The notes under the pieces are model-generated. The model saw only the letters and a list, made by a program, of their open reading frames with translations, ran no database searches and was not told where the DNA came from. This document shows, in pieces, positions 1-64,000 of a stretch of DNA of 64,000 bases. Positions within the stretch are counted from its first letter, which is position 1. The number at the start of each line of letters is the position of its first letter. The position numbers and the translations under genes were made by a program. Origin of the DNA: Gemmatimonadaceae bacterium (GTDB lineage Bacteria > Gemmatimonadota > Gemmatimonadetes > Gemmatimonadales > Gemmatimonadaceae); NCBI GenBank assembly GCA_025934775.1, contig JAICWO010000010.1:124001-188000 (forward strand). Direction: 5' to 3'.

Positions 1-304
1 GTCGTGACACGCGACCGTTTGCGCGGCCGGGCGACCAAGCCCTCCTCGCGCATCAGCCGCGCCACGCGCTTCGGGCTCGCCGGCAACCCCTCGGCCTGCA
101 ACTCCTGATGGACGCGCGGCGCCCCGTAGGTCTCGCCACTCTCATGGTGAATGATGCGCACCCGCGCCATGAGGATTTCATCAATGAGTGCGTGCCAACT
201 CGCTTCCGCGAGGCGTAGTACCCTGACGGCGAGACCTCGAGCACTCGGCACATGAGTCGCACTTTAAACTCGCCGCGATGGCGAGTGATCACGGCGTACC
301 TCAA
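1..304 (-). pseudogene. IS3-family transposase OrfB (rve integrase), frameshifted fragment
   Basis: OrfB should carry the DDE catalytic core of an IS3 transposase. The first part, RYAVITRHRGEF...LMCRVLEVSPSGYYASRKR, is typical of the OrfB N-terminus. It begins at a TTG (304) overlapping the orfA stop. At about 195-200 the frame breaks: the conserved continuation (ALIDEILMARVRIIHHES..., ARLMREEGLVARPRKRSR) is present in another minus-strand frame down to base 1. Fewer residues separate the two blocks than is usual, so a small deletion probably accompanied the shift. The catalytic DDE region lies beyond the window edge. The element is unlikely to make its own active transposase. Confidence 0.8.
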
Positions 305-630
305 CGCGACTCCTTCGCGAAGTACACCGCCACTTTTTTTGCGAACGCTTGCTCCTGGCGCAACACGGCGACCTCGCGGCGCAACCGGCGATTCTCCTGC
401 TCGAGCGTTTCGCTCGGCGTGCCGGATCCGGTCCCGCTCTCGTGCTGCTGCTGCCGAACCCACGCCCGCAATTGGTCCGGACGCACGTCGAGCTCACGAC
501 CAATTTGCGACAACGGCACCCCGAGCGCGCGACGCTCGCTCACCAAACGCACGGCTTCGGCTTTGAACTCCGGACTGAAGGAGCGACGTTCACGCCGTGC
601 TGCTGATCCTGCCTTCCTGTTGGATTTCAT
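301..630 (-). CDS. IS3-family transposase OrfA
   Basis: This 109-residue protein would bind the IS ends as the DNA-binding partner of OrfB. It has the IS3/IS911-type helix-turn-helix (FSPEFKAEAVRLVSERR, then SQIGRELDVRPDQLRAWV) and a C-terminal leucine-zipper-like helix (LEQENRRLRREVAVLRQE). The ATG at 630 is preferred to the one at 672 because a strong GGAGG lies 6 bases upstream of it. The stop at 301-303 overlaps the orfB frame, as expected for programmed -1 frameshifting in this family. OrfA looks intact although its OrfB partner is broken. Confidence 0.9.
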   Translation of the reverse strand: MKSNRKAGSAARRERRSFSPEFKAEAVRLVSERRALGVPLSQIGRELDVRPDQLRAWVRQQQHESGTGSGTPSETLEQENRRLRREVAVLRQEQAFAKKVAVYFAKESR

Positions 631-660
631 GCGCCACCTCCGCTCCGAACTTAGAGCGAG

Positions 661-684
661 TAAGGCGTCCACGAAATCGGGTCA
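661..684 (-). repeat. Probable terminal inverted repeat of the IS3 element
   Basis: Reading inward from 684 on the minus strand gives TGACCCGATTTCGTGGAC followed by GCCTTA. It lies just outside orfA and exactly where the interrupted host gene loses its reading frame, which supports it as the IS boundary. The partner repeat is not in the window. Confidence 0.5.
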
Positions 685-1014
685 ATCACAGATACCCAAC
701 GGATAATTGCGATAGACAAGTGCCACGTCATTCGGATGTTCCTGTTGAATCCGCCTCAGCCTTTGGTCCGCCTGTCGGCAGAATGGGCACTGGAAATCAG
801 AAACGATCGTGACGGTTAGCGGCGCGGCCTGACGTCCGATCCGCTCCCCGGTAGCGGCATAAGAGTGCCAATTTGCAACCGGCTCACCGTGATTAATGCC
901 GGGAGGAGTGGCGCTAGTCGCTGCACGCAGCCGGAGCGCAGCCAACGCGAACGCGCCGAGAGTTGCCAGGACAGTTAGCGTGTTCAGCGCATGACGCGCG
1001 ACAAATCGGCGCAT
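682..1014 (-). pseudogene. DsbA-like thioredoxin-fold protein, 3' end lost to IS insertion
   Basis: This N-terminal fragment of about 110 residues has an uncleaved membrane anchor or signal (ALNTLTVLATLGAFALAAL) followed by a thioredoxin fold. The redox motif is FQCPFCRQ (CPFC), as in DsbA/Thioredoxin_4 disulfide oxidoreductases. The frame proceeds normally to VYRNYPLG and stops where the IS3 element begins; the IS supplies the TGA. The C-terminal half should lie on the far side of the element, outside the window. ATG 1014 is chosen over GTG 1044 because the earlier residues (SLDDDDEP) are an unlikely lead-in to a signal sequence. The fragment keeps the active site but lacks the second half of the fold, so it is probably non-functional. 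Confidence 0.75.
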
Positions 1015-1499
1015 AATTGGCTCATCGTCGTCATCAAGCGACACCTTCGCATATACTCAGAATGAGCATTTAGGTGTATGGTCGCAATACCTAGATTAAG
1101 CATATGATAGTTGGTTAGCTTGAAATGTATTTGTGATATGCAGCTCTGGCGCACAATTTCCACCACGTTCCGGACGAACGGCCCCGCTCGCTGTGACTGC
1201 CCAGGGTGAACTTTCTCACGATTCCCTTAGTGGCGGCGAGCCTCAAACTCACCGAGCCACGTCGGGGAACGCCGGCCGGGTCAGCCGAGTGCTCCTGTTT
1301 GAGTCGAGGAAGCTGCGCCTGCGTGTTTCCGACGCGTTGAGCCCACGACCTACCTCGGTAATCCGGATCGGATAGTTCTCAATTGGACTCGGTACGAAAC
1401 TGGACGGGCACACCGAAACATTTTCGGTGTGCCCGTCCGAGCTTCTTCTTCATCCCGTTTGGAAATAGCGGTGAAGAGCCGGCAGGCGGCGGCTCTCCG
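1015..1499. other. Intergenic region, AT-richer than its surroundings
   Basis: No convincing gene is visible. The stretch 1045-1140 is clearly AT-rich (runs such as catatga and tttgtgatatg) against the high-GC background and presumably holds the promoter of the minus-strand DsbA-like gene. The right part contains the terminator hairpin of the downstream M14 gene. Short open frames here have no recognisable domains. Confidence 0.5.
1402..1438 (-). terminator. Perfect 17-bp stem-loop downstream of the M14 peptidase gene
   Basis: Bases 1402-1418 pair perfectly with 1422-1438, leaving a 3-base loop. It lies about 60 bp past the stop of the minus-strand M14 gene. No clear U-run follows on the minus strand; on the plus strand a CT-rich stretch follows. 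It is a likely transcription end or mRNA-stabilising hairpin. Confidence 0.65.
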
Positions 1500-4400
1500 C
1501 TATCTGCCAGCGTCCAGATGATTCCAATTCACGATCGCATTGAATCCCATCGCGAACGTTCCCTGCGTCTGCCACCGCCAGTACGGCCGGAACGCGAACA
1601 TCACCACGTGGCCCTGGCCGACCGTCTCGTCCACCAGCCCGGCGCGCTTCGACAACAGCTCGCCATGCTCCAGCGTGCCGGAGAGCAGCATGTCCGACGC
1701 GTTCTCCGGGAACTGCACCACCACGCGCGTCGATGAATTCGGATCGGCCGTGAGCCCGGGCACGCTCGTCGGCGCGGCGCCAAATCCGCCGCGCCCACCG
1801 CCGAATCCGGCGCGTCCGCCGCGCCCGCCGGCCGGCGCACCAGCCTGCGCGACGTTGAAGTCATTGCCTTCGCTCGTTGCCAGACCGTACGCGGTCCCGG
1901 TGTGGTCCGGATCCCACGCCGAGAGCTTGAGGAGATTCGCCATCGGCGTGGTGTTCTGCGCGATGCTGCCCGCGCGTCCGCCGCGGCCAGCCGCCGCCGC
2001 GCCCGCGTCCGCCGCTTCGGCGATCGGTTGCGCGCCCGCGCCGGCGTTCAGCACCGGCGCCTGGCTGAAATAGACCGGCACGTCGGTATGATCGTAGCCA
2101 TAGACCAGAGGACTGGTCGCATCGGTGATCTGTCCGCGCAGGATCGTGCCGCGCGCGAACAGCGCCGACGCCTGCTCGAGCTTCACGCCCGGCGTGAGAT
2201 TCAGCTCGGGCAAGATCCCTGATGTGTTGCCCTCGGTGATGAGCGTGCCGCCGTGCTGCACGAATGCGTAGAGCGATTTCATGCCGGCGTCGCCGAGCGC
2301 GCCGCGAATGTCGTCCGTGGAATCGGGGTAGCCGAGGGCGGGGAACTGCTTCGTGCGCTTGAACGGAATCGGAACGTCCGCCGCTGCGCCGCCACGGCCA
2401 CCACGACCGCCTGCCGCATTGCCGACTCCCGCGCCGCCCGCCGGATAGATGATCACATCGTATTTCGCGCGGAGGTCGCCCATCTTCGCCACCGCGTTCT
2501 CGCCGAAGTAGTGGTACGGGACGCCGTACGTGTCGAACGCGGCGCGCACCCACCCTTCATCCTGGGTCCGGCTCCAACTGTGGATGTACCCAATGCGGGG
2601 CGTCGTGAGCTCGTGCGTCTTCACCGGCGGCGCCGCGGCGAGGGCGTAGCCGTCGAGCCCGAGCTTCACCAATTCCGGTTCGAGCTGCGCGCGATTCGCG
2701 TTCGCGATGATGATCGCGCCGGCGCCCACGTGGTGGCCGTCGACGTCGAACGCCGCCTCGGCCGCCTGCATGGCGACTTTCGGGAACTTGAATCGCAGCG
2801 AGACGAGGGTGTTGTCGCTGTTGTTCGGCACGACCACGGTGCTGCCGCTCCCCGAGATGCCGCCCGCGGCGACGACCGTCTTCGCCATCGGGATCATCGT
2901 CATCGGCTGCCGGAGAATCGCCGGGTCGGTGACCTCGTCCACGGTGATGTTGCGCATCAGCGGAAACGTCCAGCCCGTGTCGTCGTACGGCGACGGGTTG
3001 TCGGGCGGGAAGTTCTGGAGCGCGAAGTACATGTCGGCGATGGTGCGGTACGGTTGGTCGCCGCGGACGATGTAGTCGCCCGCGTGGACCTGCACCTTGC
3101 CCGCCGTGAACGAGGTCGAGGCGACGTTGAACTCGAGTCCCTGGAGCTTGAGCTCGTTCACCGCGTCGGCTGCGTTCTCGCGCGCGTGCTGGTTGGCCGG
3201 AATCACCCACGCGTACACCGGGCCCGTCTTGCCCTTGTTCACCGCCCACTTGTTCTGATCCCAGTAGTTCTCCAGGAACAGGTCCTTGTCCCTGGCGACG
3301 CGGTTGAGCGCGAACAGGATTGCCGATTCTTGAATATTCGTATTGGCACGCGGGCTCCAGAGGATGGAGTCGAGCGGCGGGTTGGGTCGGAACCACTCCT
3401 TGCTCGTCGTCGTGTTCCCCGGCTTCACCGCGTAGTTGCTGCAGTCGCTGTTCCCGCAGTAGCTCTGCACCTCGTAGAACCGGCCCACGGCGTTGTGCGT
3501 GTGCGCGATGAAGAAGAGGTAGTTCGGCACCCAGCCGTCGTAGAAGCCGTACGTCCACACGCCCGGCACGCCGCGCTTGGTCATCTCCATTACGTCGTTC
3601 TTCGCCAGGTACCACCACTGGTCGACGATGATCGGATCGAGCGCGTCGTTGTACGGGCCCGTGCCGGTCGACGCGTACAGATAGGTTTGCGCCTCGTGCA
3701 GATCGTGCAGGATCGTGGGCGTCCACTCGAGGAACGTCTTCGTGGTGTTCTTGGTGAGATCGAGGAACTGGCCCATGCCGTCGCGGTTGTCGTCGTGCTG
3801 CACGTACTTGCCCCAGTACATGAGGGGCAGCGGTCCGCCGCGGCCGCCCGCCGCGCCGTTCGCGCTCGGGTGGTCCTTCTCCCACTGGAGATTGAAGTAG
3901 TGGTTGTCGACGTAGGCGTCGCGGCCGTCGGTCTCGATCACCGGCGTGATCATCGTGATCACGTTGTTGCGAACGTTCTGAATGAGCGGCGATTCCTCCA
4001 CCACGAGGCGGTACGCCAGCTCCATCAGCATCTCGGGGCCGCCGGACTCCGGCGAGTGCATGCCGCTCGTGATCCAGTAGATCGGCTTGGCCGTGTGGAT
4101 CACCTGCTTCGCCCGCGCTTCGCTCGTCTTCCGCGGATCCGTGAGCTCGTGCAGGTAGCCCTTGTACTTGTCGAGGTTCGCGATCGTCTGCGCGTCGCCG
4201 ACGACGAACATCGACATCTCGCGCCCTTCCTCGCTCTTGCCGATCACCCAGTACTTCGCGCGGCCGCCGGACGCCTTCGCGACGGCCTCGAGGTAGCGGT
4301 TGATGTCCTCGTTGTGATCGAGGTAGCCCGGCGCGCCGATGATGTGTCCGAGGAACTTGAGCGGCGTGGGCACCGTCGCCGACGCGGGCAGATGATCGAC

Positions 4401-4568
4401 GAGCTCCGTCGAGACCCGAGGATCGGAGAGGTCCTTCTTGATCTGCGCGGTGTACTCCTGATCGATCTTCTGCGCGGCCTGCGCGTGCGCGGTGGGCGCG
4501 TACGCGAGTGCGGCCGTCGCGAGCAGCGCCAGACTCCAGCGGCGCATCGATCCTGTCGAACGCGACAT
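1500..4568 (-). CDS. Secreted M14-family zinc carboxypeptidase with C-terminal GATase-like region
   Basis: A 1022-residue exported metallopeptidase expected to cleave peptides outside the cytoplasm. The signal peptide (hydrophobic residues 12-24, AHA-QA cleavage near 30) is followed by an M14 domain. Zinc-ligand candidates are H171-S-P-E174 (HxxE) and His288/His291 in HDLHE. Residues about 690-800 resemble a class I glutamine-amidotransferase-like fold (YDVIIYPAGG, then FVQHGGTLITEG). Several Gly/Arg-rich inserts (GGRGG type) interrupt the fold near DNA positions 1790-1840, 1975-2000, 2395-2430 and 3835-3855. The protein is about three times the size of a classical carboxypeptidase, which is usual for this large secreted subgroup. 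It is transcribed divergently from the ADOP permease. The substrate is unknown. Confidence 0.9.
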   Translation of the reverse strand: MSRSTGSMRRWSLALLATAALAYAPTAHAQAAQKIDQEYTAQIKKDLSDPRVSTELVDHLPASATVPTPLKFLGHIIGAPGYLDHNEDINRYLEAVAKASGGRAKYWVIGKSEEGREMSMFVVGDAQTIANLDKYKGYLHELTDPRKTSEARAKQVIHTAKPIYWITSGMHSPESGGPEMLMELAYRLVVEESPLIQNVRNNVITMITPVIETDGRDAYVDNHYFNLQWEKDHPSANGAAGGRGGPLPLMYWGKYVQHDDNRDGMGQFLDLTKNTTKTFLEWTPTILHDLHEAQTYLYASTGTGPYNDALDPIIVDQWWYLAKNDVMEMTKRGVPGVWTYGFYDGWVPNYLFFIAHTHNAVGRFYEVQSYCGNSDCSNYAVKPGNTTTSKEWFRPNPPLDSILWSPRANTNIQESAILFALNRVARDKDLFLENYWDQNKWAVNKGKTGPVYAWVIPANQHARENAADAVNELKLQGLEFNVASTSFTAGKVQVHAGDYIVRGDQPYRTIADMYFALQNFPPDNPSPYDDTGWTFPLMRNITVDEVTDPAILRQPMTMIPMAKTVVAAGGISGSGSTVVVPNNSDNTLVSLRFKFPKVAMQAAEAAFDVDGHHVGAGAIIIANANRAQLEPELVKLGLDGYALAAAPPVKTHELTTPRIGYIHSWSRTQDEGWVRAAFDTYGVPYHYFGENAVAKMGDLRAKYDVIIYPAGGAGVGNAAGGRGGRGGAAADVPIPFKRTKQFPALGYPDSTDDIRGALGDAGMKSLYAFVQHGGTLITEGNTSGILPELNLTPGVKLEQASALFARGTILRGQITDATSPLVYGYDHTDVPVYFSQAPVLNAGAGAQPIAEAADAGAAAAGRGGRAGSIAQNTTPMANLLKLSAWDPDHTGTAYGLATSEGNDFNVAQAGAPAGGRGGRAGFGGGRGGFGAAPTSVPGLTADPNSSTRVVVQFPENASDMLLSGTLEHGELLSKRAGLVDETVGQGHVVMFAFRPYWRWQTQGTFAMGFNAIVNWNHLDAGR

Positions 4569-4779
4569 CCTGACTCCTTATTGAGAAAGGGCGGGAACGG
4601 ACACGGGACGTGGAACGGGGTGGCGAGCGGGCGGCCGTTCGTGGCGGACCGCCGATCGCGCCTATGATCTACGCGCGAGCACGCAAAAGTGCGAGGATGC
4701 TGTAAGCATTCGGCGCCGTGCCTTGCATTGGGCGCCCGAGCGTCGCAGTTGTATCCAAACTCCCAATCGGACGCCAGCC

Positions 4780-7278
4780 ATGTTCTCGCGCGACCTGTCG
4801 TACGCCGTTCGCACGCTTCGCAAGAACCCGGTGTTCACGCTCACGGCGATCGTCACCGTCGCGCTCGGAATCGGCGCGAGCACCGCGATCTTCAGCGTCG
4901 TGAACGGCGTGCTGCTCCGACCGCTGCCCTATGCGAACGCGGACCGGCTCGCGCTGATCAAGACCGACATGCTCGCGCGCAATGTGCTGAATTTCCCGAT
5001 CGCGCCCGGGAACGTGCCCGATCTGAAGCAGCACGCCACCGCGTTCGCCGACATCGCGGCCGCGTCGTCGGGGCCCGTGAACTTCGTGGCCGACGATCAG
5101 CAGCCGGAACAGATCATCAACGCGGGAGTGACCACCAACTTCTTCACCACCCTCGGCGCGCGCATTCCGTTCGGCCGCAACTTCGCGGAGAACGACGGGA
5201 CGCCCCCGCCTCCGCCGCCGGCTGGTCAGGCGGCTGCCGCGACGACCACGCCACCGGTGCCGCTCCCCACGATCACGATCCTGAGCTACGGATTCTGGCA
5301 GCGCCGCTTCGGCGGCGACTCGTCGGTGATCGGCAAGACCGTGCAGATCAACAACGGGCCGGCGCAGATCGTCGGCGTCGCGTCGCCCGATTTCCGCGTC
5401 GAGTTTCCGACGTCGAGCGGCGACCCGCTGCAGCCGGACGTCTACACCGCGCTGCGCGTGAACTGGTCGACCGCGTCGCGCATCAACGTCTTCCTGCGCG
5501 TCTTTGGCCGCCTTGCGCCCGGCACGACGATGGCCGAGGCGCGCGGTCAGCTCGCCAAGCTGACGACGGATCTGCAGAACCTGATGCCGATCATGAAGAC
5601 GGCGAACGCCGTGTGGCGCGCCGAGCCGATGCAAGCCGACGTCGTGAAGGACGTGCGGCCGGCGGTGCTCTCGCTGATGGGCGCGGTGTTGTTCGTGCTG
5701 CTGATCGCGTGCGCGAACGTGGCCAACCTGCTGCTCGTGCGCGCCTCCTCCCGCGAGCGCGAGCTGGCCGTGCGCGCCGCGCTGGGCGGCGACCAGCGCG
5801 CGCTCATGACGCAGATGCTCGTTGAGAGTATTGTCATTGCGGGCGGCGGAGCGCTCGTCGGCCTGGCGCTGGCGAAGCTCGGTATCGCGCTGCTGCTGCG
5901 CATCGCGCCGTCGAGTCTGCCGCGCCTGAACGAGATCGCGCTCGATCCGATGGTGCTCGGCTTCACGATCGGGCTCGCGGCGCTCTCCGCGTTCATTTTC
6001 GGCATGCTCCCGGCCATCCGCGCCTCGCGCCCCAATCTCGCGCAGACGCTGCGCGCCGGCGGGCGCTCGCCGGGGCTGCAAGGCGGCAAGCAGTTGCGGA
6101 ACGGCGTCGTCGTCGCCGAGGTCGCGCTGTCGTTCGTGCTGCTCATCGGCGCGGGGCTGATGGTGCGCAGCTTCACCGCGCTCGAGCACGTCCAGCCGGG
6201 GTTCGATCCGAACGGCATCATGACCTTCACCGCATTCAACACGCGTCTGCGCGGCCGCGACGCGGTGCGCGCCTACGAGAATGAGCTCGAGCAGAAGCTG
6301 CGCGCGATTCCGGGCGTCACCGCCGTCACCGCGGCGGGCCCGCTGCCGCTGGACGGCGGGGAAGCGAACCTGCGCTACGGACCGCAGGCCGCCGCGGATG
6401 ACCCGTCGCTCTTCCGTCAGGCGACGGACCATTTCATCAGGCCCGGTTACTTCGCGGCGATGCGCACCAAGGTGCTCGCCGGACGCGACTTCATCGATGC
6501 GGACAACGACACGAGCTCGCGCGCGATCATCGTCGACGATCTGCTCGCCGCCAAGATGTTCCCGAGCGTGCCGTTCCCGAGCGTCATCGGCAAGGAACTG
6601 CTCGTCCGCGTGAACACGCCCGAGGCGCAGCTGAATCAGATCATCGGCGTGGTGCAGCACCAGCGTCACGAGACGCTCTCCGAACCGGGACGCGAGGCCG
6701 TCTTCATCGCCGAAGGACGCGTTGGATTCGGCTCGGCGGCGCGGTGGGCCGTGCGCACGAGCGGCGATCCGTCGCGGCTCTCGCCGCAGATCCGCCGCGT
6801 CGTCGCGAGCATCGATCCGCTCGTGCCGATCGGCAACCTCGAGGCGATGAGCGACTACATCGACCACGCGATGGCGTCGACGCGCTTCGCGCTCGTGCTG
6901 ATCGCGGTGTTCGGCATCGTCGCCGCGGTACTCGCCGCGGTGGGGTTGTACGGCGTGCTCTCCACCACCGTGCGTCAGCGCACGTCGGAGATCGGCGTGC
7001 GGATGGCGTTCGGCGCGACGAGCGGCAGCATCTTCCGGCTCATGATCGGCCACGGTCTCATGCTGAGCGGCACGGGCGTAGCGGTCGGAATCATCGGCGC
7101 GCTGTCGCTCACTGGAGTGATGCAGAAGGCGAATCTCCTCATCGGCACCGCGCCGACCGACCCGCCGACGTACCTCGCGATCGCGCTGCTGTTCGGCGCG
7201 ATCGCGGCGCTGGCGTCGTGGATGCCCTCGCGCCGCGCCGCCGCGCTCGATCCGAACGCGGCGCTGCGCGAGGAGTGA
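4780..7278 (+). CDS. ADOP-family ABC permease (MacB/FtsX duplicated)
   Basis: An 832-residue membrane protein with two MacB-type periplasmic domains and two FtsX permease regions in one chain, the layout of the acidobacterial duplicated orphan permeases. The N-terminus (SYAVRTLRKNPVFTLTAI, then ALGIGASTAIFSVVNGVLL) is the ADOP signature. Further membrane segments lie near residues 303-325, 375-410, 440-465, 705-730 and 755-825. Start ATG 4780 gives the conserved beginning MFSRDLSYAVRTL; upstream ATG 4723 would add an unconserved leader. No ATPase gene is nearby, consistent with orphan status. Such proteins are presumed mechanotransmission-type exporters; the substrate cannot be told. A proline-rich loop (PPPPPPAGQ) near residue 145 is unusual. 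Confidence 0.92.
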   Translation: MFSRDLSYAVRTLRKNPVFTLTAIVTVALGIGASTAIFSVVNGVLLRPLPYANADRLALIKTDMLARNVLNFPIAPGNVPDLKQHATAFADIAAASSGPVNFVADDQQPEQIINAGVTTNFFTTLGARIPFGRNFAENDGTPPPPPPAGQAAAATTTPPVPLPTITILSYGFWQRRFGGDSSVIGKTVQINNGPAQIVGVASPDFRVEFPTSSGDPLQPDVYTALRVNWSTASRINVFLRVFGRLAPGTTMAEARGQLAKLTTDLQNLMPIMKTANAVWRAEPMQADVVKDVRPAVLSLMGAVLFVLLIACANVANLLLVRASSRERELAVRAALGGDQRALMTQMLVESIVIAGGGALVGLALAKLGIALLLRIAPSSLPRLNEIALDPMVLGFTIGLAALSAFIFGMLPAIRASRPNLAQTLRAGGRSPGLQGGKQLRNGVVVAEVALSFVLLIGAGLMVRSFTALEHVQPGFDPNGIMTFTAFNTRLRGRDAVRAYENELEQKLRAIPGVTAVTAAGPLPLDGGEANLRYGPQAAADDPSLFRQATDHFIRPGYFAAMRTKVLAGRDFIDADNDTSSRAIIVDDLLAAKMFPSVPFPSVIGKELLVRVNTPEAQLNQIIGVVQHQRHETLSEPGREAVFIAEGRVGFGSAARWAVRTSGDPSRLSPQIRRVVASIDPLVPIGNLEAMSDYIDHAMASTRFALVLIAVFGIVAAVLAAVGLYGVLSTTVRQRTSEIGVRMAFGATSGSIFRLMIGHGLMLSGTGVAVGIIGALSLTGVMQKANLLIGTAPTDPPTYLAIALLFGAIAALASWMPSRRAAALDPNAALREE

Positions 7279-7857
7279 TCAGCCGCGGAGTGCGTCCATC
7301 AGCCGGCGCGCGCGCTCGCGCGCCGGCCCGGGCGACTTGGGCCCGGGCACACCGGCCGCGGGCTCGACTTTCAGTACCGCGAACACGGGCCCTCGCGCCG
7401 CGAGCACATCGCCGATCCGCGCCGTCCAATCCTCGAGTTTAGAGAGTTCGAATACCGACGCGAATCCCGCCGCGCGCGCGAGTCCGGCGAAATCGACGTG
7501 CGTGCCCGCCGTGCGCTGGCCGCCCGTCACCTCGTAGACGCCGTTCTCGAACACCAGGAGCACGAGGTTCGATGCGCCCGCGCCGGTGATCGACGCCAGG
7601 GAGCCGAGGTTCATCAGCATCGAGCCGTCGCCGTTGCACACGATCGCGCGCCGTTCGGGTTGCGCGAGGGCGATCCCGAGCCCGATCGACGTCGCGTGGC
7701 CCATTGCCGACGGCACGAAGACCAGGTCGAGCGGCTGCTGCGGGAGCGTCATCCAGTCACGCGCCGGCGCCATCGTGGTGATGACGACGTCGCGTGCACC
7801 GCGCGCGGCGTGCAGCGCGACGATCGCGTCGCGACCGGACATGCGCGCGCCGCTCAT
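7279..7857 (-). CDS. TPP-dependent decarboxylase, beta-type subunit (ComE/phosphonopyruvate decarboxylase C-half)
   Basis: This 192-residue protein is the thiamine-diphosphate-binding half of a split 2-oxoacid decarboxylase. It has the TPP/Mg motif GDGSMLMNLGSLASI followed by FENGVYEVTGG, and the DLVFVPSAMGHATSIGLGIA lead-in typical of sulfopyruvate/phosphonopyruvate decarboxylases. ATG 7857 is chosen because it overlaps the stop of the alpha gene (ATGA), implying coupled translation; the frame could extend to 7908 but would then overlap further. Together with the alpha gene it resembles archaeal ComD/ComE. No phosphoenolpyruvate mutase, coenzyme M or phosphonate gene is nearby, so the substrate is open (sulfopyruvate, phosphonopyruvate or a relative). 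Confidence 0.85.
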   Translation of the reverse strand: MSGARMSGRDAIVALHAARGARDVVITTMAPARDWMTLPQQPLDLVFVPSAMGHATSIGLGIALAQPERRAIVCNGDGSMLMNLGSLASITGAGASNLVLLVFENGVYEVTGGQRTAGTHVDFAGLARAAGFASVFELSKLEDWTARIGDVLAARGPVFAVLKVEPAAGVPGPKSPGPARERARRLMDALRG

Positions 7858-8351
7858 GCTTTCCCCTCCGCGACCACGATCGCGCCCGGCTTGCCTTCTG
7901 ACGCGCACGCGCGATGGTGCTCGGCGATCGCGGCGAGCTGCGTCGGCTCGGTGAGCAGCCGATAGTCAATGCGCCACGCGTCGAGAATCGGCTCGGTGAA
8001 CACGAGACAGGTGTCGCCGGGCAGCGTCTCCTGGTTCAAGTAGCTGCGGTACCCGATGATCGCGAAGATCGGCAGCTTCCAGTCATGGAGCACGTTGCGG
8101 ATGGCGTCGCCCGACTCGAACAGCCCCGTGCACTGGATCATCACGATCGGCCGTGCACCCGCGAGATACAGCCCGGCGGCGACTTCCCACGATTCGCCTT
8201 CGCGGCAGACACGAACGAGCCGCGCGCGTCCGCGGTCTTCTATGGCGGATTGCCACTGGCCGATCGTGCTGTCCGGCACCGTGACGACGTGCGTGATTCC
8301 GAGCTCGTCGAGCACGCCGGCGATCTGCTCGCCCGAGAAGAGTGAGCTCAC
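7854..8351 (-). CDS. TPP-dependent decarboxylase, alpha-type subunit (ComD-like)
   Basis: A 165-residue PYR-domain protein, the N-terminal half of the sulfopyruvate/phosphonopyruvate decarboxylase family. Recognisable parts are the start (LDELGITHVVTVPDSTIGQW), the cofactor-activating glutamate block (CREGESWEVAAGLYLAGARP) and MIQCTGLFESGDAIRN. It matches the size of ComD subunits. It overlaps the beta gene by 4 bp and both are read from the same minus-strand transcript, so an alpha/beta heteromer is expected. Upstream is a 128-bp gap shared with the divergent SDR gene. Confidence 0.85.
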   Translation of the reverse strand: MSSLFSGEQIAGVLDELGITHVVTVPDSTIGQWQSAIEDRGRARLVRVCREGESWEVAAGLYLAGARPIVMIQCTGLFESGDAIRNVLHDWKLPIFAIIGYRSYLNQETLPGDTCLVFTEPILDAWRIDYRLLTEPTQLAAIAEHHRACASEGKPGAIVVAEGKA

Positions 8352-8479
8352 TGGCCTGTCACGGCGGGCACGTTAGGCTTCTGCATCCGGTGCAATCTCC
8401 AATGCGCGACGAGGGCTTCCAACCGAGCCAGCGGTAGCGCATAGTATCGCCCGCTCTTCGACTGGTAAAGCAAAGCTAC

Positions 8480-9289
8480 ATGGCAAAGACAATCGTCATC
8501 ACCGGCGGCAGCGCCGGCATCGGCGAAGCGCTCGCCTACCGACTCGCCTCCGAGGGTCACGCGCTCGTTCTCGCCGCGCGCCGCGTCCGCGAGCTCGAGT
8601 CCGTCGCCGAGGAAGCCGTGCGTCGCGGCTCGCCGCGGGCGATCGTCGTCGAGGCCGACGTGACGCGCCGCGCCGACGTCGAGCGCATCGCCGATCGCGC
8701 CACCGAATTGCTCGGTGGCTTCGACGTCTGGGTGAACAACGTCGGACGCGGAATCACGCGTCACGTGCTCGACCTCACCGAGAGCGACATCGACGAGATC
8801 ATGGCGGTGAACGTGAAGTCGGCGCTTTACGGCATGCAGGTCGCGGTCGCCCACTTCGTCGAACGGCGCGCTGGCGAGGGACAGATCGTCAACATTTCGT
8901 CATTTCTCGGGCGCGTACCGCTCGCCACTCATCGCTCCGCCTACAATGGCGCGAAGGCCGCGCTGAACGCGTTGACGGCGAACCTCCGCGTGGATCTGCG
9001 AAAGTCGCATCCCGGCATTCACGTGACGCTCGTCATGCCCGGCGTGGTCGGAACGTGGTTCGGGCGCAACGCGCTCGGGTCGGCCGCCGACACGCCGATG
9101 TATTCCGGGCCCTACGTGCAGCCCGTGGACGAGGCGGCCGAGATGATCGCTCGCGCGATCGAACATCCCGTCGCGGAGCTCTACACCAATCCGACCTCGG
9201 CGGAGATGGCGCGGCGGTATTTCGAGAACGTTGAAGCCTTTGAGACCGGCAGCGACAACCCGTGGCGATCCGCTCCCGGTTCTCGATGA
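8480..9289 (+). CDS. Short-chain dehydrogenase/reductase (SDR)
   Basis: A 269-residue NAD(P)-dependent oxidoreductase of the classical SDR family. Rossmann glycine motif TGGSAGIG is at residues 8-15, with NNVG (about residue 90), the catalytic serine in NISSFLGR and the Tyr/Lys pair in YNGAK. The Arg-rich stretch after beta-2 (LAARRVRELE) suggests NADP preference. The C-terminus has a long PGVVGTWFGRNALGSA substrate loop. Its stop overlaps the amidohydrolase start by ATGA, so the two are probably co-expressed, although no joint pathway is evident. Confidence 0.93.
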   Translation: MAKTIVITGGSAGIGEALAYRLASEGHALVLAARRVRELESVAEEAVRRGSPRAIVVEADVTRRADVERIADRATELLGGFDVWVNNVGRGITRHVLDLTESDIDEIMAVNVKSALYGMQVAVAHFVERRAGEGQIVNISSFLGRVPLATHRSAYNGAKAALNALTANLRVDLRKSHPGIHVTLVMPGVVGTWFGRNALGSAADTPMYSGPYVQPVDEAAEMIARAIEHPVAELYTNPTSAEMARRYFENVEAFETGSDNPWRSAPGSR

Positions 9290-11310
9290 TGATGATGCGG
9301 TGGGTCGCGCTGGTGCTAGTGCTGGCTGCGTCAGCGGGCGCGCAACGTCCGTCGCGCACGCGCTCGGCGCCGCTGGCGATCGACGACGTGACATTGATCG
9401 ACGGAACCGGGGCCGCGCCGCGCGAGCATGTACGAATTCTCATTCGCGACGGCCGCATCGTGTCAATCGAGCACGCGGGCGGCGCGATCCCGGACTCTGT
9501 GGGCGTCATCGACGGTCGCGGCCTCTTCGCCATCCCCGGGCTCATCGACGGGCACGTCCATCTCTCCGGCACGTCGTGGGAGAACCGCGTCGACCAGCTC
9601 CATCGCACATTGCTCGGCGGCGTCACGTCGGTCTACGAGCTCGCGGGCGACACGCGCCTGAGCGGCGCTCTCGCGCGCGCCGTGATGGCGCACGAGATCG
9701 AGGGGCCGTCCATCTACTACTCGGCGCTGCTCGCGGGGCCGCCGTTCTTCATCGATCCACGCGCGATCGGGATCTCCACCGGATTCCGCGTTGGTGAAGC
9801 ACCGTGGGCGCACGCGGTCACGGCGGACAGCGATCTCGCGCGCATCATCGCCGCGGCGCACGGAACGGGCGCGGGCACGATCAAGCTCTATGCGAGCCTT
9901 GATTCCGCGGCGGCGACGCGCGCGACGCGCGAAGCGCACCGCCAGGGCATGCGCGTCGTCGCGCATGCGACGACGTTTCCCGGCAAGCCGAGCGATTTGA
10001 TTTCCGCTGGCGTCGACATGCTCGCGCACACGCCGTATCTCGTGTGGGAAGGCATGCCGCGCACGGGTGACTGGACCCATCGGGCCGCCGGTGATTTCCT
10101 CGGCGTGCGTCCGGACTCGCCCGGGATCGAGCATCTGCTCGAGTCGATGCGCGAGCACCACGTGGCGCTCAACCCCACGTTGTGGGTCTTCGCCGAGTCG
10201 CAGAAGCCCGATTCCGCGAGCCGCGTACGCACGCCATGGATGAACGCGGTGACGAAGCGCGCGTCGGACATCGGCGTCACGATCGTCGCCGGCACGGATA
10301 ACATGTACGATCCGCGCCGCGATTCGCTCCCGACGCTCCATCGCGAGCTGGAGCTCGAGGTTCGGGCCGGGCTCACGCCGATGCAGGCGCTCGTCTCGGC
10401 GACGAGCGCCACCGCGCGGGTGATCGGTATCGACAGCGCGCGTGGATCGATTGCGGCCGGCCGCGATGCGGACATCGTGCTGCTCGACGCAGATCCGCTC
10501 GATGACATTCGCAACACGCGTCGCATTCACGCGGTGATCAAGGACGGCCGCGTCGTGACGCCCAACTCGACGCGGAGTGCCGGCGGCGATGTCGCGCCAC
10601 CCGACTCCAATTCAGTCGATCCTCATGCCGTCCAGCCCGAGCGGCCCACTGTCGCCACGCACGCGTACACCGTCGCGCCAGGATATCTCGAGATCGAGAG
10701 TGGCGTCGAGCACGACGACGACGGCTCGATCGGCATACCGACCGAGCTCAAGGTCGGATTGGCGAGCCACGTGCAGCTCAGCCTCTTCGCACCCGTCGTG
10801 CGTCCGCCGAGTGTCGGGGTTGGCGCGGGCGATTTTGCCGCCGGTGTGAAATGGAGATTGTTCGACGACGCGCCTGTGCTCGGGCGCTTTGCCGTTCTGC
10901 CGTCGATCAAAGTCGCAACGGGTTCGTCGGCCGCCGGCCGCGGCACCGGGACGACGGACGAGTCGCTGCTGCTCATCTCGAGTCACGACCTCGGACCCGT
11001 CACGATGGATCTCAACGCCGGCTACACCTGGCGATCGGGAAACGGCGCGAACGCTCCGACGCGCGCTTCATTGTGGACTGCGTCGTTTGGCGGCCCGTTG
11101 TACGCGTCGCTCGGCTGGACGGCCGAGTGCTTTGGTTATCCCGCGACGCACGGCGGGGCGGGGCAGCCAGGCAGCGTCGCGCTCCTTGCCGGTCCGACGC
11201 TGCTCGCGCGGCCGTGGCTCGCGTTCGACGCCGGCTTCATCGCGCCGATCGCCGGCCCGCAGGCGCACGCGCTTTACGCGGGTGTCGTCTACAACGTTGG
11301 GCGGTTGTAG
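9286..11310 (+). CDS. Exported amidohydrolase fused to a C-terminal outer-membrane beta-barrel-like domain
   Basis: A 674-residue protein with two parts. Residues 1-20 are a signal peptide (WVALVLVLAASAGAQ). Residues about 30-430 are a metal-dependent amidohydrolase of the imidazolonepropionase/prolidase type: IPGLIDGHVHLSG with HxH at His90/His92, lysine in GTIKLYAS, VVAHATTF, AHTPYLVW and the late aspartate in VAGTDNMYD, ending with the usual DADPLDDIRNTRRI strand. After a Pro/Ser linker, residues about 455-674 look like a Phenol_MetA_deg-type beta-barrel (PTELKVGLASHVQLSLF, GDFAAGVKWRLF, YNVGRL end). ATG 9286 is chosen because it forms ATGA with the SDR stop; GTG 9262 would add 8 residues before the signal. 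The substrate is unknown, probably a cyclic amide or proline dipeptide. Confidence 0.85.
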   Translation: MMMMRWVALVLVLAASAGAQRPSRTRSAPLAIDDVTLIDGTGAAPREHVRILIRDGRIVSIEHAGGAIPDSVGVIDGRGLFAIPGLIDGHVHLSGTSWENRVDQLHRTLLGGVTSVYELAGDTRLSGALARAVMAHEIEGPSIYYSALLAGPPFFIDPRAIGISTGFRVGEAPWAHAVTADSDLARIIAAAHGTGAGTIKLYASLDSAAATRATREAHRQGMRVVAHATTFPGKPSDLISAGVDMLAHTPYLVWEGMPRTGDWTHRAAGDFLGVRPDSPGIEHLLESMREHHVALNPTLWVFAESQKPDSASRVRTPWMNAVTKRASDIGVTIVAGTDNMYDPRRDSLPTLHRELELEVRAGLTPMQALVSATSATARVIGIDSARGSIAAGRDADIVLLDADPLDDIRNTRRIHAVIKDGRVVTPNSTRSAGGDVAPPDSNSVDPHAVQPERPTVATHAYTVAPGYLEIESGVEHDDDGSIGIPTELKVGLASHVQLSLFAPVVRPPSVGVGAGDFAAGVKWRLFDDAPVLGRFAVLPSIKVATGSSAAGRGTGTTDESLLLISSHDLGPVTMDLNAGYTWRSGNGANAPTRASLWTASFGGPLYASLGWTAECFGYPATHGGAGQPGSVALLAGPTLLARPWLAFDAGFIAPIAGPQAHALYAGVVYNVGRL

Positions 11311-11391
11311 CGCGCGCGGAGTCTCGCCGACGCGGTGACCGTGCGGCATATTTGGCCCCGCACGTGCGACCCACCACCCAGGAAGGATCTC

Positions 11392-14300
11392 ATGCAGACT
11401 GTCCTGCGACGTCTCGCTCCTGTCGCGGCATTGTCACTCGCCGCGACGCCGCTCTTCGCGCAAGGACGCGGCGCCGCCGCTCCCGCCCAGAGCTTCAACG
11501 TTTCCTCGAACCCGGTACTCTCGGCGTTCCACTTCCGATCGATCGGCCCCGCCAGCATGGGCGGCCGCCTCGATGACATCGAGGTGTCGCTCAGCGATCC
11601 GAACGTCATTTACATCGGGTACGCTGTCGGAGGCGTCTTCAAGTCGGAGGACAACGGCGTCACGTTCAAGCCGGTCTTCCAGACGTACAGCAGCGCGTCG
11701 ATCGGCGACATCGCGATTCATCCGACCAACCCGAACATCCTGTACGTCGGAACGGGTGAGCCGAACAACCGCCAGACGGCATCGTTCGGCGACGGCGTCT
11801 ACAAGTCGACCGACGGCGGCAAGACGTTCACGAACGTCGGGCTCCGCGAGACGCAGTCGATCGCGCGCATCGTGATCGATCCGCGCAATCCGGAAGTCGT
11901 CTACGTCGCGTCGCCCGGGCACCTGTTTGGTCCCAACGCCGAGCGCGGCATCTTCAAGACGACGGACGGCGGCAAGACGTGGAACAAGATCAAGTACATC
12001 GACGAGAACACGGGCTTCACCGACATCGTGATGGATCCGTCGAACAGCAACGTGCTGTACGCCGCGAGCTATCAGCGTCGGCGCACGAGCTGCTGCTTCA
12101 ATGGCGGCGGCCCGGGCAGCGCCGTGTGGAAGACGGAGGACGCCGGCAAGACGTGGTCGAAGCTCACGAGCGGTCTGCCGACGGACACCTTCGGTCGCAT
12201 CGCGTTGAGCGTCGCCGCGTCGAGCCCGAACGTCGTGTACGTGCAGATCGAAGCCGGCGAGAGCGGCACCGCGTTGAAGCCCGGCTTGAGCGGTGAGGCG
12301 CTCGCCACTGGCGGCAGCGGATTCGATTGGTGCAACAACGGCGGGCCGGCGCATGGCTTCACGGGGCGCGGCGGCCGCGGCGGTGCGCAGCAGCCCGAAT
12401 CCACCGCGACCCGCAAGCCGCCGACGCCGAATCCGGCCGAAGGCGGCGTCTTCCGCTCGGACAATCGAGGCGGATCGTTCCGCTTCGTGAGCAACTGCGA
12501 CGCGCGGCCGATGTACTTCAGCCAGCTCCGCGTCGACCCCGAGAATCCGAACACGATCTACGTGGCGGGTTTGCCGGTGGCGAAGTCGCTCGACGGCGGC
12601 AAGACGTTCGCCACGCTCGATGAAGCGGGCGGCAACGGCGAGCCGGCGCACGTCGACCAGCACGCGATCTGGGTCGACCCGCGCAACAGTAAGCATCTCA
12701 TGATCGGCAACGACGGCGGCCTCGACATCACGTACGACCAGGGGAAGACCTGGGATTTCGTGAACACGATGGCGACCGGGCTCGCGTACGTCGTGACGGC
12801 CGACAATGAGCATCCTTATAACGTCTACACCGGCCTCCAGGACAACAACAGTTGGGGCGGCCCGAGCTCGAAGCGCGGGCGCGGCGGCATCACGAACATG
12901 GATTGGTTCGGTATGTGCGGCGGCGACGGCTTCTACACGGCGGTCAACGTCGATCATCCGAACATCGCGTACTGCGAGTCGCAGGACGGCAACACGCAGC
13001 GCTACGACCTGAACGCCGGCGTCACGGTGAGCATCAAGCCGAACGCCGGTCCGGCGCGCCAGGTGGCGCAGGCGGGCGGCGCGCGCGACAACTCCGCGTG
13101 CATCGACGGCCGCGCGCCTGGTGGCCGCGGCGCGGGCGGCGGCGGTCGCGGTGTCGCACGCAAGAACGTCATCAACAGCGAGCCGGGCGATCAGTATCGA
13201 TTCAACTGGAACACGCCGGTCATTCTCTCGCCGCACAATCCCGACATCGTCTACATGGGCGGCAACCGGCTCTTCAAGTCGTACGACCGCGGCACGAGCT
13301 GGGTCGCGAGCCCCGATCTCACCAAGCAGGTCGATCGGTGCAGCGTGAGCGTCATGGGCGTGGCCGGCGACAAAGCGCAGCTCTCGAAGAACGACGGCCT
13401 CTCGCAGTACAGCACGATCATCTCGCTCTCCGAGTCGCCGGTGATGCCCGGTGTCGTGTGGGCCGGCACGGATGACGGCAACCTGCAGGTGAGCCGCGAC
13501 GGCGGTCTGACGTTCACCGAAGTCGGCCACAACATCCCGGGCCTGCCGAACGGCGCGCTCACGAGCGACGATCCGTTCTGGATCTCGCGCATCGACGCAT
13601 CGCACTTCGACGCCGGCACCGCGTACGTCTCGATCGACGGCCACCGCAGCGACGACCTGCACCCGTACGTCTACGTCACGCACGACTACGGCAAGACCTT
13701 CCAGAGCGTCACGGGCGACCTGCCGAGCTATGGGAACGTGCAGGTGGTCCGCGAGGATCCGGTGAACAAGAATCTTCTCTTCGTGGGCACCGAGTTCGGG
13801 CTCTACGTCTCGACGAACGACGGCGCGCACTGGGAGAAGTTCATGAACGATTATCCCACGGTCCGCACGGATGACATTTTCATCCAGCAGCGCGAGCACG
13901 ACCTGATCGTCGCCACGCACGGCCGGAGCCTCTGGATCGCGGACGACATCTCGGCGCTCGAGCAGTTCACGCCGCAGGTGCAGTCGCAGGACAGCTACCT
14001 CTTCACGCCGCGTCCGGCGGTCGACTACAAGAACGATCTCACGAACAACCCGCACATCGGCGGCGAGAAGAATTTCGTCGGCGAGAACGCGCCGCGCGGC
14101 ACGGCGATCAGCTACTACCTCAAGTCTCCGGCGAGCGACGTGAAGCTGTCGATCGTCGACGCGATGGGCCGCACGCTGTGCACGACGAACGCCCCCAACG
14201 ACGCGGGCATTCACAAGGTGCAGTGGACGCTGGTTGCGCCGGCGCTCGCGCCGCAGGGCGGGGGCGGTGGTGGGTTCGGGGGCGGCTTTGGTGCGCAGAA

Positions 14301-14472
14301 CGGTCCGCGCGACGAGAGCTGCAGCGCGGCGTTTGGCGGCCGCGGCGGGTTCGGCGGCGGCGCGGGCAACGCGATCGTGCCGGGCACGTACAGCGCGAAG
14401 CTCACCGTGAACGGCCAGAGCTACACGAAGCCGGTCGAAGTGCTCGAGGACATCTGGTTCAAGGCACGTTGA
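11392..14472 (+). CDS. Secreted BNR/sortilin-like multi-repeat beta-propeller protein
   Basis: A 1026-residue exported protein with a signal peptide (LAPVAALSLAATPLFAQ) and at least ten Asp-box/BNR repeats, for example KSEDNGVTF, KSTDGGKTF, KTTDGGKTW, KTEDAGKTW, KSLDGGKTF, VSRDGGLTF and VTHDYGKTF. These form the VPS10/sortilin-type propellers common in large exported proteins of this type of bacterium. The C-terminal 200 residues contain an Ig/FlgD-like strand region (SYYLKSPASDVKLSIVDAMG) and a very Gly-rich tail (GGGGGGFGGGFG). Gly/Arg inserts also occur near 12365-12385 and 13110-13160. Start ATG 11392 has GGAAGG 5 bases upstream and begins the signal peptide; ATG 11335 would place 19 unrelated residues first. 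The role is undefined; a binding or scaffold function is more likely than sialidase activity. Confidence 0.9.
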   Translation: MQTVLRRLAPVAALSLAATPLFAQGRGAAAPAQSFNVSSNPVLSAFHFRSIGPASMGGRLDDIEVSLSDPNVIYIGYAVGGVFKSEDNGVTFKPVFQTYSSASIGDIAIHPTNPNILYVGTGEPNNRQTASFGDGVYKSTDGGKTFTNVGLRETQSIARIVIDPRNPEVVYVASPGHLFGPNAERGIFKTTDGGKTWNKIKYIDENTGFTDIVMDPSNSNVLYAASYQRRRTSCCFNGGGPGSAVWKTEDAGKTWSKLTSGLPTDTFGRIALSVAASSPNVVYVQIEAGESGTALKPGLSGEALATGGSGFDWCNNGGPAHGFTGRGGRGGAQQPESTATRKPPTPNPAEGGVFRSDNRGGSFRFVSNCDARPMYFSQLRVDPENPNTIYVAGLPVAKSLDGGKTFATLDEAGGNGEPAHVDQHAIWVDPRNSKHLMIGNDGGLDITYDQGKTWDFVNTMATGLAYVVTADNEHPYNVYTGLQDNNSWGGPSSKRGRGGITNMDWFGMCGGDGFYTAVNVDHPNIAYCESQDGNTQRYDLNAGVTVSIKPNAGPARQVAQAGGARDNSACIDGRAPGGRGAGGGGRGVARKNVINSEPGDQYRFNWNTPVILSPHNPDIVYMGGNRLFKSYDRGTSWVASPDLTKQVDRCSVSVMGVAGDKAQLSKNDGLSQYSTIISLSESPVMPGVVWAGTDDGNLQVSRDGGLTFTEVGHNIPGLPNGALTSDDPFWISRIDASHFDAGTAYVSIDGHRSDDLHPYVYVTHDYGKTFQSVTGDLPSYGNVQVVREDPVNKNLLFVGTEFGLYVSTNDGAHWEKFMNDYPTVRTDDIFIQQREHDLIVATHGRSLWIADDISALEQFTPQVQSQDSYLFTPRPAVDYKNDLTNNPHIGGEKNFVGENAPRGTAISYYLKSPASDVKLSIVDAMGRTLCTTNAPNDAGIHKVQWTLVAPALAPQGGGGGGFGGGFGAQNGPRDESCSAAFGGRGGFGGGAGNAIVPGTYSAKLTVNGQSYTKPVEVLEDIWFKAR

Positions 14473-14494
14473 CCCCGCAGCGGGGTTGAAAAAG

Positions 14495-14525
14495 AACGGC
14501 GCGGAGCACTTCGCTCCGCGCCGTT
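14495..14525 (+). terminator. Rho-independent terminator after the BNR gene
   Basis: A 13-bp perfect stem (14495-14507 with 14513-14525), 5-base loop and TTTT run at 14524-14527, located 20 bp after the BNR stop. A small extra palindrome (ccccgcagcgggg) immediately follows the stop. Confidence 0.85.
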
Positions 14526-14558
14526 TTCGTCCCGTGCTCAGGCATTACTTTCATATTC

Positions 14559-14819
14559 GTGGATCGACCCAGACGAACTCCGGAATACGAAGCGCACCTC
14601 AAGGAGCGCCAGGACCGCGCCGGCCGGTTCGGCTTCGCCCTCGGCTGCGTCGCCGCCGTCGCCGCGCTGGCGATCAATCTCTGGCGGATCGGGCCGCCGT
14701 GGAGCGCACTCACGATCGTCTCGGCCGTCCTGATGGCCGCCCTCAACGTGCCGATCGGCATCGCGCTCGGCCTGCTCGGCGAAAAGGTGACCCGCAAGCC
14801 CCCGGGACCGCGGCGGTAG
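14559..14819 (+). CDS. Small two-helix membrane protein, unknown function
   Basis: An 86-residue protein with a charged N-terminus (TPEYEAHLKERQDRAGRFG) and two hydrophobic helices at about residues 25-42 and 48-73 (ALTIVSAVLMAALNVPIGIA), ending in a basic tail. The start is GTG 14559. It lies in the same direction as, but after the terminator of, the BNR gene, so it needs its own promoter. I do not recognise a family. Codon use matches neighbours and the frame is closed, so it is probably real. Confidence 0.6.
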   Translation: MDRPRRTPEYEAHLKERQDRAGRFGFALGCVAAVAALAINLWRIGPPWSALTIVSAVLMAALNVPIGIALGLLGEKVTRKPPGPRR

Positions 14820-14856
14820 CACTCTGTCATCCCGAGCGAAGCGCTCCCTCCCCGTT

Positions 14857-14980
14857 GTCATCCCGAGCGGAGCCGCGTAGCGGCGGAGTCGAGGGATCTG
14901 GGCTCGTGGAGCGCGCCCGATCCCCGACGAGCCGGGATTCCTCGACTGCGCTCGCATTCGCTCGCTCCGCTCGGAATGAC
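14857..14980. repeat. 124-bp intergenic inverted-repeat element
   Basis: The ends are a 17-bp inverted pair with one mismatch: 14857-14873 (GTCATCCCGAGCGGAGC) and 14964-14980 (GCTCCGCTCGGAATGAC). The interior contains further CGAG/CTCG palindromes. A partial extra copy of the left end occurs at 14825-14847. Similar GTCATCCCGAGC...GGAATGAC elements are dispersed in many bacterial genomes. Here it sits between convergent genes, where the strong secondary structure could also stop transcription. Confidence 0.7.
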
Positions 14981-14985
14981 CCGCG

Positions 14986-15768
14986 CTACGCCTCGAACAC
15001 GAGGCTCATACACGTCACTCCGCCCTCGACTTTCGCGAACTCTGATACAGAAACTGGTATCGTCGCGAACCCCTCATCCACGAGCAGCCGCGCCGTTTCC
15101 GGGAACGCGTCCGAGACGATGATCCGGTCCCGCACCACGAGCACGTCGCCCGCCCACGGCTCGCGCGCCGGCACGCCGACGAGCCGGCTCTCCGGGAGCG
15201 GCGACACGTCGATCCAATCCCGGTTGACGAGAAAGCGTCCGTCCGCGAGCGCGCTGCACGCCGTCTTGAGATGCAAGCAGCCCCGCACCGGGACCGCCGT
15301 CACCTGGTAGCCGTACGGCCGCACGATCTCGCGCAGCGCCTCGACCGCCGGCGCGTTCGTCCGCGGCGAGAGTCCTACGTAGAGCGAGCGCCCGGCGCGC
15401 ACCACGTCGCCGCCGTCGATCGTCGCCGGAAGCGACACGCGCGCCACCGGCCGGTGCGCGCGAAGCACGGGCTCGATCCCCAGCGGCTCGCCGCGCCGCG
15501 ACGGTGCGCCCATCGACATCATGACCGCGATCTCGTCGAGCACGATCGCCGTGTCCTCGACGAACACGCCGTCCGGCATCTCGCGATTCACCTCGAGCGC
15601 GATCACATCCGCGCCGCAACTCGTCAGCGCATCGCGATAGCCGGCGTGCTGCTCGCGCGCGCGCGCGTAGTCGACACGGCTGTCCGGCACGTACGTCCGC
15701 TCGCCCTCCTGCATCCTGAGCGAAGGCAGGTTGGTGATCGCGATCAGGCGGCCGGGCGCGGGCGTCAT
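14986..15768 (-). CDS. Dimethylarginine dimethylaminohydrolase (DDAH) family protein
   Basis: A 260-residue member of the arginine-deiminase (GME) superfamily. DDAH converts N-omega-methylated arginine to citrulline and methylamines. Visible active-site elements are FVEDTAIV (Glu/Asp guanidinium binders), DGGDVVR, the catalytic His in CLHLKTACS and the nucleophilic Cys in GGVTCMSLVFEA at the C-terminus. The length matches bacterial DDAH (about 255-260). Its ATG overlaps the stop of the MFS-spermidine synthase gene (ATGA, 15765-15768), so both come from one transcript. A related hydrolase acting on another guanidino substrate cannot be excluded, but the motif set favours DDAH. Confidence 0.85.
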   Translation of the reverse strand: MTPAPGRLIAITNLPSLRMQEGERTYVPDSRVDYARAREQHAGYRDALTSCGADVIALEVNREMPDGVFVEDTAIVLDEIAVMMSMGAPSRRGEPLGIEPVLRAHRPVARVSLPATIDGGDVVRAGRSLYVGLSPRTNAPAVEALREIVRPYGYQVTAVPVRGCLHLKTACSALADGRFLVNRDWIDVSPLPESRLVGVPAREPWAGDVLVVRDRIIVSDAFPETARLLVDEGFATIPVSVSEFAKVEGGVTCMSLVFEA

Positions 15769-18275
15769 GGATTGCTCGTCACGCCGCCGGCGTAGGCTTC
15801 GCGCAGATATTCCTTCTCGCTCGCCGCGCCCACGAACAGGTTGTCCGGAAACTTGCGATACCGGAGCATGTCGTCGTAGATGCTCGCGTTGTCGTACGTG
15901 TTGAGCCCCATGCCGGCGAGATACTGCAGCCGGAGGTTGCCGTCGCGATTGAGCTGCGCGTCGGAGAGCCACGGGGCGAGGTCGCGCGCCTGGCCGCCAT
16001 AGGTCGTGAGCAGCGACAGCGCCGAGTTGAAGCCTACCTCGGCCAGTGATTCGCGTACGCGGTCGTAGTCCGGCCGCGCGAGCCGCTGCTGCAACGAGTC
16101 GATGTCGATCGGCTGCGGCGTCGCGTGGCCGGCGAGCAGCACGTCGTAGCCGCGGCCCTGAATGTCGTTGCTCCACACGCTCCCGTCGGGGAACACGTCG
16201 AAGAACGTCGCCAGCTCGCTCTTCACCACGTCGGGGTAGCTCTCGTAGAGCGGCACCCACTGCGTCACGACGCCGCCGGGATTGAGATGCTCTTTCACGA
16301 GCTCGAAATACTCTTTCGTATACAACGTGGCCGCGCCCTTCACCCACGGATGGATCGGGTCGGACGTGATCACGTCGAACTTCTCCTTCGTCGTGAGGAT
16401 GTAGTGCCGCGCGTCGTCGTAGACGATCTCCACGCGCGGGTCGTGCGCGACGTTGTTGTTCTCGCGCGTGAAGTACGTCGACACCACGCGCGGGATCAGC
16501 GGCTCGATCTCGCAGATCACGATCCGCTTGATCCCCGGATACGTCACGAACGAGCCAGCCGTCACGCCCGCGCCAAAGCCCACCACGAGCACCGATTTGG
16601 GATCGTGGTCGAGCAGCGCCGAGATGTGGCCGAGCATTCGCTGAAGCCGCATGTCCTGCGGCAGGCTCGACGCCTCCACCTTGCCGGACACGTGGAAGTT
16701 CCGCGCGCCGCTCTCTTCCTCCGACACCGCGATCGACGAGTTCATCCCCTCGCCGACGTACAGGTACCTGGGCTGCGTCGTGTACGTCGGAAGGAAGCGG
16801 CCATACGCGATCAAGCCGTCGGGCACCTTTGGCACGCTGGTGAGCAGCGCGACCGCGATCGCGAGCGCGACGGCGATCGTCACCAGCGCTGGTTGACCGA
16901 GCGCCGCCTCGGCGCGCGCCGGCGTTCTCGCGCCGCTCGATTCGCTCGCCGCGCCAAAGATCGATCCGAACGCCACCAGCGCCGAGATCGCGGCGATCGC
17001 AATCAGAAGCTGCTCGCCGTGTTGCGTGCCGATCTGCGGAATCACGACCACGCTGAACATGAGCGATCCAATGATCGCCCCAATCGTATTCGCCGCGTAC
17101 ACGCGCGCCACGAGCTTGCCCGCGTCCTGTCCCGGCCCCGCCACCGCCGCGATCGCGAGCGGAAAACTCGCGCCCCACAGGAATGCCGCCGGGAACACCG
17201 CGACCAACGAGCGCACGAGATCCAGCTCGAACGTGATCCACGGACTCGGCGAGAGTTGCGGATTGATCGGCCAGTAGGGCAGCGACTGCGTCGTCATGTA
17301 CGCCGTCCACGCCACGCCGATCGTGAGCAGCATCTGGCTCCAGCCGAGCGCCGCGCGCGGGCGAGGACCGCGGGCGAGCCACGCGCCCGCGCTGCTGCCG
17401 AATCCCAGCCCGATGAGAAATACCGCGAGGATGATCGAGAACGTGTAGACCGACGCGCCGAGCATGAGCGACAGCACGCGCGTCCAGAGCACCTCCGCGC
17501 CGAGGGCGGTGAGCCCCGAGAGGCCGATCGCGAGATAGATCCAATTCGCGCGCGGCGCGGGCGCCGGACCGCTCTCGCCATCGCGCGCTTCCTGCACCGC
17601 CGGTCGATGCGGCGCGCGCTTCGAGAGCGCGTAACCCATCCCGGCGATCGTGAAGTTCACCGCGGCCGCGACGACGGTCGTCGTCGCCATGTCGTGCACG
17701 CGCAGGAGATAGAAGCCCGCGATGAGACACCCGAACACCGCGCCGGCGATGTTGCTCCCGTAGAAGAAGCCCAGCCACGACACGCCGGTCGGTGTGCTTT
17801 CGACCCACCGCGCGATCGCGGGCAGCGTCGCGCCCATGAGGAGCGTCGGGGGCAACAGGCAAATCGCGCAGATCACGCCGCGCCACAGAATGCCGAGCAG
17901 TCCGTGCATCGCGGTCGCCGTGTACACGCCGCCCATGAGCGGGACCACCACGAGCACGATCAACCCGAGCACGCCGATTCCGCCCTCGAGCATCGCGTAG
18001 ATGCGCAGCGGATGCTGCGCCGGCGAGACGAACTGCGGCAGCAGCATGCTCCCGAGACACATGCCGCCCATGAACGTGCCGAGCAGCACGCCGAGCGACA
18101 CGGCGGACGATCCGATCACCAGTTGCAGCAACTGGAACCAGACGATCTCGTAGATCAGCGCCGCGCACCCGCTGCCCACGAAGAGCACGAGCAGGAGCGG
18201 CATGAATCGCTGAGTCGGTGGGAGCGCGAGCGGCTGCGAGCTCGCGTGCGGCTGGCGGGCGGTCTGCTTCGGCAT
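15765..18275 (-). CDS. Fused MFS-like membrane domain / spermidine synthase-like protein
   Basis: An 836-residue protein. The N-terminal half (about residues 25-500) is strongly hydrophobic with a dozen or more predicted helices, beginning FMPLLLVLFVGSGCAALIYE, the common start of fused MFS/spermidine synthases. The C-terminal half has the aminopropyltransferase Rossmann fold: VLVVGFGAGVTAGSF (SAM/dcSAM binding), IVICEIEP, DDARHYILTT and the SDPIHPW active-site region. Such fusions are annotated as polyamine aminopropyltransferases but many have unproven substrates. Start ATG 18275 is used; upstream in-frame codons overlap the divergent LOG gene. The downstream DDAH overlap suggests an arginine/polyamine theme. 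The last 60 residues (YRKFPDNLFVGA...) are a family-typical tail. Confidence 0.88.
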   Translation of the reverse strand: MPKQTARQPHASSQPLALPPTQRFMPLLLVLFVGSGCAALIYEIVWFQLLQLVIGSSAVSLGVLLGTFMGGMCLGSMLLPQFVSPAQHPLRIYAMLEGGIGVLGLIVLVVVPLMGGVYTATAMHGLLGILWRGVICAICLLPPTLLMGATLPAIARWVESTPTGVSWLGFFYGSNIAGAVFGCLIAGFYLLRVHDMATTTVVAAAVNFTIAGMGYALSKRAPHRPAVQEARDGESGPAPAPRANWIYLAIGLSGLTALGAEVLWTRVLSLMLGASVYTFSIILAVFLIGLGFGSSAGAWLARGPRPRAALGWSQMLLTIGVAWTAYMTTQSLPYWPINPQLSPSPWITFELDLVRSLVAVFPAAFLWGASFPLAIAAVAGPGQDAGKLVARVYAANTIGAIIGSLMFSVVVIPQIGTQHGEQLLIAIAAISALVAFGSIFGAASESSGARTPARAEAALGQPALVTIAVALAIAVALLTSVPKVPDGLIAYGRFLPTYTTQPRYLYVGEGMNSSIAVSEEESGARNFHVSGKVEASSLPQDMRLQRMLGHISALLDHDPKSVLVVGFGAGVTAGSFVTYPGIKRIVICEIEPLIPRVVSTYFTRENNNVAHDPRVEIVYDDARHYILTTKEKFDVITSDPIHPWVKGAATLYTKEYFELVKEHLNPGGVVTQWVPLYESYPDVVKSELATFFDVFPDGSVWSNDIQGRGYDVLLAGHATPQPIDIDSLQQRLARPDYDRVRESLAEVGFNSALSLLTTYGGQARDLAPWLSDAQLNRDGNLRLQYLAGMGLNTYDNASIYDDMLRYRKFPDNLFVGAASEKEYLREAYAGGVTSNP

Positions 18276-18393
18276 CTGCTGCGGGGCGAAGGACAGAGCT
18301 GGCGACGGGAGGGGGATGATTCTCTTACGCCCAAGCCCGGCGCAGGGTTGGACCTGTACGCGTTCGATCGGGCACGCTAGGCTTCCGCGCCCC

Positions 18394-18942
18394 ATGCTTT
18401 CGTCTCTCTGCGTGTTCTGCGGCTCCGCGTCAGGCGACTCGCCGGGCTTCGTCGAAGCGGCGCAGACGTTCGGGCGCGAGCTCGCGCGCCGAGAGATCCG
18501 GCTCGTGTACGGCGGCGCGAGCGTTGGCCTCATGGGCGCGCTCGCCGACAGCGTGCTCGCCGCCGGAGGCACGGCGATCGGCGTCATTCCGCATGCGCTC
18601 GTGAAGCGCGAGCTGGCGCACCGCGCCCTTACGGAGCTGCACGAGGTGACGACGATGCACGAGCGCAAGGCGGTGATGGCCGAGCTCGCCGATGCGTTCG
18701 TCGCGCTCCCCGGCGGACTCGGCACGCTCGAGGAGCTGTTCGAGATCTGGACCTGGGGAATGCTCGGCATCCACGACAAACCCTATGGCCTGCTCGACGT
18801 GAACGGATTCTTCGAGCCCCTCATCGCGTTCATCGATCACGCGCGCGACCACGGTTTCATCCGCGACGAGCAGCGCGCGCGCCTCATCGTGGAAACGGAC
18901 GCGAGCCGGCTGCTCGATGCGTTGAGCAGACGGCTCGCGTAA
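18394..18942 (+). CDS. LOG-family (TIGR00730) nucleotide phosphoribohydrolase
   Basis: A 182-residue Rossmann-fold protein of the LOG family, formerly mis-called lysine decarboxylase. It has CVFCGSASG at the N-terminus, LVYGGASVGLMG, the catalytic MHERKA (Arg/Glu) and PGGLGTLEELFEIWTW, the PGGxGTxxE signature. Characterised members release the base from N6-modified AMP (cytokinin riboside monophosphate) or from other nucleoside monophosphates. ATG 18394 gives the conserved start MLSSLCVFCGS. It is divergent from the spermidine synthase-like gene and convergent with the M56 gene, with only 16 bp between their stops. Confidence 0.92.
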   Translation: MLSSLCVFCGSASGDSPGFVEAAQTFGRELARREIRLVYGGASVGLMGALADSVLAAGGTAIGVIPHALVKRELAHRALTELHEVTTMHERKAVMAELADAFVALPGGLGTLEELFEIWTWGMLGIHDKPYGLLDVNGFFEPLIAFIDHARDHGFIRDEQRARLIVETDASRLLDALSRRLA

Positions 18943-18958
18943 CTCCTGACCGTTTGCG

Positions 18959-20623
18959 CTATTTCGACAGCGCGAACTGGAACGGCATCTGGACGAGCTG
19001 CTTGACCGCCTTGCCGCCCACCTGCGCGGGATAGAACCGCATCTTGGGCAGCGCGTGCTTCAGCGACTGCGTGAACAGGTCGTGGGTCGATTTGAGAACT
19101 TTGAACGTCGCCATGTCGGCATAGCCGGAGGTGTCGACCGTGAACTGGGCGAGCACCTCGCCTTCGATGTGCGCGGCGCGCAGCATGTCGGGATATCGCG
19201 GGGCCACATTCCCGGGGTACGGCTGCACCGCCCGTTCGACCTGGAACTCGAAGTACGTCTGGTTGTCGTCCACGTGCGTCGGCGCAATGCCTGCCCGCTG
19301 CATGCGAACCGGTGCCGGCGCGCGCTGCGCCGCGGCCGCTGGCGCATCGGGACGCAGCGGCGTCCCGAGCGCGGTCTTGCTGAGTGAGAACTCGAACGGC
19401 ATCTGCACGACCTGCTTGACCGGCCGATTTCCGACCAATGCCGGTGCGAACTTCATCGTCGCGAGCGACTGCCGCACCGCGGCCGTGAACAGATCGTGCG
19501 TCGAGCGCAGCACTTTGAAGGTGCGCATGTCCACCGTGCTGTCCGGGTCCACCACGAACTGCGCGAGCACTTCGCCCTGGATGTTCGCGCTCCGCAGCAG
19601 ATCCGGGTATCGCGGCGCCGTGCTGCCCGTGATCGGGTGCGCCGTGTTCTCGACTTGAAATTCGTAGTACGTCTGATTCGGTGCCTTCGACGGCGTCGCC
19701 TTCGGACCGGGCGCCGTTGGATTTTCCGTCTGGAGCGAGCACGCGAGGGCGAGCGCGCCGGTGGCGACGAGCACGCCGCCGATCATGCTCGCGCGCACGA
19801 GCCGTTGCGTCGAGCGTTGCATGGCGAGAATCCTCCGTTCGAGTTGACTCGTGGGTTCGGAGAGCATGGGAGCGAAGAGCGTGGGCGCGATCCCGCGCCG
19901 CTGCGCGATCGTGAGCATCAACAGCCCGTAGCGCTCGGGCGTGGGATGCGCCCGCAGCACGCGCGCGTCGCAGTCCATCTCGATCGCGAGCCGCAGCCGA
20001 CGCACGCAGTACCAGAGCGCCACGTTCCACGGCATGAGCGCCGCCGCCAACGCCGCGATGAACAACAGCAGCGGATCGCGCGCGCTGCGATGCTCCTCTT
20101 CGTGCCGCAGCACGAGCGCGCGGAGCGGCGCGTCGAGCGCGAGCGTCCACTCGGGGAGCACCACGTCCATCGCGTGCAGCCCGATCACCGCCGGGCCGAC
20201 GTTGTTGGAGATTCGTACGTGCGCGCCGTCAACCACGCGTGAGGGCCAGTCGCGGCGCGAGCGGCGCAGCGCGATGAGCCCCGTGACCAGCCGCCCGACG
20301 AGCAGCAGCGAGAGCGCGATCCACGCCACGAGCAGCCCACGATCCACGACCGCGGTCAGCGCGGCGCGCAGCGACTGATCGCCCACCACCCGCATCGGCT
20401 GCACCGTGACGGCCCACGGCACAAACGTGGCCGGCGCCGCCGCCTTCGGCAGCAACCGCCGCACGACGTCCGTCAAGGGCCACGCGATCGTCGCGAGCAC
20501 AGCGCCGAACCACACCAGCCGCCGCGCCCAACCGCGCGCTTCCGCCACGCGATCCATCGCCAGCGCCGCGATCGCGACCAGCGCACCGACGAGCGCGGCA
20601 TACGACATCCATGAAGCGATCAT
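18959..20623 (-). CDS. M56 (BlaR1-type) membrane metalloprotease with two tandem TonB-C domains
   Basis: A 554-residue signal-transducing protease. The N-terminal part has helices at about 5-22, 35-52, 95-115 and 190-210 and the M56 zinc motif HEEEH (RHEEEHRSARDP) with the distal acidic segment AIEMDCDARVLRAHP. After a further hydrophobic segment (GGVLVATGALALACS) come two TonB C-terminal-like domains, residues about 315-415 and 460-554, roughly two-thirds identical to each other (APRYPDLLRSANIQGEVLAQF versus APRYPDMLRAAHIEGEVLAQF). Its ATG overlaps the BlaI stop (ATGA), a typical blaI-blaR1 arrangement. In that relay the membrane protease inactivates BlaI on a signal; no penicillin-binding sensor domain is present, so the signal is unknown. 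Confidence 0.9.
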   Translation of the reverse strand: MIASWMSYAALVGALVAIAALAMDRVAEARGWARRLVWFGAVLATIAWPLTDVVRRLLPKAAAPATFVPWAVTVQPMRVVGDQSLRAALTAVVDRGLLVAWIALSLLLVGRLVTGLIALRRSRRDWPSRVVDGAHVRISNNVGPAVIGLHAMDVVLPEWTLALDAPLRALVLRHEEEHRSARDPLLLFIAALAAALMPWNVALWYCVRRLRLAIEMDCDARVLRAHPTPERYGLLMLTIAQRRGIAPTLFAPMLSEPTSQLERRILAMQRSTQRLVRASMIGGVLVATGALALACSLQTENPTAPGPKATPSKAPNQTYYEFQVENTAHPITGSTAPRYPDLLRSANIQGEVLAQFVVDPDSTVDMRTFKVLRSTHDLFTAAVRQSLATMKFAPALVGNRPVKQVVQMPFEFSLSKTALGTPLRPDAPAAAAQRAPAPVRMQRAGIAPTHVDDNQTYFEFQVERAVQPYPGNVAPRYPDMLRAAHIEGEVLAQFTVDTSGYADMATFKVLKSTHDLFTQSLKHALPKMRFYPAQVGGKAVKQLVQMPFQFALSK

Positions 20624-21027
20624 CGCCGTCCTCCTTTCTTGCCTGGTGGCACCTTGCCTGGTGGCGTCTTGCTCGGCGCGAGCAGCTTCCGCAGCCGGCG
20701 CATGTCGTCCGCCGAGAGCGACTCGTCTTCCACGAGTTGCGCGATGAGCTGCTCCGGCGATCCGTGAAACAGCTTGTCGACGATGCGCGTGAGCGCGCTC
20801 CGGCGCGCCGCGCGCCGCGCGATCTTGGGGTGATAGCGGTGCGCCTTCCCCTCGGCGGTGTGCGACACGAGCTCCTTCGCCTCGAGATTGCGCAGGATCG
20901 TGAGCACGGTGGTGTACGCGAGATCCGCCGGCAGTCGGTCGCGCACCTCGGCGACCGTCCCGCTGCCCAGATCCCAGAGCACGCCCATCACGTCCAGCTC
21001 GCGATCGCCCAGCACGAATTCACCCAT
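20620..21027 (-). CDS. BlaI/MecI/CopY-family transcriptional repressor
   Basis: A 135-residue winged-helix repressor. GDRELDVMGVLWDLGSGTV and the recognition region LAYTTVLTILRNLEAKELV are diagnostic of the BlaI (Penicillinase_R) family, followed by the wing HTAEGKAHRYHP and a dimerisation helix set. The C-terminal tail PSKTPPGKVPPGKKGGRR is basic and low-complexity. It heads an operon with the M56 protease. A palindrome just upstream (21039-21060) is the obvious operator and would control both this operon and the divergent PIG-L gene. Confidence 0.93.
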   Translation of the reverse strand: MGEFVLGDRELDVMGVLWDLGSGTVAEVRDRLPADLAYTTVLTILRNLEAKELVSHTAEGKAHRYHPKIARRAARRSALTRIVDKLFHGSPEQLIAQLVEDESLSADDMRRLRKLLAPSKTPPGKVPPGKKGGRR

Positions 21028-21038
21028 GGCTCTGGCCT

Positions 21039-21060
21039 TTCTACTAAGGTGGTAGTAGAA
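21039..21060. promoter_or_regulatory. Candidate BlaI operator palindrome
   Basis: An inverted repeat with 8-bp perfect arms, TTCTACTA - 6 bp - TAGTAGAA, lies 12 bp upstream of the blaI start and 27 bp upstream of the PIG-L start. Its size and dyad form match BlaI/MecI-type operators. The position lets one repressor dimer shut both divergent transcripts. This is inferred from context. Confidence 0.7.
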
Positions 21061-21087
21061 TAAGCCCCGATTGCGACCCTGTCAACT

Positions 21088-23748
21088 ATGAGCATAGCAG
21101 ATCGCCGTTCCGCGCTCCGCCAAACCGTTCTCGCGGCAGCCGGCCTCGTCCTCGCCGCCGCCGTGCGGCTTGGCGCCCAGACGCCGGACGCCATTCAACT
21201 GAAAGGCCTCGTCGACGGGCTCACGGTCACGCCGCGCGTGCTCTTCGTGGCGCTCCGACCCGGCGACGAGAATCTGCCGCTCGTTGCGTGGCTCTCGCGC
21301 GCGCGCCACGTCCAGACCGGCGTACTCTCGCTCACGCGCGGCGAGTCCGCCCCCAACGTCGTCGGGCCCGAGACCGGAATCGCGCTTGGCGCGATTCGCG
21401 TCGAGGAAGCGCTCGCCGCGCGCCGCATCGACGGCGCCGAACAGTTCTTCACGCGCGATTACGATTTTGGCATCGCGCGCGATACCCTGGATGTCTTCAG
21501 GCAGTGGGATCGCGACTCGCTCGTGGGCGACATCGTCACCGTGATCCGCTCGTTCCGGCCGCAAGTCGTCATTACGGAATCCTCTATAGGAACCGAGAAA
21601 CTCGATCCGGAGCTCCAGGTGTTGGCGTCGGTCGCGCGGGACGCATTCGATGCCGCGAACGATTTCCGGCGCTTCCCATTCCAGCGCTTCGGCCCGGGTT
21701 GGCGGCCGAGCAAGCTGTATCGCTATGGCCCGGGGCTCGCCATCGCGACCGACGCGTACGATCCAACCATGGGCCGCACGTACGCCGACCTCGCGCTCGA
21801 CGCGCGCGCGGAGTATCGCTCTCGCGGGCTCGCGAGCGCCGCGCCGCCGCGATCGACGAGCGATCTCGAGCTCGTCGTGCCTGCTCGCTCCGACACCGCC
21901 GTGCGCGAGCAGTCGATCTTCGACGGCGTCGACACCACGTTCATGCCGCTCGGTGCGTACGCGCCGACGACGGTCGCGAGCGCACTGCCGCTGATGATCG
22001 CGTACGCCGATTCGGCGCGGCGCGCCTTCGACATCAACGACTTCGCGGCGGTGGTGGCGCCGCTCGCCCGGTTCGCGCAGCTCGCGACGCGCGCGCGCGG
22101 CGAGCTCGCCTGGTGCCGCCACGCCGCGTTGAGCGCGATGCCGCTCGAGGTGCCGGGCCGCGCGTGCAGCGTCAACACACTCGATCTCGATGCCGCGATC
22201 GATCTCGTTCGACAGCGCGCGACGACGGCGCTCCTGGCCGCCGCCCGCGTGACCGTCGATGCGACGTCGGACCGCGAGCTCGTCGCGCAGTCCGACACCG
22301 GCGTGGTGACCGTTGCGATCGCGAATCATGGCACGCTCCCCATCACGCTCCGCGACGTCTCCGTCTGGGGGAGCATGGACCGCGATTCGGTTGCGATCGT
22401 GATTCCGCCCGACAGTGCGGCCCACGTGATGCGCACCGTCGCCGGCCTCGCGAGCCCGCATCCGTGGTGGATTCAGAATCGATCGCACGGCCGCTTTCCC
22501 GACGCGCTCTCCGCCGCCGACGGTATCGATCGCGCGGGGCTGATCCCTTCGAACCTCACGGTGCCAGGTGTCGCGGTGCCGGAGAACATTCGCCGAGCCA
22601 GCGACGCGAGCGTGACGCTCACCATCGCCGGCGCCACGGTGAGCACGAGCGTCGGCCCCGTCGTGTTCCCATACGCCGATGCCGTCGTCGGCGTGCAGCG
22701 CCGAGCGATCGCCGGCGTGCCGGACGTGTCGCTGCGCTTCGAGCGGGGCCTCCAGTGGATTCCCGAGCACACGAACGTGAAGCGCAACCTGCGGCTGTTC
22801 GTGAGCTCCGCGTCCGATCACGAGCGCTCGTTCACGCCGAAGCCGTACGCGCCCAAGAGCGTGACGATTGACTCCGCCCCGAAGCGGGTGACGCTCGCGC
22901 CCCACGAAGCACGCGATATGGTGTTGAAGATGCGCTCGCGCATGGACAGCACGGAGCGGCACGAATTCGGACTGCCCGGCGTCTTCAGCCAGAGCGGCGC
23001 GTACACGACCGGGTTTCGGACGATTCAGTATTCCTACCTGCCTCCGATCCGGCTGGAGGGGAGCGCTGGCTTCTGGCTGCAGTCCGTGGAGATCCGCGTG
23101 CCGCCCGGGGTGGTGGTCGGGTACGTGGGACTGAACGACGACATCGCCTCAGCGCTCGAGGACGTCGGCGTGCCGCTCGCCGTGATCAAACCCGAAGATC
23201 TGCTCTACGCCGATCTCTCAAAGGTGAACGCGCTCCTCTTCGCGCCGCGCGCCTTCGAAGTCCATCCCGATCTCCTGTCGCAGAGCAGGCGCATTCTCGA
23301 TTTCGTGCGCGGCGGCGGCACCGTCGTCGTGCTTCGCGGTGAGTACGCGACGCTGCAGTCGCGGCTGATGCCATATCCCGTGGCGACGTCGCGGCCGCTG
23401 CCGGCGTACATCACGCAGCCGGACGCCGCGGTCTCGGTCGTCGCGCCCGCCTCGCGGCTGCTCGCGTGGCCCAACGCGATCGGCGACGCGGATTGGAAGG
23501 AATGGGTGAGCGGCCGCGCGCTGTTCGTGCCCACCACCGCCGATCCGCGCTACACGCGCGTGATCGGCCTCGCCGATCCGGGGCAATCAGTAAACAATAA
23601 TTCTATTTTGATCACGAGGCTCGGCAAGGGCGCGTTCGTGTACACGGCGCTCACGCTCGATCAGCAGATCGACGGCGGCGTGCCGGGGGCGCTGCGCTTG
23701 CTCGTGAACCTGCTCGGCGCCGGCGCGATCAGTCCTGCTGCGCGATGA
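21088..23748 (+). CDS. PIG-L deacetylase-family secreted protein, apparently catalytically dead
   Basis: An 886-residue protein with a signal peptide (TVLAAAGLVLAAAVRLGAQ) and a PIG-L-type domain at about residues 45-200: WLSRARHVQTGVLSLTRGE, ALGAIRVEEALAARRIDGAEQ and FFTRDYDFG match the large exported PIG-L group. The zinc motif AHPDDE is replaced by ALRPGDEN, and the usual downstream His pair (GHGHHQ-like) is replaced by IGTEKLDPEL, so the metal site appears lost. The rest holds Ig-like/NEW3-like regions and a C-terminal GATase1-like domain (KVNALLFAPRAFEVH, ILDFVRGGGTVVVLRGEY). It faces blaI across a shared operator. The role is probably binding or regulatory rather than hydrolytic. Confidence 0.82.
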   Translation: MSIADRRSALRQTVLAAAGLVLAAAVRLGAQTPDAIQLKGLVDGLTVTPRVLFVALRPGDENLPLVAWLSRARHVQTGVLSLTRGESAPNVVGPETGIALGAIRVEEALAARRIDGAEQFFTRDYDFGIARDTLDVFRQWDRDSLVGDIVTVIRSFRPQVVITESSIGTEKLDPELQVLASVARDAFDAANDFRRFPFQRFGPGWRPSKLYRYGPGLAIATDAYDPTMGRTYADLALDARAEYRSRGLASAAPPRSTSDLELVVPARSDTAVREQSIFDGVDTTFMPLGAYAPTTVASALPLMIAYADSARRAFDINDFAAVVAPLARFAQLATRARGELAWCRHAALSAMPLEVPGRACSVNTLDLDAAIDLVRQRATTALLAAARVTVDATSDRELVAQSDTGVVTVAIANHGTLPITLRDVSVWGSMDRDSVAIVIPPDSAAHVMRTVAGLASPHPWWIQNRSHGRFPDALSAADGIDRAGLIPSNLTVPGVAVPENIRRASDASVTLTIAGATVSTSVGPVVFPYADAVVGVQRRAIAGVPDVSLRFERGLQWIPEHTNVKRNLRLFVSSASDHERSFTPKPYAPKSVTIDSAPKRVTLAPHEARDMVLKMRSRMDSTERHEFGLPGVFSQSGAYTTGFRTIQYSYLPPIRLEGSAGFWLQSVEIRVPPGVVVGYVGLNDDIASALEDVGVPLAVIKPEDLLYADLSKVNALLFAPRAFEVHPDLLSQSRRILDFVRGGGTVVVLRGEYATLQSRLMPYPVATSRPLPAYITQPDAAVSVVAPASRLLAWPNAIGDADWKEWVSGRALFVPTTADPRYTRVIGLADPGQSVNNNSILITRLGKGAFVYTALTLDQQIDGGVPGALRLLVNLLGAGAISPAAR

Positions 23749-24433
23749 CCGAGACCCGATACCGGATCACCAGCGGCCCATCCTCGCCGGGACGCGTCTC
23801 GGGGTAGAGCGCGATCTGCCAGCCGTGCTCGAGCGGAATGTGCACGCCGCGCGACGGCAAATCATAGAGCAGATTGCCCTGCCCGGCGATGCCGCCGTCG
23901 GGAACGTGCGCGAGCGCCGAGTCCGCGGCCGCGCCGTAAATTCGGGGAAGGGTCGTGCGCACGAGCCGCTCGAACTTCTCCGGAATGCGCGTGCGGATCA
24001 TCGGTGTGTCGAATGACAGCGTGACGATGCTGTCGCTGCGCTCGGCGGTGATGCCGTTGGCGAGCGTCGTGCGGCCCCTGTCGAGCACCGGTGCGACCGG
24101 AGCGTTCGCATGCCGCGGCGCGATGTCGCCCTGTTGCTTCACCATCACCGGCACGGCGCGCGTCGTATCAGGAGTGGAATTCACGGCCACCACCTCGACC
24201 GGCTGTGCGCGGTGCGCCGCTGCCACGAGGCGAGCGCGAATCGCCGTCGCGCCGAACGTGCCGCCCACGAACACCGCGAGCACCGCCACCGACACCGCGC
24301 TGCCGCGCAGCAGCAGCCGCTTGCGCTGCGCCTGTGCGGCGAGCAGCGCCTCGTGGCGACAATGCAAGCACACCGTCGTTCCGGGACGGCGCTCGTGAGT
24401 GCAGATGATCTCGGTTTCCGATTGGGTCGGCAC
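23729..24433 (-). CDS. Membrane protein with N-terminal zinc-ribbon-like motif, unknown function
   Basis: A 234-residue protein. The cytosolic N-terminus carries a compact Cys/His cluster, CTHERRPGTTVCLHCRHE, consistent with a small zinc ribbon, then a basic stretch (AQRKRLLLRG) and one transmembrane helix (SAVSVAVLAVFVGGTFGATAI, about residues 45-65). The remaining 165 residues would be periplasmic, with a beta-rich TonB-C-like appearance near the centre (IPEKFERLVRTTLPRIYG). It overlaps the end of the convergent PIG-L gene by 20 bp. I do not recognise a named family. Confidence 0.7.
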   Translation of the reverse strand: MPTQSETEIICTHERRPGTTVCLHCRHEALLAAQAQRKRLLLRGSAVSVAVLAVFVGGTFGATAIRARLVAAAHRAQPVEVVAVNSTPDTTRAVPVMVKQQGDIAPRHANAPVAPVLDRGRTTLANGITAERSDSIVTLSFDTPMIRTRIPEKFERLVRTTLPRIYGAAADSALAHVPDGGIAGQGNLLYDLPSRGVHIPLEHGWQIALYPETRPGEDGPLVIRYRVSVIAQQD

Positions 24434-24525
24434 GGCCCCTCGCTAGGCGCGGCTACGCGTAGTGTGACGAGTTACGCAAGACCGCGCAACCGCTGATGCC
24501 GCATTTTGTTGAGGCCCGTTGACGG

Positions 24526-24545
24526 CCGGCCAGTCGGCTGGCCGG
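24526..24545 (+). other. GC-rich hairpin in the 5' leader of the DEAD-box gene
   Basis: An 8-bp perfect stem with a TCGG loop (24526-24533 with 24538-24545) sits 55 bp ahead of the helicase ATG. It may be a leader structure of a cold-inducible helicase mRNA or an upstream terminator; no U-run follows. Confidence 0.4.
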
Positions 24546-24599
24546 GGCAGTGGAGCTAAGATTCATTGTATCGGCACACTTTTGACTCACACGGGCGGC

Positions 24600-26369
24600 A
24601 TGACAGAATCGACTTCAGGAGACTCCACGACCCAGCCGGACAGCGCGCTGGGCTTCACCGCCCTCGGGCTGGTTCCGGAACTGGTGGCCGCGGTGGCGGC
24701 GCTCGGCTACGAGGAGCCGACCGACATTCAGCGGGAGGCGATTCCGCCGCTCCTCGAGGGGCGCGACGTCCTCGGCCAAGCCGCCACGGGCACCGGCAAG
24801 ACGGCCGCGTTCGCATTGCCGCTGCTTCAGCGCATCGGCGAGTCGCGCAATGATGACGAACGGATCGTCCGCGGAATGATCCTGGTCCCGACCCGCGAGC
24901 TCGCCATGCAGGTCGCGGAAGCGGTCCATCGGTACGGACGAGAGTACGGGATTCGCGTGCTCCCGATCTACGGTGGCCAGGCGATGCAACAGCAGCTCCG
25001 CTCGCTCAAGCGCGGCATCGACGTTGTCGTCGCGACGCCGGGCCGCGCCCTCGATCACATTCGGCGGCACACGCTGCGTTTGGCCGATGTGAAAATGCTC
25101 GTGCTCGACGAAGCTGATGAGATGCTCGACATGGGCTTCGCCGAGGATCTCGAGGCGATCCTGGCCGAGATGCCGGCGTCGCGGCAGACCGCGCTCTTTT
25201 CGGCGACGATGGCGCCGGCGATCCGCGCGATCGCATCCCGCCACCTCACCGAGCCGGTGCGCGTGACCATCGAGCGAGAGCAGGCCGCGCCCGGCGAGGC
25301 GCCGCGCGTGCGCGAAGTCGCCTACGTCGTGCAACGCCGCCACAAGGTCGCGGCGCTCGCGCGCGTGCTCGACATGGAAGCGCCAACGTCGACGATCGTC
25401 TTCTGTCGCACGCGCACCGAAGTCGACGAGCTGACCGAGACCCTCGGTGGACGTGGTTATCGCGCCGAAGCGCTGCACGGCGGATTGTCGCAGGAACAGC
25501 GCGACCGCGTCATGCGCCGCTTCCGCGACGGCGCGTCCGAGCTGCTGGTGGCGACCGACGTTGCGGCGCGCGGACTCGACATCGAGCACGTCTCGCACGT
25601 CGTCAACTTCGACGTGCCGTCGTCGCCGGACGCCTACGTGCACCGCGTGGGGCGGACCGGGCGCGCCGGCCGCGAGGGCGTCGCGATCACGCTCGCCGAA
25701 GCGCGCGAGCATCGGCTGCTCCGAAACATCGAGCACGCCACCAAGCGCAAGATCTCGATCGAGAGCGTGCCGACGGTCTTCGATCTTCGGGCGCGGCGGA
25801 TCGAGCTCACGCGTGCATCGCTCGAGGAGCTGCTCACCGGCGGAGAGCTCGATGCGTATCGCGGCGTCGTCGAGTCCCTGGCCGACGAGTACGACGTGCT
25901 CGACGTTGCCGCGGCCGCGGTGAAGATGGCCGACCAAGCCGCCGACGGCCGCCCGAGCGAGGATGAGGAAATTCCAAACGAGACGGTCCCGCGCCGCGAC
26001 GGCAGGCCGCCGCGCGAATCGCGCGGAGGTCGCGACGCGCGCGAGACTCGCGAGCCGCGGGCCAGGCGTGGTGATCGGGGCGACCGGGGCGACCGGGGCG
26101 ATCGGGGCGATCGGGGTGAGCGCGGTGAGATCGTGCGGCTCTTCGTCGGTCTCGGTCGCAAAGCGGGTGTGCGCCCGGGCGATCTCGTCGGTGCGATTGC
26201 CAACGAAGCGGGGGTGGACTCGCGCGACATCGGGGCGATCGACATCGCCGATCGGTTCTCGATTGTCGAGGTCCCGGGCGAAGCCGCTGAGCACATCATC
26301 CGCGTACTGCGCGGAACGACGATTCGCGGGAAGCGTGTGCTCGCGCGCCGCGATCGGGATGCGGAGTGA
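24600..26369 (+). CDS. DEAD-box RNA helicase with DbpA-type RNA-binding C-terminus (DeaD/CsdA-like)
   Basis: A 589-residue ATP-dependent RNA helicase. It has a Q motif near residues 15-40 (FTALGLVPEL...PTDIQREAIPPL), Walker A ATGTGKT (about residue 60), PTRELA, GGQ, TPGR, DEAD at 170-173, SAT, and the second RecA domain with VATDVAARGLDIE and HRVGRTGRAGREG. Residues about 465-512 form an Arg/Gly/Asp-rich linker with five GDR-type repeats. The C-terminal 75 residues (RLFVGLGRKAGVRPGDLVGAI) are the DbpA RNA-binding domain. The role is likely ribosome assembly or cold-stress RNA unwinding. ATG 24600 places the Q motif at the usual distance; TTG 24519 would add 27 unrelated residues. The stop overlaps the next gene (GTGA). 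Confidence 0.93.
   Translation: MTESTSGDSTTQPDSALGFTALGLVPELVAAVAALGYEEPTDIQREAIPPLLEGRDVLGQAATGTGKTAAFALPLLQRIGESRNDDERIVRGMILVPTRELAMQVAEAVHRYGREYGIRVLPIYGGQAMQQQLRSLKRGIDVVVATPGRALDHIRRHTLRLADVKMLVLDEADEMLDMGFAEDLEAILAEMPASRQTALFSATMAPAIRAIASRHLTEPVRVTIEREQAAPGEAPRVREVAYVVQRRHKVAALARVLDMEAPTSTIVFCRTRTEVDELTETLGGRGYRAEALHGGLSQEQRDRVMRRFRDGASELLVATDVAARGLDIEHVSHVVNFDVPSSPDAYVHRVGRTGRAGREGVAITLAEAREHRLLRNIEHATKRKISIESVPTVFDLRARRIELTRASLEELLTGGELDAYRGVVESLADEYDVLDVAAAAVKMADQAADGRPSEDEEIPNETVPRRDGRPPRESRGGRDARETREPRARRGDRGDRGDRGDRGDRGERGEIVRLFVGLGRKAGVRPGDLVGAIANEAGVDSRDIGAIDIADRFSIVEVPGEAAEHIIRVLRGTTIRGKRVLARRDRDAE
26073..26117 (+). repeat. Five 9-bp tandem repeats encoding Asp-Arg-Gly
   Basis: Five consecutive GAY-CGG-GGY units lie in frame within the helicase linker, followed by one diverged unit. 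They encode a (DRG)5 tract, a charged flexible spacer between the helicase core and the RNA-binding domain. Such a tract can change length by slippage. Confidence 0.85.
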
Positions 26370-26860
26370 CGTCGAATCAGACGATGCGCGTGCGGCGGGC
26401 GAGCGCGGACGACGCAAACGTCCTCGCGACGCTGCGCCACGAGTTCAGAGCGTCACGCGCCACACCCGATGAGGCGGAGCATGAATTTACGGCGCGCTGT
26501 ACGACCTGGATGCGCGAGCGCCTCACCGACGACGCCCATTGGCGCGCGTGGATTCTCGAGCGCGATGATGCGGTCGCCGGCAACATCTGGCTGCAGATCA
26601 TCGACAAGCTGCCCAATCCTGGCGTCGAGCCCGAGGCGCACGGCTATCTCACGAACTTCTTCGTGCGATCGGAACATCGAAACCGCGGAGGCGGCGCCGC
26701 GCTCGTCAGCGCGCTCCTCGAGGATTGCGCGGCGCTCGAGCTCGACGCCGTGTTCCTCTGGCCCACGGACCAGAGTCGTCCGCTCTACATGCGTCACGGT
26801 TTTCGTTCGGCAGATGACATGCTGGCGCGCCGTCGTGGCGACGCATCGCACGCGCGGTGA
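26366..26860 (+). CDS. GNAT-family N-acetyltransferase (first of pair)
   Basis: A 164-residue GNAT acetyltransferase. The N-terminal VRRASADDANVLATLRHEF is the usual first strand/helix, the acetyl-CoA loop is RSEHRNRGGGAALVSALLE (R/Q-x-x-G-x-G/A variant), and a late strand is FLWPTDQSRPLYMRHGF. GTG 26366 overlaps the helicase stop (GTGA); ATG 26384 (MRVRRAS) is an alternative. It transfers acetyl from acetyl-CoA to an amine; the acceptor is unknown. Tight coupling to an RNA helicase and a second GNAT makes a ribosomal or translation-factor substrate conceivable, but that is speculation. Confidence 0.85.
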   Translation: MTSNQTMRVRRASADDANVLATLRHEFRASRATPDEAEHEFTARCTTWMRERLTDDAHWRAWILERDDAVAGNIWLQIIDKLPNPGVEPEAHGYLTNFFVRSEHRNRGGGAALVSALLEDCAALELDAVFLWPTDQSRPLYMRHGFRSADDMLARRRGDASHAR

Positions 26861-27312
26861 TTCGCGGTGATGTCATGAACGACCGAATTGTCGAGCTCGA
26901 ACGTGGCGCGCTGCTGCTCTCCACCGATCGGGCTCGCGTCGATCGCGACGCCGTGCTCGTGCTCCTCCTCGCGTCGCACTGGGGCGGCGCGATGACGCGC
27001 GAGATCCTCGACCGCGCGATCGAGAACTCGATCTGCATCGGCGTCTATGACGGCACGCACCAGCTTGCATTCGCGCGAGCGGTGAGCGATCTGGCGACCT
27101 ACGCCTATCTCACCGACGTGATCGTCGCCGAACAGGCCCGCGGCCGCGGCATTGGATCGTGGATGGTCGAGACCATTCTCACGCACCCGGACCTTCAGGG
27201 CCTCCGCCGCTTCGCGCTCTGGTCGCGCGATGCCGCGGCACTCTACGCGAAGTTTGGGTTCACCACCGAGATGCTGAAATCGACATATATGGAGCTGCGT
27301 CCAAGCCGATGA
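26857..27312 (+). CDS. GNAT-family N-acetyltransferase (second of pair)
   Basis: A 151-residue GNAT protein resembling the small YjhQ/Ard1-like enzymes: LAFARAVSDLATYAYLTDVIV, the acetyl-CoA loop EQARGRGIGSWMVETIL and LWSRDAAALYAKFGFT. It begins at GTG 26857 in a GTGA overlap with the previous GNAT, or at ATG 26875 (MNDRIVELE). Its stop again overlaps the following DUF3565 gene. It is distinct in sequence from its neighbour, so the pair is not a recent duplication. Confidence 0.85.
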   Translation: MIRGDVMNDRIVELERGALLLSTDRARVDRDAVLVLLLASHWGGAMTREILDRAIENSICIGVYDGTHQLAFARAVSDLATYAYLTDVIVAEQARGRGIGSWMVETILTHPDLQGLRRFALWSRDAAALYAKFGFTTEMLKSTYMELRPSR

Positions 27313-27506
27313 CCGAGCGGCGCATCGTCGGCTTTCATCAGGATGAAGAGCGGCACTGGGTCGCGGACCTGGAGTGCGGCCACACGCAGCACGTGCGCCA
27401 TGATCCGCCCTGGCAGGTGCGCCCGTGGGTCATCACCGAGGATGGCCGACGGCGGTTCCTTGGCACTACTTTGAACTGCGTGAAGTGCGATCGCGGCGAG
27501 CCGTGA
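27309..27506 (+). CDS. DUF3565 family protein
   Basis: A 65-residue protein matching DUF3565: HQDEERHWVADLECGHTQHVRHDPPWQ, RPWVITEDGRRRFLG and the C-terminal LNCVKC. The conserved Cys/His set (C-GH-QH-H ... CVKC) could bind a metal. ATG 27309 forms ATGA with the preceding GNAT stop; longer in-frame starts lie inside that gene. The function of DUF3565 is not established. It is the last gene of the four-gene coupled run starting with the helicase. Confidence 0.88.
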   Translation: MTERRIVGFHQDEERHWVADLECGHTQHVRHDPPWQVRPWVITEDGRRRFLGTTLNCVKCDRGEP

Positions 27507-27567
27507 CCGCACGAATCACGAGTGACGGCAGGCTCACCACAATCCCATCCGCCACCTGGAGGCATGC

Positions 27568-27774
27568 ATGACCGCGAAGCTCGAGAAGACGATCAAGCGC
27601 GAGCTGGAGCTCGACGGAAAGACCTACACGATCGCCATCTCACCGGAGGGCATCAAAGTCACCGAGAAAGGGCGGCGGAACGGCCCCGAGATGTCCTGGC
27701 GCTCGATCATCACCGGCGACGCCGCGCTCGCGCAGGACCTGAAGACTTCCGTCGACGCGACGCAGAGCGAGTAG
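27568..27774 (+). CDS. Small conserved-looking protein, unknown function
   Basis: A 68-residue protein (KLEKTIKRELELDGKTYTIA, then SPEGIKVTEKGRR, EMSWRSIITGD). A GGAGG 5 bases before ATG 27568 gives a good ribosome site. It is predicted as a small beta-rich fold, a single compact domain with a charged N-terminus. The last 65 bp overlap the convergent ligC 3' end. The protein is not recognised as a named family. Confidence 0.7.
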   Translation: MTAKLEKTIKRELELDGKTYTIAISPEGIKVTEKGRRNGPEMSWRSIITGDAALAQDLKTSVDATQSE

Positions 27775-28819
27775 CCGGCTTCGTCTTCGGGAGGATCGCC
27801 GCCCGACTCGGGCGGCGCTTGGCCTCCGCCACCTGATCGAACGTGCACTGCGCTGGCGCCTTCTCCGGTCGCCAGCGCAGAAACTTCGTTCCGTGGCGGA
27901 ATCGGCCATTCGTGAAGTGGTCGTACTCCACTTCGACGACGAGCGTTGGATCGAGCGCGACCCACTCGCCTGAGCGGCTCGTCGACCACCGGCTCGGCCC
28001 ACCCGGCGCGCGGCCGGTGAAGCCTGATCCGCCGGCGAGCTTCTCCAGCTTGGGCGTGAGCCGCTTCCGTTCCTCCGCCGAGAAGCTCGACGTGAATCCC
28101 ACATGGTGCAGGATTCCGTCGTCGTCGTACAGGCCGAGGAGCAGCGAGCCGATGATCTTCCCCTTGCTCGCGTAGCGAAAGCCGCCGACGACGCAGTCCG
28201 CCGTCCGCTTTCGTTTGATCTTCTCCATCGCGGTGCGCTCGCCGCTGCGATAGGGAAGATCGAGGCGCTTCGCCATCACGCCATCGGTCCCCGCGCGGCC
28301 GGCGAGCCACTGCTTGGCCTGCGCCAACTTGCGCGTCGCGGGGCTCAGCATCACGCCGTCGGACCCGGCGAAGCTCTCCTTCGCGAACGCCTCCAGCGCC
28401 TCCCGGCGCTCCGACAACGGCTGCTGTGTGAGATCGTGGCCGCGCGCGTCGACGAGCAGGTCGAACACGAGGAGCACGGCCGGCGTCTCGCTCGCGAGCT
28501 TGCGGACGCGGCTCTGCGCCGGGTGAATGCGAAGCAGCAGTGCGTCGAACGAAAGCCCGCTCTCGGTCGGTACGACGATCTCGCCGTCGAGCACGAAGCG
28601 CTTGGCCGGGATCGCGGCGACCGCCGCCGCGACTTCGGGAAAGTACCGCGTCAGCGACTGCCCGGACTTCGAGCGCAGCTCGACCGCGGCGCCATCACGA
28701 AACGCTAAACAGCGAAAGCCGTCCCACTTGGGTTCGTACTGCCAGTCCGGCCCCGACGGCAGCTCGGTGACGATCCGCGCCTCCATCGGCGCGTACCCCG
28801 GCGCGATCGGCAGGCTCAC
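27710..28819 (-). CDS. ATP-dependent DNA ligase, LigC-type
   Basis: A 369-residue stand-alone ATP-dependent ligase. The nucleotidyltransferase motif is EPKWDGFR with the AMP-accepting lysine at about residue 31; further motifs are SKSGQSLTRYFPEV, VLDGEIVV, FDLLVDARG, DGVMAKRLDLPY and KIKRKRTADCVVGG. The OB-fold follows (GFTSSFSAEERKRLTPKLE...VVEVEYDHFTNGRFRH) and a basic Arg/Lys tail. The start is GTG 28819, overlapping the preceding small gene (GTGA). It is the fourth gene of the ku operon and probably seals nicks in NHEJ or related excision repair. The 3' end overlaps the small convergent gene by 65 bp. Confidence 0.92.
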   Translation of the reverse strand: MSLPIAPGYAPMEARIVTELPSGPDWQYEPKWDGFRCLAFRDGAAVELRSKSGQSLTRYFPEVAAAVAAIPAKRFVLDGEIVVPTESGLSFDALLLRIHPAQSRVRKLASETPAVLLVFDLLVDARGHDLTQQPLSERREALEAFAKESFAGSDGVMLSPATRKLAQAKQWLAGRAGTDGVMAKRLDLPYRSGERTAMEKIKRKRTADCVVGGFRYASKGKIIGSLLLGLYDDDGILHHVGFTSSFSAEERKRLTPKLEKLAGGSGFTGRAPGGPSRWSTSRSGEWVALDPTLVVEVEYDHFTNGRFRHGTKFLRWRPEKAPAQCTFDQVAEAKRRPSRAAILPKTKPATRSASRRRKSSGPARARRRR

Positions 28820-29214
28820 GGCGCCGCGTCGCTCCGATCGTCATCATCGGTCTCGCACGCTGCCACGCGCCGATCGTAGTCCGAGTTGCGGCGCACCGCG
28901 CCGGCCGCCGACGGCTGGTCGAGCCCGAGCTCGGTCTGCGCCGTCGGCAGCGGCTCGCCGCCCAGAAAGAGCTGCGTCATGCGATGCTGGAATCGCAGGA
29001 ACTGCACCGGCGCGCGCAGGCTCTCGCGCGGCGCGCGCGCGACCATGAGCAGCTCCTCGCGTATCTCGCGCGGTAGATGCGTCGACGTGCGTTTGCGCAG
29101 CAGCGCCGTGATGCGCATGCTGTCGCGCGCCATCACCGCGCGTTCGATCTCCTCGAGATACTCGAGGAGTCCGCTCAACGTGCGCGAGCGGCCGCGCCGC
29201 GCGCGCTCAGCCAC
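28816..29214 (-). CDS. Unknown 132-residue protein encoded inside the NHEJ operon
   Basis: The protein starts with an Arg-rich segment (MAERARRGRSRTLSGLLEY), then a helical core (LEEIERAVMARDSMRITALL...REIREELLMVARAPRESLRAP, VQFLRFQHRMTQLFLGGEPL), and ends in an acidic tail (ACETDDDDRSD). No catalytic motif or signal peptide is visible. It starts at GTG 29214 within the ligD 3' end (8-bp overlap) and ends in a GTGA overlap with ligC, so it is translationally locked between two repair ligases. I do not recognise the family. A DNA-repair accessory role is inferred only from position. Confidence 0.75.
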   Translation of the reverse strand: MAERARRGRSRTLSGLLEYLEEIERAVMARDSMRITALLRKRTSTHLPREIREELLMVARAPRESLRAPVQFLRFQHRMTQLFLGGEPLPTAQTELGLDQPSAAGAVRRNSDYDRRVAACETDDDDRSDAAP

Positions 29215-31201
29215 GAGTCAGCACTCCGGCCAGCGAGTTCGGTGCCTTCATCCCTCTCGCCCAGAGGTCCCCGATCTTCTCGATGCGCGGCGGCACGGTG
29301 TCCATCGTGAATTCCCCGGGATCGAGCTGCTCGTTGATCTCGTTCCAGCGGAGCGGCGTCGAGACGGTCGCTCCGGGACGCGCGCGCACCGAGTACACGC
29401 CCGCAACCGTCTTCGCGCGAATGTTCTGGAGATAGTCGACGTACACTGCGCCCCTCGGCCGCAGGCCCACCGACCGCTCGACCGTCGCGATCTTTGGATT
29501 TCGCTCGGCCACCATCGTCGCGATGAGCTCCGCGAGCGTGCGTGCTCCGTCGTTCGGCACGCCCCGGCCGAGCGGCAGCACGATGTGAACCCCGCTCGCC
29601 CCGGACGTCTTCGGCACCGCGTGCAGATGGAGCTCGTCGAGCACGTCCTTCACCGCGTGCGCGACCTCGACGACGCGTGAGAACGGCGCGCGCGGACCCG
29701 GATCGAGGTCGATGATCGAGTAGTCGGCGCGCGTCACCGACTGCACGCGCGAGTGCCACGGGTCGATCGAGATCGCGCCAAGCTGCACGACGTACAGCAG
29801 CGTCGCGAGATCGCCGCCGATCAATCGGTCCTGCGTGCGCAGCCCCACATCGGCCACCGCTTCCACGCGTACGGTATCCGGCGCTTCCGCCGGTGCGCGC
29901 TGCTGAAAGAACCCTTTCGACGCGACCCCGTTCGGAAATCGCTTCATCACGAGCGGCCGATCGGCGATCGCCGGCAGAATGTACGGCGCGACCCGCACGT
30001 AGTACCGCATCAGGTCGCCCTTCGTCTGCTTGGTCTCGGGGAAGAAGATCTTGTCGAGATGCGACACGTCGAGTGCCCCCTCCGGCAGCTCGATCTCTCC
30101 GTCGCCACCAGCGCGCTCTATGTCGGTGAGCGCGTCGAGGAGAGCCGCATAGTTCGGCTGCCGTGAGCGGCGCTTCGTTCCCGCGCGCGTGGGGCGAGTC
30201 GTGGAGCGCGCGCGCTTGGCCGGCTTCGCGATCGACTCCGGCTCGTGTGTCACCTCGCGCGGCGATTTGTCGTCGCGCACGCCGATGAACACCGGCTGAC
30301 GCAGCTTTCCATCGCCGGTCCATTCATTGAACTTGATCTCGACCACGACCGACGGACGGGTCCAGTGTGGCCGTTCGTTGGTCTTGGGCGTCGTCGTGAA
30401 CGGCGACGACTTGCGCTCGAGCTTCGCGAGCCGATGATACATCTCGAGCAGCGACTTCCGCGTGAAGCCTGTGCCCGTGTGGCCCGCGTAGATCAGGTCG
30501 CCGTTCGAGTCATAGTAGCCCAGCAGAATCGCGCCGATGTGCTCGCGCGTGTTGCGCGGCTCCGTCCATCCGCCGACCACGAACTCCTGCCGGTGCTCGA
30601 TCTTGAGCTTGAGCCAATCCCGCGAGCGGCGGCCGGGCTCGTACGACGCATCGGCGCGCTTCGCGATCACTCCTTCCCAATCGTTGCGGCGAGCGGTCCG
30701 GAGCATCGCCTCGCCGTTCTCGCCGACGTCACTGAGCCGCAGCGCGCTGGTACGACCCGGGGGTTGGAGGAGCGCGGCGAGATGTTTTCGCCGCACGCGC
30801 CACGGCTCAGTGACGAGCGTCTTCTTGCCATCGAGCAACAGATCGAACGCGAAGAGCGAGGACGGCGACGCGTCGCGCAGGTGCGCGATCGCGCTCGCAT
30901 CCGTGACGTGCATCCGACCCTGGAGCTCCTGAAAACGCGCCGGCACGCCGCCGTGCATCGCGACGATCTCGCCGTCCAGCACGAGCGGGCGCTTCGCCCG
31001 CTGCTCGAGCGCGCGAAGCGCATCCACGATCTCCGGAAACTGCCGTGCCTTGTCCAGGCCGTTCCGCGTCACCAGCGCCACGTCGCGTCCGTTGACATAT
31101 GCGAGAACTCGAATGCCGTCGTACTTCGGTTCGAACACCCACCCGTCGCCGCGCGGGAGCTCCTTCCCGATCGTGGCGAGCATGGGGGCGATCGCCTTCA
31201 T
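29207..31201 (-). CDS. ligD: DNA ligase D (ligase + polymerase/primase domains, no phosphoesterase)
   Basis: A 664-residue NHEJ enzyme. Residues 1-310 form an ATP-dependent ligase: EPKYDGIR with Lys26 as the adenylation site, VLDGEIVAMHG, FDLLLDGKK, EGVIAKRAD, DWLKLK and the OB-fold. After a basic linker (about 325-365), residues 375-640 form the LigD polymerase domain (AEP primase): HLDKIFFPE, RFPNGV, SIIDLDPGP (catalytic acidic pair), SGASGVHIVLPL and VDYLQNIRAKT. The phosphoesterase domain is absent. The order LIG-POL differs from the POL-PE-LIG enzyme of mycobacteria and the PE-LIG-POL enzyme of Pseudomonas. It is coupled to ku by an ATGA overlap. Its expected role is gap filling and sealing at Ku-bound double-strand breaks. 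Confidence 0.95.
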   Translation of the reverse strand: MKAIAPMLATIGKELPRGDGWVFEPKYDGIRVLAYVNGRDVALVTRNGLDKARQFPEIVDALRALEQRAKRPLVLDGEIVAMHGGVPARFQELQGRMHVTDASAIAHLRDASPSSLFAFDLLLDGKKTLVTEPWRVRRKHLAALLQPPGRTSALRLSDVGENGEAMLRTARRNDWEGVIAKRADASYEPGRRSRDWLKLKIEHRQEFVVGGWTEPRNTREHIGAILLGYYDSNGDLIYAGHTGTGFTRKSLLEMYHRLAKLERKSSPFTTTPKTNERPHWTRPSVVVEIKFNEWTGDGKLRQPVFIGVRDDKSPREVTHEPESIAKPAKRARSTTRPTRAGTKRRSRQPNYAALLDALTDIERAGGDGEIELPEGALDVSHLDKIFFPETKQTKGDLMRYYVRVAPYILPAIADRPLVMKRFPNGVASKGFFQQRAPAEAPDTVRVEAVADVGLRTQDRLIGGDLATLLYVVQLGAISIDPWHSRVQSVTRADYSIIDLDPGPRAPFSRVVEVAHAVKDVLDELHLHAVPKTSGASGVHIVLPLGRGVPNDGARTLAELIATMVAERNPKIATVERSVGLRPRGAVYVDYLQNIRAKTVAGVYSVRARPGATVSTPLRWNEINEQLDPGEFTMDTVPPRIEKIGDLWARGMKAPNSLAGVLTRG

Positions 31202-32064
31202 GCCGTCTTACGCCGCGATGCCCGTTTGGCGTGCCGGTGCGTGCTGCCGTGCGCCGCGCGCGTCGCCCGTCCGCCGCGTCCGCCGGAGCGCTTGCCCATC
31301 TCCAGGCTTTCCTGGAGCCGGCTCATGAGATCCACGACCTGCGTGCTCTCGCGCTCGTCCGGTTCCGCGACCTCGATCTTTTTCCCCTTCATCTTCGCGT
31401 GAATGATCTTCATCAGGTTCGCGCGATAGTCGTCGGTGTACTTGGACGGATCGAACGCCTGTGACAGGTTCGTCACGAGCTGCTCCGCCATCTCGAGCTC
31501 CTGCGGGCGCACGCCCGACTCGCTCGGGAAGCTGAAGTCCGAGGTGTCGACCAGCTCGTCCGCGAAGCGCATGATCTCGAGCACGATCGCCTCGCCGACG
31601 ACCTTCACGCCCGCCAGATGCTCGGCGTTGGTGCGCATCGTGACTTTGCCGATCCCGACCGAGCCGGTATTGCGGATCGCCTCGCGGAGCAGGGCGTACG
31701 CCTTCTCGCCGCCCTTGTTCGGGACCACGTAGTAGGGCGTCTCGAAGTAGCGCGGGTCGATCTCGTCCGCGTTCACGAAGTCGAGAATCTCGATCGTCTT
31801 GGACGACGCGATCGACGCGGCCTTGAAGTCCTCGTCGGTGAGCACGACGAACTTGCCCTTGCCGTACTCGTAGCCTTTGACGATGTCCTTCCAATCGACG
31901 GCTTCGCCTTCCTTCTGGCAGACGCGCTCGTAGCGAATGGGCGACAGGTCCTTCTTGTGGAGGAGCCGGAAGCTCACGCGCTCCTTGGCCTGGACCGCCG
32001 AATGCAGCCGCACCGGGATGTTCACGAGGCCAAAGGTCAACGCACCGGTCCAGAGTGGACGCAT
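31198..32064 (-). CDS. ku: Ku-type DNA end-binding protein (NHEJ)
   Basis: A 288-residue bacterial Ku. It has the conserved start MRPLWTGALTFGLVNIPVRL, LHKKDLSPIRYERVCQ, KGYEYGKGKFVVLTDEDF, IDPRYFETPYYVVP, SVGIGKVTMRTNAEHL and LMKIIHAKMKGKK, then a Gly/Arg/Lys-rich C-terminal tail after residue 255. Ku homodimers thread onto broken DNA ends and recruit LigD. ATG 32064 gives the family-standard N-terminus; upstream in-frame codons have no conservation. First gene of a four-gene operon (ku-ligD-unknown-ligC) whose junctions all overlap. Its promoter must lie in or beside the DnaA-box-rich region at 32.2-32.6 kb. Confidence 0.95.
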   Translation of the reverse strand: MRPLWTGALTFGLVNIPVRLHSAVQAKERVSFRLLHKKDLSPIRYERVCQKEGEAVDWKDIVKGYEYGKGKFVVLTDEDFKAASIASSKTIEILDFVNADEIDPRYFETPYYVVPNKGGEKAYALLREAIRNTGSVGIGKVTMRTNAEHLAGVKVVGEAIVLEIMRFADELVDTSDFSFPSESGVRPQELEMAEQLVTNLSQAFDPSKYTDDYRANLMKIIHAKMKGKKIEVAEPDERESTQVVDLMSRLQESLEMGKRSGGRGGRATRAAHGSTHRHAKRASRRKTA

Positions 32065-32242
32065 CACAAATCCGTAATTAGAGAAAACTAAGCACCGCGC
32101 CCGCCGGCGCTCGATCGCTGGTGCGCCGCCGCTTCGGCCCTTCGCCGCGGCGTCGCTCCCTCGCGGCGTCCACGATGCGGCCAGCAGGGCTGGCGCCGCA
32201 ATCGGCGAACCCCCGCCGGCGGGCCAGAATGCAACTGCGATG

Positions 32243-32600
32243 CTATCAACAGCCTGTCCACATCCGGGTGTGGACAATTGAGAGTTCTCTACATTCGGTC
32301 GACACGCGGCCGTGCGAAAAATCGGTTACTTCGCGGTCGCATTTTCCGCGTGACGCGCGGCTCGATCAGGCAGTCGATTCGCGGCGTTCGCAGAGCGAAA
32401 AGTCGCCGCGCCCGCGCGAAGGCCAAATCGAATTCCTGCACATCTGTCCACAGCCGTTTTCCACAGGGTCCGACGCGGACTTAAGCGTGCTGGCGAATGA
32501 GCTTAGCGAATTTTCGACAATTCTCCACATGCGCTATCCACAGTAATGACAACGACTTATGGAAAACTTTCCTATTGCGCATTGTACCCGGCTTTTCTAG
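32243..32600. other. Cluster of DnaA-box-like sites; candidate replication origin or DnaA-binding control region
   Basis: A 600-bp gene-free gap contains at least six 9-mers close to TTWTNCACA: ttttccaca (32457-32465, exact match), ttgtccaca (complement of 32269-32277), ttctccaca (32521-32529), ctatccaca (32534-32542), and ctgtccaca at 32254-32262 and 32444-32452; ctatcaaca at 32243 is a weaker seventh. Two face each other as TGTCCACA-6 bp-TGTGGACA. A short AT-richer tract (cttatggaaaactttccta) follows the last boxes at 32556-32574. Genes flank it divergently. dnaA, dnaN, parA or gidA are not in the window, so origin function is a hypothesis. Short frames across the gap have no recognisable domains. 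Confidence 0.6.
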
Positions 32601-32661
32601 GTTGCCGTCCCGCCTCGCGGCGGCCCCTGATCAGCACCGCGACAACTGAGCCGATTTCGCC

Positions 32662-32976
32662 ATGCATCTCGTGAGTTGCGCTACTCCACACGAACCGCTC
32701 GAAGACGCGCCGCGCTCGGCGCTCCTGGCGGACTCCGCGGAAGGCGAGCGATGGGATGGATTCTGGTCGGCGCAGTCGGACGCGTACTTCGTGCGGCGCA
32801 CGCTCGCCGGCGGCGCGACGGAATGGTATCAGCTCGCGGATGATGACGACGTGAGCCCGAAGCGCGCGGAAGCGCGCGTGCTCACCCTGCGCGCGAAATC
32901 GCGATCGCAGTTCGTGGTCGCCCAGTCGCCCAGCGGCCGGCGCATGCTGGTCGGCACCGCGCGGCGTCCCCGCTAG
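32662..32976 (+). CDS. Hypothetical protein
   Basis: A 104-residue soluble protein with no signal or membrane segment. Visible parts are an acidic middle (YQLADDDDVSPKRAEARV) and a basic C-terminus (RRMLVGTARRPR); WDGFWSAQSDAYFVRRT and TEWYQLAD suggest a small beta-sheet domain. ATG 32662 lacks a clear Shine-Dalgarno. It is the first gene to the right of the DnaA-box region. No family recognised. Confidence 0.55.
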   Translation: MHLVSCATPHEPLEDAPRSALLADSAEGERWDGFWSAQSDAYFVRRTLAGGATEWYQLADDDDVSPKRAEARVLTLRAKSRSQFVVAQSPSGRRMLVGTARRPR

Positions 32977-32988
32977 ATGCGCGAGGCG

Positions 32989-33879
32989 TCAGTTCGCGCT
33001 GCCGTCGGGCAGCAGCTCGAGTTGTGCGGTGCGCTGCGCGACCACGCGGCGCGCGCCCTCGTACAGCCAGTCGAAGCTCGCGTCGAGGCGCGGGTCGCCA
33101 CCCGCGGCATCGCGCGCGAGCGTGAAGTGGCTGTACAGGCGGTTGTCGACGCGCTCCGGCTCTCCGTGCAGCCGGAAGAGGAGCAGCTCGGTCGCGGCTT
33201 CCGTCAGATGGAACAGCGTGAACAAGTAAAATCTCATTCTTGTTTCATCAACGGGGTCGACGCCGCGCAGGAACTCGGGCTCGCGCAGCGGGCGCTCCTC
33301 GCGGATCGACGCGACGAGCTCCATCGCGTGCGACAGCCCCGACGGGCCGGCGCCGCGGAGCACGTGCGTCCACAGCTCGACGACGCGGCGGAGCAGCACG
33401 AGATCCCAGCGGTGCTCGTCCTCCGCGGCCGGGAACAGGATCGCCTCGTGCGCCCGCACCCACGCTCGGAACTCGGTCAACTTGTGACCGACCTGCGCGA
33501 GGCCCGCCAGGAGCATCGTGCGATAGAGCGCCGCGACGCGCTCGCCGGGTTCGACGGGGAGCGCCGCCGTGAGGATGAACGCGCGATCGGCGCCGATCTC
33601 GATGTGCGCCGCGCGCCGCTCCTCCTGCTCGCTGGAGAGAATGGCCGACGGGGAGGCCGCGCCCTCGAAGTCCAGCCACTCGCTGGCCGCGATCACGTAC
33701 GCGCCGGCCAGCGGCACCACGAACTCGGGCAACGTCTCGAGATCCGTCACCGGCTCGCCGGCGCACACGCGCGACAAGACGCTCATGCCGTATTGAATCG
33801 CCGCGGCCCGGTCTTCAGGCGTGACGACTTTAACGGCCCAATGGCGGTCGAGCGTATCGAGTGCGGTCGGGGTGGTCAT
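32989..33879 (-). CDS. Hypothetical mostly helical protein
   Basis: A roughly 296-residue soluble protein, mainly alpha-helical by composition, with several Trp/His/Arg-rich helices (WVRAHEAILFPAAEDEHRWDL, VELWTHVLRG, FYLFTLFHLTEAATELLLF) and an acidic/hydrophobic C-terminus. ATG 33879 is used; GTG 33897 is an alternative and neither has a strong ribosome site. It is convergent with the preceding small gene (12-bp gap) and divergent from the gene at 34065. I do not recognise a domain. Confidence 0.65.
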   Translation of the reverse strand: MTTPTALDTLDRHWAVKVVTPEDRAAAIQYGMSVLSRVCAGEPVTDLETLPEFVVPLAGAYVIAASEWLDFEGAASPSAILSSEQEERRAAHIEIGADRAFILTAALPVEPGERVAALYRTMLLAGLAQVGHKLTEFRAWVRAHEAILFPAAEDEHRWDLVLLRRVVELWTHVLRGAGPSGLSHAMELVASIREERPLREPEFLRGVDPVDETRMRFYLFTLFHLTEAATELLLFRLHGEPERVDNRLYSHFTLARDAAGGDPRLDASFDWLYEGARRVVAQRTAQLELLPDGSAN

Positions 33880-34064
33880 GTGAACGTCGTGGGACACGGC
33901 GAGGCACGGACGGCTTCACCATCGCACACGGATCTGACGGACCGATGTGGATTGAGTAACACTTTGCGACTAACTCGGCGAGTGGTTCGACGCGCCGCCG
34001 CGGCGGCGCCCCCAGGCGCCCGGAGCCTGGCCGCCCCGCGGCGCGCGCGCGACGGGAGGGGACG

Positions 34065-34562
34065 ATGAGCATCGAACCCAACGCCCGGCGTCGACTGCGG
34101 CTGGTCTATGCCACGACTCGCGATCCCGAATTGCTGAACGACCTGCGACAGGTACTAGAGGAAGACCCGATGTCTTTTGTCCCCAGTGCGGACTTGCTGC
34201 GCGATATCGCCCTGTGCGATGCCTGCGCCAAGCACGCGCCGCGGCCCGCACGTGCCGGGCTGTGCGAGGACCACCGCGCCCGGTGGAATCTGGAAGCGTG
34301 CATGGCCGACGCCGAGGATGGCGGCGAGGCCGCCTCGCTGCAGCGTCTGGTGCGCGCGCTGCTCGCGTCACCGGACGGCGGCGTCCAACTGCTCTCGGCG
34401 TTCGACCGGCAGCGCCGCGCCCTGCGCCTGGTCTGGGAAGCCCACGCGCGCGGTGCGGTCCGGCTCCCCGAGAGCATCGCCGACACGGTGGAGCGCGCCT
34501 GCGCGAGCGGGCCGCGGTTCTTGACTGGCGGATCGCGATCCGCCGTGCAACAGGCGAGCTGA
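34065..34562 (+). CDS. Hypothetical protein with a possible Cys/His metal knuckle
   Basis: A 165-residue protein preceded by a good ribosome site (GGGAGGGG before ATG 34065). The centre holds CDACAKHAPRPARAGLCEDH, a CxxC...C..H arrangement that could bind zinc. Around it are helices (LRQVLEEDP, LQRLVRALLASPDGGVQLL). It is followed after 19 bp by the small gene at 34582, probably one transcript. The function is unknown. Confidence 0.65.
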   Translation: MSIEPNARRRLRLVYATTRDPELLNDLRQVLEEDPMSFVPSADLLRDIALCDACAKHAPRPARAGLCEDHRARWNLEACMADAEDGGEAASLQRLVRALLASPDGGVQLLSAFDRQRRALRLVWEAHARGAVRLPESIADTVERACASGPRFLTGGSRSAVQQAS

Positions 34563-34581
34563 CGCTCGCGGAGGAAACGCG

Positions 34582-34770
34582 ATGATTCAAGTCAAATGCG
34601 TCGGCGGCGAATGCAACGGCCTGACGGTGAAGGTCGAGCCACAACCGACCTACTACGAGGTCGTGGACCCGCGGAACCCCGGGCGCCGCGACTACTACAT
34701 CCTCGAAGTGGGGCAGTGGGGCGCGCGGCTCGTGCCGGAAGCGACCGCGGAGTGGCGCGCGCGCGTCTGA
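34582..34770 (+). CDS. Small hypothetical protein
   Basis: A 62-residue beta-rich protein (MIQVKCVGGECNGLTVKVE, then YYEVVDPRNPGRRDYYILE, WGARLVPEATAEWR). GGAGG lies just upstream of ATG 34582. Two cysteines in CVGGEC could be redox or metal-active. It is probably co-transcribed with the preceding gene; no family recognised. Confidence 0.6.
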   Translation: MIQVKCVGGECNGLTVKVEPQPTYYEVVDPRNPGRRDYYILEVGQWGARLVPEATAEWRARV

Positions 34771-34794
34771 GCCGCGCCGGATCAACACGCCGCG

Positions 34795-35208
34795 CTACGC
34801 GGCGTTCTCGTACTCCTCGATCGCCCACTCCAGCACTTCCGCCTCGAGCCACCCATCGTCGGCGCGGATCGCGCCCGAGCGCTCGAGCAACTGCACCATG
34901 ACGCGCGTGTGGCGGAGGACCGCCGACAGCGGCTCGCGCGCGTCGCGCAGCGCATGGACGAATTCACGAACCAGCATTCGAAAAGTCGAACGCGCGTCGC
35001 GCGTCGCCCGGACGTGCTCGCGCGCGTCGAGAACGACCATGCGCACCTCGTCCGTCCACTCGAGCAGGAGATTGTGCCGCGCCATCTCCGCCAGGTGCAC
35101 TGATTCGACTTCTTTCATGCCCTGATAACAGCTCGCCGCGGCCGCGATCTCGGCCGGGACCAGCGAGTACTCGTTTACGGCGGTGGTGGCGCGCTGCGCC
35201 GAACCCAT
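34795..35208 (-). CDS. Hypothetical helical protein
   Basis: A 137-residue protein, mostly helical (VNEYSLVPAEIAAAASCY, VHLAEMARHNLLLEWTDEVR, FRMLVREFVHALRDAREPLSAVLRH) with an acidic end (EVLEWAIEEYENAA). ATG 35208 is chosen over 35337 because GGAGG lies 6 bases upstream and the longer leader is Arg/Cys-rich and unlike a real N-terminus. No named family recognised. It may share a transcript with the minus-strand gene at 35339. Confidence 0.6.
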   Translation of the reverse strand: MGSAQRATTAVNEYSLVPAEIAAAASCYQGMKEVESVHLAEMARHNLLLEWTDEVRMVVLDAREHVRATRDARSTFRMLVREFVHALRDAREPLSAVLRHTRVMVQLLERSGAIRADDGWLEAEVLEWAIEEYENAA

Positions 35209-35338
35209 CTCGAGCCTCCGTCTCACTCCGTGGCTGCATCGCGAACGGGAGCTGTACGCGGCTGAAGTTCGGCCGGGGCCGCCGGCGTCGCAAGGGCGAC
35301 AAGCGGACTCGGCCGCCTGCCGCCCCTCGTCGATCACC

Positions 35339-35569
35339 TCACGCGATCATGCCGGAGTCATCATCGTTCGAGCGGCCGCGACCACGGCCGCGCACGGCCT
35401 CGACGGCTTTCGCGCGCTCGTCGATCTCCGCCGGCGACATCGCGAGCGGCACTGGAATCTCGCTCGCCGGATCGCTGCCCGGCGTCTCGGATGCGCTCGC
35501 CGGCGCGCTGTTCACATCTTCCGGATCGAGAAAATCATCATCCCGGTTCACGTAACGATCGTTCCCCAT
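35339..35569 (-). CDS. Small acidic hypothetical protein
   Basis: A 76-residue protein rich in Asp, Ser and Pro (RDDDFLDPEDVNSAPASASE, then VPLAMSPAEIDERAKAVEAV) with an Arg/Gly patch and acidic end (RGRGRGRSNDDDSG). It is likely disordered. A strong ribosome site (GGAGGGGG) precedes ATG 35569. Function unknown. Confidence 0.55.
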   Translation of the reverse strand: MGNDRYVNRDDDFLDPEDVNSAPASASETPGSDPASEIPVPLAMSPAEIDERAKAVEAVRGRGRGRSNDDDSGMIA

Positions 35570-35600
35570 AGCCCCCTCCGCCCGTCGTGGTTGCCAGGCA

Positions 35601-36860
35601 TCAAGAGCACGTGTCGAGCCAGCCGATGCCCGCGGCCCGGAGACGGTCGATCGCCTTGCCGAGCACGAGCGGATCGGCGATGAGCGAGACGCGGAAGAAG
35701 CGCTCGCCGCCCGGACCGAACGCATTGCCGGGCGTGACGACGACACCGGCGCGGTCGATCACGTGCCGCGTCCACTCCTGCGCGCCGAAGCCCGCCGGAA
35801 TCGGCAGCCAGACGAACATCGTCGCGTGCGGCGGTTCGGCGGCCCAGCCGAGGGAGCGAAAGCCGTCGACCACGGCATCGCGACGCTCGGCGTAGCGCGC
35901 GACGACGGGGCGTTCGAGTTCTCGAATGTGATCGAGCGCGTACGCGGCGCCGGCCTGGATGGGGGCCGGGGTCCCGTAGCCCATGTTCGTGCGGACCGCG
36001 TGCAGTGCGTCGATCAGCTCGCGGCCCCCGGCGGCGAAGCCGATCCGCGAGCCGGCCATGTTGAAGGTCTTCGAGAATGAATGAAACTCGATGACGACGT
36101 CTTTCGCGCCCGGTACCTGGAGCGCGCTCGGCGCCGTGATGCCGTCGAACGTGAGCTCGCTGTAGGCGAGGTCCGAGATGAGCAGGATGCCGCGCTCGCG
36201 GCAGAGTGCGACCGCATCGCGGAAAAACTCGAGCGGTGCCACCGCGCCGGTCGGATTGTGCGGATAATTGAGCACCATGAGGCGCGCGGAGCGCAGGACG
36301 CCGCTCGGGATCTCGCGAAAATCCGGGAGAAAGCCGCGGTCGGCGCGGAGCGCCATAAGATGCGTCCGGCCGCCGACGAGCCCGGTCGCGCGCGCATGGA
36401 CGGGGTAATAGATGTCGGGCACGAGCGAGACCGTGTTCTCGTCCGCGAAGGCGATCGTGGCTTGCGCAATTCCTTCTTTCGCGCCGCTCACACACAACAC
36501 CTCGCGCGCGGCGTCCAGCTCGACACCGAAACGCCGGCGCATGAAGCCGGCCGCCGACTGGCGGAATTGCTCCGTGCCTCTGAACGGTGGATAGCCGTGG
36601 GTGCGCGGATCGGCGTATGCGGCGGCGATGGCGTCGATGATCGGCTTGGGCGTGGGCTGATCGGGGTTGCCCATGCCAAGATCGATGAGGTCGGCCCCCG
36701 CGGCCCGTGCTTCGGCCTTGAGCTCGTCCAGCCAGGCGAAAACGTACGTCGGAAGGTCGGTGAGGCGACGCGTCGGGACTAAACGAGCCGTCGATTCGGT
36801 CTTGCTGACAGGCGTCCGGGTCGAGGTCGGCATCTCGTCGGGATGAGTGTGCGGGTTCAT
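35601..36860 (-). CDS. Class I/II aminotransferase, AlaC/DapL-like
   Basis: A roughly 419-residue PLP-dependent aminotransferase (fold type I). Visible are LPTYVFAWLDELKAEAR (AlaC-like start), DLGMGNPDQPTP, SGAKEGIAQ, LNYPHNPTGA, DLAYSELTFDG and the PLP lysine in SFSKTFNMAGSRIGF, with the C-terminal Arg in FFRVSLI. It belongs to the group that includes glutamate-pyruvate transaminase AlaC and LL-diaminopimelate aminotransferase, so alanine or lysine/cell-wall precursor synthesis are both possible. ATG 36860 or ATG 36833 could be the start; the first 30 residues are not conserved. It is divergent from the ArsR regulator, which may control it. Confidence 0.9.
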   Translation of the reverse strand: MNPHTHPDEMPTSTRTPVSKTESTARLVPTRRLTDLPTYVFAWLDELKAEARAAGADLIDLGMGNPDQPTPKPIIDAIAAAYADPRTHGYPPFRGTEQFRQSAAGFMRRRFGVELDAAREVLCVSGAKEGIAQATIAFADENTVSLVPDIYYPVHARATGLVGGRTHLMALRADRGFLPDFREIPSGVLRSARLMVLNYPHNPTGAVAPLEFFRDAVALCRERGILLISDLAYSELTFDGITAPSALQVPGAKDVVIEFHSFSKTFNMAGSRIGFAAGGRELIDALHAVRTNMGYGTPAPIQAGAAYALDHIRELERPVVARYAERRDAVVDGFRSLGWAAEPPHATMFVWLPIPAGFGAQEWTRHVIDRAGVVVTPGNAFGPGGERFFRVSLIADPLVLGKAIDRLRAAGIGWLDTCS

Positions 36861-37089
36861 GAGGCCGCGCGGCCGCTGCCAGCGGCCGCGCGCGGGCCGC
36901 GGTCGCGGCCAGCGGAAGATATCCATGCGAGTGACGGGCCCGCGCGGCGCGTGGCGGCCGGCGAAAACGGCGCGAATCGGGCGGCGGGGGCGTTTACCAG
37001 GCTCTAACACGCCGGCCGGCCGCCTGGACTTGCATGGAACTCTTAGACGATTATCTATCTATCATACTCCAGAGGGAGCCAGAACGCCC

Positions 37090-37434
37090 GTGGACGCAGA
37101 GCAGTTCCAACGGATCGCGAAAGCGCTGGCCGATCCGCGACGGTTCGAGATTCTCGAGCACATCGCGCGGCAGGCGGAGGTCGGGTGCAGCCGGCTGTGT
37201 GACTGCTTTCCCGTCCGCCAGGCGACCATCTCGCATCATCTGAAGGAGCTGGCGAGCGCGGGGCTCGTGGAATCGCGCCGCGACGGACAGTTCGTGTACT
37301 ATCGCACGCGGCCCGCGGTGTTCGAGGCCTACATGGCGGAGCTCAGGCGCCGGATGGGCGTGGATCTCGCGGCAGGGAACGGCCGACGGCCGCGCGCGGC
37401 GAGCAAGAAGCGTACGGCGGCAAAGCGCGGATGA
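37090..37434 (+). CDS. ArsR-family winged-helix transcriptional regulator
   Basis: A 114-residue repressor-type regulator. AEQFQRIAKALADPRRFEIL is the standard ArsR first helix pair; the recognition helix is PVRQATISHHLKELASAGLV followed by the wing ESRRDGQFVYYRTRP. No CxC-type metal site sits in the helix (CSRLCDCF offers cysteines, so thiol or metal sensing is possible). The tail is basic (RRPRAASKKRTAAKRG). The start is GTG 37090, as no in-frame ATG exists near the family N-terminus. The AT-rich stretch at 37044-37074 upstream, with repeated ATCT units, may hold its promoter/operator. Confidence 0.88.
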   Translation: MDAEQFQRIAKALADPRRFEILEHIARQAEVGCSRLCDCFPVRQATISHHLKELASAGLVESRRDGQFVYYRTRPAVFEAYMAELRRRMGVDLAAGNGRRPRAASKKRTAAKRG

Positions 37435-37531
37435 GGCGCCGAGGACGGCGTTCGACCCGCGAGACGTATAGATGGTTGTACAACTGGATGACTATCGGAT
37501 CTGGCGCCGCGACGGGCGCTGGAGGTGAATG

Positions 37532-38404
37532 ATGTTCGCGACGAGCGATGATCGTGACCTGTTGGATCTCTACATCGACGAGCTGCGCGGCGAGCCCGTA
37601 CTCACCGCACAGCAGCAGAAGGACCTTGCCCGGGCAATGCGCCGCGCGACGAACGACGAGGCGCGCGAGCGCGCGCGTTCGGAGCTGATCCGCGCCAACC
37701 TGCGCTTTGCCTTCTCGGTCGCCAAGCAATATCAGAATCGCGGCGTCCCACTCGGCGATCTCGTGAGCGAGGCCAACGCGGGACTGGTGCGGGCGGCGGA
37801 CAAGTACGATCCGGACGTCGGCGTGAATTTCATCAGCTACGCCGTCTGGTGGATTCGCCAGGCGCTGCACTCGGCCGTGCAGCGGCAGGGGCGCACCGTC
37901 CAGGTGCCGCTGAATCGCGCGGCCGATCTGGCGCGCGTCTCGCGCGCGCAGGAAGTCCTGCGACAGAAGCTGTCGCGCGAGCCGTACGAGGACGAGATCG
38001 CGAGCGTCGCGAATCTGTCGCTCGACGTGACGCGCGGACTGGTCGCGCTGCTCCAGCCCACGCGTTCGCTCGACGAGCCGGCGTCGGCGATGGACGGCGG
38101 GCGTACGCTCGGCGAGACGCTGGTGCTCGATCGCGGCGAGGACGAGGACGTGCTGCCCGGCGGCGTCGAGAGCGACTCGCGCCGCGAGGCGATCGCGCGC
38201 GCGCTCGAGGTGCTGCCGCCGCGCGATCGGCGTGTGCTCGTGCTGTACTTCGGCCTGGAGGGCAACCGGCCGATGACGCTGCAGGAGATCGCGCGCGAGC
38301 TCGGCGTCACGCGGGAGCGCGTGCGCCAACTGCGCGACCGCGCGCTGAAGCGGCTGCGCGAGAGCGACACGGCGGACGTGCTGCGCGACGGCATGGCCGC
38401 GTAA
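37532..38404 (+). CDS. Sigma-70 family RNA polymerase sigma factor (group 2/3-like)
   Basis: A 290-residue sigma factor with regions 1.2 ([19 protein letters not shown]), 2 ([20 protein letters not shown], then [20 protein letters not shown]), 3 and 4 ([37 protein letters not shown]). It lacks region 1.1 and the non-conserved region of the housekeeping factor, so it is an alternative, RpoS/RpoH-sized factor. Two adjacent ATGs (37529, 37532) follow GGAGGTGA; the second is better spaced. msrA starts 14 bp after it, suggesting an oxidative-stress transcript. Confidence 0.93.
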
Positions 38405-38418
38405 GCGGGAGCTTGCTC

Positions 38419-38958
38419 GTGGCAACGCACGAACTCGCGACGCTCGCCGGCGGCTGCTTCTGGTGCCTCGACGCGATCTTCCGACAGCTCAAGGGCGTCG
38501 TGAAGGTCGAGTCGGGGTACGCGGGCGGCCGCACGGCCAATCCGAGCTACCACGACGTGTGCGCCGGCACGACCGGCCACGCCGAAGTGGTGCAGGTCAC
38601 GTTCGATCCATCAGAGATCTCATATCGAGATCTTCTCGGGGTGTTCTTCACCATTCACGACCCGACGACGCTCAACCGCCAGGGCGCGGACGCCGGCACG
38701 CAGTACCGTTCGGCGATCTTTCATCACACGCCGGAGCAGCGCGAGACGGCGGAGCGGGTGATCGCCGAGCTCGATCGCGAGCACGTGTGGGACGCGCCGA
38801 TCGTGACCGAGGTGAAGCCCTTCGACGCGTTCTACCCGGCGGAGCGCTACCACCAGGACTATTACGACGCGAACCCGGGGCAGCCGTACTGCCAGATCGT
38901 GATCGCGCCGAAGGTGGCGAAGTTCAGGAAGGCGTACCTGGACCGATTAAGGGCGTAG
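38419..38958 (+). CDS. msrA: Peptide-methionine (S)-S-oxide reductase
   Basis: A 179-residue MsrA that repairs methionine-S-sulfoxide in proteins. It has [11 protein letters not shown] with catalytic Cys13, [48 protein letters not shown] and [15 protein letters not shown]. There is no in-frame ATG; GTG 38419 is preferred, with GGGAG 8 bases upstream, while TTG 38413 is an alternative. It lies directly downstream of the sigma factor and is convergent with the ABC exporter. Confidence 0.95.
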
Positions 38959-38978
38959 CCCCTCAGCGCGGTCGTTAC

Positions 38979-39070
38979 GGTCGCGAGTCGTGAGTTGCGG
39001 GTTCGGTGTTGCGAGTTCTTGAAACATGAAACTCTAAACCCGCGTCCCATCACTCGAAACCATTGCGACC
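38979..39070. repeat. Imperfect intergenic inverted repeat between convergent genes
   Basis: The left arm 38979-39003 (ggtcgcgagtcgtgagttgc...) pairs imperfectly with the right arm 39037-39070 (aacccgcgtccc...ttgcgacc), with smaller hairpins between (gagttcttgaaac/gaaactc). It sits exactly in the gap between the ends of msrA and the ABC transporter, so it could act as a two-way terminator. Part of the left arm resembles 52612-52630 (cggtcgtgagtcgcgcgtt). Confidence 0.5.
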
Positions 39071-39089
39071 GGCGCCGGAGGCCCACACG

Positions 39090-40883
39090 TCAGACCGCCG
39101 CCGCCATCGGCGTCCGGATCACCGCCTGCTCGCCGCGCCCCAATCTCCGCTCTCCCACCTGCTGGCGCCACATCGCGTAGTAGAGTCCCTTGAGCTCGAG
39201 CAGCTCCTCGTGCCGGCCGACTTCCACGATGCGGCCGCGCTCGAGGACGTGAATGCGGTCGGCGTGCATCACGGTGGAGAGCCGGTGCGCGATGAGCACG
39301 GTGATCACGTTCGCGGTGGCGGAGATGTCGCGCATCGTGCGGGTGATCTCCTCCTCGGTGAGCGAGTCGAGCGCCGACGTCGCTTCGTCGAACACGAGCA
39401 GGTGCGGATCGCGGAGCAGGGCGCGCGCGATCGAGAGGCGCTGCTTCTCGCCGCCGGAGAGCTTCATGCCGCCTTCGCCGATCACGCTGTCCAGCCCTTG
39501 CTCGGCGCGGCGCAGCAAGGTGTTCGCGGCCGCCTTGTAGAGCACGTTCAAGCAGTCATCGTCCGTCGCGTCAGGGCGAACGAAGAGCAGATTCTCACGG
39601 ATCGATCCGGAGAAGAGCTGCGCATCCTGCGTCACGAGGCCGATGCGCTCGCGGAATCGGTCGAGATCGACGCGGCCGCTGTCGATTCCGTTGTAGAGCA
39701 CGTGCCCGTATTTCGGCTGATACAGGCCGACGAGCAGCTTGACCAGCGTCGTCTTTCCCGCGCCCGACGGACCGACGAACGCCACGGTCTCGCCGCGTTG
39801 CACGGTGAACGACACGTCCTGGAGCGCCGGTCCGCTCGCCGTCTGGTGCGTGAACGAGACTCGATCGAAGTCGAGCACTCGCAAGTCCGGGACGGCTTCG
39901 GGCCGCGCCGGCTTTGGATCGATCGGCCTCTGCAGAATCTCGTCGAACTGCTCGAGCGACGCCTCGGTCTCGCGGTACGTGTTGATCACGTTCCCGAGCT
40001 CTTGCAGAGGACCAAAGATGAAGAACGAGTAGATGAGCAGCGAGAAGAACTGCCCGACGGTGATCTGCTTGTCGAAGATCAAATAGAGCATCAGGAACAG
40101 GATCGACGTGCGGACGAAGTTCACGCACGTGCCCTGGATGAAGCTCAGGCTTCGAATGTACCGCACCTTCTTGAGCTCGAGCTTGAGAATCTTCTCCGTG
40201 GTTGCATTCAGGCGGTCGATTTCCTGCTCGGCGAGCCCGAGGCTCTTCACGAGCTCGATGTTGCGCAGCGATTCGGTCGTCGCGCCGGCGAGCGCGGTCG
40301 TTTCGGCGACGATCACTTTCTGGAGCGCCTTGATCCGGCGGCTGAGCAGGGAGCTGAGGCCGCCGAGGACTGGAATGGTGAGGAGGAAGGCGGGCGCGAT
40401 CGCCCAGTGAATGCGCGACGCGTACACGACGACGAAGATCACGCCGACGAACGTGGTGAACAGCACGTTCACGAACGCCGCGATGAACTTCTCGGTGTCG
40501 GCGCGCACCTTCTGGAGCTTGCCGAGCGTCTCGCCGCTCCGCTGATCCTCGAAGACCTGGAAGGGCAGCGAGAGCGAATGGCGAATACCGTCGGAATAGA
40601 GCTGCGCGCCCAAGCGCTGCGTGACGACGTTGACGAAGTAGTCCTGGAAGTTCTTCGCGACGCGCGAGATGAAAGCGACCCCGACCGCCATGGCGAGGAG
40701 CAGCGCGACACCGCGGAAGAACTGCGCGTTCGAGAACCGGTCGTACTTGGTCGCGTAGTCGTCGATCACGTGGCGGAAGATTGCCGGATCGAGTAACGAG
40801 AAGACCTGGTTGATCGTCGCCAGCAGCAGCGCGAGCGCAACGAGCGGCCAGTACGGACGGAGATACCGAGTGAGCAATCGCAT
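39090..40883 (-). CDS. ABC exporter half-transporter (fused permease-ATPase)
   Basis: A 597-residue ABC half-transporter with six predicted helices in residues 10-310 and a C-terminal ATPase. Walker A GPSGAGKTT, Q-loop VTQDAQLFSGSIRENLL, signature LSGGEKQRLSIARA, Walker B HLLVFDEATSALD and the switch His in IAHRLSTVMHADRI are all intact. It resembles MsbA/multidrug-type exporters. ATG 40883 gives the usual short cytosolic start MRLLTRYLRPYWPL; longer starts add unrelated sequence. It would function as a homodimer; the substrate is unknown. Convergent with msrA and divergent from the L,D-transpeptidase. Confidence 0.93.
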   Translation of the reverse strand: MRLLTRYLRPYWPLVALALLLATINQVFSLLDPAIFRHVIDDYATKYDRFSNAQFFRGVALLLAMAVGVAFISRVAKNFQDYFVNVVTQRLGAQLYSDGIRHSLSLPFQVFEDQRSGETLGKLQKVRADTEKFIAAFVNVLFTTFVGVIFVVVYASRIHWAIAPAFLLTIPVLGGLSSLLSRRIKALQKVIVAETTALAGATTESLRNIELVKSLGLAEQEIDRLNATTEKILKLELKKVRYIRSLSFIQGTCVNFVRTSILFLMLYLIFDKQITVGQFFSLLIYSFFIFGPLQELGNVINTYRETEASLEQFDEILQRPIDPKPARPEAVPDLRVLDFDRVSFTHQTASGPALQDVSFTVQRGETVAFVGPSGAGKTTLVKLLVGLYQPKYGHVLYNGIDSGRVDLDRFRERIGLVTQDAQLFSGSIRENLLFVRPDATDDDCLNVLYKAAANTLLRRAEQGLDSVIGEGGMKLSGGEKQRLSIARALLRDPHLLVFDEATSALDSLTEEEITRTMRDISATANVITVLIAHRLSTVMHADRIHVLERGRIVEVGRHEELLELKGLYYAMWRQQVGERRLGRGEQAVIRTPMAAAV

Positions 40884-41060
40884 GTCGGAATATCGGAGGG
40901 CGGGAAGGTCCGGACTGTCGAGCGGGTTGGGCTCGCTTGGCCCAAACCGTGCTCTGGAACGATGCGCACACGGAACGGTATATTGCGCATCGTGCACGTG
41001 AACGGCCACTTCAGAGCTCTTTCATCAGCCGGTCGCCCGGCGTAATTCGCCGTACCTGCC

Positions 41061-41609
41061 ATGCTTGTTCCACTCATTGCCGCGTTCTCACTCGCGATCA
41101 CGCCGCGCGACACGACGACGCTCCCCATCGCGATCGAGACGCCGACCGTCTCGCACACGCCGGTTGTCGGCATCAAGAGCGCGGTCATCGCCGACAGCGC
41201 CGTGGTAGAGAAAGCGAAGCACCGTCTCACGCTGTATCTCGAAGGCTCGGAGGTGCGTACGTACCAGATCGCGCTCGGCACGCAGCCACGAGGCGACAAG
41301 GTGCGCGCGGGCGATGGCCGGACACCCGAAGGGTTGTTCCACATCGACGCGCACAATCCGAACAGCAAGTATTACAAGTCGCTGCACATCTCGTATCCCG
41401 ATCCCGCGCACCTCGCGCGTGCCGAGGCGCTCGGCGTCTCACCCGGCGGCGACATCATGATTCACGGATTGCCGCCGGCATTTGCGAGTCTCGGTTCGAC
41501 GCACACCAAGTGGGATTGGACGGAAGGCTGCATCGCGGTCACCGACCAGCAGATCGACGAGATTTGGCGCGCACTGCCGGACGGCGCGCCGATTCTCATC
41601 AAGCCCTGA
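41061..41609 (+). CDS. L,D-transpeptidase (YkuD domain), exported
   Basis: A 182-residue periplasmic enzyme expected to make 3-3 crosslinks in peptidoglycan or attach proteins to it. The short hydrophobic N-terminus (MLVPLIAAFSLAITP) is a probable signal. The YkuD domain shows LTLYLEGSEVRTYQIALG, TPEGLFHIDAHNP, the conserved IMIHGLPP and the catalytic Cys in WDWTEGCIAVTD. It is followed within 9 bp by a small membrane-protein gene, probably one transcript ending at the terminator at 41856. Confidence 0.92.
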   Translation: MLVPLIAAFSLAITPRDTTTLPIAIETPTVSHTPVVGIKSAVIADSAVVEKAKHRLTLYLEGSEVRTYQIALGTQPRGDKVRAGDGRTPEGLFHIDAHNPNSKYYKSLHISYPDPAHLARAEALGVSPGGDIMIHGLPPAFASLGSTHTKWDWTEGCIAVTDQQIDEIWRALPDGAPILIKP

Positions 41610-41617
41610 GCACGCGC

Positions 41618-41839
41618 GTGCGCGCGTCGGTTCTCCTGTGGAGCACCCTCTCCGGGGCGATCATCGGGATCATCGTCGACGCGCTGCTGATCGGGCTCGC
41701 GCTCATCGTCAGCACAGTGCTCCCGCCGCTTCGCGCGCCCAATCGCTGGGTCGTCAGCGGCGCGGCAGTCGTTCTCGCGGCGATTCTCTTCGGACTGACC
41801 GTGCTTGGCTACTTCGAGGGCCGACTCAAGGCCGTATAG
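41618..41839 (+). CDS. Small two-helix membrane protein
   Basis: A 73-residue protein with two hydrophobic helices (IIGIIVDALLIGLALIVSTVL and VVSGAAVVLAAILFGLTVLGY). The start is GTG 41618, the only reasonable in-frame codon. It follows the L,D-transpeptidase by 8 bp and precedes a strong terminator, which supports expression. Family unknown. Confidence 0.55.
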   Translation: MRASVLLWSTLSGAIIGIIVDALLIGLALIVSTVLPPLRAPNRWVVSGAAVVLAAILFGLTVLGYFEGRLKAV

Positions 41840-41855
41840 CAAGGGTGAAAAAATG

Positions 41856-41886
41856 AAAGAGGGCCGAGCGATGCTCGGCCCTCTTT
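41856..41886. terminator. Bidirectional rho-independent terminator
   Basis: A 14-bp perfect stem (41856-41869 with 41873-41886) with a GAT loop, bordered by AAA on the left and TTT on the right, so it works in both directions. It ends the transpeptidase operon and could also end the minus-strand tRNA-Asn transcript. Confidence 0.9.
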
Positions 41887-41902
41887 CGTTTGTTGGAGAT
41901 GA

Positions 41903-41975
41903 CTGGGGCGGATGGACTCGAACCATCAACTTCCCGGTTAACAGCCGGGCGGTCTGCCAGTTGACCTACGCCCCA
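41903..41975 (-). tRNA. tRNA-Asn (anticodon GUU)
   Basis: The minus strand folds as a full 73-nt cloverleaf: acceptor TGGGGCG/CGCCCCA, D stem GGTC/GACC, anticodon stem CCCGG/CCGGG with loop CTGTTAA (anticodon GTT), variable AAGTT, T stem GATGG/CCATC with TTCGAGT loop, and discriminator G. CCA is not encoded. No integrase or attachment duplication is seen beside it. Confidence 0.95.
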
Positions 41976-42143
41976 CCGATGTGCACGACAGTATCGGCAC
42001 GTGCAACACAAAACCCGCCGGTAATCTAGCGACCAGCCGGATCAGCGCCGGTCAAGCGAGCGCTCCGTCAACTTTGTGACGCACGGCACAGCTCGTACGT
42101 CACTTGGTTTGGCAGCGGGCACCCCTCGTCATTCGGAGGCGCT

Positions 42144-42728
42144 ATGAACGGTCGCTCCCTCGTCGTGTGCACGATCGTGGGAACGCTGGTGCTGTTCGTC
42201 TGGCAACTGCTGTCGAACACGTTGATCCCGTGGCACGCCGCCACATATCACCCATTCGCCGTCGACACGACGGCGGCGGTGGTGCGCGCCTTTCGCGTGC
42301 AGGCGCCCACGAACGGTGTCTATGCGAATCCGCATGGCATGGTGGTGATGATGAGCGCGACCCCTGACTACCTCGATCAGACGACGCTCATGGGAAAAAT
42401 GCTGGGCCGGCAGGCGGCGATCGATCTCTTCGCTGCCGCGATCCTCTGTCTGCTCGCGGCCCGCGTCCGCGAGCAGCAGCCGGTCGCGGTGGCGGCGGTC
42501 GCCGCGTTCGGAGCGCTCGCGACGTCGGTGGTGGGAGAACTCGGCAACTGGAACTGGTACGGCTTCGGAATTCCCTGGGCGCTGGTGAACATCGTCGATG
42601 TGACGGTTTCGTTTTTCCTCGCCGGCTTGGCGATCGCGTGGCTCGCGCGGCGCATGACCGGCGGAGCCATCGCCGGCGCTGTGGGCGGCGAGTATCGACC
42701 CGCGCGGGAGTCGGTGAGAACCGGCTGA
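42144..42728 (+). CDS. Membrane protein of unknown function
   Basis: A 194-residue protein with four predicted helices: residues about 7-25 (VCTIVGTLVLFVWQLLSNTL), 92-108, 114-134 and 145-170 (VNIVDVTVSFFLAGLAIAWLA). The 65 residues after the first helix would lie outside. Family not recognised. It ends in a Gly/Ala-rich, Arg-containing tail. A strong GC palindrome terminator lies 31 bp after the stop. Confidence 0.7.
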   Translation: MNGRSLVVCTIVGTLVLFVWQLLSNTLIPWHAATYHPFAVDTTAAVVRAFRVQAPTNGVYANPHGMVVMMSATPDYLDQTTLMGKMLGRQAAIDLFAAAILCLLAARVREQQPVAVAAVAAFGALATSVVGELGNWNWYGFGIPWALVNIVDVTVSFFLAGLAIAWLARRMTGGAIAGAVGGEYRPARESVRTG

Positions 42729-42759
42729 TCGTTTACGCGTTAAGCGATCGAATTCAGAT

Positions 42760-42783
42760 GCGGGGCCGCGCGCGCGGCCCCGC
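42760..42783 (+). terminator. 24-bp perfect GC palindrome, likely terminator
   Basis: Bases 42760-42783 form a perfect self-complementary sequence (GCGGGGCCGCGC and its complement), followed by gttcgtttt. It follows the 42144 gene and probably ends its transcript. Confidence 0.7.
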
Positions 42784-42857
42784 GTTCGTTTTCAGTACGT
42801 CGTCTCGCACGCAGCAGCCGATACTCAGAGCAACTGTGTTACATCAGCGCAGCGCGA

Positions 42858-44039
42858 TTGTCCTTGGAAGGAACAAATTCTTCAATCACAGTGCGTCGTA
42901 GCCTTCACGTTGATTTGATACGCGCGATTGCCGCGGTGGGGATTGCCGCGAGTAGCGCGGCATGCGGCAGCAATGGCTTCGCTGGTTTCCATGCCAGCTC
43001 GGACACGGTGTACGTCGGCGTGGCGGTCGGTCTGAGCTCGCCCGAACGCTACGTGAACGTCTTCAAGGGCGTGCAGCTCGCCCTCGATCAGCTCAACGAG
43101 TCGCGCCCGGAGGGAGCGCCGCCGCTCGGCATGCGGCGCGCACCGTCGGACGCGAAGTCGCCGGTCGACGTCGCCGCGGCTTTTCGGGATGATCCGGCCG
43201 TGGTGGGCGTGGTGGGGCACACCGAGAGCGACCCGACGATCACCGCGGCGCCGCTCTATGATGACCGCAGCGACGGCGGCAAGCGCGCGCTCATCGCGAT
43301 CTCGCCTACCGCCGCGAGTCGTGAGGTGACGCTGGCGAGCGATTGGATTTTTCGCGTCTGCCCGGGCGTCGACCGGCAGGCGCAGATCCTCGCCAAGTAC
43401 ATGAGCGATTCGCTCGAGCTCGCGCACGTCGCGATCGTCTACCGCAACGACGTCGCGGGCCGCGAATTCCTGCAGGCGTTCGTGCCGGCGATGTCGGCCG
43501 GGAAGGTCATCGAGCGGGATCCGTTCGTCGAAGAGATCGACGAATTCGATCTCTACGCGCGCCGCCTCGCGCGCTCCAAGCCCGATGGCGTGGTGGTCTA
43601 CGCCAACAGCAACGACGTCCTCGAGATCAGTCGGGCGCTTCACGCGGCCGGGATCAATCCGATCATCGTGAGCACCAACGGGCCGAGCGCGCAGGACCTG
43701 CGCGATACCTCGGCGGCTCGCGCGTTCCACGGCTTGCGCTATCTCTCGCTGTACTCGCCGGCGCAGCAACTCACGCCGGCAAGTCCGCGGTTCGTTGGCG
43801 CGTACACGCGTGAATTCAACGCGGCGCCGGATCACTGGGCCGCGCTCAGCTACGATGCGGCGATGCTCATTGGCCGGGCGATGCAGGCGGTCGGGCCCGA
43901 TCGCGCGGCCATCCGGGCGTGGGTCGCCAAGGTCGGACACGGCGCACCCGCGTTCGACGGAGCGACGGGGGCGATCGCGTTCGACGATTCGCGGAATCCG
44001 GTGAACAAGCCGGCGATCGTCACCACGGTGACGCAATGA
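42858..44039 (+). CDS. Substrate-binding lipoprotein, Leu/Ile/Val-binding (Peripla_BP_6) type
   Basis: A roughly 385-residue periplasmic binding protein tethered as a lipoprotein: [19 protein letters not shown] contains the lipobox SAAC. The body is a type I periplasmic fold: [68 protein letters not shown] and [11 protein letters not shown]. No in-frame ATG exists; the start may be TTG 42858, TTG 42864 or GTG 42891. No ABC permease follows; instead its stop overlaps the start of a chemoreceptor (ATGA), so it probably presents a ligand to that receptor. Confidence 0.88.
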
Positions 44040-45745
44040 CAGTTCTCGAATTGCGCCGGTGGACGATCCGCGGCCGCCTCGCCCTCGGGTTCGGGAGCAC
44101 CATCATCTTTCTGGCCGCGCTCGCCACCGTGGGCCTCACGACGCTGCGACGCACGCAGTCGGCGATGCAGTCGCAGTTGGCCGCCGCGATCAGCGTACGG
44201 GCCGATCTGTCCACATCGGACGGCGCGACGCGCGACTTCGTGATTCTCGCCGAGAACGATCTGCTCGGCGGCAATCCGGCGTACCGCGCGCGCATGGACA
44301 GTGTCTTCAGCGTGGCCGATTCGGCGCGCCGCGTCCTCACGATCGGTACGGCGCTCACCGACGCCGAACGAGCGCGGCTCGAGCACGTGGGCGAGTTGCA
44401 ATCGCGCATCGGCGTCCGGCTCGCGCTCGCGCGCGCCGCGTCGGACCTCGGCGAGCGTGACGAAGCCGTGCGACAGGCACGCTTCTCCGAGGTGCTGCTC
44501 GACAGCCTGTTCGCCGACTCGCGCGAGATCGCGACGGCGCGCTCGGCGCAGAGCGAACGCCAGTTGTCGACGATTCAGGCCGACGCGCGCCGCCAGCAGA
44601 TCCTGCTCGGCGCGCTCGGCGCGATTGGCGTGCTGCTCGCGATTCTCTTCGGACTCGCGACGTGGCGCGCGGTGGTGCAGCCGCTGGGGCGGCTCACGAC
44701 CGCGGCGCGGCGCATGGGCGACGGCGACTTTCGCATCGAGCTGGAGGAGCACGGGCTGGACGAGGAGTATCGGGTGCTCACACACGCGCTGCTCGACACG
44801 ACGAAGCGGCTTGGAACACTCGTGCACGCGATTCAAGTGCAGGCCAACGAAGTCACCGCGTCCGCCACCACGCTCACCAGCTCGTCGGGTGAAGCGGCGA
44901 GCGCCACGCGACAGATCAGCACGACGATCGAAAGCATCGCGAGCGCCGCGGCGGAGCAGATCCACCAACTGTCCGCGTCGCGCACGGTGCTCGAGCGCGT
45001 CGGCAAGTCGGCGGACCAACTCCGCGAGACCGCCTCCGTCTCGAGCGAGCTCGGAACGCGCATCAACGCCACGGCCGGCGACGCGCAGCACGAGATCGGC
45101 GAGGCGCTCAGAATGCTGCAGAGTGCGCGCGACGTGATCGCGACGTCGGCGACTGGTGTCGAGCGACTCAAGACGGCGTCGTCGTCGATCGATACGTTCG
45201 TCTCGGCCATTCAGGACGTGGCCGACATGACGAACCTCCTCGCGCTCAACGCGGCGATCGAGGCGGCGCGCGCGGGCGAGCACGGCCGCGGCTTCGCCGT
45301 GGTCGCCGACGAAGTACGGCAACTCGCGGCGCGGAGCGGGGAGTCCGCGCTCGAAGTGCGCTCGGTGGTCGATGCGATGCGGCGCGATGTTGCCGCCGCG
45401 GCGCGCGCGTTCGCCGATGGCGTGTCAGCGCTCGGCGACGTGGACCAGATCTCGCGCACCGCGACCGCCGCCCTCGAGCGAATCCAGGCGGCCGTCGCGG
45501 GTCTCGAGAGCGTCGCCGGAACGTTGGAAGGCGCGGCGTCAATGAATCGCGATGCTGTCGTGGAGCTCGTGCGCCAGGTGGACGTCACTGCCGGCGGCGC
45601 ACAGGATCAAGCCGCGGCGAGCGAGGAAGCCGCCGCTGGTGCTCAGCAGTCCGCCGCGTCGACCGAGGACATGGCCGCCACCGCGTCGCGCCTGCACGAG
45701 AATGCGGCCAAGCTGACGGAGCTGGTGGCGGCGTTTACGGTGTGA
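44036..45745 (+). CDS. Methyl-accepting chemotaxis protein
   Basis: A 569-residue transmembrane chemoreceptor. Helix 1 is about residues 15-38, followed by a periplasmic helical bundle (39-185), helix 2 (about 190-212, [19 protein letters not shown]), a HAMP domain (213-265) and the signalling domain with the hairpin tip [31 protein letters not shown]. Methylation-type helices flank it and are Ala/Ser/Glu-rich. No C-terminal CheR-binding pentapeptide (ends ELVAAFTV). ATG 44036 overlaps the binding-protein stop. No che genes occur in the window. Confidence 0.93.
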
Positions 45746-45750
45746 GAGCA

Positions 45751-45838
45751 GAGAGTGGAGAGTGGAGAGTGGAGAATGGAGAATGGAAGCTCCTTCCACT
45801 CTCTACTCTCCACTCTCGTCTCTCCCTCTCTACTCTTC
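45751..45838. repeat. Purine/pyrimidine-rich tandem and inverted repeat
   Basis: Three copies of GAGAGTG/GGAGAGTG followed by two of GGAGAAT run to about 45788, then the complementary pyrimidine strand (45791-45817), making an imperfect 26-bp hairpin, with a further CT tract to 45838. One strand is almost pure purine. It begins 6 bp past the chemoreceptor stop and is probably a terminator-like or dispersed palindromic element. Confidence 0.65.
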
Positions 45839-45842
45839 ACGC

Positions 45843-46964
45843 ATGTCCGCCGAGCACCATTCGATCTGGACGCATGGGCAGTCGCTGAATCTGCCGGCAC
45901 TCACCCGCGAGCAGCACGCCGATGTGTGCGTGGTCGGTTTGGGCGGCTCCGGTCTCGCGTGCATTCACGCGCTGCTCGACGCCGGCAAGAGCGTGGTCGG
46001 TGTGGATGCCTCCGAAGTCGCGGGCGGTGCCGCGGGATCGAATGGCGGATTTCTGCTCGGCGGCCTCGCGATGTTTCACCACGACGCGGTCGAGCGATTC
46101 GGTCGTGAGACGGCGCGGCGAATCTATGTGAAAACGCTAGCGCAGATCGATCGCATGGCTGCCGAGACGCCGAGCGCGGTGCACCGAACCGGAACGCTGC
46201 GGATCGCGATCTCCGACGCCGAGCGACACGATTGCGAGCGGCAGTACGCGTGCATGCGGGACGACGAGCTTCCGGTCGAGTGGTACGACGGCCCGGAGGG
46301 ACACGGATTGCTCTTTCCGTCGGATGCTGCGTTCGATCCTGGACTGCGCTGCCGAACGTTGGCGCGCAACGCGCTAGGACGCGGCGCGCGCCTCTTCGAG
46401 CAGTCACCGGCGCTGTGGATCGCGGAAGCGAGCGTGACGAGCGAGCGCGGCTCCGTTCGCGCGCGTGATGTCGTCGTTGCCGTCGATGGCAAGCTCGAGA
46501 CGCTGCTTCCGGAGCTCGCGACGCGCGTTCGCACGGCGAGGCTCCAAATGCTCGCCACCGCGCCGCTCGACATTCGCATCTTCCCGCGGCCCGTGTATGC
46601 GCGCTGGGGTTTGGATTACTGGCAGCAACGCGCGGATCTGCGCGTGGTCGTCGGCGGCGCCCGCGACGTTGGTGGCATCGCCGAGTGGACGACGTGCACT
46701 GACACGAGCGGCGCGGTGCAGGGCGCGCTCGACGTGCTGCTCCGCGACGGCCTGCATATGTCCGCGCCAGTCACGCATCGCTGGGCGGCGTCGGTCGGCT
46801 ACACGGCGAGCGGGTTGCCAGTGATCGACGAAGTGCGGCCGCGCGTCTGGGCGATCGGCGGCTACTCGGGAACCGGCAACGTGGTCGGCGCGCTCTGCGG
46901 CCGCGCCGTCGCCGACCTGATCGTGCGTGGCAGGTCGGCAATGGCGGATCTGCTGCGCGCTTAG
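45843..46964 (+). CDS. FAD-dependent oxidoreductase (DAO family)
   Basis: A 373-residue flavoprotein. The N-terminal Rossmann motif is ADVCVVGLGGSGLACIHALL, followed by VVGVDASEVAGGAAGSNGGF. The C-terminal FAD site is PRVWAIGGYSGTGNVVGAL. It is similar in form to glycine/sarcosine oxidase-like and GlpD/PuuB-type enzymes that oxidise amines or amino acids; the substrate is not indicated. ATG 45843 gives the usual distance to the GxGxxG motif. It ends in a 4-bp convergent overlap with the PRC-barrel gene. Confidence 0.9.
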   Translation: MSAEHHSIWTHGQSLNLPALTREQHADVCVVGLGGSGLACIHALLDAGKSVVGVDASEVAGGAAGSNGGFLLGGLAMFHHDAVERFGRETARRIYVKTLAQIDRMAAETPSAVHRTGTLRIAISDAERHDCERQYACMRDDELPVEWYDGPEGHGLLFPSDAAFDPGLRCRTLARNALGRGARLFEQSPALWIAEASVTSERGSVRARDVVVAVDGKLETLLPELATRVRTARLQMLATAPLDIRIFPRPVYARWGLDYWQQRADLRVVVGGARDVGGIAEWTTCTDTSGAVQGALDVLLRDGLHMSAPVTHRWAASVGYTASGLPVIDEVRPRVWAIGGYSGTGNVVGALCGRAVADLIVRGRSAMADLLRA

Positions 46965-47506
46965 AGGTCCGTGCTCACTCGGTCGATCTTGCGACGATTG
47001 GCATGTCGCCGCTCGACCGCTGGTTCGGAGTCGACGTCCTCCGGCGCGAGCTCGTCCGCACGCGCGACCTCGTCGGCGACCGCGCGCTCCCGGATGACTT
47101 CGCGATCGGGATAGCGTATCGTGCCGGCGCTCTGCTCGACCGCTGGCGGCGGCAGCGCGTCGGCGCGCGCGATGTTCGTCTGCGGCAAGTCGGCCGAATC
47201 CATGAGCACGATGCGCCGCTCGCGATCGATCTGCGCGACGCGGATCGGCACGAAGGTGTGCTTGTCGGAGCCCGGCAGGTCGATGTCGAGCATCACGACT
47301 TCGCCCGCCTTGGCATCGATGAGTAAATCGTGAACCGAGCCGAGCTGGCGGCCGCTGACGGTGCGGATCTCCCAGCCTCGAATGTCGGGCTCGCCGTCCG
47401 AGACCGACCAGGAGTCCAGCGTGCTGAGCGGGACGAGCTGTTCACGTTCGCGAGCATACGGTCCGACGCCTGCGGCGTCGCGTGCATGCCGATCGTTCCG
47501 TTCCAT
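46961..47506 (-). CDS. PRC-barrel domain protein
   Basis: A 181-residue protein with a PRC-barrel in the middle (about residues 35-95): LVPLSTLDSWSVSDGEPDIR, GWEIRTVSGRQLGSVHDLLI and DAKAGEVVMLDIDLP, IPIRVAQIDRERR-like strand, then a long charged, probably disordered C-terminus (EQSAGTIRYPDREVIRERAV, DELAPEDVDSEPAVERRHAN). PRC-barrels occur in photosynthetic reaction-centre H subunits and in RNA-maturation and stress proteins. ATG 47506 has a good GGAGGGG ribosome site. Confidence 0.85.
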   Translation of the reverse strand: MERNDRHARDAAGVGPYAREREQLVPLSTLDSWSVSDGEPDIRGWEIRTVSGRQLGSVHDLLIDAKAGEVVMLDIDLPGSDKHTFVPIRVAQIDRERRIVLMDSADLPQTNIARADALPPPAVEQSAGTIRYPDREVIRERAVADEVARADELAPEDVDSEPAVERRHANRRKIDRVSTDL

Positions 47507-47538
47507 GCGTCCCCTCCTGCGGCGGCCGGTGAAGAATC

Positions 47539-47661
47539 TCACAGGCTGCCGGAACGGTAATAGAGGAAGTAATACGCGAGCGCGGCGATGATCACGATCG
47601 CGATGAGGATCCAAGCCCAAGCCATGCTTCGGCGGCGCGGCTCGACACGAATTTCAGCCAT
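47539..47661 (-). CDS. Very small single-helix membrane protein
   Basis: A 40-residue protein: MAEIRVEPRRRS, one helix AWAWILIAIVIIAALAYYFL and a short YYRSGSL tail. ATG 47661 has GGAG 8 bases upstream. It sits 32 bp upstream of the PRC-barrel gene in the same direction, likely one operon. Function unknown. Confidence 0.65.
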   Translation of the reverse strand: MAEIRVEPRRRSMAWAWILIAIVIIAALAYYFLYYRSGSL

Positions 47662-47795
47662 CCAGGAGTCTCCGGAGCGTTGGGCCCGCGTGCGGTGACG
47701 GCGGGCGTCGATCAGTCTGCAAGCCGGACGCCACTGGCGCGGCGGCACCGGGTGGCGCTTTACACGGGAGCGGGAGCGCAGGAGTTTTCTAGGGA

Positions 47796-49229
47796 ATGCC
47801 CGTCATGCTTCGACGAGTCCTGCTCGCGCTGCTCACCGCGGCCGCGACGGCCGGCGCCCAAATGGCTCCGGCCGAGTCCCCGGCGCGCTGGGTGGATTCG
47901 ATTTTTGCGCCGTACGCCACCGGCCGCACGCCGGGCTGTGCCGTCGGCGTGAGCCGGCACGGCGATCTCGACTTGGCGAAGGGCTACGGGATCGCGGATC
48001 TCTCGACCGGGGCGCGGATCACTCCGAGCACGCCGTTCTACATCGCGTCGCTCTCGAAGCAGTTCACGGCGATGAGCATCGTGCTGCTTGCCGAAGCGGG
48101 AAAGCTCTCGCTCGATGATTCGGTGCGGCGGTGGGTGCCCGAGCTCCCGGCGTTCGGCGCGCCGATCACGCTCCGCGAGCTGCTCCATCACACGAGCGGG
48201 CTGCGCGATTACTTCACGCTCCTCGCGGTCTCCGGATGGCCGAGCGACGGCCCGCTGACGCAGCAGCAGTTCCTCGACCTCATGCACCGGCAGAAGAGCC
48301 TCAACTTCCAACCGGGCGACGAGTTTCTCTACAGCAACTCGGGCTACGTGCTGCTCGCGATCGTGGTGCAGCGCGCGTCGGGCGAATCGCTCCGCGACTT
48401 CGCCGCACGGCACATCTTCGCGCCGCTCGGCATGACGCACACGGAATTCCGCGACGACCACCGCGAGGTGATCGCCGGAATGGCGGCGGGGTACCAGCCG
48501 GCGGGCGCGACGTTCCGGGTGAGCGAGCCCGAGTTCGACGTGGTCGGCGACGGCGGCGCGTACTCCACGGTCGAGGACTTAGCAAAATGGAATGACAATT
48601 TTAATACGGCCACGGTGGGCGGCAAAGCCGGCATCGCGATGATGCTCGAGCCGGGCACGCTCAACGACGGCCAGACCATTCCATATGCGCTCGCGCTCTC
48701 CATCGGCCGCCAGGCCGGCCTCACGAGCTACTCCCACGCCGGCGCGTACGGCGGCTATCGCAGCTCGATGCTCCGCATCCCGGACGCGGAGCTTTCGGTG
48801 GTGACGCTGTGCAACACGTCCACCGCGCCCGCCACGCTCGCCGAGCAGGTCGCCGACGTATTTCTCGGCACGGCGGAAGCGGCGCCCGCGATCGCCGTGC
48901 CGGACCTGACGAGCACGTGGCTCGCGGGCACGGGGCAGTCGGCCGACAGCCCGGCGCCCCGCCAGCGCGCCGACCGCCTCGCCGACCTCGCGGGCAGCTA
49001 CTACAGCGAGGAGCTCGATCTCCACGTGGCGCTGTCGGGACGCGACGGCGTGCTGATCCTCCGCCGGCCCCACGCGTCGGACATCCGCTTCGTGCCGCTC
49101 GGCGACGATCTCTTCACGAGCAGCGACAAGATGCTGCTCCGCGTGCTGCGGGACGACCGCGCCGAGATCACCGGGTTCACGTTGACGATCAATCGCGTGC
49201 GCGACCTCGAGTTCACGAGAGCGCATTAG
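47796..49229 (+). CDS. Exported serine hydrolase, class C beta-lactamase/DD-peptidase family
   Basis: A 477-residue protein with a signal peptide (LRRVLLALLTAAATAGAQ). The catalytic SxxK is S85-L-S-K88, the second motif is YSNSGY (YxN) and the third is HAGAYGG (HxG). TLRELLHHTSGLRDY and DGGAYSTVEDLAKW are family features. The last 90 residues (about 390-477) form a separate small beta domain of the type found in lipocalin-like tails of these hydrolases. The activity could be esterase, D-aminopeptidase or a beta-lactamase-like function; the substrate is not predictable. Convergent with hrpB (8-bp gap). Confidence 0.9.
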   Translation: MPVMLRRVLLALLTAAATAGAQMAPAESPARWVDSIFAPYATGRTPGCAVGVSRHGDLDLAKGYGIADLSTGARITPSTPFYIASLSKQFTAMSIVLLAEAGKLSLDDSVRRWVPELPAFGAPITLRELLHHTSGLRDYFTLLAVSGWPSDGPLTQQQFLDLMHRQKSLNFQPGDEFLYSNSGYVLLAIVVQRASGESLRDFAARHIFAPLGMTHTEFRDDHREVIAGMAAGYQPAGATFRVSEPEFDVVGDGGAYSTVEDLAKWNDNFNTATVGGKAGIAMMLEPGTLNDGQTIPYALALSIGRQAGLTSYSHAGAYGGYRSSMLRIPDAELSVVTLCNTSTAPATLAEQVADVFLGTAEAAPAIAVPDLTSTWLAGTGQSADSPAPRQRADRLADLAGSYYSEELDLHVALSGRDGVLILRRPHASDIRFVPLGDDLFTSSDKMLLRVLRDDRAEITGFTLTINRVRDLEFTRAH

Positions 49230-49237
49230 CGGCGTCG

Positions 49238-51667
49238 CTATTTCGGCCTGGGCTTCGCGCGGCGCGTCGGGGCCGCGGTGAGCGGATCGTCCGGCCACTC
49301 GTGCTTGGGGTAGCGCCCGCGGAGATCCCTCCGAACGTCGAAGTAGCTCGTGCGCCAGAAGCCGGCGAGGTCGCGCGTCACTTGGACCGGGCGCGATGCC
49401 GGCGAGAGGAGCTGCATCGTCACCGGCACGCGGCCGTCGAGCACGCGCGGCGATTCCGTCATCCCGAACACTTCCTGCAACCGCACCGCGAGCATCGGCG
49501 AATCGGGATCGGAGTAGTCGACCGGTATGCGCGAGCCGGTCGGCACCTCGATGTGCGTTGGCGCGAGCACGTCCAGCGCACGCCGCTGCTGCCAGGTGAG
49601 ACGCGCGGCCAAGGCGTCGGCGAGATCGACGCGCGCGAGATCGCTCCACTTTCGAATCTTCTCGAGACGCGGCGCGAGCCACTCGTCCAGATCCGTGAGG
49701 AGCGCTTCGTCCGAGACCGCCGGCCACGCGGGGTCGTGACGTGCAATGAACGCCATGCGTCCGCGGAGCCGTCGTGCGCCGTCGGACCAGGGGAGCGCGG
49801 AGAGGCCGCGGCGCCGAATCGCCTCGGTGAGCGCACGACGGATCGCGTCGTCATCGGGATCGCGCAGCGCCGACTCGCGCAGTACGATGGCGCCGAGCCG
49901 CTCTTCGCGGCGCGCGCGGATGGCATCGGTGCGCTCGTCGAAATCAATGACATCGCGCTCCGTGATGTGGCTCGCGAACATCCCGACGAGCTCCGCTTCG
50001 TCGATCGATGCGGCGAGGAAGATCCGGCTCTCCGGCCGCGCGTCGTCGAGCTCCGCGGCGACGATGTACGGTGCGGTCGCGAGGCCTTGAGATCCGAGCA
50101 GCTCGGCGCCGCGGCCGTTGCGCAGCACGTACCGCGCACGCTCGCCGGGCCGGCGGCGGGCGACGCGATCCGGGTACGCGAGCGCGAGCAGCGCACCCGC
50201 CGCATCGAGCGGCGCGGCCTCGGAGCGATCGAGCCGCAACTGGCGCGCGAGCCGGTCCGCCTCGGCGCGCACCCGGCGCAGCAGGTCTCGATCGAGCGTC
50301 GCGCCGGGCGCGGAGTCGCGCGTGCCGCGCAGCGCCTCGAGCCGCGGCACGACGTCGGCATCGATTGGCGCCGGGCCGCCGCGAAACATGTCGCGCTCGC
50401 CGAGGAGCGCGGCGACGTCGCAGGCGAGGCGGCCGGCGCCGCGTTCGCGGGCTCTAATGAGCATATGAGAAAGGCGCGGATGCGCGGGGAGGGCCGCCAT
50501 CTCCACGCCCGTCGGCGTCACGCGGCCGTCCGCATCGATCGCGTCGAGCTCGACGAGCAGCTCGCGCGCTTGCGCGAACGCCGCGGCCGGCGGTGGATCG
50601 ATCCACGCCAGCTCGTCGGGCCGGTCGACCCCTGCCGCGGCGAGGTCGAGCGCGAGCGGCGCGAGGTCGGCGCTGATGATCTCCGGCGGCGTGTTCGCGA
50701 GGAGCGATGCGGTCTCGTGCTCCGACCAGAGCCTGTAGCACACGCCCGGAGCCATGCGTCCGGCGCGGCCGCGCCGCTGGTCGGCCGACGCGCGGGACAC
50801 GCGTACGGTCTCGAGCCGCGTCATGCCGGATTGCGGCGAGAAGCGCGGCACACGCGACAAGCCCGCGTCGATCACCACCGTGACGCCTTCGATCGTCAGG
50901 CTCGTTTCGGCGATCGACGTGGCGAGCACGATCTTGCGGCGGCCATCATGAGATGGCCGGATGGCGCGGTCCTGCGCATCCTGCGGCAGCGCGCCGAACA
51001 GCGGCGCGACGATGTCGCCGTCGCGCTCGCGCGCGAGCAACGCAAGCTCGACGCGGCGGATCTCGCCGGCGCCGGGGAGGAAGACGAGAATGTCGCCGGC
51101 GCGCTCGCGCCGCGCCTCCATGATCGCGCCGACGACCGCCGACTCGACCGGCGTGTTCGCGCGGGGCGGCCGATGGATCGTCTCGACCGGAAAGCTCCGG
51201 CCTTCACTCGTGACGATCGGCGCGCCGCCGAGCAGGTGCGCGACCGCCTCGCCATCGAGCGTCGCCGACATTATGAGAATTCGTAAATCCGGCCGCAGGA
51301 GGCGCTGCGTTCGCAGCGCGAGCGCCAGGCCGAGATCCGCGTCGAGGCTGCGCTCGTGGAATTCGTCGAAGATCACCGCCGCGACTCCATCCAGCGTTGG
51401 GTCGTGTTGGAGTCGGCGCGTCAGGATGCCCTCGGTCACCACCTCGATGCGCGTCGCCGGCGACGTCCGCGACTCGCCGCGCATCCGATACCCGATCGTC
51501 TCTCCCGGCCGTTCGCCGAGCTGCTCGGCGAGCCGGTGTGCCGCAGCGCGCGTCGCGAGCCGCCGCGGCTCGAGCATGACGACGGTTCCGCGATGCATCC
51601 ACGGCTCGTCCATGAGCACGAGCGGAACGCGCGTCGTCTTGCCGGCACCGGGCGGCGCCTGGAGCAC
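49238..51667 (-). CDS. hrpB: ATP-dependent RNA helicase HrpB (DExH box)
   Basis: An 809-residue (or longer) HrpB helicase. Walker A APPGAGKTT, LEPRRLATRAAAHRLAEQL, GYRMRGES, VTEGILTRRLQ, DEFHERS, MSATLDGE, and domain 2 with IRPSHDGRRKIVLATSIAETSL and DQRRGRAGRMAPG, then the HrpB C-terminal domain ending at the basic RRAKPRPK. The first standard start codon, GTG 51667, lies only 7 residues before the Walker A GAGKT. The open frame reaches back into the preceding gene with family-like residues (NLAIEPALPALRDALSTHTS), so translation may begin upstream at a rare codon near 51742. Confidence 0.92.
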   Translation of the reverse strand: MLQAPPGAGKTTRVPLVLMDEPWMHRGTVVMLEPRRLATRAAAHRLAEQLGERPGETIGYRMRGESRTSPATRIEVVTEGILTRRLQHDPTLDGVAAVIFDEFHERSLDADLGLALALRTQRLLRPDLRILIMSATLDGEAVAHLLGGAPIVTSEGRSFPVETIHRPPRANTPVESAVVGAIMEARRERAGDILVFLPGAGEIRRVELALLARERDGDIVAPLFGALPQDAQDRAIRPSHDGRRKIVLATSIAETSLTIEGVTVVIDAGLSRVPRFSPQSGMTRLETVRVSRASADQRRGRAGRMAPGVCYRLWSEHETASLLANTPPEIISADLAPLALDLAAAGVDRPDELAWIDPPPAAAFAQARELLVELDAIDADGRVTPTGVEMAALPAHPRLSHMLIRARERGAGRLACDVAALLGERDMFRGGPAPIDADVVPRLEALRGTRDSAPGATLDRDLLRRVRAEADRLARQLRLDRSEAAPLDAAGALLALAYPDRVARRRPGERARYVLRNGRGAELLGSQGLATAPYIVAAELDDARPESRIFLAASIDEAELVGMFASHITERDVIDFDERTDAIRARREERLGAIVLRESALRDPDDDAIRRALTEAIRRRGLSALPWSDGARRLRGRMAFIARHDPAWPAVSDEALLTDLDEWLAPRLEKIRKWSDLARVDLADALAARLTWQQRRALDVLAPTHIEVPTGSRIPVDYSDPDSPMLAVRLQEVFGMTESPRVLDGRVPVTMQLLSPASRPVQVTRDLAGFWRTSYFDVRRDLRGRYPKHEWPDDPLTAAPTRRAKPRPK

Positions 51668-51728
51668 GGCGGATGTGTGTGTGGAGAGCGCGTCCCGGAG
51701 CGCAGGGAGCGCAGGCTCGATCGCGAGA

Positions 51729-52031
51729 TTACTCGGCGTAATACTGCTGAATGCAGCGGCTGATCAGCTCTTGTAGGAGCGCCTGCTCGTGAGCTGTCGA
51801 GTGCGCGTTCGACACGGCTGGGAGCGAGTACCAGATTTCCTTCAGGATCAGCAGCAACCGCTCGGCCTGGATGCCTTTCTCGCGCGCCTCTCGTGCTGCC
51901 CGGTACAACAGCTCGCGCAGGTCGTCGGCGTGATTGCCACGCTCGATCGAATCGGAGAGTGCACTTGTCAGGGCCGCCACCGTCTCCGGCTCGAGCGTCT
52001 GGCGGACGGGCGTGCGGTCGAATGCCATCAT
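51729..52031 (-). CDS. Hypothetical helical protein upstream of hrpB
   Basis: A 100-residue mostly helical protein (VAALTSALSDSIERGNHADD, LRELLYRAAREAREKGIQAE, RLLLILKEIWYSL) ending CIQQYYAE. The first two codons are both ATG (52031, 52028). Its stop lies 62 bp before the GTG of hrpB and inside the probable upstream extension of hrpB, so the two are likely co-translated. Family not recognised. Confidence 0.65.
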   Translation of the reverse strand: MMAFDRTPVRQTLEPETVAALTSALSDSIERGNHADDLRELLYRAAREAREKGIQAERLLLILKEIWYSLPAVSNAHSTAHEQALLQELISRCIQQYYAE

Positions 52032-52199
52032 GCGAGAGACACTCCGCAGCGGGTCGAGCTAATATTGTGCAGTTCGCAACAGGTGGGCGCGGGCAAATGT
52101 CAGTTTATAATCGAGCCTCGTCAAGGCGAGTGGTGCAGCGATTGCGGCGGAGGACCCTCAATTTTTCTTTAAGCCGCATGCTATCTCCATCCGGAACCG

Positions 52200-52553
52200 A
52201 TGATCTTGATTCTCTCCGCTGACGTCGTCGCCGCCGCGCTGCTCGGAGCCCTCATTGAGACCCTTGGTTATCCTGTTCGCTTCGCTCAGCCGCCGGAAAC
52301 GGTCGAGAGCTCGATCAGGCGCGTCCGTCCAAAGGTGTGCCTCATCGACTGCGAGGATCCGTCGTGCTACAACAGCCAGACGCTTGGCCGCGCCGCCATG
52401 CGTCGGATCTCCGTCGTCGTATTCGGGACGCGCGAGGCGCTGGACAAGCTGAACGAATTCGCGCGCGTGCACGATATTCAGACGCTCCTCGTGCCGCCCG
52501 ACGCGCCGCAGCTCGAGGAGACGCTGAGGACTGCGCTGCAGCGCGCCGGCTGA
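52200..52553 (+). CDS. Degenerate response-regulator receiver-like protein
   Basis: A 117-residue single-domain protein with an alternating beta/alpha pattern like a CheY receiver: ILILSADVVAAALLGALIETL, PKVCLIDCEDPSC (equivalent to the phosphoacceptor strand), VVVFGTREALDKL, IQTLLVPPDAPQLEETL. The usual early acidic pair and the late lysine are not evident, so it may not be phosphorylated. It is followed by a strong terminator. Confidence 0.6.
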   Translation: MILILSADVVAAALLGALIETLGYPVRFAQPPETVESSIRRVRPKVCLIDCEDPSCYNSQTLGRAAMRRISVVVFGTREALDKLNEFARVHDIQTLLVPPDAPQLEETLRTALQRAG

Positions 52554-52574
52554 CGCGCCTGGCACCAAGACGCG

Positions 52575-52604
52575 AACGGGGCCGGCGTGTTCGCCGGCCC
52601 CGTT
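52575..52604 (+). terminator. GC-rich stem-loop terminator
   Basis: A 13-bp perfect stem (52575-52587 with 52592-52604) and TGTT loop, 21 bp after the receiver-like gene. It lies between convergent genes and probably ends the plus-strand transcript. Confidence 0.75.
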
Positions 52605-52627
52605 CGTTGCGGTCGTGAGTCGCGCGT

Positions 52628-53560
52628 TCAGGATTTCACGATGATCAGGAACTTGGATGCTTCCCAGAAGCGCTCCGGCTGCTCGATGCGGATGCCACCG
52701 GTCAGCTTGCCGCCTTTCGAGCCGAGGGGCGACGCGAACGCCGGGTCTTGGCGCGAGAAGATCATGTACTCGCCCGCGGGGAAGTCGATCTGTCGATCGC
52801 GCAGGCGATCGATCCGAATGAACTTGGACGCGTCGAGCTGCCGCGCCGGCGCGGTCGGCCGTCCGCCCGCGATCAGGAAGCGGCGGTGGCCCTCCTCGAC
52901 GAGGATACCCTGCTTCACGAGCTCGTCCTTCGTGCCGATCACGTAGTACGCCGTGTTCTTCTCGGTCGTGAGCTCGTTGACGGTGTCGCTGAGCGCGGCC
53001 TTCTCGCCCGCGAGCTGCACGTTGGCTTTGGTCGCCGTGTCGAGCTTGGAGCCGAGCGCGGCGATCTGTTGATTCTGCCTGGCGATCGTCGCCTCGTAAT
53101 CCGCCTTCTGCTGCTCCACCGTCTGCCGCAGATCGGCGATCGTTTTCTCGTACTCCGCCACCTGCGCGACGAGCGTGGAGTCATGCTTCGACAGCCGGGC
53201 CGCACGTGCGCGGAGCGTCGCGACGCGCGCTTCGCTCGAGTCGAGCCTGGCGACGAGCTCGTGGATGCGATTCACCACCGCCGCGCGCTCCTCCTTGATC
53301 TCCGCGATGTCCGACTCGCTCGAGAGCTTGGTGTTGAGCTTGGCCGGCGGGTGCGACTTCAACTTCGTCATTTCGGTGTTGATGTCGTTCACGAACTGCG
53401 TTCCGGTCATGACTTCGGAGAGCAGCTCGTTCTTGATCGAGACGAGGGAATCGGTCCGCAGCGAATCGGCGTGAGCGAGCGTACGGAGCTGCTCCTTGGC
53501 CTGAGTGCCGCACGCGGCGAGCGCGACGAGGCAGGGGAGAACGACGCGAATGGGGCGCAT
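52628..53560 (-). CDS. Coiled-coil lipoprotein
   Basis: A 310-residue lipoprotein (lipobox LAAC at about residue 17). The first 200 residues form a long coiled coil (IAEIKEERAAVVNRIHELVA, VAEYEKTIADLRQTVEQQKA, RQNQQIAALGSKLD). The C-terminal 100 residues are a compact beta domain (YYVIGTKDELVKQGILVEEG, RQIDFPAGEYMIF). It is probably periplasmic, anchored in a membrane, with the coiled coil spanning toward the wall. No specific family recognised. Confidence 0.75.
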   Translation of the reverse strand: MRPIRVVLPCLVALAACGTQAKEQLRTLAHADSLRTDSLVSIKNELLSEVMTGTQFVNDINTEMTKLKSHPPAKLNTKLSSESDIAEIKEERAAVVNRIHELVARLDSSEARVATLRARAARLSKHDSTLVAQVAEYEKTIADLRQTVEQQKADYEATIARQNQQIAALGSKLDTATKANVQLAGEKAALSDTVNELTTEKNTAYYVIGTKDELVKQGILVEEGHRRFLIAGGRPTAPARQLDASKFIRIDRLRDRQIDFPAGEYMIFSRQDPAFASPLGSKGGKLTGGIRIEQPERFWEASKFLIIVKS

Positions 53561-53591
53561 GGGTGGGAAGAGCGGGGGGTGGTCGGCGGGG

Positions 53592-54305
53592 TTATTGGAC
53601 GCGGCCGGCGGGTAAAGAATACAACAATTCGATCGTGGCGCGATCGGCGGGGCTGAGCTGGTCCACCCGGACCAGCGCCGCCATGATGTCGCGCGGGTCG
53701 TCGCTGTGGCTCAATCCCAGCGCGTGACCAACCTCGTGCAGCGCGATCGCGTGCATCTCTTCGGCGTTGAGCGCCATGCCGGTGCTCATGTGCATCGCGA
53801 GCGTGATGTCGCCGTCGGTGAGCCAGCCGTGGCGATCCGTACGCCACGTGGTCGACCCAGTTTTGCGATCGAGGTGCTCGGTCCAGTGGACGCGCACGTC
53901 GGCGTCGCGCGGCGACGTCACGTACGTGAAGCGCACGGGGATGCCGGTCGCGGCCCAATCCGCGAACGCGTCGCGCACGGCGGACGGGAACGCGCCCCGC
54001 GCGCCGGCGACCATCGACGACGAATCGATCCAGATTCTGAGGGGCTGCGCGAGACGATTGGGCCAGCGCTCGATCGTGGAGTCGCGCTGCGACAGGCACT
54101 GGTCGATGTACGTGCCGCGCGAGCCGAGCAGGATGTCGTTCAGGTCAGGGCCGCGGGGCGCGATCGGCGCGAACGAATTGGCCAGCGATCCATTGTCGCC
54201 GGCGGCCGAATAGGACGTGGTGCAGTCCACGATCCCGGCGGTCGTCACGAGTGCGACCGCGACTGTGAGCACGCGTCCCAGCGAGAGGGGCCTGCGAAAC
54301 GGCAT
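53592..54305 (-). CDS. Matrixin-type metalloprotease (M10)
   Basis: A 237-residue exported zinc protease. The N-terminal hydrophobic segment (VLTVAVALVTTAGIV) precedes the domain; a Cys two residues later (VDCTTS) might serve as a lipobox but fits it poorly. The active site is HEVGHALGLSH (HExxHxxGxxH), followed by the Met-turn in DIMAALV. Features before it (LRIWIDSS, AVRDAFADWAATGIPVRFTY) are standard for the matrixin fold. No autoinhibitory pro-region is evident. It lies just downstream, minus strand, of the second M14 gene. Confidence 0.9.
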   Translation of the reverse strand: MPFRRPLSLGRVLTVAVALVTTAGIVDCTTSYSAAGDNGSLANSFAPIAPRGPDLNDILLGSRGTYIDQCLSQRDSTIERWPNRLAQPLRIWIDSSSMVAGARGAFPSAVRDAFADWAATGIPVRFTYVTSPRDADVRVHWTEHLDRKTGSTTWRTDRHGWLTDGDITLAMHMSTGMALNAEEMHAIALHEVGHALGLSHSDDPRDIMAALVRVDQLSPADRATIELLYSLPAGRVQ

Positions 54306-54523
54306 TGTGGGTACAGCGAGGTAGGAGGGAGGCGGGAACTACAACCGGCTCGGAGCGAAGGGGGTGGTGCTCGCCGCCGAGGCCGTGTGCGGATTATACC
54401 CGTCGTGCGGTTCAAGGTTCTGACGACCGCACGGGGGGCGAGCAACCGGAATGTGAAAAGATCACAGGCGCCGCGCGGAGAGGCGTCCTCAACCGCGCGG
54501 CGGCCACTGTCTCCCGTCAGCGT

Positions 54524-56815
54524 TCAGCGCGCGATCGCACCCCAGATCAATGGATAGGTCGCCATCGATTGCCCGCGATACTGCGGACGAAATCCGTACA
54601 GCACCACGTGCCCGCGTCCGTGCCGCACGTCGACGAGCGCGGCCTTGCCGTTGAGCTTCGTGCCACCGAGGAGCCATCCCGAGAGCAGGGGATCGCCGGA
54701 CGCGGGATAGGTCGCGATGGCCGTTGCAGAATTGGTATCAGTAATCTCGAATGCCGGCCCGTTCTCGAACCAGACCGCCGGCACGGGCGCCGTGACGCCG
54801 CTCGCGATCGGGCTCGTCCGATCGACGTCCACGGCGAGCAGCGAGCCGGGCGCGTAGAACGCGGTGTTCGGCACGCCGGCGAGCACGTTCTTCACCGGAA
54901 GCGACAGCCCCTCGATCAACGCGGTCGACGTGTTGTTGAACGCGAGCACCATTCCGCCGTTCGTCGCGAACCGATCGAGCGCCTGCATCGTCGCGTTCCC
55001 GGCGCCGCGCCCCGCACCGGCGCCTCGGCCGCCGCGGCCGCCCACCACGCCGTCCGACACGATCACGACGTCGAATCGATCGTTGAGATTCGTGAGGTCA
55101 GCATCGGTCACCGTCGTGAACGGCACGTGGTAGTGATCGAGCAGCCAGCGCGTCCATCCTTCATCGATTGGTTCGAACGTGGCCGGCCGCAGCACGGCGA
55201 TGCGCTTGCTCGCGACCGCCCGCGGCGCGTGGAAGGTTGGTTCCACGACGGGCTTCACGATCGGCCCAGTCGCCGGCGCGTCGCCCATCACCTCCGCCGC
55301 ATCGACCCCGAAGAGCAACGGAAGCGTTTGCGCGGTGACGTCGTAGGGCCGCTTCGGCGGTCCGCCGGGATACTCGAACAGATTCGGATAGTGCTGGCGC
55401 TCGAGCATCGTCTTGGCGTAGCCGCCGAACGGCTGCCGCGTGAGCACCACGTAGCTGCCCGCCGGATGCGATTTGCCGTTGACCGAGACGGGCGCGGTCG
55501 CCTCACGGACTTCGACCTGTCCGTGCTGGAGCGTCCAGATCAGCCGCTCGAGCGCGAGGGTGTCGTGCTGATTTTTAGGAATCACGAAAGCCGATGGCCA
55601 CGCGTCGCGGCCCCACGCCGGCTCCGGTCCGACGGCACGATCGCCGATCGCCGCGTACCCCTCGAGCCACGAGCGCCGGTCGAGCGCCGCGTCCAGGAAG
55701 AGCGCCCAGCTCGCGGCGGTCTGGTAGCGCACGATGTCGCCGTACGTCCAATGGCCGCCCGGCCAGATTGACGGGAAGTTCCACGAGACCACGCGTGCGT
55801 CGTAGCCGCGGCCCGGCCCGAGCTTCTCGAACGGAATGTCCATTGGAGACGCGAGGCGCGCGCTCGCCGTCTCGGTGAGCAGCCGCGCGCCGCGATGGTA
55901 GAGCGAGTACTGCCGCGCGGGCGACCACTGGTCGTACGACGCATTGCTCGCGATCCCGGTGAAGCCCTGGTTCGTCATGCGGCGAACGATCGACATGCCG
56001 AGTCCATTCGTCGCCGCGGTGAGAATCGGGTCGATGTTCGGATCGACGGGATCCATGTACGGCGGAATGAAGATGCGTCCCGAGTAGGAGCCCTGCTGGT
56101 GAATGTCGTTCACGATCTCCGGATCCCACGGCGTGTAGAGCGAATCCACCGTGTACCGCGTCTCGGGCTGCGTGAACGCGTACCAATCGCGATTGTCGTC
56201 GTGGCCGACGTATTTGGCGTAGAGCTCCGGCGGATCGCGCCCCTCGTTCGGGGTGCCGAGCGTCGAGCGGTAGTAGTCGCCGACGATGTCGACGCCGTCC
56301 GGATTCTGCGACGGCACGAGCATGATGATCGTGTTCGCGAGGATCGTTCTCGCTTCCGGATCGGCGGCGCGGGCAAGACGATCCGCGAGCACGATCGGCG
56401 TGGTGAATCCGCCCGACTCGTTCGAGTGGATGGACGACGTCACGAGAATGATGTTCTTCCCCTGCTCGAGCAGCGCCTCCCGCTCGCCCCGCTTCTCGAG
56501 TCGCGGGTCCATGAGCTTGCGCTGGATCTCGCGATAGTGCTCCAGATTGGCGAGCGTGCTCGAGTCCGAGATGAACGCGACGATGAACGGCCGTCCGAGC
56601 GTCGTCTTGCCGAGCACGCGTACCGAGACGCGCGGGCTCGCCTGGTCGAGCGCCGTGAAGTAGTCGACGATTTGCTTCCAACTCGGCAGGTGCCGGTCGG
56701 CGCCGGGCGCGAACCCGAGAATGGATTCCGGCGTCGGGATCGCGTGCTGCGCGGCGGCGGGGAGCGCTGCGCTGGCCGAGAGAGCCAACGCCGCGAGCGA
56801 AATGCGAAGTCGCAT
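54524..56815 (-). CDS. Secreted M14-family zinc carboxypeptidase with C-terminal GATase-like region (second)
   Basis: A 763-residue paralogue of the peptidase at 1.5 kb. The signal peptide is LAALALSASAALPAAAQ; the M14 domain has zinc motif HSNES (H-x-x-E, about residue 130) and a later His in IVNDIHQQGSYSG. SQNPDGVD is a conserved M14 block (here before the substrate-binding loop). Residues about 560-650 are a GATase1-like region (FDVVIVSDGVVGG, LDRFATNGGMVLAFNN), with a Gly/Arg insert (GGRGGRGAGAGRGAG). It is shorter than the first paralogue and differs in its insert pattern. Substrate unknown. Confidence 0.9.
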   Translation of the reverse strand: MRLRISLAALALSASAALPAAAQHAIPTPESILGFAPGADRHLPSWKQIVDYFTALDQASPRVSVRVLGKTTLGRPFIVAFISDSSTLANLEHYREIQRKLMDPRLEKRGEREALLEQGKNIILVTSSIHSNESGGFTTPIVLADRLARAADPEARTILANTIIMLVPSQNPDGVDIVGDYYRSTLGTPNEGRDPPELYAKYVGHDDNRDWYAFTQPETRYTVDSLYTPWDPEIVNDIHQQGSYSGRIFIPPYMDPVDPNIDPILTAATNGLGMSIVRRMTNQGFTGIASNASYDQWSPARQYSLYHRGARLLTETASARLASPMDIPFEKLGPGRGYDARVVSWNFPSIWPGGHWTYGDIVRYQTAASWALFLDAALDRRSWLEGYAAIGDRAVGPEPAWGRDAWPSAFVIPKNQHDTLALERLIWTLQHGQVEVREATAPVSVNGKSHPAGSYVVLTRQPFGGYAKTMLERQHYPNLFEYPGGPPKRPYDVTAQTLPLLFGVDAAEVMGDAPATGPIVKPVVEPTFHAPRAVASKRIAVLRPATFEPIDEGWTRWLLDHYHVPFTTVTDADLTNLNDRFDVVIVSDGVVGGRGGRGAGAGRGAGNATMQALDRFATNGGMVLAFNNTSTALIEGLSLPVKNVLAGVPNTAFYAPGSLLAVDVDRTSPIASGVTAPVPAVWFENGPAFEITDTNSATAIATYPASGDPLLSGWLLGGTKLNGKAALVDVRHGRGHVVLYGFRPQYRGQSMATYPLIWGAIAR

Positions 56816-56883
56816 GGAGTGTGATTGGCGGAGAGAGTCGGCATGAGATTACCGGTCTCCATGCGAGGCGGGAAGAGCCCCTC

Positions 56884-57495
56884 CTACGGCGTCGCCGTCA
56901 CCACGGGTTGTCCGCTCCGCTCCGCCTGAAGCTTGGAGAGATCCATCTGATGCGTGCGGAGGAACGCCGCGTTCTTGGACAACGTCGGCGTCGGCGGCGC
57001 GTCCTTTGGATTCTGCATGAACCGCTGGGCCGCCGCGATGGCGATCGACGCGACGAAGTAATCCTTCGTCGAGATACCGGCGCTCACGATCGCGTTGTTC
57101 ACCTTCGGATTCGCCTCGAGGTACTTCAGGCCGGCGTCCGCGTCCGTCGACCCGGCGTCCGTGATGTTCGCCGCGAGATAGTTGCGCGCGCTCGAGTCGC
57201 GCGCCTCGAGGGCCGTGATGCTGTCCGCCGCCGCCATGAACTTGGCAAAGTTGTCGCTCGTGAGCTCGTACTCCGTCGCGTGCGTGACGCTCTTGGCGTC
57301 GGTGCGCGTGACCTGCACGCCCGGGCCGGACGCGGGTGTCGCGTTGCTCGTGTACAACGCGGCCGAGTCCACGTCGCCCGACGCGATGTGCTGCTTCTCG
57401 ACTTTGGCCGCTCCGCGCGAGCACGCGCCGAGCGCCGCCAAGGCGGCCACAACCGCGAGTACTCGCGGAATCATTCTCGTTGCTTCGCTCCTCAT
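56884..57495 (-). CDS. Small lipoprotein, unknown function
   Basis: A 203-residue lipoprotein with lipobox LGAC (about residue 25). The mature part is rich in Ala/Ser/Asp/Thr and probably largely helical (ELTSDNFAKFMAAADSITAL, SARNYLAANITDAG, STKDYFVASIAIAAAQRFMQ). ATG 57495 is preferred because GGAG lies 7 bases upstream; ATG 57474 is an alternative that begins just before the lipobox helix. It is upstream of the M14 gene in the same direction. No named family recognised. Confidence 0.7.
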   Translation of the reverse strand: MRSEATRMIPRVLAVVAALAALGACSRGAAKVEKQHIASGDVDSAALYTSNATPASGPGVQVTRTDAKSVTHATEYELTSDNFAKFMAAADSITALEARDSSARNYLAANITDAGSTDADAGLKYLEANPKVNNAIVSAGISTKDYFVASIAIAAAQRFMQNPKDAPPTPTLSKNAAFLRTHQMDLSKLQAERSGQPVVTATP

Positions 57496-57652
57496 GAGGC
57501 GCTCCACGTCTCGAGTCCGTCGCACAAAGCGCACAGCGCATGCCGCCGGCCTCTAGCGAGTGCGGGCGCGCCTCGTTCAGCTTGTAGGCGCGGCCGACGT
57601 ACGCCGGCCGTGCACACGCGTGGTCGCCGTCTCCATCAGATGAGGTCCATTC

Positions 57653-60600
57653 ATGCGAGTTCGCTTACTCTCCGCGCTGGCGATCGTATCGCTCACGTCG
57701 GCGGGAGTGCTCGATGCGCAGGCCCGCGCGATCGCCGCGGGCCGCGCGCCCATGCTTCCCGCGGTCGATACCGCGCTGCTCCACGGCTTGAATTTCCGCA
57801 ACGTCGGTCCGCCGCGCGGCGGTCGCGTGACGACCGTGACCGGCGTGCCCTCCGAGCCGCGCACGTTCTACATGGGCGTCGCGAGCGGCGGCGTGTTCCG
57901 CACGACGGACGGCGGCGCCTCGTGGGTGCCGATCACGGACGGCAAAGTGCCGCTCGGGTCGACCGGCTCGATCGCGGTGTCGGAGGTCGATCCGAGTGTG
58001 ATCTACCTCGGCACGGGCTCGGACGACATCCGGAGCAACGTCTCCACGGGCCACGGCGTGTACAAGTCGCGCGACGGCGGCAAGACGTGGAGCTTCATGG
58101 GGCTGTACGACGCCGGCCAGATCGGCGCCGTGCGGATCAATCCCCACAATCCGGACATCGCGTTCGTCGCGGCCATCGGCAACGCGTTCAAGCCGAATGC
58201 GGAGCGCGGCGTATTCAAGACTTCTGATGGCGGCCGGACGTGGCGCAAGGTGCTCTACGTCTCGGACAGCGTGGGTGCGGCCGACCTCGAGCTCAATCCG
58301 TCGAATCCGGACGTCGTCTACGCCTGGATGTGGCGCGGCCAGCGCAAACCGTGGACGATCATCAGCGGCGCGGAGAACAGCGCGGGCGTCGGCTTCTACA
58401 AGAGCACGGACGCGGGCGAGCATTTCACGAAGATCGGCAACGGGCTGCCGACGGGACTCGTGGGGAAGGGCAACATCGCCGTCACGGCGGCGAACCCCGA
58501 CCGCGTGTACGCGCTCGTCGAAGCGAAGCCGGGCGGCGGACTCTATCGCTCCGAGGACCAGGGGAACAGCTGGAAGCAAATTAGTAACTTTGCGCAACTA
58601 ATTACGCGTCCCTTCTACTACACCACCATCGGCGCGGATCCCACCAACGCCAACGTCGTCTACGCGGGCGCCGAAAACTTCTACAAATCCACCGACGGCG
58701 GCGCGACCTGGTCCACGCTCCGCACGCCGCACGGCGACAATCACGATATCTGGATCAGTCCGAAGGACGGCAAGACCATGATCCAGGCGAACGACGGCGG
58801 CGCCAACGTGTCGTTCGACGGCGGCCGCACGTGGTCGACGCAGATGAATCAGCCCACGGCCGAGATCTACGGCGTCTGGCTCGACAACCGATACCCGTAC
58901 TGGCTCTACGGCGCGCAGCAGGACGCGAATACCGTGATCGTGCCGAGCCGCCAGGTGCCGGGGGAGACCGAAGCGTTCGAGCAGGGACCGGGCTGCGAGA
59001 CGGGGCCGATCATGCCGCATCCCAAGAACCCCGGGATCGTGTACGGCGCGTGCAAGGGGCAGTTCTCGCGCATGTTCATGAACACGCGCCAGGAGCAGAA
59101 TTACTGGGTCGGCGGCCAGTCGTTGTACGGCAACGACGCGAAGGATCTCATCGATCGCTTTCAGCGCGTCTCGCCGATGGAGACGTCACAGTTCGACACG
59201 AGCGTGGTGTACTACGGATCGCAGTACGTGCATCGCTCGCACGACGGCGGCGTGACGTGGCAAACGATCTCGCCCGACCTCACGGCGCACCCGGCGTACG
59301 CGCAGGGCGGCAGCGGCGAGCCGATCACCCGCGACGTCACGGGCGAAGAGGTCTACAGCACGCTGTACGCGATCAGCGAGTCGAAGCTCGAGCCGGGGGT
59401 CATCTGGACCGGCTCGAACGACGGCCCGTTCTACGTCTCGCGCGACAACGGCAAGAGCTGGAAGAACATCACGCCCAGGGACCTGCCGCCGGGCGGCCGC
59501 GTCCAGTACATCGAGACCTCGCCGCACCGCAAAGGCTCGGCGTACTTCGCCGTGTACCGCTATCTGCTGGGCGATTTCCAACCTTATATATATAAAACTG
59601 ATAACTACGGCGCCACGTGGACGCGGCTCACCGACGGCAAGAACGGCATTCCCGCCGACTGGCCCACGCGCGTGGTGCGCGAGGACCCGGTGCGAGAAGG
59701 GCTGCTCTATGCCGGGACGGAGTTCGGGATGTTCATCTCCTACGATGACGGCCGGCACTGGCAGCCGTTCCAGGCGAATCTGCCGAACGTGCCGATCACG
59801 GACATCAAGATCCACGACAACGATCTGATCGTGTCGACGCAGGGCCGGTCGATGTGGATCCTCGACGACGTGACGCCGCTCGAGCAGCTCGGCGCCCAGA
59901 CCGCCGCGAGCGCCGCCGTGCTCTTCGCGCCGCGCGAGGCCATTCGCGCGCGGCCCGCGGGCCGCGGCGGATTTGGCGCGCCGGCCGCGCGCGGAGCGGC
60001 GGCTGGCCAGCCGGAGTTTCCGCCGCACGGCGCGACGATCAACTACTACCTCGGCAGACCCGCGTCCGCTCCCGTCACGATCGAGATTCTCGACGCAAAC
60101 GGGAAACCGGTGCGGACCTTCTCCAGCAACGGCACACCAGCCGCGACGGAAGCAGCGGGGCCCGCGAACGAGGACGAAGCTCCGCCGGCGTTCCGCCGCG
60201 GTCCGGCACCAGTTCGCGTTCCGACGGCCGCCGGGATGCAGCGCATCACGTGGGACTTCAACGACGCGTCCGGGCTCATGATGCCGCCCGGCCGGTACAA
60301 CGTGAAGATGACGGTGGGCAACTGGACCAGCACGAAGCCGCTCACGCTGGTGATCGATCCGCGACTCACGGTGGATCACGTCACGACGGCCGATCTGCGC
60401 GAGCAGTACGAGCACAACGTGCGCATGCGCGAGATGGTCGCCGAGGTAGGGCGCGCGGCGAGCCGCGTCCGCGAAGCACGCACGCGACTTCGCGGCGAAG
60501 GCGCGGCCGCGGCCGACTCGCTCGCCAAGGTCGATGCGCTCGCGACAACGCTCTTCGGGCCGGACGAAGGCGTTCGCTACGGCCGCCCGGGGCTGCAGAC

Positions 60601-60742
60601 GCAGATCACGTATCTCGCCGGGATGACGGCGCGTGCCGATCAGCGGATTGGGCGCGACGCGATCGCGCGGTACCAGACGCTGCGGAAGCAGCTCGATGTG
60701 CTGGAGGGGCAGGTGAACCGGGTGCTGGGGCCGGCGAAGTAA
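57653..60742 (+). CDS. Secreted BNR/sortilin-like multi-repeat beta-propeller protein (second)
   Basis: A 1029-residue paralogue of the protein at 11.4 kb. The signal peptide is LLSALAIVSLTSAGVLDAQ. BNR/Asp-box repeats include RTTDGGASW, KSRDGGKTW, KTSDGGRTW, KSTDGGATW, VSRDNGKSW and ISYDDGRHW. The C-terminal 250 residues contain a Gly/Arg-rich insert (PAGRGGFGAPAARGAAAG) and a FlgD-like strand region (ATINYYLGRPASAPVTIEIL), then a helical tail (VGRAASRVREARTRLRGEG). A short GGTC-type dispersed hairpin follows the stop. A role in extracellular binding or in an assembly is likely; no enzymatic residues identified. Confidence 0.9.
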   Translation: MRVRLLSALAIVSLTSAGVLDAQARAIAAGRAPMLPAVDTALLHGLNFRNVGPPRGGRVTTVTGVPSEPRTFYMGVASGGVFRTTDGGASWVPITDGKVPLGSTGSIAVSEVDPSVIYLGTGSDDIRSNVSTGHGVYKSRDGGKTWSFMGLYDAGQIGAVRINPHNPDIAFVAAIGNAFKPNAERGVFKTSDGGRTWRKVLYVSDSVGAADLELNPSNPDVVYAWMWRGQRKPWTIISGAENSAGVGFYKSTDAGEHFTKIGNGLPTGLVGKGNIAVTAANPDRVYALVEAKPGGGLYRSEDQGNSWKQISNFAQLITRPFYYTTIGADPTNANVVYAGAENFYKSTDGGATWSTLRTPHGDNHDIWISPKDGKTMIQANDGGANVSFDGGRTWSTQMNQPTAEIYGVWLDNRYPYWLYGAQQDANTVIVPSRQVPGETEAFEQGPGCETGPIMPHPKNPGIVYGACKGQFSRMFMNTRQEQNYWVGGQSLYGNDAKDLIDRFQRVSPMETSQFDTSVVYYGSQYVHRSHDGGVTWQTISPDLTAHPAYAQGGSGEPITRDVTGEEVYSTLYAISESKLEPGVIWTGSNDGPFYVSRDNGKSWKNITPRDLPPGGRVQYIETSPHRKGSAYFAVYRYLLGDFQPYIYKTDNYGATWTRLTDGKNGIPADWPTRVVREDPVREGLLYAGTEFGMFISYDDGRHWQPFQANLPNVPITDIKIHDNDLIVSTQGRSMWILDDVTPLEQLGAQTAASAAVLFAPREAIRARPAGRGGFGAPAARGAAAGQPEFPPHGATINYYLGRPASAPVTIEILDANGKPVRTFSSNGTPAATEAAGPANEDEAPPAFRRGPAPVRVPTAAGMQRITWDFNDASGLMMPPGRYNVKMTVGNWTSTKPLTLVIDPRLTVDHVTTADLREQYEHNVRMREMVAEVGRAASRVREARTRLRGEGAAAADSLAKVDALATTLFGPDEGVRYGRPGLQTQITYLAGMTARADQRIGRDAIARYQTLRKQLDVLEGQVNRVLGPAK

Positions 60743-60780
60743 AGTCGCGTAACGGCGCCTACCGGCGAGCGACAACCGCA

Positions 60781-60899
60781 GGTCGCTGTCGTTGTGCGTT
60801 TTCAGTTTTGCGTGATCCGTTGTCCAGATCGGGCATTCAGCCGAACTGCAACGGGTCGACGGAAAAACGGAGAACTGAGAGCGGATTACGACAGCGACC
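60781..60899. repeat. Long imperfect inverted repeat between convergent genes
   Basis: The ends pair perfectly: GGTCGCTGTCGT (60781-60792) with ACGACAGCGACC (60888-60899). Inside, the arms continue imperfectly (tttcagttttgcg against cggagaactgaga), forming a hairpin of about 45 bp per arm. It fills the gap between the BNR gene and the polysaccharide deacetylase, so it may serve as a two-way terminator. Confidence 0.65.
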
Positions 60900-60915
60900 G
60901 GCGCGCGGGACTCGT

Positions 60916-61644
60916 TTAGAAAATCCTCATCCGTTCCCGCCGCAACTTCCCCAGGAGCTCCTCCGCCGTCCATCCCGGCTCGACCTTGATCCGGTAGAGC
61001 CCGAACGGATTGGTGCGGCGGGAGCTCGTGCGGCCGCCGCCGCGGAGCGCGGCGCGGTAGCCCGCTTCGCGCGCGAGCGCGCGGACGGTTCGGCTCTGAT
61101 TGCTGTAGGGATACGCGAACACGTCCGGCGCGCGGCCCAGCACCTGCTCGAGCCGCTCGCGCGAGCGACGCAGCTCGTCGCGGGCGCGATCCGGCGCGAT
61201 GCGCGCGAGTGGAGGATGCGTCACGCTATGTGCGCCGAACGCCACACCCTCGTCTTGCAGCGCGCAGAGTTGCTCGGCGTCGAGCAGCCGCTCCTGCGGC
61301 TCGTCCGCGTCCCAGACGTTCGTTCCGCCGATCTGGCCGGAGACGATGAACATCAGCGCACCCAGGCCGCGCGCGCGAAGGACCGGCCACGCGTTCCGCG
61401 CGAAGCAAGTGTAGCCGTCGTCGAACGTGATGATCACCGGCCGCTCGGGAATATGCGCCGCGCGGCCGTCGCGATACGCGAGCCAGTCCGCGACCGTGAT
61501 CGAGCGATACCCGGATTCGACCAGCGCATCCATCTGCTGCTCGAAACGCTCCGGGCTCACGTAGTTTCCAACGCGCCGGACGCCGGGTCGCAGCTCGTCG
61601 ACCTTGTGGTACATCAGGATCGGGAGCTTCACCCGTCGCCGCAT
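60916..61644 (-). CDS. Polysaccharide deacetylase (NodB/CE4 domain)
   Basis: A 242-residue CE4 enzyme. MYHKVDE at the start, VIITFDDGYTC (catalytic Asp/metal Asp), HSVTHPPL (metal His pair) and FAYPYSNQ are the NodB motifs. It removes acetyl groups from N-acetylated sugars in polymers such as peptidoglycan, chitin-like or capsular polysaccharides. It has no signal peptide, so it may act on cytosolic or membrane-linked intermediates. Its start overlaps the end of the glycosyltransferase by 16 bp, so the two act together on a surface glycan. Confidence 0.9.
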   Translation of the reverse strand: MRRRVKLPILMYHKVDELRPGVRRVGNYVSPERFEQQMDALVESGYRSITVADWLAYRDGRAAHIPERPVIITFDDGYTCFARNAWPVLRARGLGALMFIVSGQIGGTNVWDADEPQERLLDAEQLCALQDEGVAFGAHSVTHPPLARIAPDRARDELRRSRERLEQVLGRAPDVFAYPYSNQSRTVRALAREAGYRAALRGGGRTSSRRTNPFGLYRIKVEPGWTAEELLGKLRRERMRIF

Positions 61645-62468
61645 TCGCTCCGCGTCGCCAGGAACGCGTACTTGAGAAACGCGGCGAATGCGCCGAGCGC
61701 GGCGACGACGAGGCCGACCAATCCGTCGCGCCAGCCGGAAAAGACGACGTAGTCACGCACGAAGCGCCATGCGGGCCGGAGCGCGATCGCCGCGTACCCG
61801 GCCCGGCGGCCGCGCGCATGGAGATCGTCCGCGCCCCAGCGGGCGTACTTCACGATCTTCGCCACGTGATGCGCGATGTCGCGATACGGCTCGTGCACGA
61901 TCGTTCCCGTGAGCGTCCCAACGTCATTGATCGGCTCGAGATGCTCGTGCACGCGGCAGCAGCGGTAGCGCCGCTCGCGCGTGAACAGACGCACGTGCCA
62001 GTCGCGTCCCCATGGGCCGTAGCGAAGCTCGCGGCCGAGGTAGCGATTCCTAAACTTCATGCGATACGCGGCATGCGCACGAGCGCCGGCCACCACCACC
62101 TGCCCGATTTCCGCGCGCAGCTGCGCGGACACCTGCTCATCGGCGTCGAGGGCGAGAATCCAGTGGTTGGCCGCGGCTTCGATGCCCGCGTTCCGCTGCG
62201 CGGCGATCGTCTGGCCCTCCACCGTGATCACGCGCGCGCCAGCGGCAGCGGCCAGCGTCGGTGTGCCGTCGCTCGAGCCGCCGTCGACCACGATCACTTC
62301 ATCGGCCCAATCGAGCTCGCTCACGACGCGCTCAATCCGCTCGGCTTCGTTCAGCGTCGGGATGACGACGCTGAGTGGAGCTCGGGCGCGCGCGGCGGGG
62401 CCGGCGCGGTGCGCAGGCCAATCGCCGATACGGATGTTGACAGGAACGCGGAGGGGTGGGGCGGACAT
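61629..62468 (-). CDS. Family 2 glycosyltransferase, WaaE/KdtX-like
   Basis: A 279-residue GT-A enzyme. LSVVIPTLNEAERIERVV and VIVVDGGSSDGTP are the nucleotide-sugar start; ALDADEQVS holds the DxD-type metal site. KFRNRYLGRELRYGPWGRDW and RVHEHLEPI match the WaaE/KdtX subgroup that adds a sugar to the lipopolysaccharide core. C-terminal hydrophobic residues (GLVGLVVAALGAFAAFLKYAF) suggest a membrane-associated tail. ATG 62468 is chosen over longer starts because upstream residues are not conserved. Operon with the polysaccharide deacetylase. Confidence 0.9.
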   Translation of the reverse strand: MSAPPLRVPVNIRIGDWPAHRAGPAARARAPLSVVIPTLNEAERIERVVSELDWADEVIVVDGGSSDGTPTLAAAAGARVITVEGQTIAAQRNAGIEAAANHWILALDADEQVSAQLRAEIGQVVVAGARAHAAYRMKFRNRYLGRELRYGPWGRDWHVRLFTRERRYRCCRVHEHLEPINDVGTLTGTIVHEPYRDIAHHVAKIVKYARWGADDLHARGRRAGYAAIALRPAWRFVRDYVVFSGWRDGLVGLVVAALGAFAAFLKYAFLATRSECGDG

Positions 62469-62854
62469 GTGTGTCGGCTGGCCTGCGTTTGCCGCGCGGG
62501 AGGCGGCGACACAAGGTATTGGTCGCCCATCGGGTGGACGACCATTGACCATTGATCACACAGCTGCGCCTTTCTGTCAAGCCGGAAAATCTTTACGCGG
62601 GCGCTCGAATGTCCACGAGCTTGACCCTGCTTGAGGCTGGTCGGCGCCTCGTCGTCTTACGTGGCTAAGTATATGTAAATAAAGTTTTTTTAGCGCGCTC
62701 GTGCTCCGCTGGCGACCGAGCTCGCCGAGCACAGGGTTTGGCGAGCGTCACTCTTGCGAAGAGGTAAGCTTTCAAAATTTCGTCACAGTGAGAAGCCGGT
62801 TTGGCCCAAATCATCCGGCGATGGCGCGGTGGGCGCCGGCGGATCGAACACGGC
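62469..62854. other. Intergenic region with promoter-like AT tract
   Basis: No gene is evident. Bases 62661-62690 (taagtatatgtaaataaag then a run of T) are strikingly AT-rich and could be the minus-strand promoter of the glycosyltransferase operon, or the T-run could end a transcript. Nothing else recognisable. Confidence 0.4.
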
Positions 62855-63673
62855 TTACTTGCGCCGGATCGAGACGCTTCCGTTCGTGGTGGTCGCGCGG
62901 ATCAGCGGTCCGCCGCTCCCGATTTGCGTCGAGATGTCACGCCGAATCGAGCCCTGCACCGTGATCGGGAAATCGACGTTGAGGCTCCCGTTCACCGTGC
63001 CCGTCTCCAGCCTCGCGTTGTAGTTCGACGGCAGCGTGATTCGCACACTGCCGTTCGTCGAGCGCAGCTCGAGGCCGGCGCCATTCCAGCGGTCGCCGCT
63101 CACGTCGGCGGTGACGCCGCCGTTGGTCGTCGTGCCGCGGACGTCGCCCGCCGCGTCGGTCACATGGAGGCCGCCATTGGTCGTCTCCATGTCGACCCGC
63201 GCGTTCACGTCATCGACCGAGATGCCGCCGTTGTGCGCATCGAGCCGCAGATCCGTCTGGCGCGGCACCCAGATCTCGTAGCTCACCGACCATGACGTGT
63301 GCCGGCCGTACTCACGCGGCCCGTCGGCGCGGATCTCACCGTTTCCCGTCGCGATCGTGATCTGCTTGGCGATGTCGCGAGCCTCGGATTCGCTCTCGGC
63401 CTGCGCTTGCACCATGGCGGTCACCTGGATCTCGTGCTTGTCCCAGCCGTGGATGGTGATGCTGCCGTTCTGCCGCCCATCGACGTCCAGGCTCTTGGAT
63501 GCCGAGACCGTCGAGTTCCGCGTTTCGCAGAACCGGGGACGATCGTCGTCGTCAGAGTGACGGCAGTCGTCGAGCCACCGCTCGGCGCGGCTTTGCTGTG
63601 CGGTGGCAATTCGCGAGATGCAGAGGAGGGCGACGAGCATCGAAAGGTGCGAAGCCCGAGGGAAGCGAGGCAT
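62855..63673 (-). CDS. DUF4097-type beta-strand repeat protein, exported
   Basis: A 272-residue protein with a signal peptide (MLVALLCISRIATAQ) and a right-handed beta-repeat domain made of short repeats such as HNGGISVDDVNARVDMETTN, GGLHVTDAAGDVRGTTTN, GGVTADVSG and STNGSVRITLPS, typical of DUF4097/YvlB-like putative adhesin or polymer-binding folds. ATG 63673 begins the signal sequence; longer starts add an unrelated leader. It is divergent from the last gene of the window. The function of the family is not established. Confidence 0.85.
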   Translation of the reverse strand: MPRFPRASHLSMLVALLCISRIATAQQSRAERWLDDCRHSDDDDRPRFCETRNSTVSASKSLDVDGRQNGSITIHGWDKHEIQVTAMVQAQAESESEARDIAKQITIATGNGEIRADGPREYGRHTSWSVSYEIWVPRQTDLRLDAHNGGISVDDVNARVDMETTNGGLHVTDAAGDVRGTTTNGGVTADVSGDRWNGAGLELRSTNGSVRITLPSNYNARLETGTVNGSLNVDFPITVQGSIRRDISTQIGSGGPLIRATTTNGSVSIRRK

Positions 63674-63801
63674 GAGCGAGATCTCCGAGATGAGCGATTC
63701 GAGATGAGCGATTCGCGGTCTTGGACAGCGTCGCGCAGTCGATGGTTGGAACGGACCTGAACGGGTATATTCCGCGCGCGCCACTCCAATCTCATTCGAC
63801 A

Positions 63802-64000
63802 ATGAAACGCGCTATCTCACGCCGCATCACCAGCCGGCTCGCGTGCGCGTGTGTCGCGCTCCTGGCCGGCGCGCACGCTGCCCGCGCACAAGCCACCGGC
63901 GCACAAGCGGCGATCACCGCGGCCGAGCGACAGGCAGCCAATTCGCTGATCGACGCCGCACTCGCGGACACGCTCGGATACGAGCGGCTGGGCACGATGA
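63802..64000 (+). CDS. Exported protein, N-terminal fragment at window edge (probably M28-like peptidase)
   Basis: The first 66 residues are visible before the window ends. A signal peptide (RLACACVALLAGAHAARAQ) is followed by AEQ-type helices (ITAAERQAANSLIDAALADT, LGYERLGTM). This lead-in resembles secreted M28 aminopeptidases of this bacterial type, but the catalytic part is beyond the edge, so the call is tentative. The upstream region is shared with the divergent DUF4097 gene. Confidence 0.55.
   Translation, partial: MKRAISRRITSRLACACVALLAGAHAARAQATGAQAAITAAERQAANSLIDAALADTLGYERLGTM

Follow-up and report, generated by a model that had tools for sequence, protein, structure and literature searches.

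The window analyzed here, a 64,000-nucleotide stretch of a Gemmatimonadaceae draft genome (G000; 4.88 Mb in 47 contigs), contains a large PIG-L family gene with a degenerate zinc site that stands divergently from a blaI-type repressor gene. This arrangement raises the question of what a PIG-L protein might be kept for once its metal site has been rebuilt, and when the cell would make it. We consider it probable that the gene encodes a maintained, BlaI-repressed, secreted and non-catalytic PIG-L pseudoenzyme.

Architecture of the window PIG-L protein

The gene and the parts of its product are as follows.

21088–23748, plus strand: degenerate PIG-L gene, 886 aa, ATG start (ORF call)
21223–21939, plus strand: PIG-L/LmbE domain, residues 46–284 (VIA-align to LnmX 5bmo_A and MshB 1q74_D; Pfam match at residues 71–168)
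21250–21273, plus strand: degenerate metal motif ALRPGDEN, residues 55–62 (alignment to MshB and relatives)
21604–21615, plus strand: degenerate His pair, Asp173/Leu176 (alignment to MshB and relatives)
22249–23067, plus strand: middle region, mostly β-strand, residues about 388–660 (AF2 secondary structure; boundaries by eye)
23104–23736, plus strand: C-terminal domain with a ThuA-like/glutamine-amidotransferase-like fold, residues 673–883 (VIA-align)

The single Pfam match of the protein is PF02585 (PIG-L), which scores 35.5 bits over a cut-off of 28.2 and bears out the retained family signature described in the initial annotation. The AF2 model, built on an alignment of 81 sequences (pLDDT 92.2, pTM 0.92), was compared with known folds using VIA-align. 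Residues 46–266 match LnmX (5bmo_A, Z 19.7) and residues 47–283 match MshB (1q74_D, Z 19.4), and fold and family score together place the protein with the LmbE-like/PIG-L zinc hydrolases. The C-terminal part matches 2gk3_E (Z 17.2, residues 673–882) and the ThuA-like 1t0b_A (Z 16.2, residues 673–883), while most of the middle region is barely covered by these comparisons. A hydrophobic, signal-like segment is seen by eye at the N-terminus, and the protein is probably secreted. Taken as modeled, it would comprise a PIG-L domain, a beta-rich middle and a ThuA-like C-terminal domain, as a paralog of the large Gemmatimonadota PIG-L proteins. Two other assignments were set aside: the NCBIfam models Mca, MshB and BshB1 score far under their cut-offs, and a PDB search with the single window sequence gave weak matches to phage cI repressors (best E 0.13).

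Lost and retained active-site residues

The LmbE/PIG-L superfamily is treated as one of metal-dependent enzymes. Those characterized to date have an HXDD + H metal motif in common; in MshB, Asp15 is the general base, and Arg68, Asp95 and His144 are probably involved in substrate binding (PMC4101496, in the portion available). Residues were mapped by aligning a profile built from 81 relatives with the PDB entry for MshB. In this alignment MshB His13, Asp15 and Asp16 become Arg57, Gly59 and Asp60, and His144 and His147 become Asp173 and Leu176, so that R-P-G-D and Leu176 stand in place of the metal motif and general base. The degenerate motif and the replaced His pair first noted from the sequence are both confirmed against 157 typed relatives, 142 of which read HPDDE plus both later His residues. 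The accompanying description of a protein without zinc ligands is right for two of the three (the His13 and His147 equivalents); the third, Asp60 (MshB Asp16), is retained. Position 243 is Tyr, where all 142 intact relatives have His.

The substrate contacts are split. Arg104 and Asp126 preserve MshB Arg68 and Asp95, whereas the His144 counterpart is gone, which leaves the earlier suggestion of sugar binding with only indirect support. Near the His pair the model has pLDDT values of 74 (residues 161–170) and 87 (residues 171–180), against 93 and 95 in the matching blocks within residues 151–170 of the canonical paralog. A salt-bridge network may replace zinc in the degenerate proteins. Compared with MshB and the LmbE-like zinc deacetylases, the window protein thus shares the Rossmann-like PIG-L fold and the Asp16, Arg68 and Asp95 equivalents; it differs in lacking those of His13, Asp15, His144 and His147, and in being far larger, with its beta-rich and ThuA-like parts and its signal-like segment (by eye). 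At the sequence level, the initial proposal that catalysis was lost and the fold kept is well supported by the model confidence, the Z scores of about 19 to MshB and LnmX, codon constraint and the degenerate orthologs found elsewhere.

Distribution and phylogeny of degenerate PIG-L genes

Searches for the large PIG-L family gave matches in 169 of the 179 genomes from the window's family (E up to 1e-30) and, across the phylum, in 348 of the 395 genomes sampled (E up to 1e-60). In a named collection, 76 of the best 80 of at least 525 relatives' loci carry Gemmatimonadota-type titles. The window's own genome has six PIG-L domain matches altogether and one other full-length homolog (L002, contig C35) with intact HPDDE and HxxH equivalents. 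This canonical paralog is similar in length to the window protein and aligns with it over the full length at 33–35% identity; unlike it, L002 has HPDDE and DGHGQH intact.

For typing, 248 ORFs were reduced to 158 domains distinct over a 135-residue core, and removal of a motif-less fragment left 157. Over an 80-residue core, 147 of the 157 remain distinct; the ten that drop out are all intact, and there are further near-identical pairs. The intact HPDDE..H..H pattern is found in 142 of the 157. One or more metal ligands are missing in twelve, which belong to two groups, B1 (the window gene, L003, L004, L152, L153 and L093) and B2 (L154, L147, L162, L160, L156 and L158). The His144 equivalent is lost with the ligands kept in L084 and L129 (both B1) and in one L164 gene, in which E17 has also become Asp. 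Every typed domain, including the 15 degenerate ones, retains the Asp16 equivalent. Outside the window's family, 20 strong-match genes were fetched; all 18 that could be typed by a simple pattern are HPDDE, with DGHG in 17 and a variant in the other.

Proteins of sufficient length (112 of 114) were used for a tree; once intact rows more than 66% identical to a retained one had been removed, 62 rows were left. On this tree the 15 degenerate genes need three changes: B1 (n = 8, including the window gene; SH-aLRT 93), B2 (n = 6; SH-aLRT 100) and the single L164 gene. A 28-row tree gives support of 87/84 for B1 and 100/100 for B2, and an AU test rejects B1 and B2 as one clade (p-AU 0.0214; 28 rows, LG+G4; groups named after the first tree). 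The B2 clade is therefore strongly supported and B1 moderately so; B1 nests among intact genes.

The replacements recur across the two groups. The His144 equivalent is Asp or Asn in all 14 proteins (8/8 in B1) and Asp in 13 of them. In all six B2 proteins Arg replaces both His13 and His147, and Asp replaces His144; this replacement pattern, RP[ED]DE..D..R, is itself conserved in 6/6. In B1, His13 is gone in five and His147 in five, with Arg at the former position in 4/8 and at the latter in 3/8; L003 and L152 carry the same three replacements as B2. Since L084 and L129 keep the ligands and L004 keeps HPDDE, loss within B1 looks stepwise, rather than ancient and fixed throughout the clade. Orthologs with the standard motif, which the initial annotation would have counted against a pseudoenzyme, thus exist in part: L084 and L129 have the full set of metal ligands and are possibly active, and L004 has HPDDE but Asp at His147.

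Gene order around the PIG-L gene is common to the window genome and G014, and other degenerate pairs have only a few neighbor clusters in common (e.g., L154/L156 and L084/L129). In G016, two large PIG-L genes lie in tandem (L164, 4717–9971), of which the downstream copy has lost the His144 equivalent. Beside intact PIG-L genes, L170 and L164 have neighbor clusters 2, 24, 25 and 26 in common, one of which we take to resemble 2-oxoglutarate dehydrogenase E1.

Constraint on the degenerate genes

Between the window gene and its closest ortholog, in G014, codon positions 1, 2 and 3 of the PIG-L domain differ at 0.339, 0.296 and 0.506 of sites. The order 3>1>2 holds in 11/11 pairs tested and in all three regions of the protein (the C-terminal figures with the G014 gene include a shifted tail), which argues that the gene is constrained. 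Residue conservation was also assessed across B1 and B2, where 14/14 proteins keep Arg84, Gly85, Glu107, Arg112, Asp115, Gln119 and Asp126, and 13/14 keep Arg104. Both marks of a pseudoenzyme, loss of catalytic residues and continued constraint on the gene, are thus present at the sequence level.

The excess of identity in the PIG-L domain over the middle region is 0.05–0.12 in seven degenerate pairs versus 0.21–0.30 in four canonical ones. The domain of the window gene appears to be relaxed, its special conservation lost, and this agrees with the loss of both catalysis and substrate binding. In G014, the last ~65 residues of the closest ortholog are read in another frame (L166, 9905–10102), which reflects either a mistake in the assembly or a genuine break.

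The blaI/M56 locus and its operator-like dyads

Upstream of the PIG-L gene, the window contains the following features.

18959–20623, minus strand: M56 (BlaR1-type) peptidase with TonB_C domains, presumed antirepressor (Pfam)
20620–21027, minus strand: blaI-type repressor, PF03965, divergent from the PIG-L gene (Pfam)
21041–21058, no strand: dyad O2, CTACTA-N6-TAGTAG, 18 bp, operator-like (motif scan)
21057–21085, minus strand: predicted sigma-70 promoter of blaI, TTGACA-N17-TATTCT (one found versus a mean of 0.1 in shuffles)
21083–21100, minus strand: dyad O1, CTGCTA-N6-TAGTTG, operator-like and weaker, on the blaI −35 box and the PIG-L start codon

O2, between the PIG-L gene and the divergent blaI/M56 genes, is the only such site in the draft genome at up to one mismatch. 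Both dyads are present at the syntenic G014 locus, where these operator islands are conserved and much of the surrounding DNA differs. Promoter prediction in the intergenic region returned no plus-strand promoter for the PIG-L gene. In the M56 peptidase, the TonB_C domains lie in two stretches, and Pfam reports no penicillin-binding sensor domain.

The locus resembles BlaI/BlaR1 (MecI/MecR1) systems: the gene has a PF03965 repressor and an M56 peptidase as neighbors, and the blaI promoter carries two operator-like dyads, one covering the −35 box and the other close to the −10. It differs in a target other than a beta-lactamase, in the TonB_C domains of its peptidase and in its operator-like sequence. 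The BlaI/MecI operator is TACA/TGTA in the available part of a CopY operator paper (PMC7253601), which also warns against taking palindromes as operators without binding tests; the window dyad is CTACTA-N6-TAGTAG. An operator-like site in a promoter region shared by blaI and other members, as in a BlaI regulon, is present. From sequence alone, we infer that BlaI probably controls the pseudoenzyme gene.

Dyads were sought in 18 genomes (those of the window genus, carriers of degenerate genes and G031) and found in 14, including sites before blaI in related genomes. In 20 stretches around other dyad sites, blaI and/or M56 adjoins the site in 13, and 10 of these 13 have two dyads 41–53 bp apart; the remaining 7 contain neither gene, and some of their sites lie inside genes. 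For the PIG-L genes, we scanned up to 480 bp before the His13 column of the alignment, allowing up to one mismatch in the TAGTAG or TAGTTG form. A dyad lies upstream of 6 of the 15 degenerate genes and of none of the 130 intact ones (Fisher p 4.3e-7, ignoring kinship; two genes with short flanks dropped), the canonical paralog L002 among the latter, and the intact count stays at zero even at two mismatches. A recognizable dyad is absent from this span in the other 9 degenerate genes.

The six dyad-bearing genes are those of the window, G014, G042 and G102 (B1), G083 (B2) and G016 (the L164 gene, where the dyad overlaps a TTGACA), and so span all three lineages. Within the six genomes of the window genus, 4/4 degenerate genes found carry it. 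In G042, G102, G083 and G016 the dyad lies 21–76 nt before the assigned start, with no BlaI/M56 homolog in the stretch examined, and none of the window's type occurs within 9–20 kb around the 13 degenerate genes other than those of the window and G014. The blaI locus itself can lack the PIG-L gene: helicase, neighbor gene and blaI are adjacent in G042 and G095 with no PIG-L gene between, as are neighbor gene and blaI in G083 (a stretch without the helicase). Since G042 and G083 have degenerate PIG-L genes elsewhere, each with its own dyad, gene and dyad co-occur at different positions, as might result from joint movement or repeated acquisition.

Alternative explanations

If the window gene were a decaying paralog becoming a pseudogene, its active-site substitutions would be neutral. 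The lost extra conservation of the PIG-L domain, the frame change near the end of the G014 ortholog and the unlike substitutions in the window, G014 and G042 genes would all agree with this. We nonetheless find decay improbable, as 886 codons are open, the 3>1>2 order extends over all three regions in 11/11 pairs (G014 C-terminal figures with the shifted tail), Asp16 is kept in 15/15 degenerate proteins and seven further residues in all of B1 and B2, the B2 replacement is invariant in pattern, and the operator islands are shared by G000 and G014. It is also unlikely that the protein is an active enzyme that uses Asp60, Asp173 or other groups in a changed metal site or for different chemistry. 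Asp60 and Asp173 are left as possible ligands, H144D recurs in 13/14 proteins, and the hydratase GalB (5cgz, Z 18.2) is an example of other chemistry on the PIG-L fold; against this, Arg57 brings a guanidinium to where a metal ligand would be, His147 and the general base have become Leu and Gly, and the loop before the His pair is modeled less confidently than in the canonical paralog (74/87 versus 93/95).

The dyad may instead serve blaI only, leaving the PIG-L gene a bystander of a shared intergenic region. The blaI promoter would by itself account for O1 and O2 in the window, the plus-strand promoter is not predicted, and the G042, G095 and G083 blaI loci do without a PIG-L gene. What weighs against a bystander, to which we give little credence, is that the degenerate genes of G042, G102, G083 and G016 bear the dyad away from any BlaI/M56 homolog in the stretch examined, and that the dyad precedes none of 130 intact genes.

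Proposed function as a pseudoenzyme

Under the preferred reading of a BlaI-repressed, secreted pseudoenzyme, a BlaI dimer on the dyad would repress blaI-M56 and the pseudoenzyme gene. The M56-TonB membrane peptidase would sense a signal and cause removal of BlaI, whereupon the pseudoenzyme would be made and exported. The changed pocket of the protein, in which Arg and Asp side chains take the place of zinc, would bind a sugar-like or other ligand without hydrolyzing it, and the exported protein would serve as a scaffold, receptor or sequestering protein. Among possible roles, that of a non-catalytic binder is the most likely reading. Metallopeptidase-family pseudopeptidases offer a parallel, having lost zinc ligands and general base with the fold kept, and some are secreted binders; they belong to unrelated fold families, and the available part of that source does not mention PIG-L (PMC11266112).

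A wider proposal is possible but doubtful: that in Gemmatimonadaceae secreted PIG-L deacetylases have become non-catalytic in two or more separate lineages and have started to do so in another, that the B1 and B2 zinc sites were rebuilt in parallel, and that several of the genes, at different chromosomal positions, are placed under a BlaI/M56 stress-sensing switch, their products being inducible binders that capture or report an amino-sugar ligand, for instance envelope fragments or an amino-sugar antibiotic. If true, inducible amino-sugar binders would be a new effector class for BlaI systems. Constrained pseudoenzyme lineages in which Arg/Asp took over the metal site in parallel would demonstrate that the PIG-L fold can serve without catalysis, and the present data suggest that BlaI/M56 systems in Gemmatimonadota control secreted proteins other than beta-lactamases. 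The BlaI-type dyad offers a direct handle: from it follow predictions of when the protein is produced and of the repressor whose removal would reveal it. A literature search, with most subscription papers outside it, gave no match for PIG-L pseudoenzyme, catalytically inactive LmbE or Gemmatimonadota LmbE, and a broader search gave nothing on PIG-L pseudoenzymes among the matches listed; given that coverage, the gap proves no novelty.

Additional operator-like sites

A second operator-like type, CTACGG..., with CAGTTGACA, is found upstream of blaI paralogs in L320, L323, L324, L327 and L335, which suggests several BlaI specificities in one genome; one pattern of this type gave no match upstream of PIG-L genes. 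In G102, two one-mismatch dyads stand in direct tandem within about 40 nt before the degenerate gene (L153). Elsewhere in the same genome (L302, contig C156), a perfect dyad at 996–1013 lies 16 bp before a gene that is esterase-like by eye, a possible further member of the regulon.

Follow-up and report, generated by a model that had tools for sequence, protein, structure and literature searches.

A conserved DnaA-box array away from the chromosome origin precedes the predicted promoter of a small gene in the Gemmatimonadaceae

Genomes from eight genera of the Gemmatimonadaceae carry an array of DnaA-box-like sites with conserved order and spacing that lies upstream of the predicted promoter of a small gene and apart from the dnaA-dnaN and parAB loci. 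The array was analysed in a window of 64,000 nucleotides (contig C7, positions 124001-188000, from a genome of 47 contigs and 4.88 Mb) and in homologous loci of related genomes. Its preservation across genera indicates a putative control region of ancient standing before the small-gene promoter. On balance DnaA probably binds upstream of this gene and regulates it, much as it does sda in Bacillus subtilis, with a role as DnaA reservoir perhaps added.

The DnaA-box cluster and its parts

The original prediction placed a cluster of DnaA boxes at 32243-32600 of the window, and the cluster is real. Six exact copies of TNTCCACA fall within 288 bp of this interval (32255+, 32269-, 32445+, 32458+, 32522+, and 32535+), as against 126 in the 4.88 Mb of the genome, a total from which ~0.007 copies would be expected per 288 bp. 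The whole window holds eight copies, whereas its dinucleotide shuffles averaged 2.37 and never had more than six. The hexamer TCCACA was counted six times in 32243-32600 and only twice in the next best 358-bp stretch of contig C7. The number of boxes proposed earlier, six or seven, also agrees with what is found: seven sites lie within one mismatch of TTWTNCACA, one of them an exact TTTTCCACA (32457-32465). Both the inverted pair (32255+/32269-) and the adjacent AT-richer tract (57% AT over 32501-32600 vs. 32% for the contig) are present. The parts of the array and the flanking genes are listed below by window coordinates and strand.

31198-32064, minus strand: ku (Pfam Ku, E 3e-47), which adjoins the array in only some genera
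32254-32277, no single strand: inverted pair of DnaA-box-like sites, CTGTCCACA (plus) and TTGTCCACA (minus), on the ku side; a similar pair is kept in ku-adjacent genera
32444-32452, plus strand: DnaA-box-like CTGTCCACA, 13 bp before Box1, kept across genus g1
32457-32465, plus strand: Box1, TTTTCCACA, an exact DnaA box
32511-32519, plus strand: Box2, TTTTCGACA, 54 bp after Box1, degenerate in the window
32521-32529, plus strand: extra box, TTCTCCACA, between Box2 and Box3
32534-32542, plus strand: Box3, CTATCCACA, 23 bp after Box2
32550-32559, plus strand: conserved element CAACGACTTA (consensus CAACRACTTA), ~7 bp after Box3
32558-32566, minus strand: box-like TTTTCCATA, in genus g1 only
32575-32603, plus strand: predicted promoter of the small gene, TTGCGC-N17-TAGGTT; a promoter of this kind has the same position in 22 of 23 loci
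32662-32976, plus strand: small conserved gene, the partner of the array (104 aa, beginning MHLVSCATPHEPLEDAP), with no Pfam match
32989-33897, minus strand: convergent gene of 302 aa; several other genera have similar open reading frames past the array

Conservation across the family

A first profile of the block found matches across the family, and a second, broader profile (E < 1e-9) gave 47 homologous arrays, spread over 46 of the 179 genomes of the family and over eight genera. The array is single-copy per genome, G009 being the one exception. Under the kinship labels that the search tool assigned to genera (g1, g22, and so on), it was found in all six g1 genomes, each a multi-contig assembly, in four genomes of g24, three of g4, most of g22, and two of the three of g20, as well as in g3, g10, and g27. 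Matches outside the family were weak (E 1e-5 to 0.009) and were not accepted as real.

The core runs from Box1 (TTWTCCACA) across 52-54 bp to Box2, across 22-23 bp to Box3 (TATCCACA), and after a further ~7 bp to CAACRACTTA. The TATCNACA of Box3 is invariant in the 23 loci read, and for most genomes of g22 and g24 the form of Box2 is TTATCCACA. Four relatives within the genus and three other genera also have boxes with fixed spacing upstream of ku. The distance between array and dnaA amounts to 35-39% of the chromosome in three closed g22 genomes, on the same side every time.

The small gene and its predicted promoter

The small gene encodes a protein of 104 aa in the window, and its products in relatives reach 139 aa. 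Among the matches listed, which include 45 for the small gene in all, it follows 43 of 47 arrays on the same strand at a distance of 77-157 bp (median 116). The arrays with no detectable small-gene homologue among these matches belong to G003, G036, and G059 (all g4) and to G027 (g27); conversely, the gene is found with no detected array in G118, to which a weak match in G016 may be added. This G016 homologue (contig C2, 4638068-4639718) lies ~600 bp from a second ku and divergent from it, and no array was detected there. In G009 array and small gene are duplicated as a unit ~5.6 kb apart (contig C37, 52393-58588), each copy of the gene having its own array.

A predicted promoter of the form TTG..-N17/18-TANNNT lies 14-18 bp past CAACRACTTA in 22 of the 23 loci, those of g4 included, and its spacer is 17 bp in all of the 22 except one, where it is 18 bp. 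Two properties of a DnaA-regulated promoter are found here, namely boxes fixed relative to the predicted promoter and linkage to one gene, with g4 and g27 as the exceptions to the latter. A Pfam search with the small protein gave no match; an AlphaFold model built from four sequences was weak (mean pLDDT 62, mostly strands), and Foldseek returned no match to it at E <= 0.001.

ku and other neighbors

The start of ku is best placed at 32064, where the ATG is conserved in relatives; a longer, TTG-initiated reading frame was rejected as an overcall. A control region tying ku to replication had been among the proposals for the cluster. Its outline, a control region, is supported, with the small gene on the other side, and not ku, as the probable conserved target. 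Among the 23 loci read, ku adjoins the array in nine, and it does so only in genera g1, g20, g10, and g3. Its place is taken by other genes in g22 and g24, and in G064, a g1 genome, array and small gene are kept with no adjoining ku. Array and small gene thus persist in genomes where ku is not the neighbor. The ku-side box pair lies close upstream of ku, separate from the core, and it is kept where ku is present, so that control of ku may still hold in those genera.

Between the ku start and the array, the ~150 bp at 32065-32220 are mostly absent from aligned relatives. Further along the ku strand, the stretch 27710-31201 encodes a LigD ligase-polymerase (29207-31201) and then a second ATP-dependent ligase (27710-28819).

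Position relative to the chromosome origin

Bacterial origins usually, though not universally, lie near parAB, mnmG, or dnaA-dnaN. In the genome of the window dnaA, parAB, and mnmG are together on contig C11, and the array is on C7. The genes mnmG, parA, and parB are ~22-28 kb from dnaA on C11, and likewise on contig C9 of G042. The proposal that the cluster is itself the chromosome origin is not supported: the origin signature is at dnaA-dnaN on C11, and the skew of closed relatives changes sign at dnaA rather than at the array.

In the dnaA-dnaN gap (G000, contig C11, ~80630-80880) boxes precede DnaA-trios and an AT-rich stretch. The order in three g1 genomes is TTTTCCAC[CG], another box, CTCTACTACG[GA]CTACTAG, and lastly AT-rich DNA; in G042, CAC replaces CTC in the trio segment. 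The trios that follow the boxes read CTACTAC..CTACTA, and their opposite strand has the 3'-GAT-5' form known from bacterial origins (PMC8287927). A module scan found similar box/trio modules at dnaA-dnaN in G022, G048, G098, and G070; G016, G031, and G013 gave none. From its sequence the gap is the probable oriC of this family. Another candidate origin, the AT-rich gap next to mnmG in G022, was set aside, since the dnaA-dnaN module fits better. When the array was scanned in the same way, no clear trio module was seen, the best match being a poor one of three triplets. A candidate trio in the conserved AATGACAACGAC segment was dropped because its adenines are on the wrong strand relative to Box3.

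Skew values are 20-kb samples, except in the surroundings of dnaA in G022, which were read densely. In this closed genome the cumulative minimum is at ~44 kb, near dnaA (0.4 kb) and a parS site (38 kb), and the array at 1.63 Mb has positive skew on both sides. In G098, also closed, dnaA (3.69 Mb) falls within the interval of the flip, 3.60-3.76 Mb, whereas the array is at 1.82 Mb. The distance from array to dnaA is 1.63 Mb in G022 and 1.87 Mb in G098. In three g1 genomes no parS was found at up to one mismatch, and the site has no marker value there. The sampled skew of G022 and G098 also suggests unequal replichores (~63-68% vs. 32-37%), the array being near the middle of the long arm.

DnaA control of the small gene

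The arrangement described above would make the off-origin array a DnaA-binding control region upstream of the promoter that drives a lineage-restricted small gene. The three core boxes and CAACRACTTA precede the -35 element of the predicted promoter, the centers of Box3, Box2, and Box1 being ~70, ~95, and ~150 bp ahead of where transcription is expected to start. Spacings of ~52-54 and 22-23 bp are near five and two helical turns, which would place the boxes on one face of the helix. Boxes so placed upstream of a promoter are consistent with a role of DnaA as transcription factor, for which sda is a precedent (PMC4447404, PMC5295017). As the array sits before the small-gene promoter, DnaA probably regulates that gene, and sites located upstream of the promoter and not over it suggest activation. 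We infer that DnaA, probably as an ATP-DnaA assembly, binds the boxes and activates the small gene, whose expression would thereby be coupled to DnaA level or replication status; the array may also hold DnaA away from oriC. Among the points that count against this model are the degenerate Box2 of the window, the small gene without a detected array in G118 and G016, and a small protein without known relative. It is a speculative and rather doubtful extension that the gene encodes a new regulator, acting on DnaA or on cell-cycle progression and expressed under DnaA control, so that array and gene would close a lineage-specific feedback loop on initiation.

Several known systems offer comparison. 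In B. subtilis DnaA directly activates sda, likewise a small and lineage-restricted gene whose promoter is preceded by several DnaA boxes (PMC4447404). The Gemmatimonadaceae locus differs in its 104-139-aa protein with no Pfam relative, in the CAACRACTTA element and 52/22-bp spacing particular to its array, and in that DnaA control is deduced here. The DnaA-box clusters (DBCs) of B. subtilis bind DnaA outside oriC, and removal of all six leads to early initiation (PMC5295017). They resemble the array as clusters outside the origin, binding being known for DBCs and presumed for the array, but occur several per genome, whereas there is usually one homologous array here. With an oriC of the basal unwinding type (DnaA boxes plus DnaA-trios) the array shares several intergenic DnaA boxes in an AT-richer region; unlike such an oriC, it has no convincing trios and is misplaced with respect to skew and to dnaA-dnaN, where the basal-unwinding-type module of the family sits instead.

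Alternative explanations

Box density, the AT-richer tract, and deep conservation are what an origin might show, and the main counter-evidence to our placement of oriC is a local V in GC skew that coincides with the array, or lies no more than a few kb from it, in the g1 genomes G000, G042, and G014. This V was rejected as origin support; it is noisy, is absent at the array in G020, and has counterparts of similar size elsewhere on the same contigs. Given also the boxes, trios, and AT-rich DNA at dnaA-dnaN in three g1 genomes, with related signatures elsewhere, parAB and mnmG nearby, and the flips at dnaA in G022 and G098, we regard it as very improbable that the cluster is the replication origin. 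An array that ties ku/ligD repair expression to replication would explain the conserved box pair close upstream of ku in ku-adjacent genera. Array and small gene nevertheless persist without a nearby ku in g22, g24, and G064, and most ku genes of other genera have no such array, leaving this account improbable.

The array might instead act mainly to bind DnaA, limiting it or recharging it for oriC in the manner of datA, DARS, or a DBC, with the promoter incidental. Both datA and DARS need sites for IHF (and Fis) for their activity, and they promote ATP hydrolysis by DnaA or nucleotide exchange on it. Like datA, DARS1, and DARS2 of Escherichia coli, whose hallmarks are conserved box spacing and chromosomal position (PMC4585315), the array is an off-origin DnaA-box cluster, usually single-copy, with conserved spacing and, in the three closed g22 genomes, a constant side of the chromosome. 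The E. coli loci are non-coding control loci, whereas a promoter and a gene go with the array here, and a pure reservoir would predict neither the fixed promoter distance in 22 of 23 loci nor the joint duplication of array and small gene in G009. Retention of the array without the small gene in g4 and g27 suggests that it may do something besides driving that gene. As the primary function, a reservoir is possible though unlikely; such a role and regulation of the small gene by DnaA are not mutually exclusive.

Implications and a further observation

Literature searches on the Gemmatimonadota yielded no paper on replication control or on an experimental origin. Array and small gene provide a concrete candidate for a DnaA-controlled gene, testable in cultured Gemmatimonas, and the dnaA-dnaN gap is indicated as the likely place of initiation in the family. 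In a fragmentary genome, a dense cluster of DnaA boxes alone does not suffice to identify an origin.

Contig C25 of G000 (84638-86206) encodes a protein of ~640 aa with two Bac_DnaA ATPase domains; its Pfam matches do not include the C-terminal DNA-binding domain of DnaA. Paired DnaA-domain matches also occur in G022, G048, G098, G042, G014, G013, and G070.
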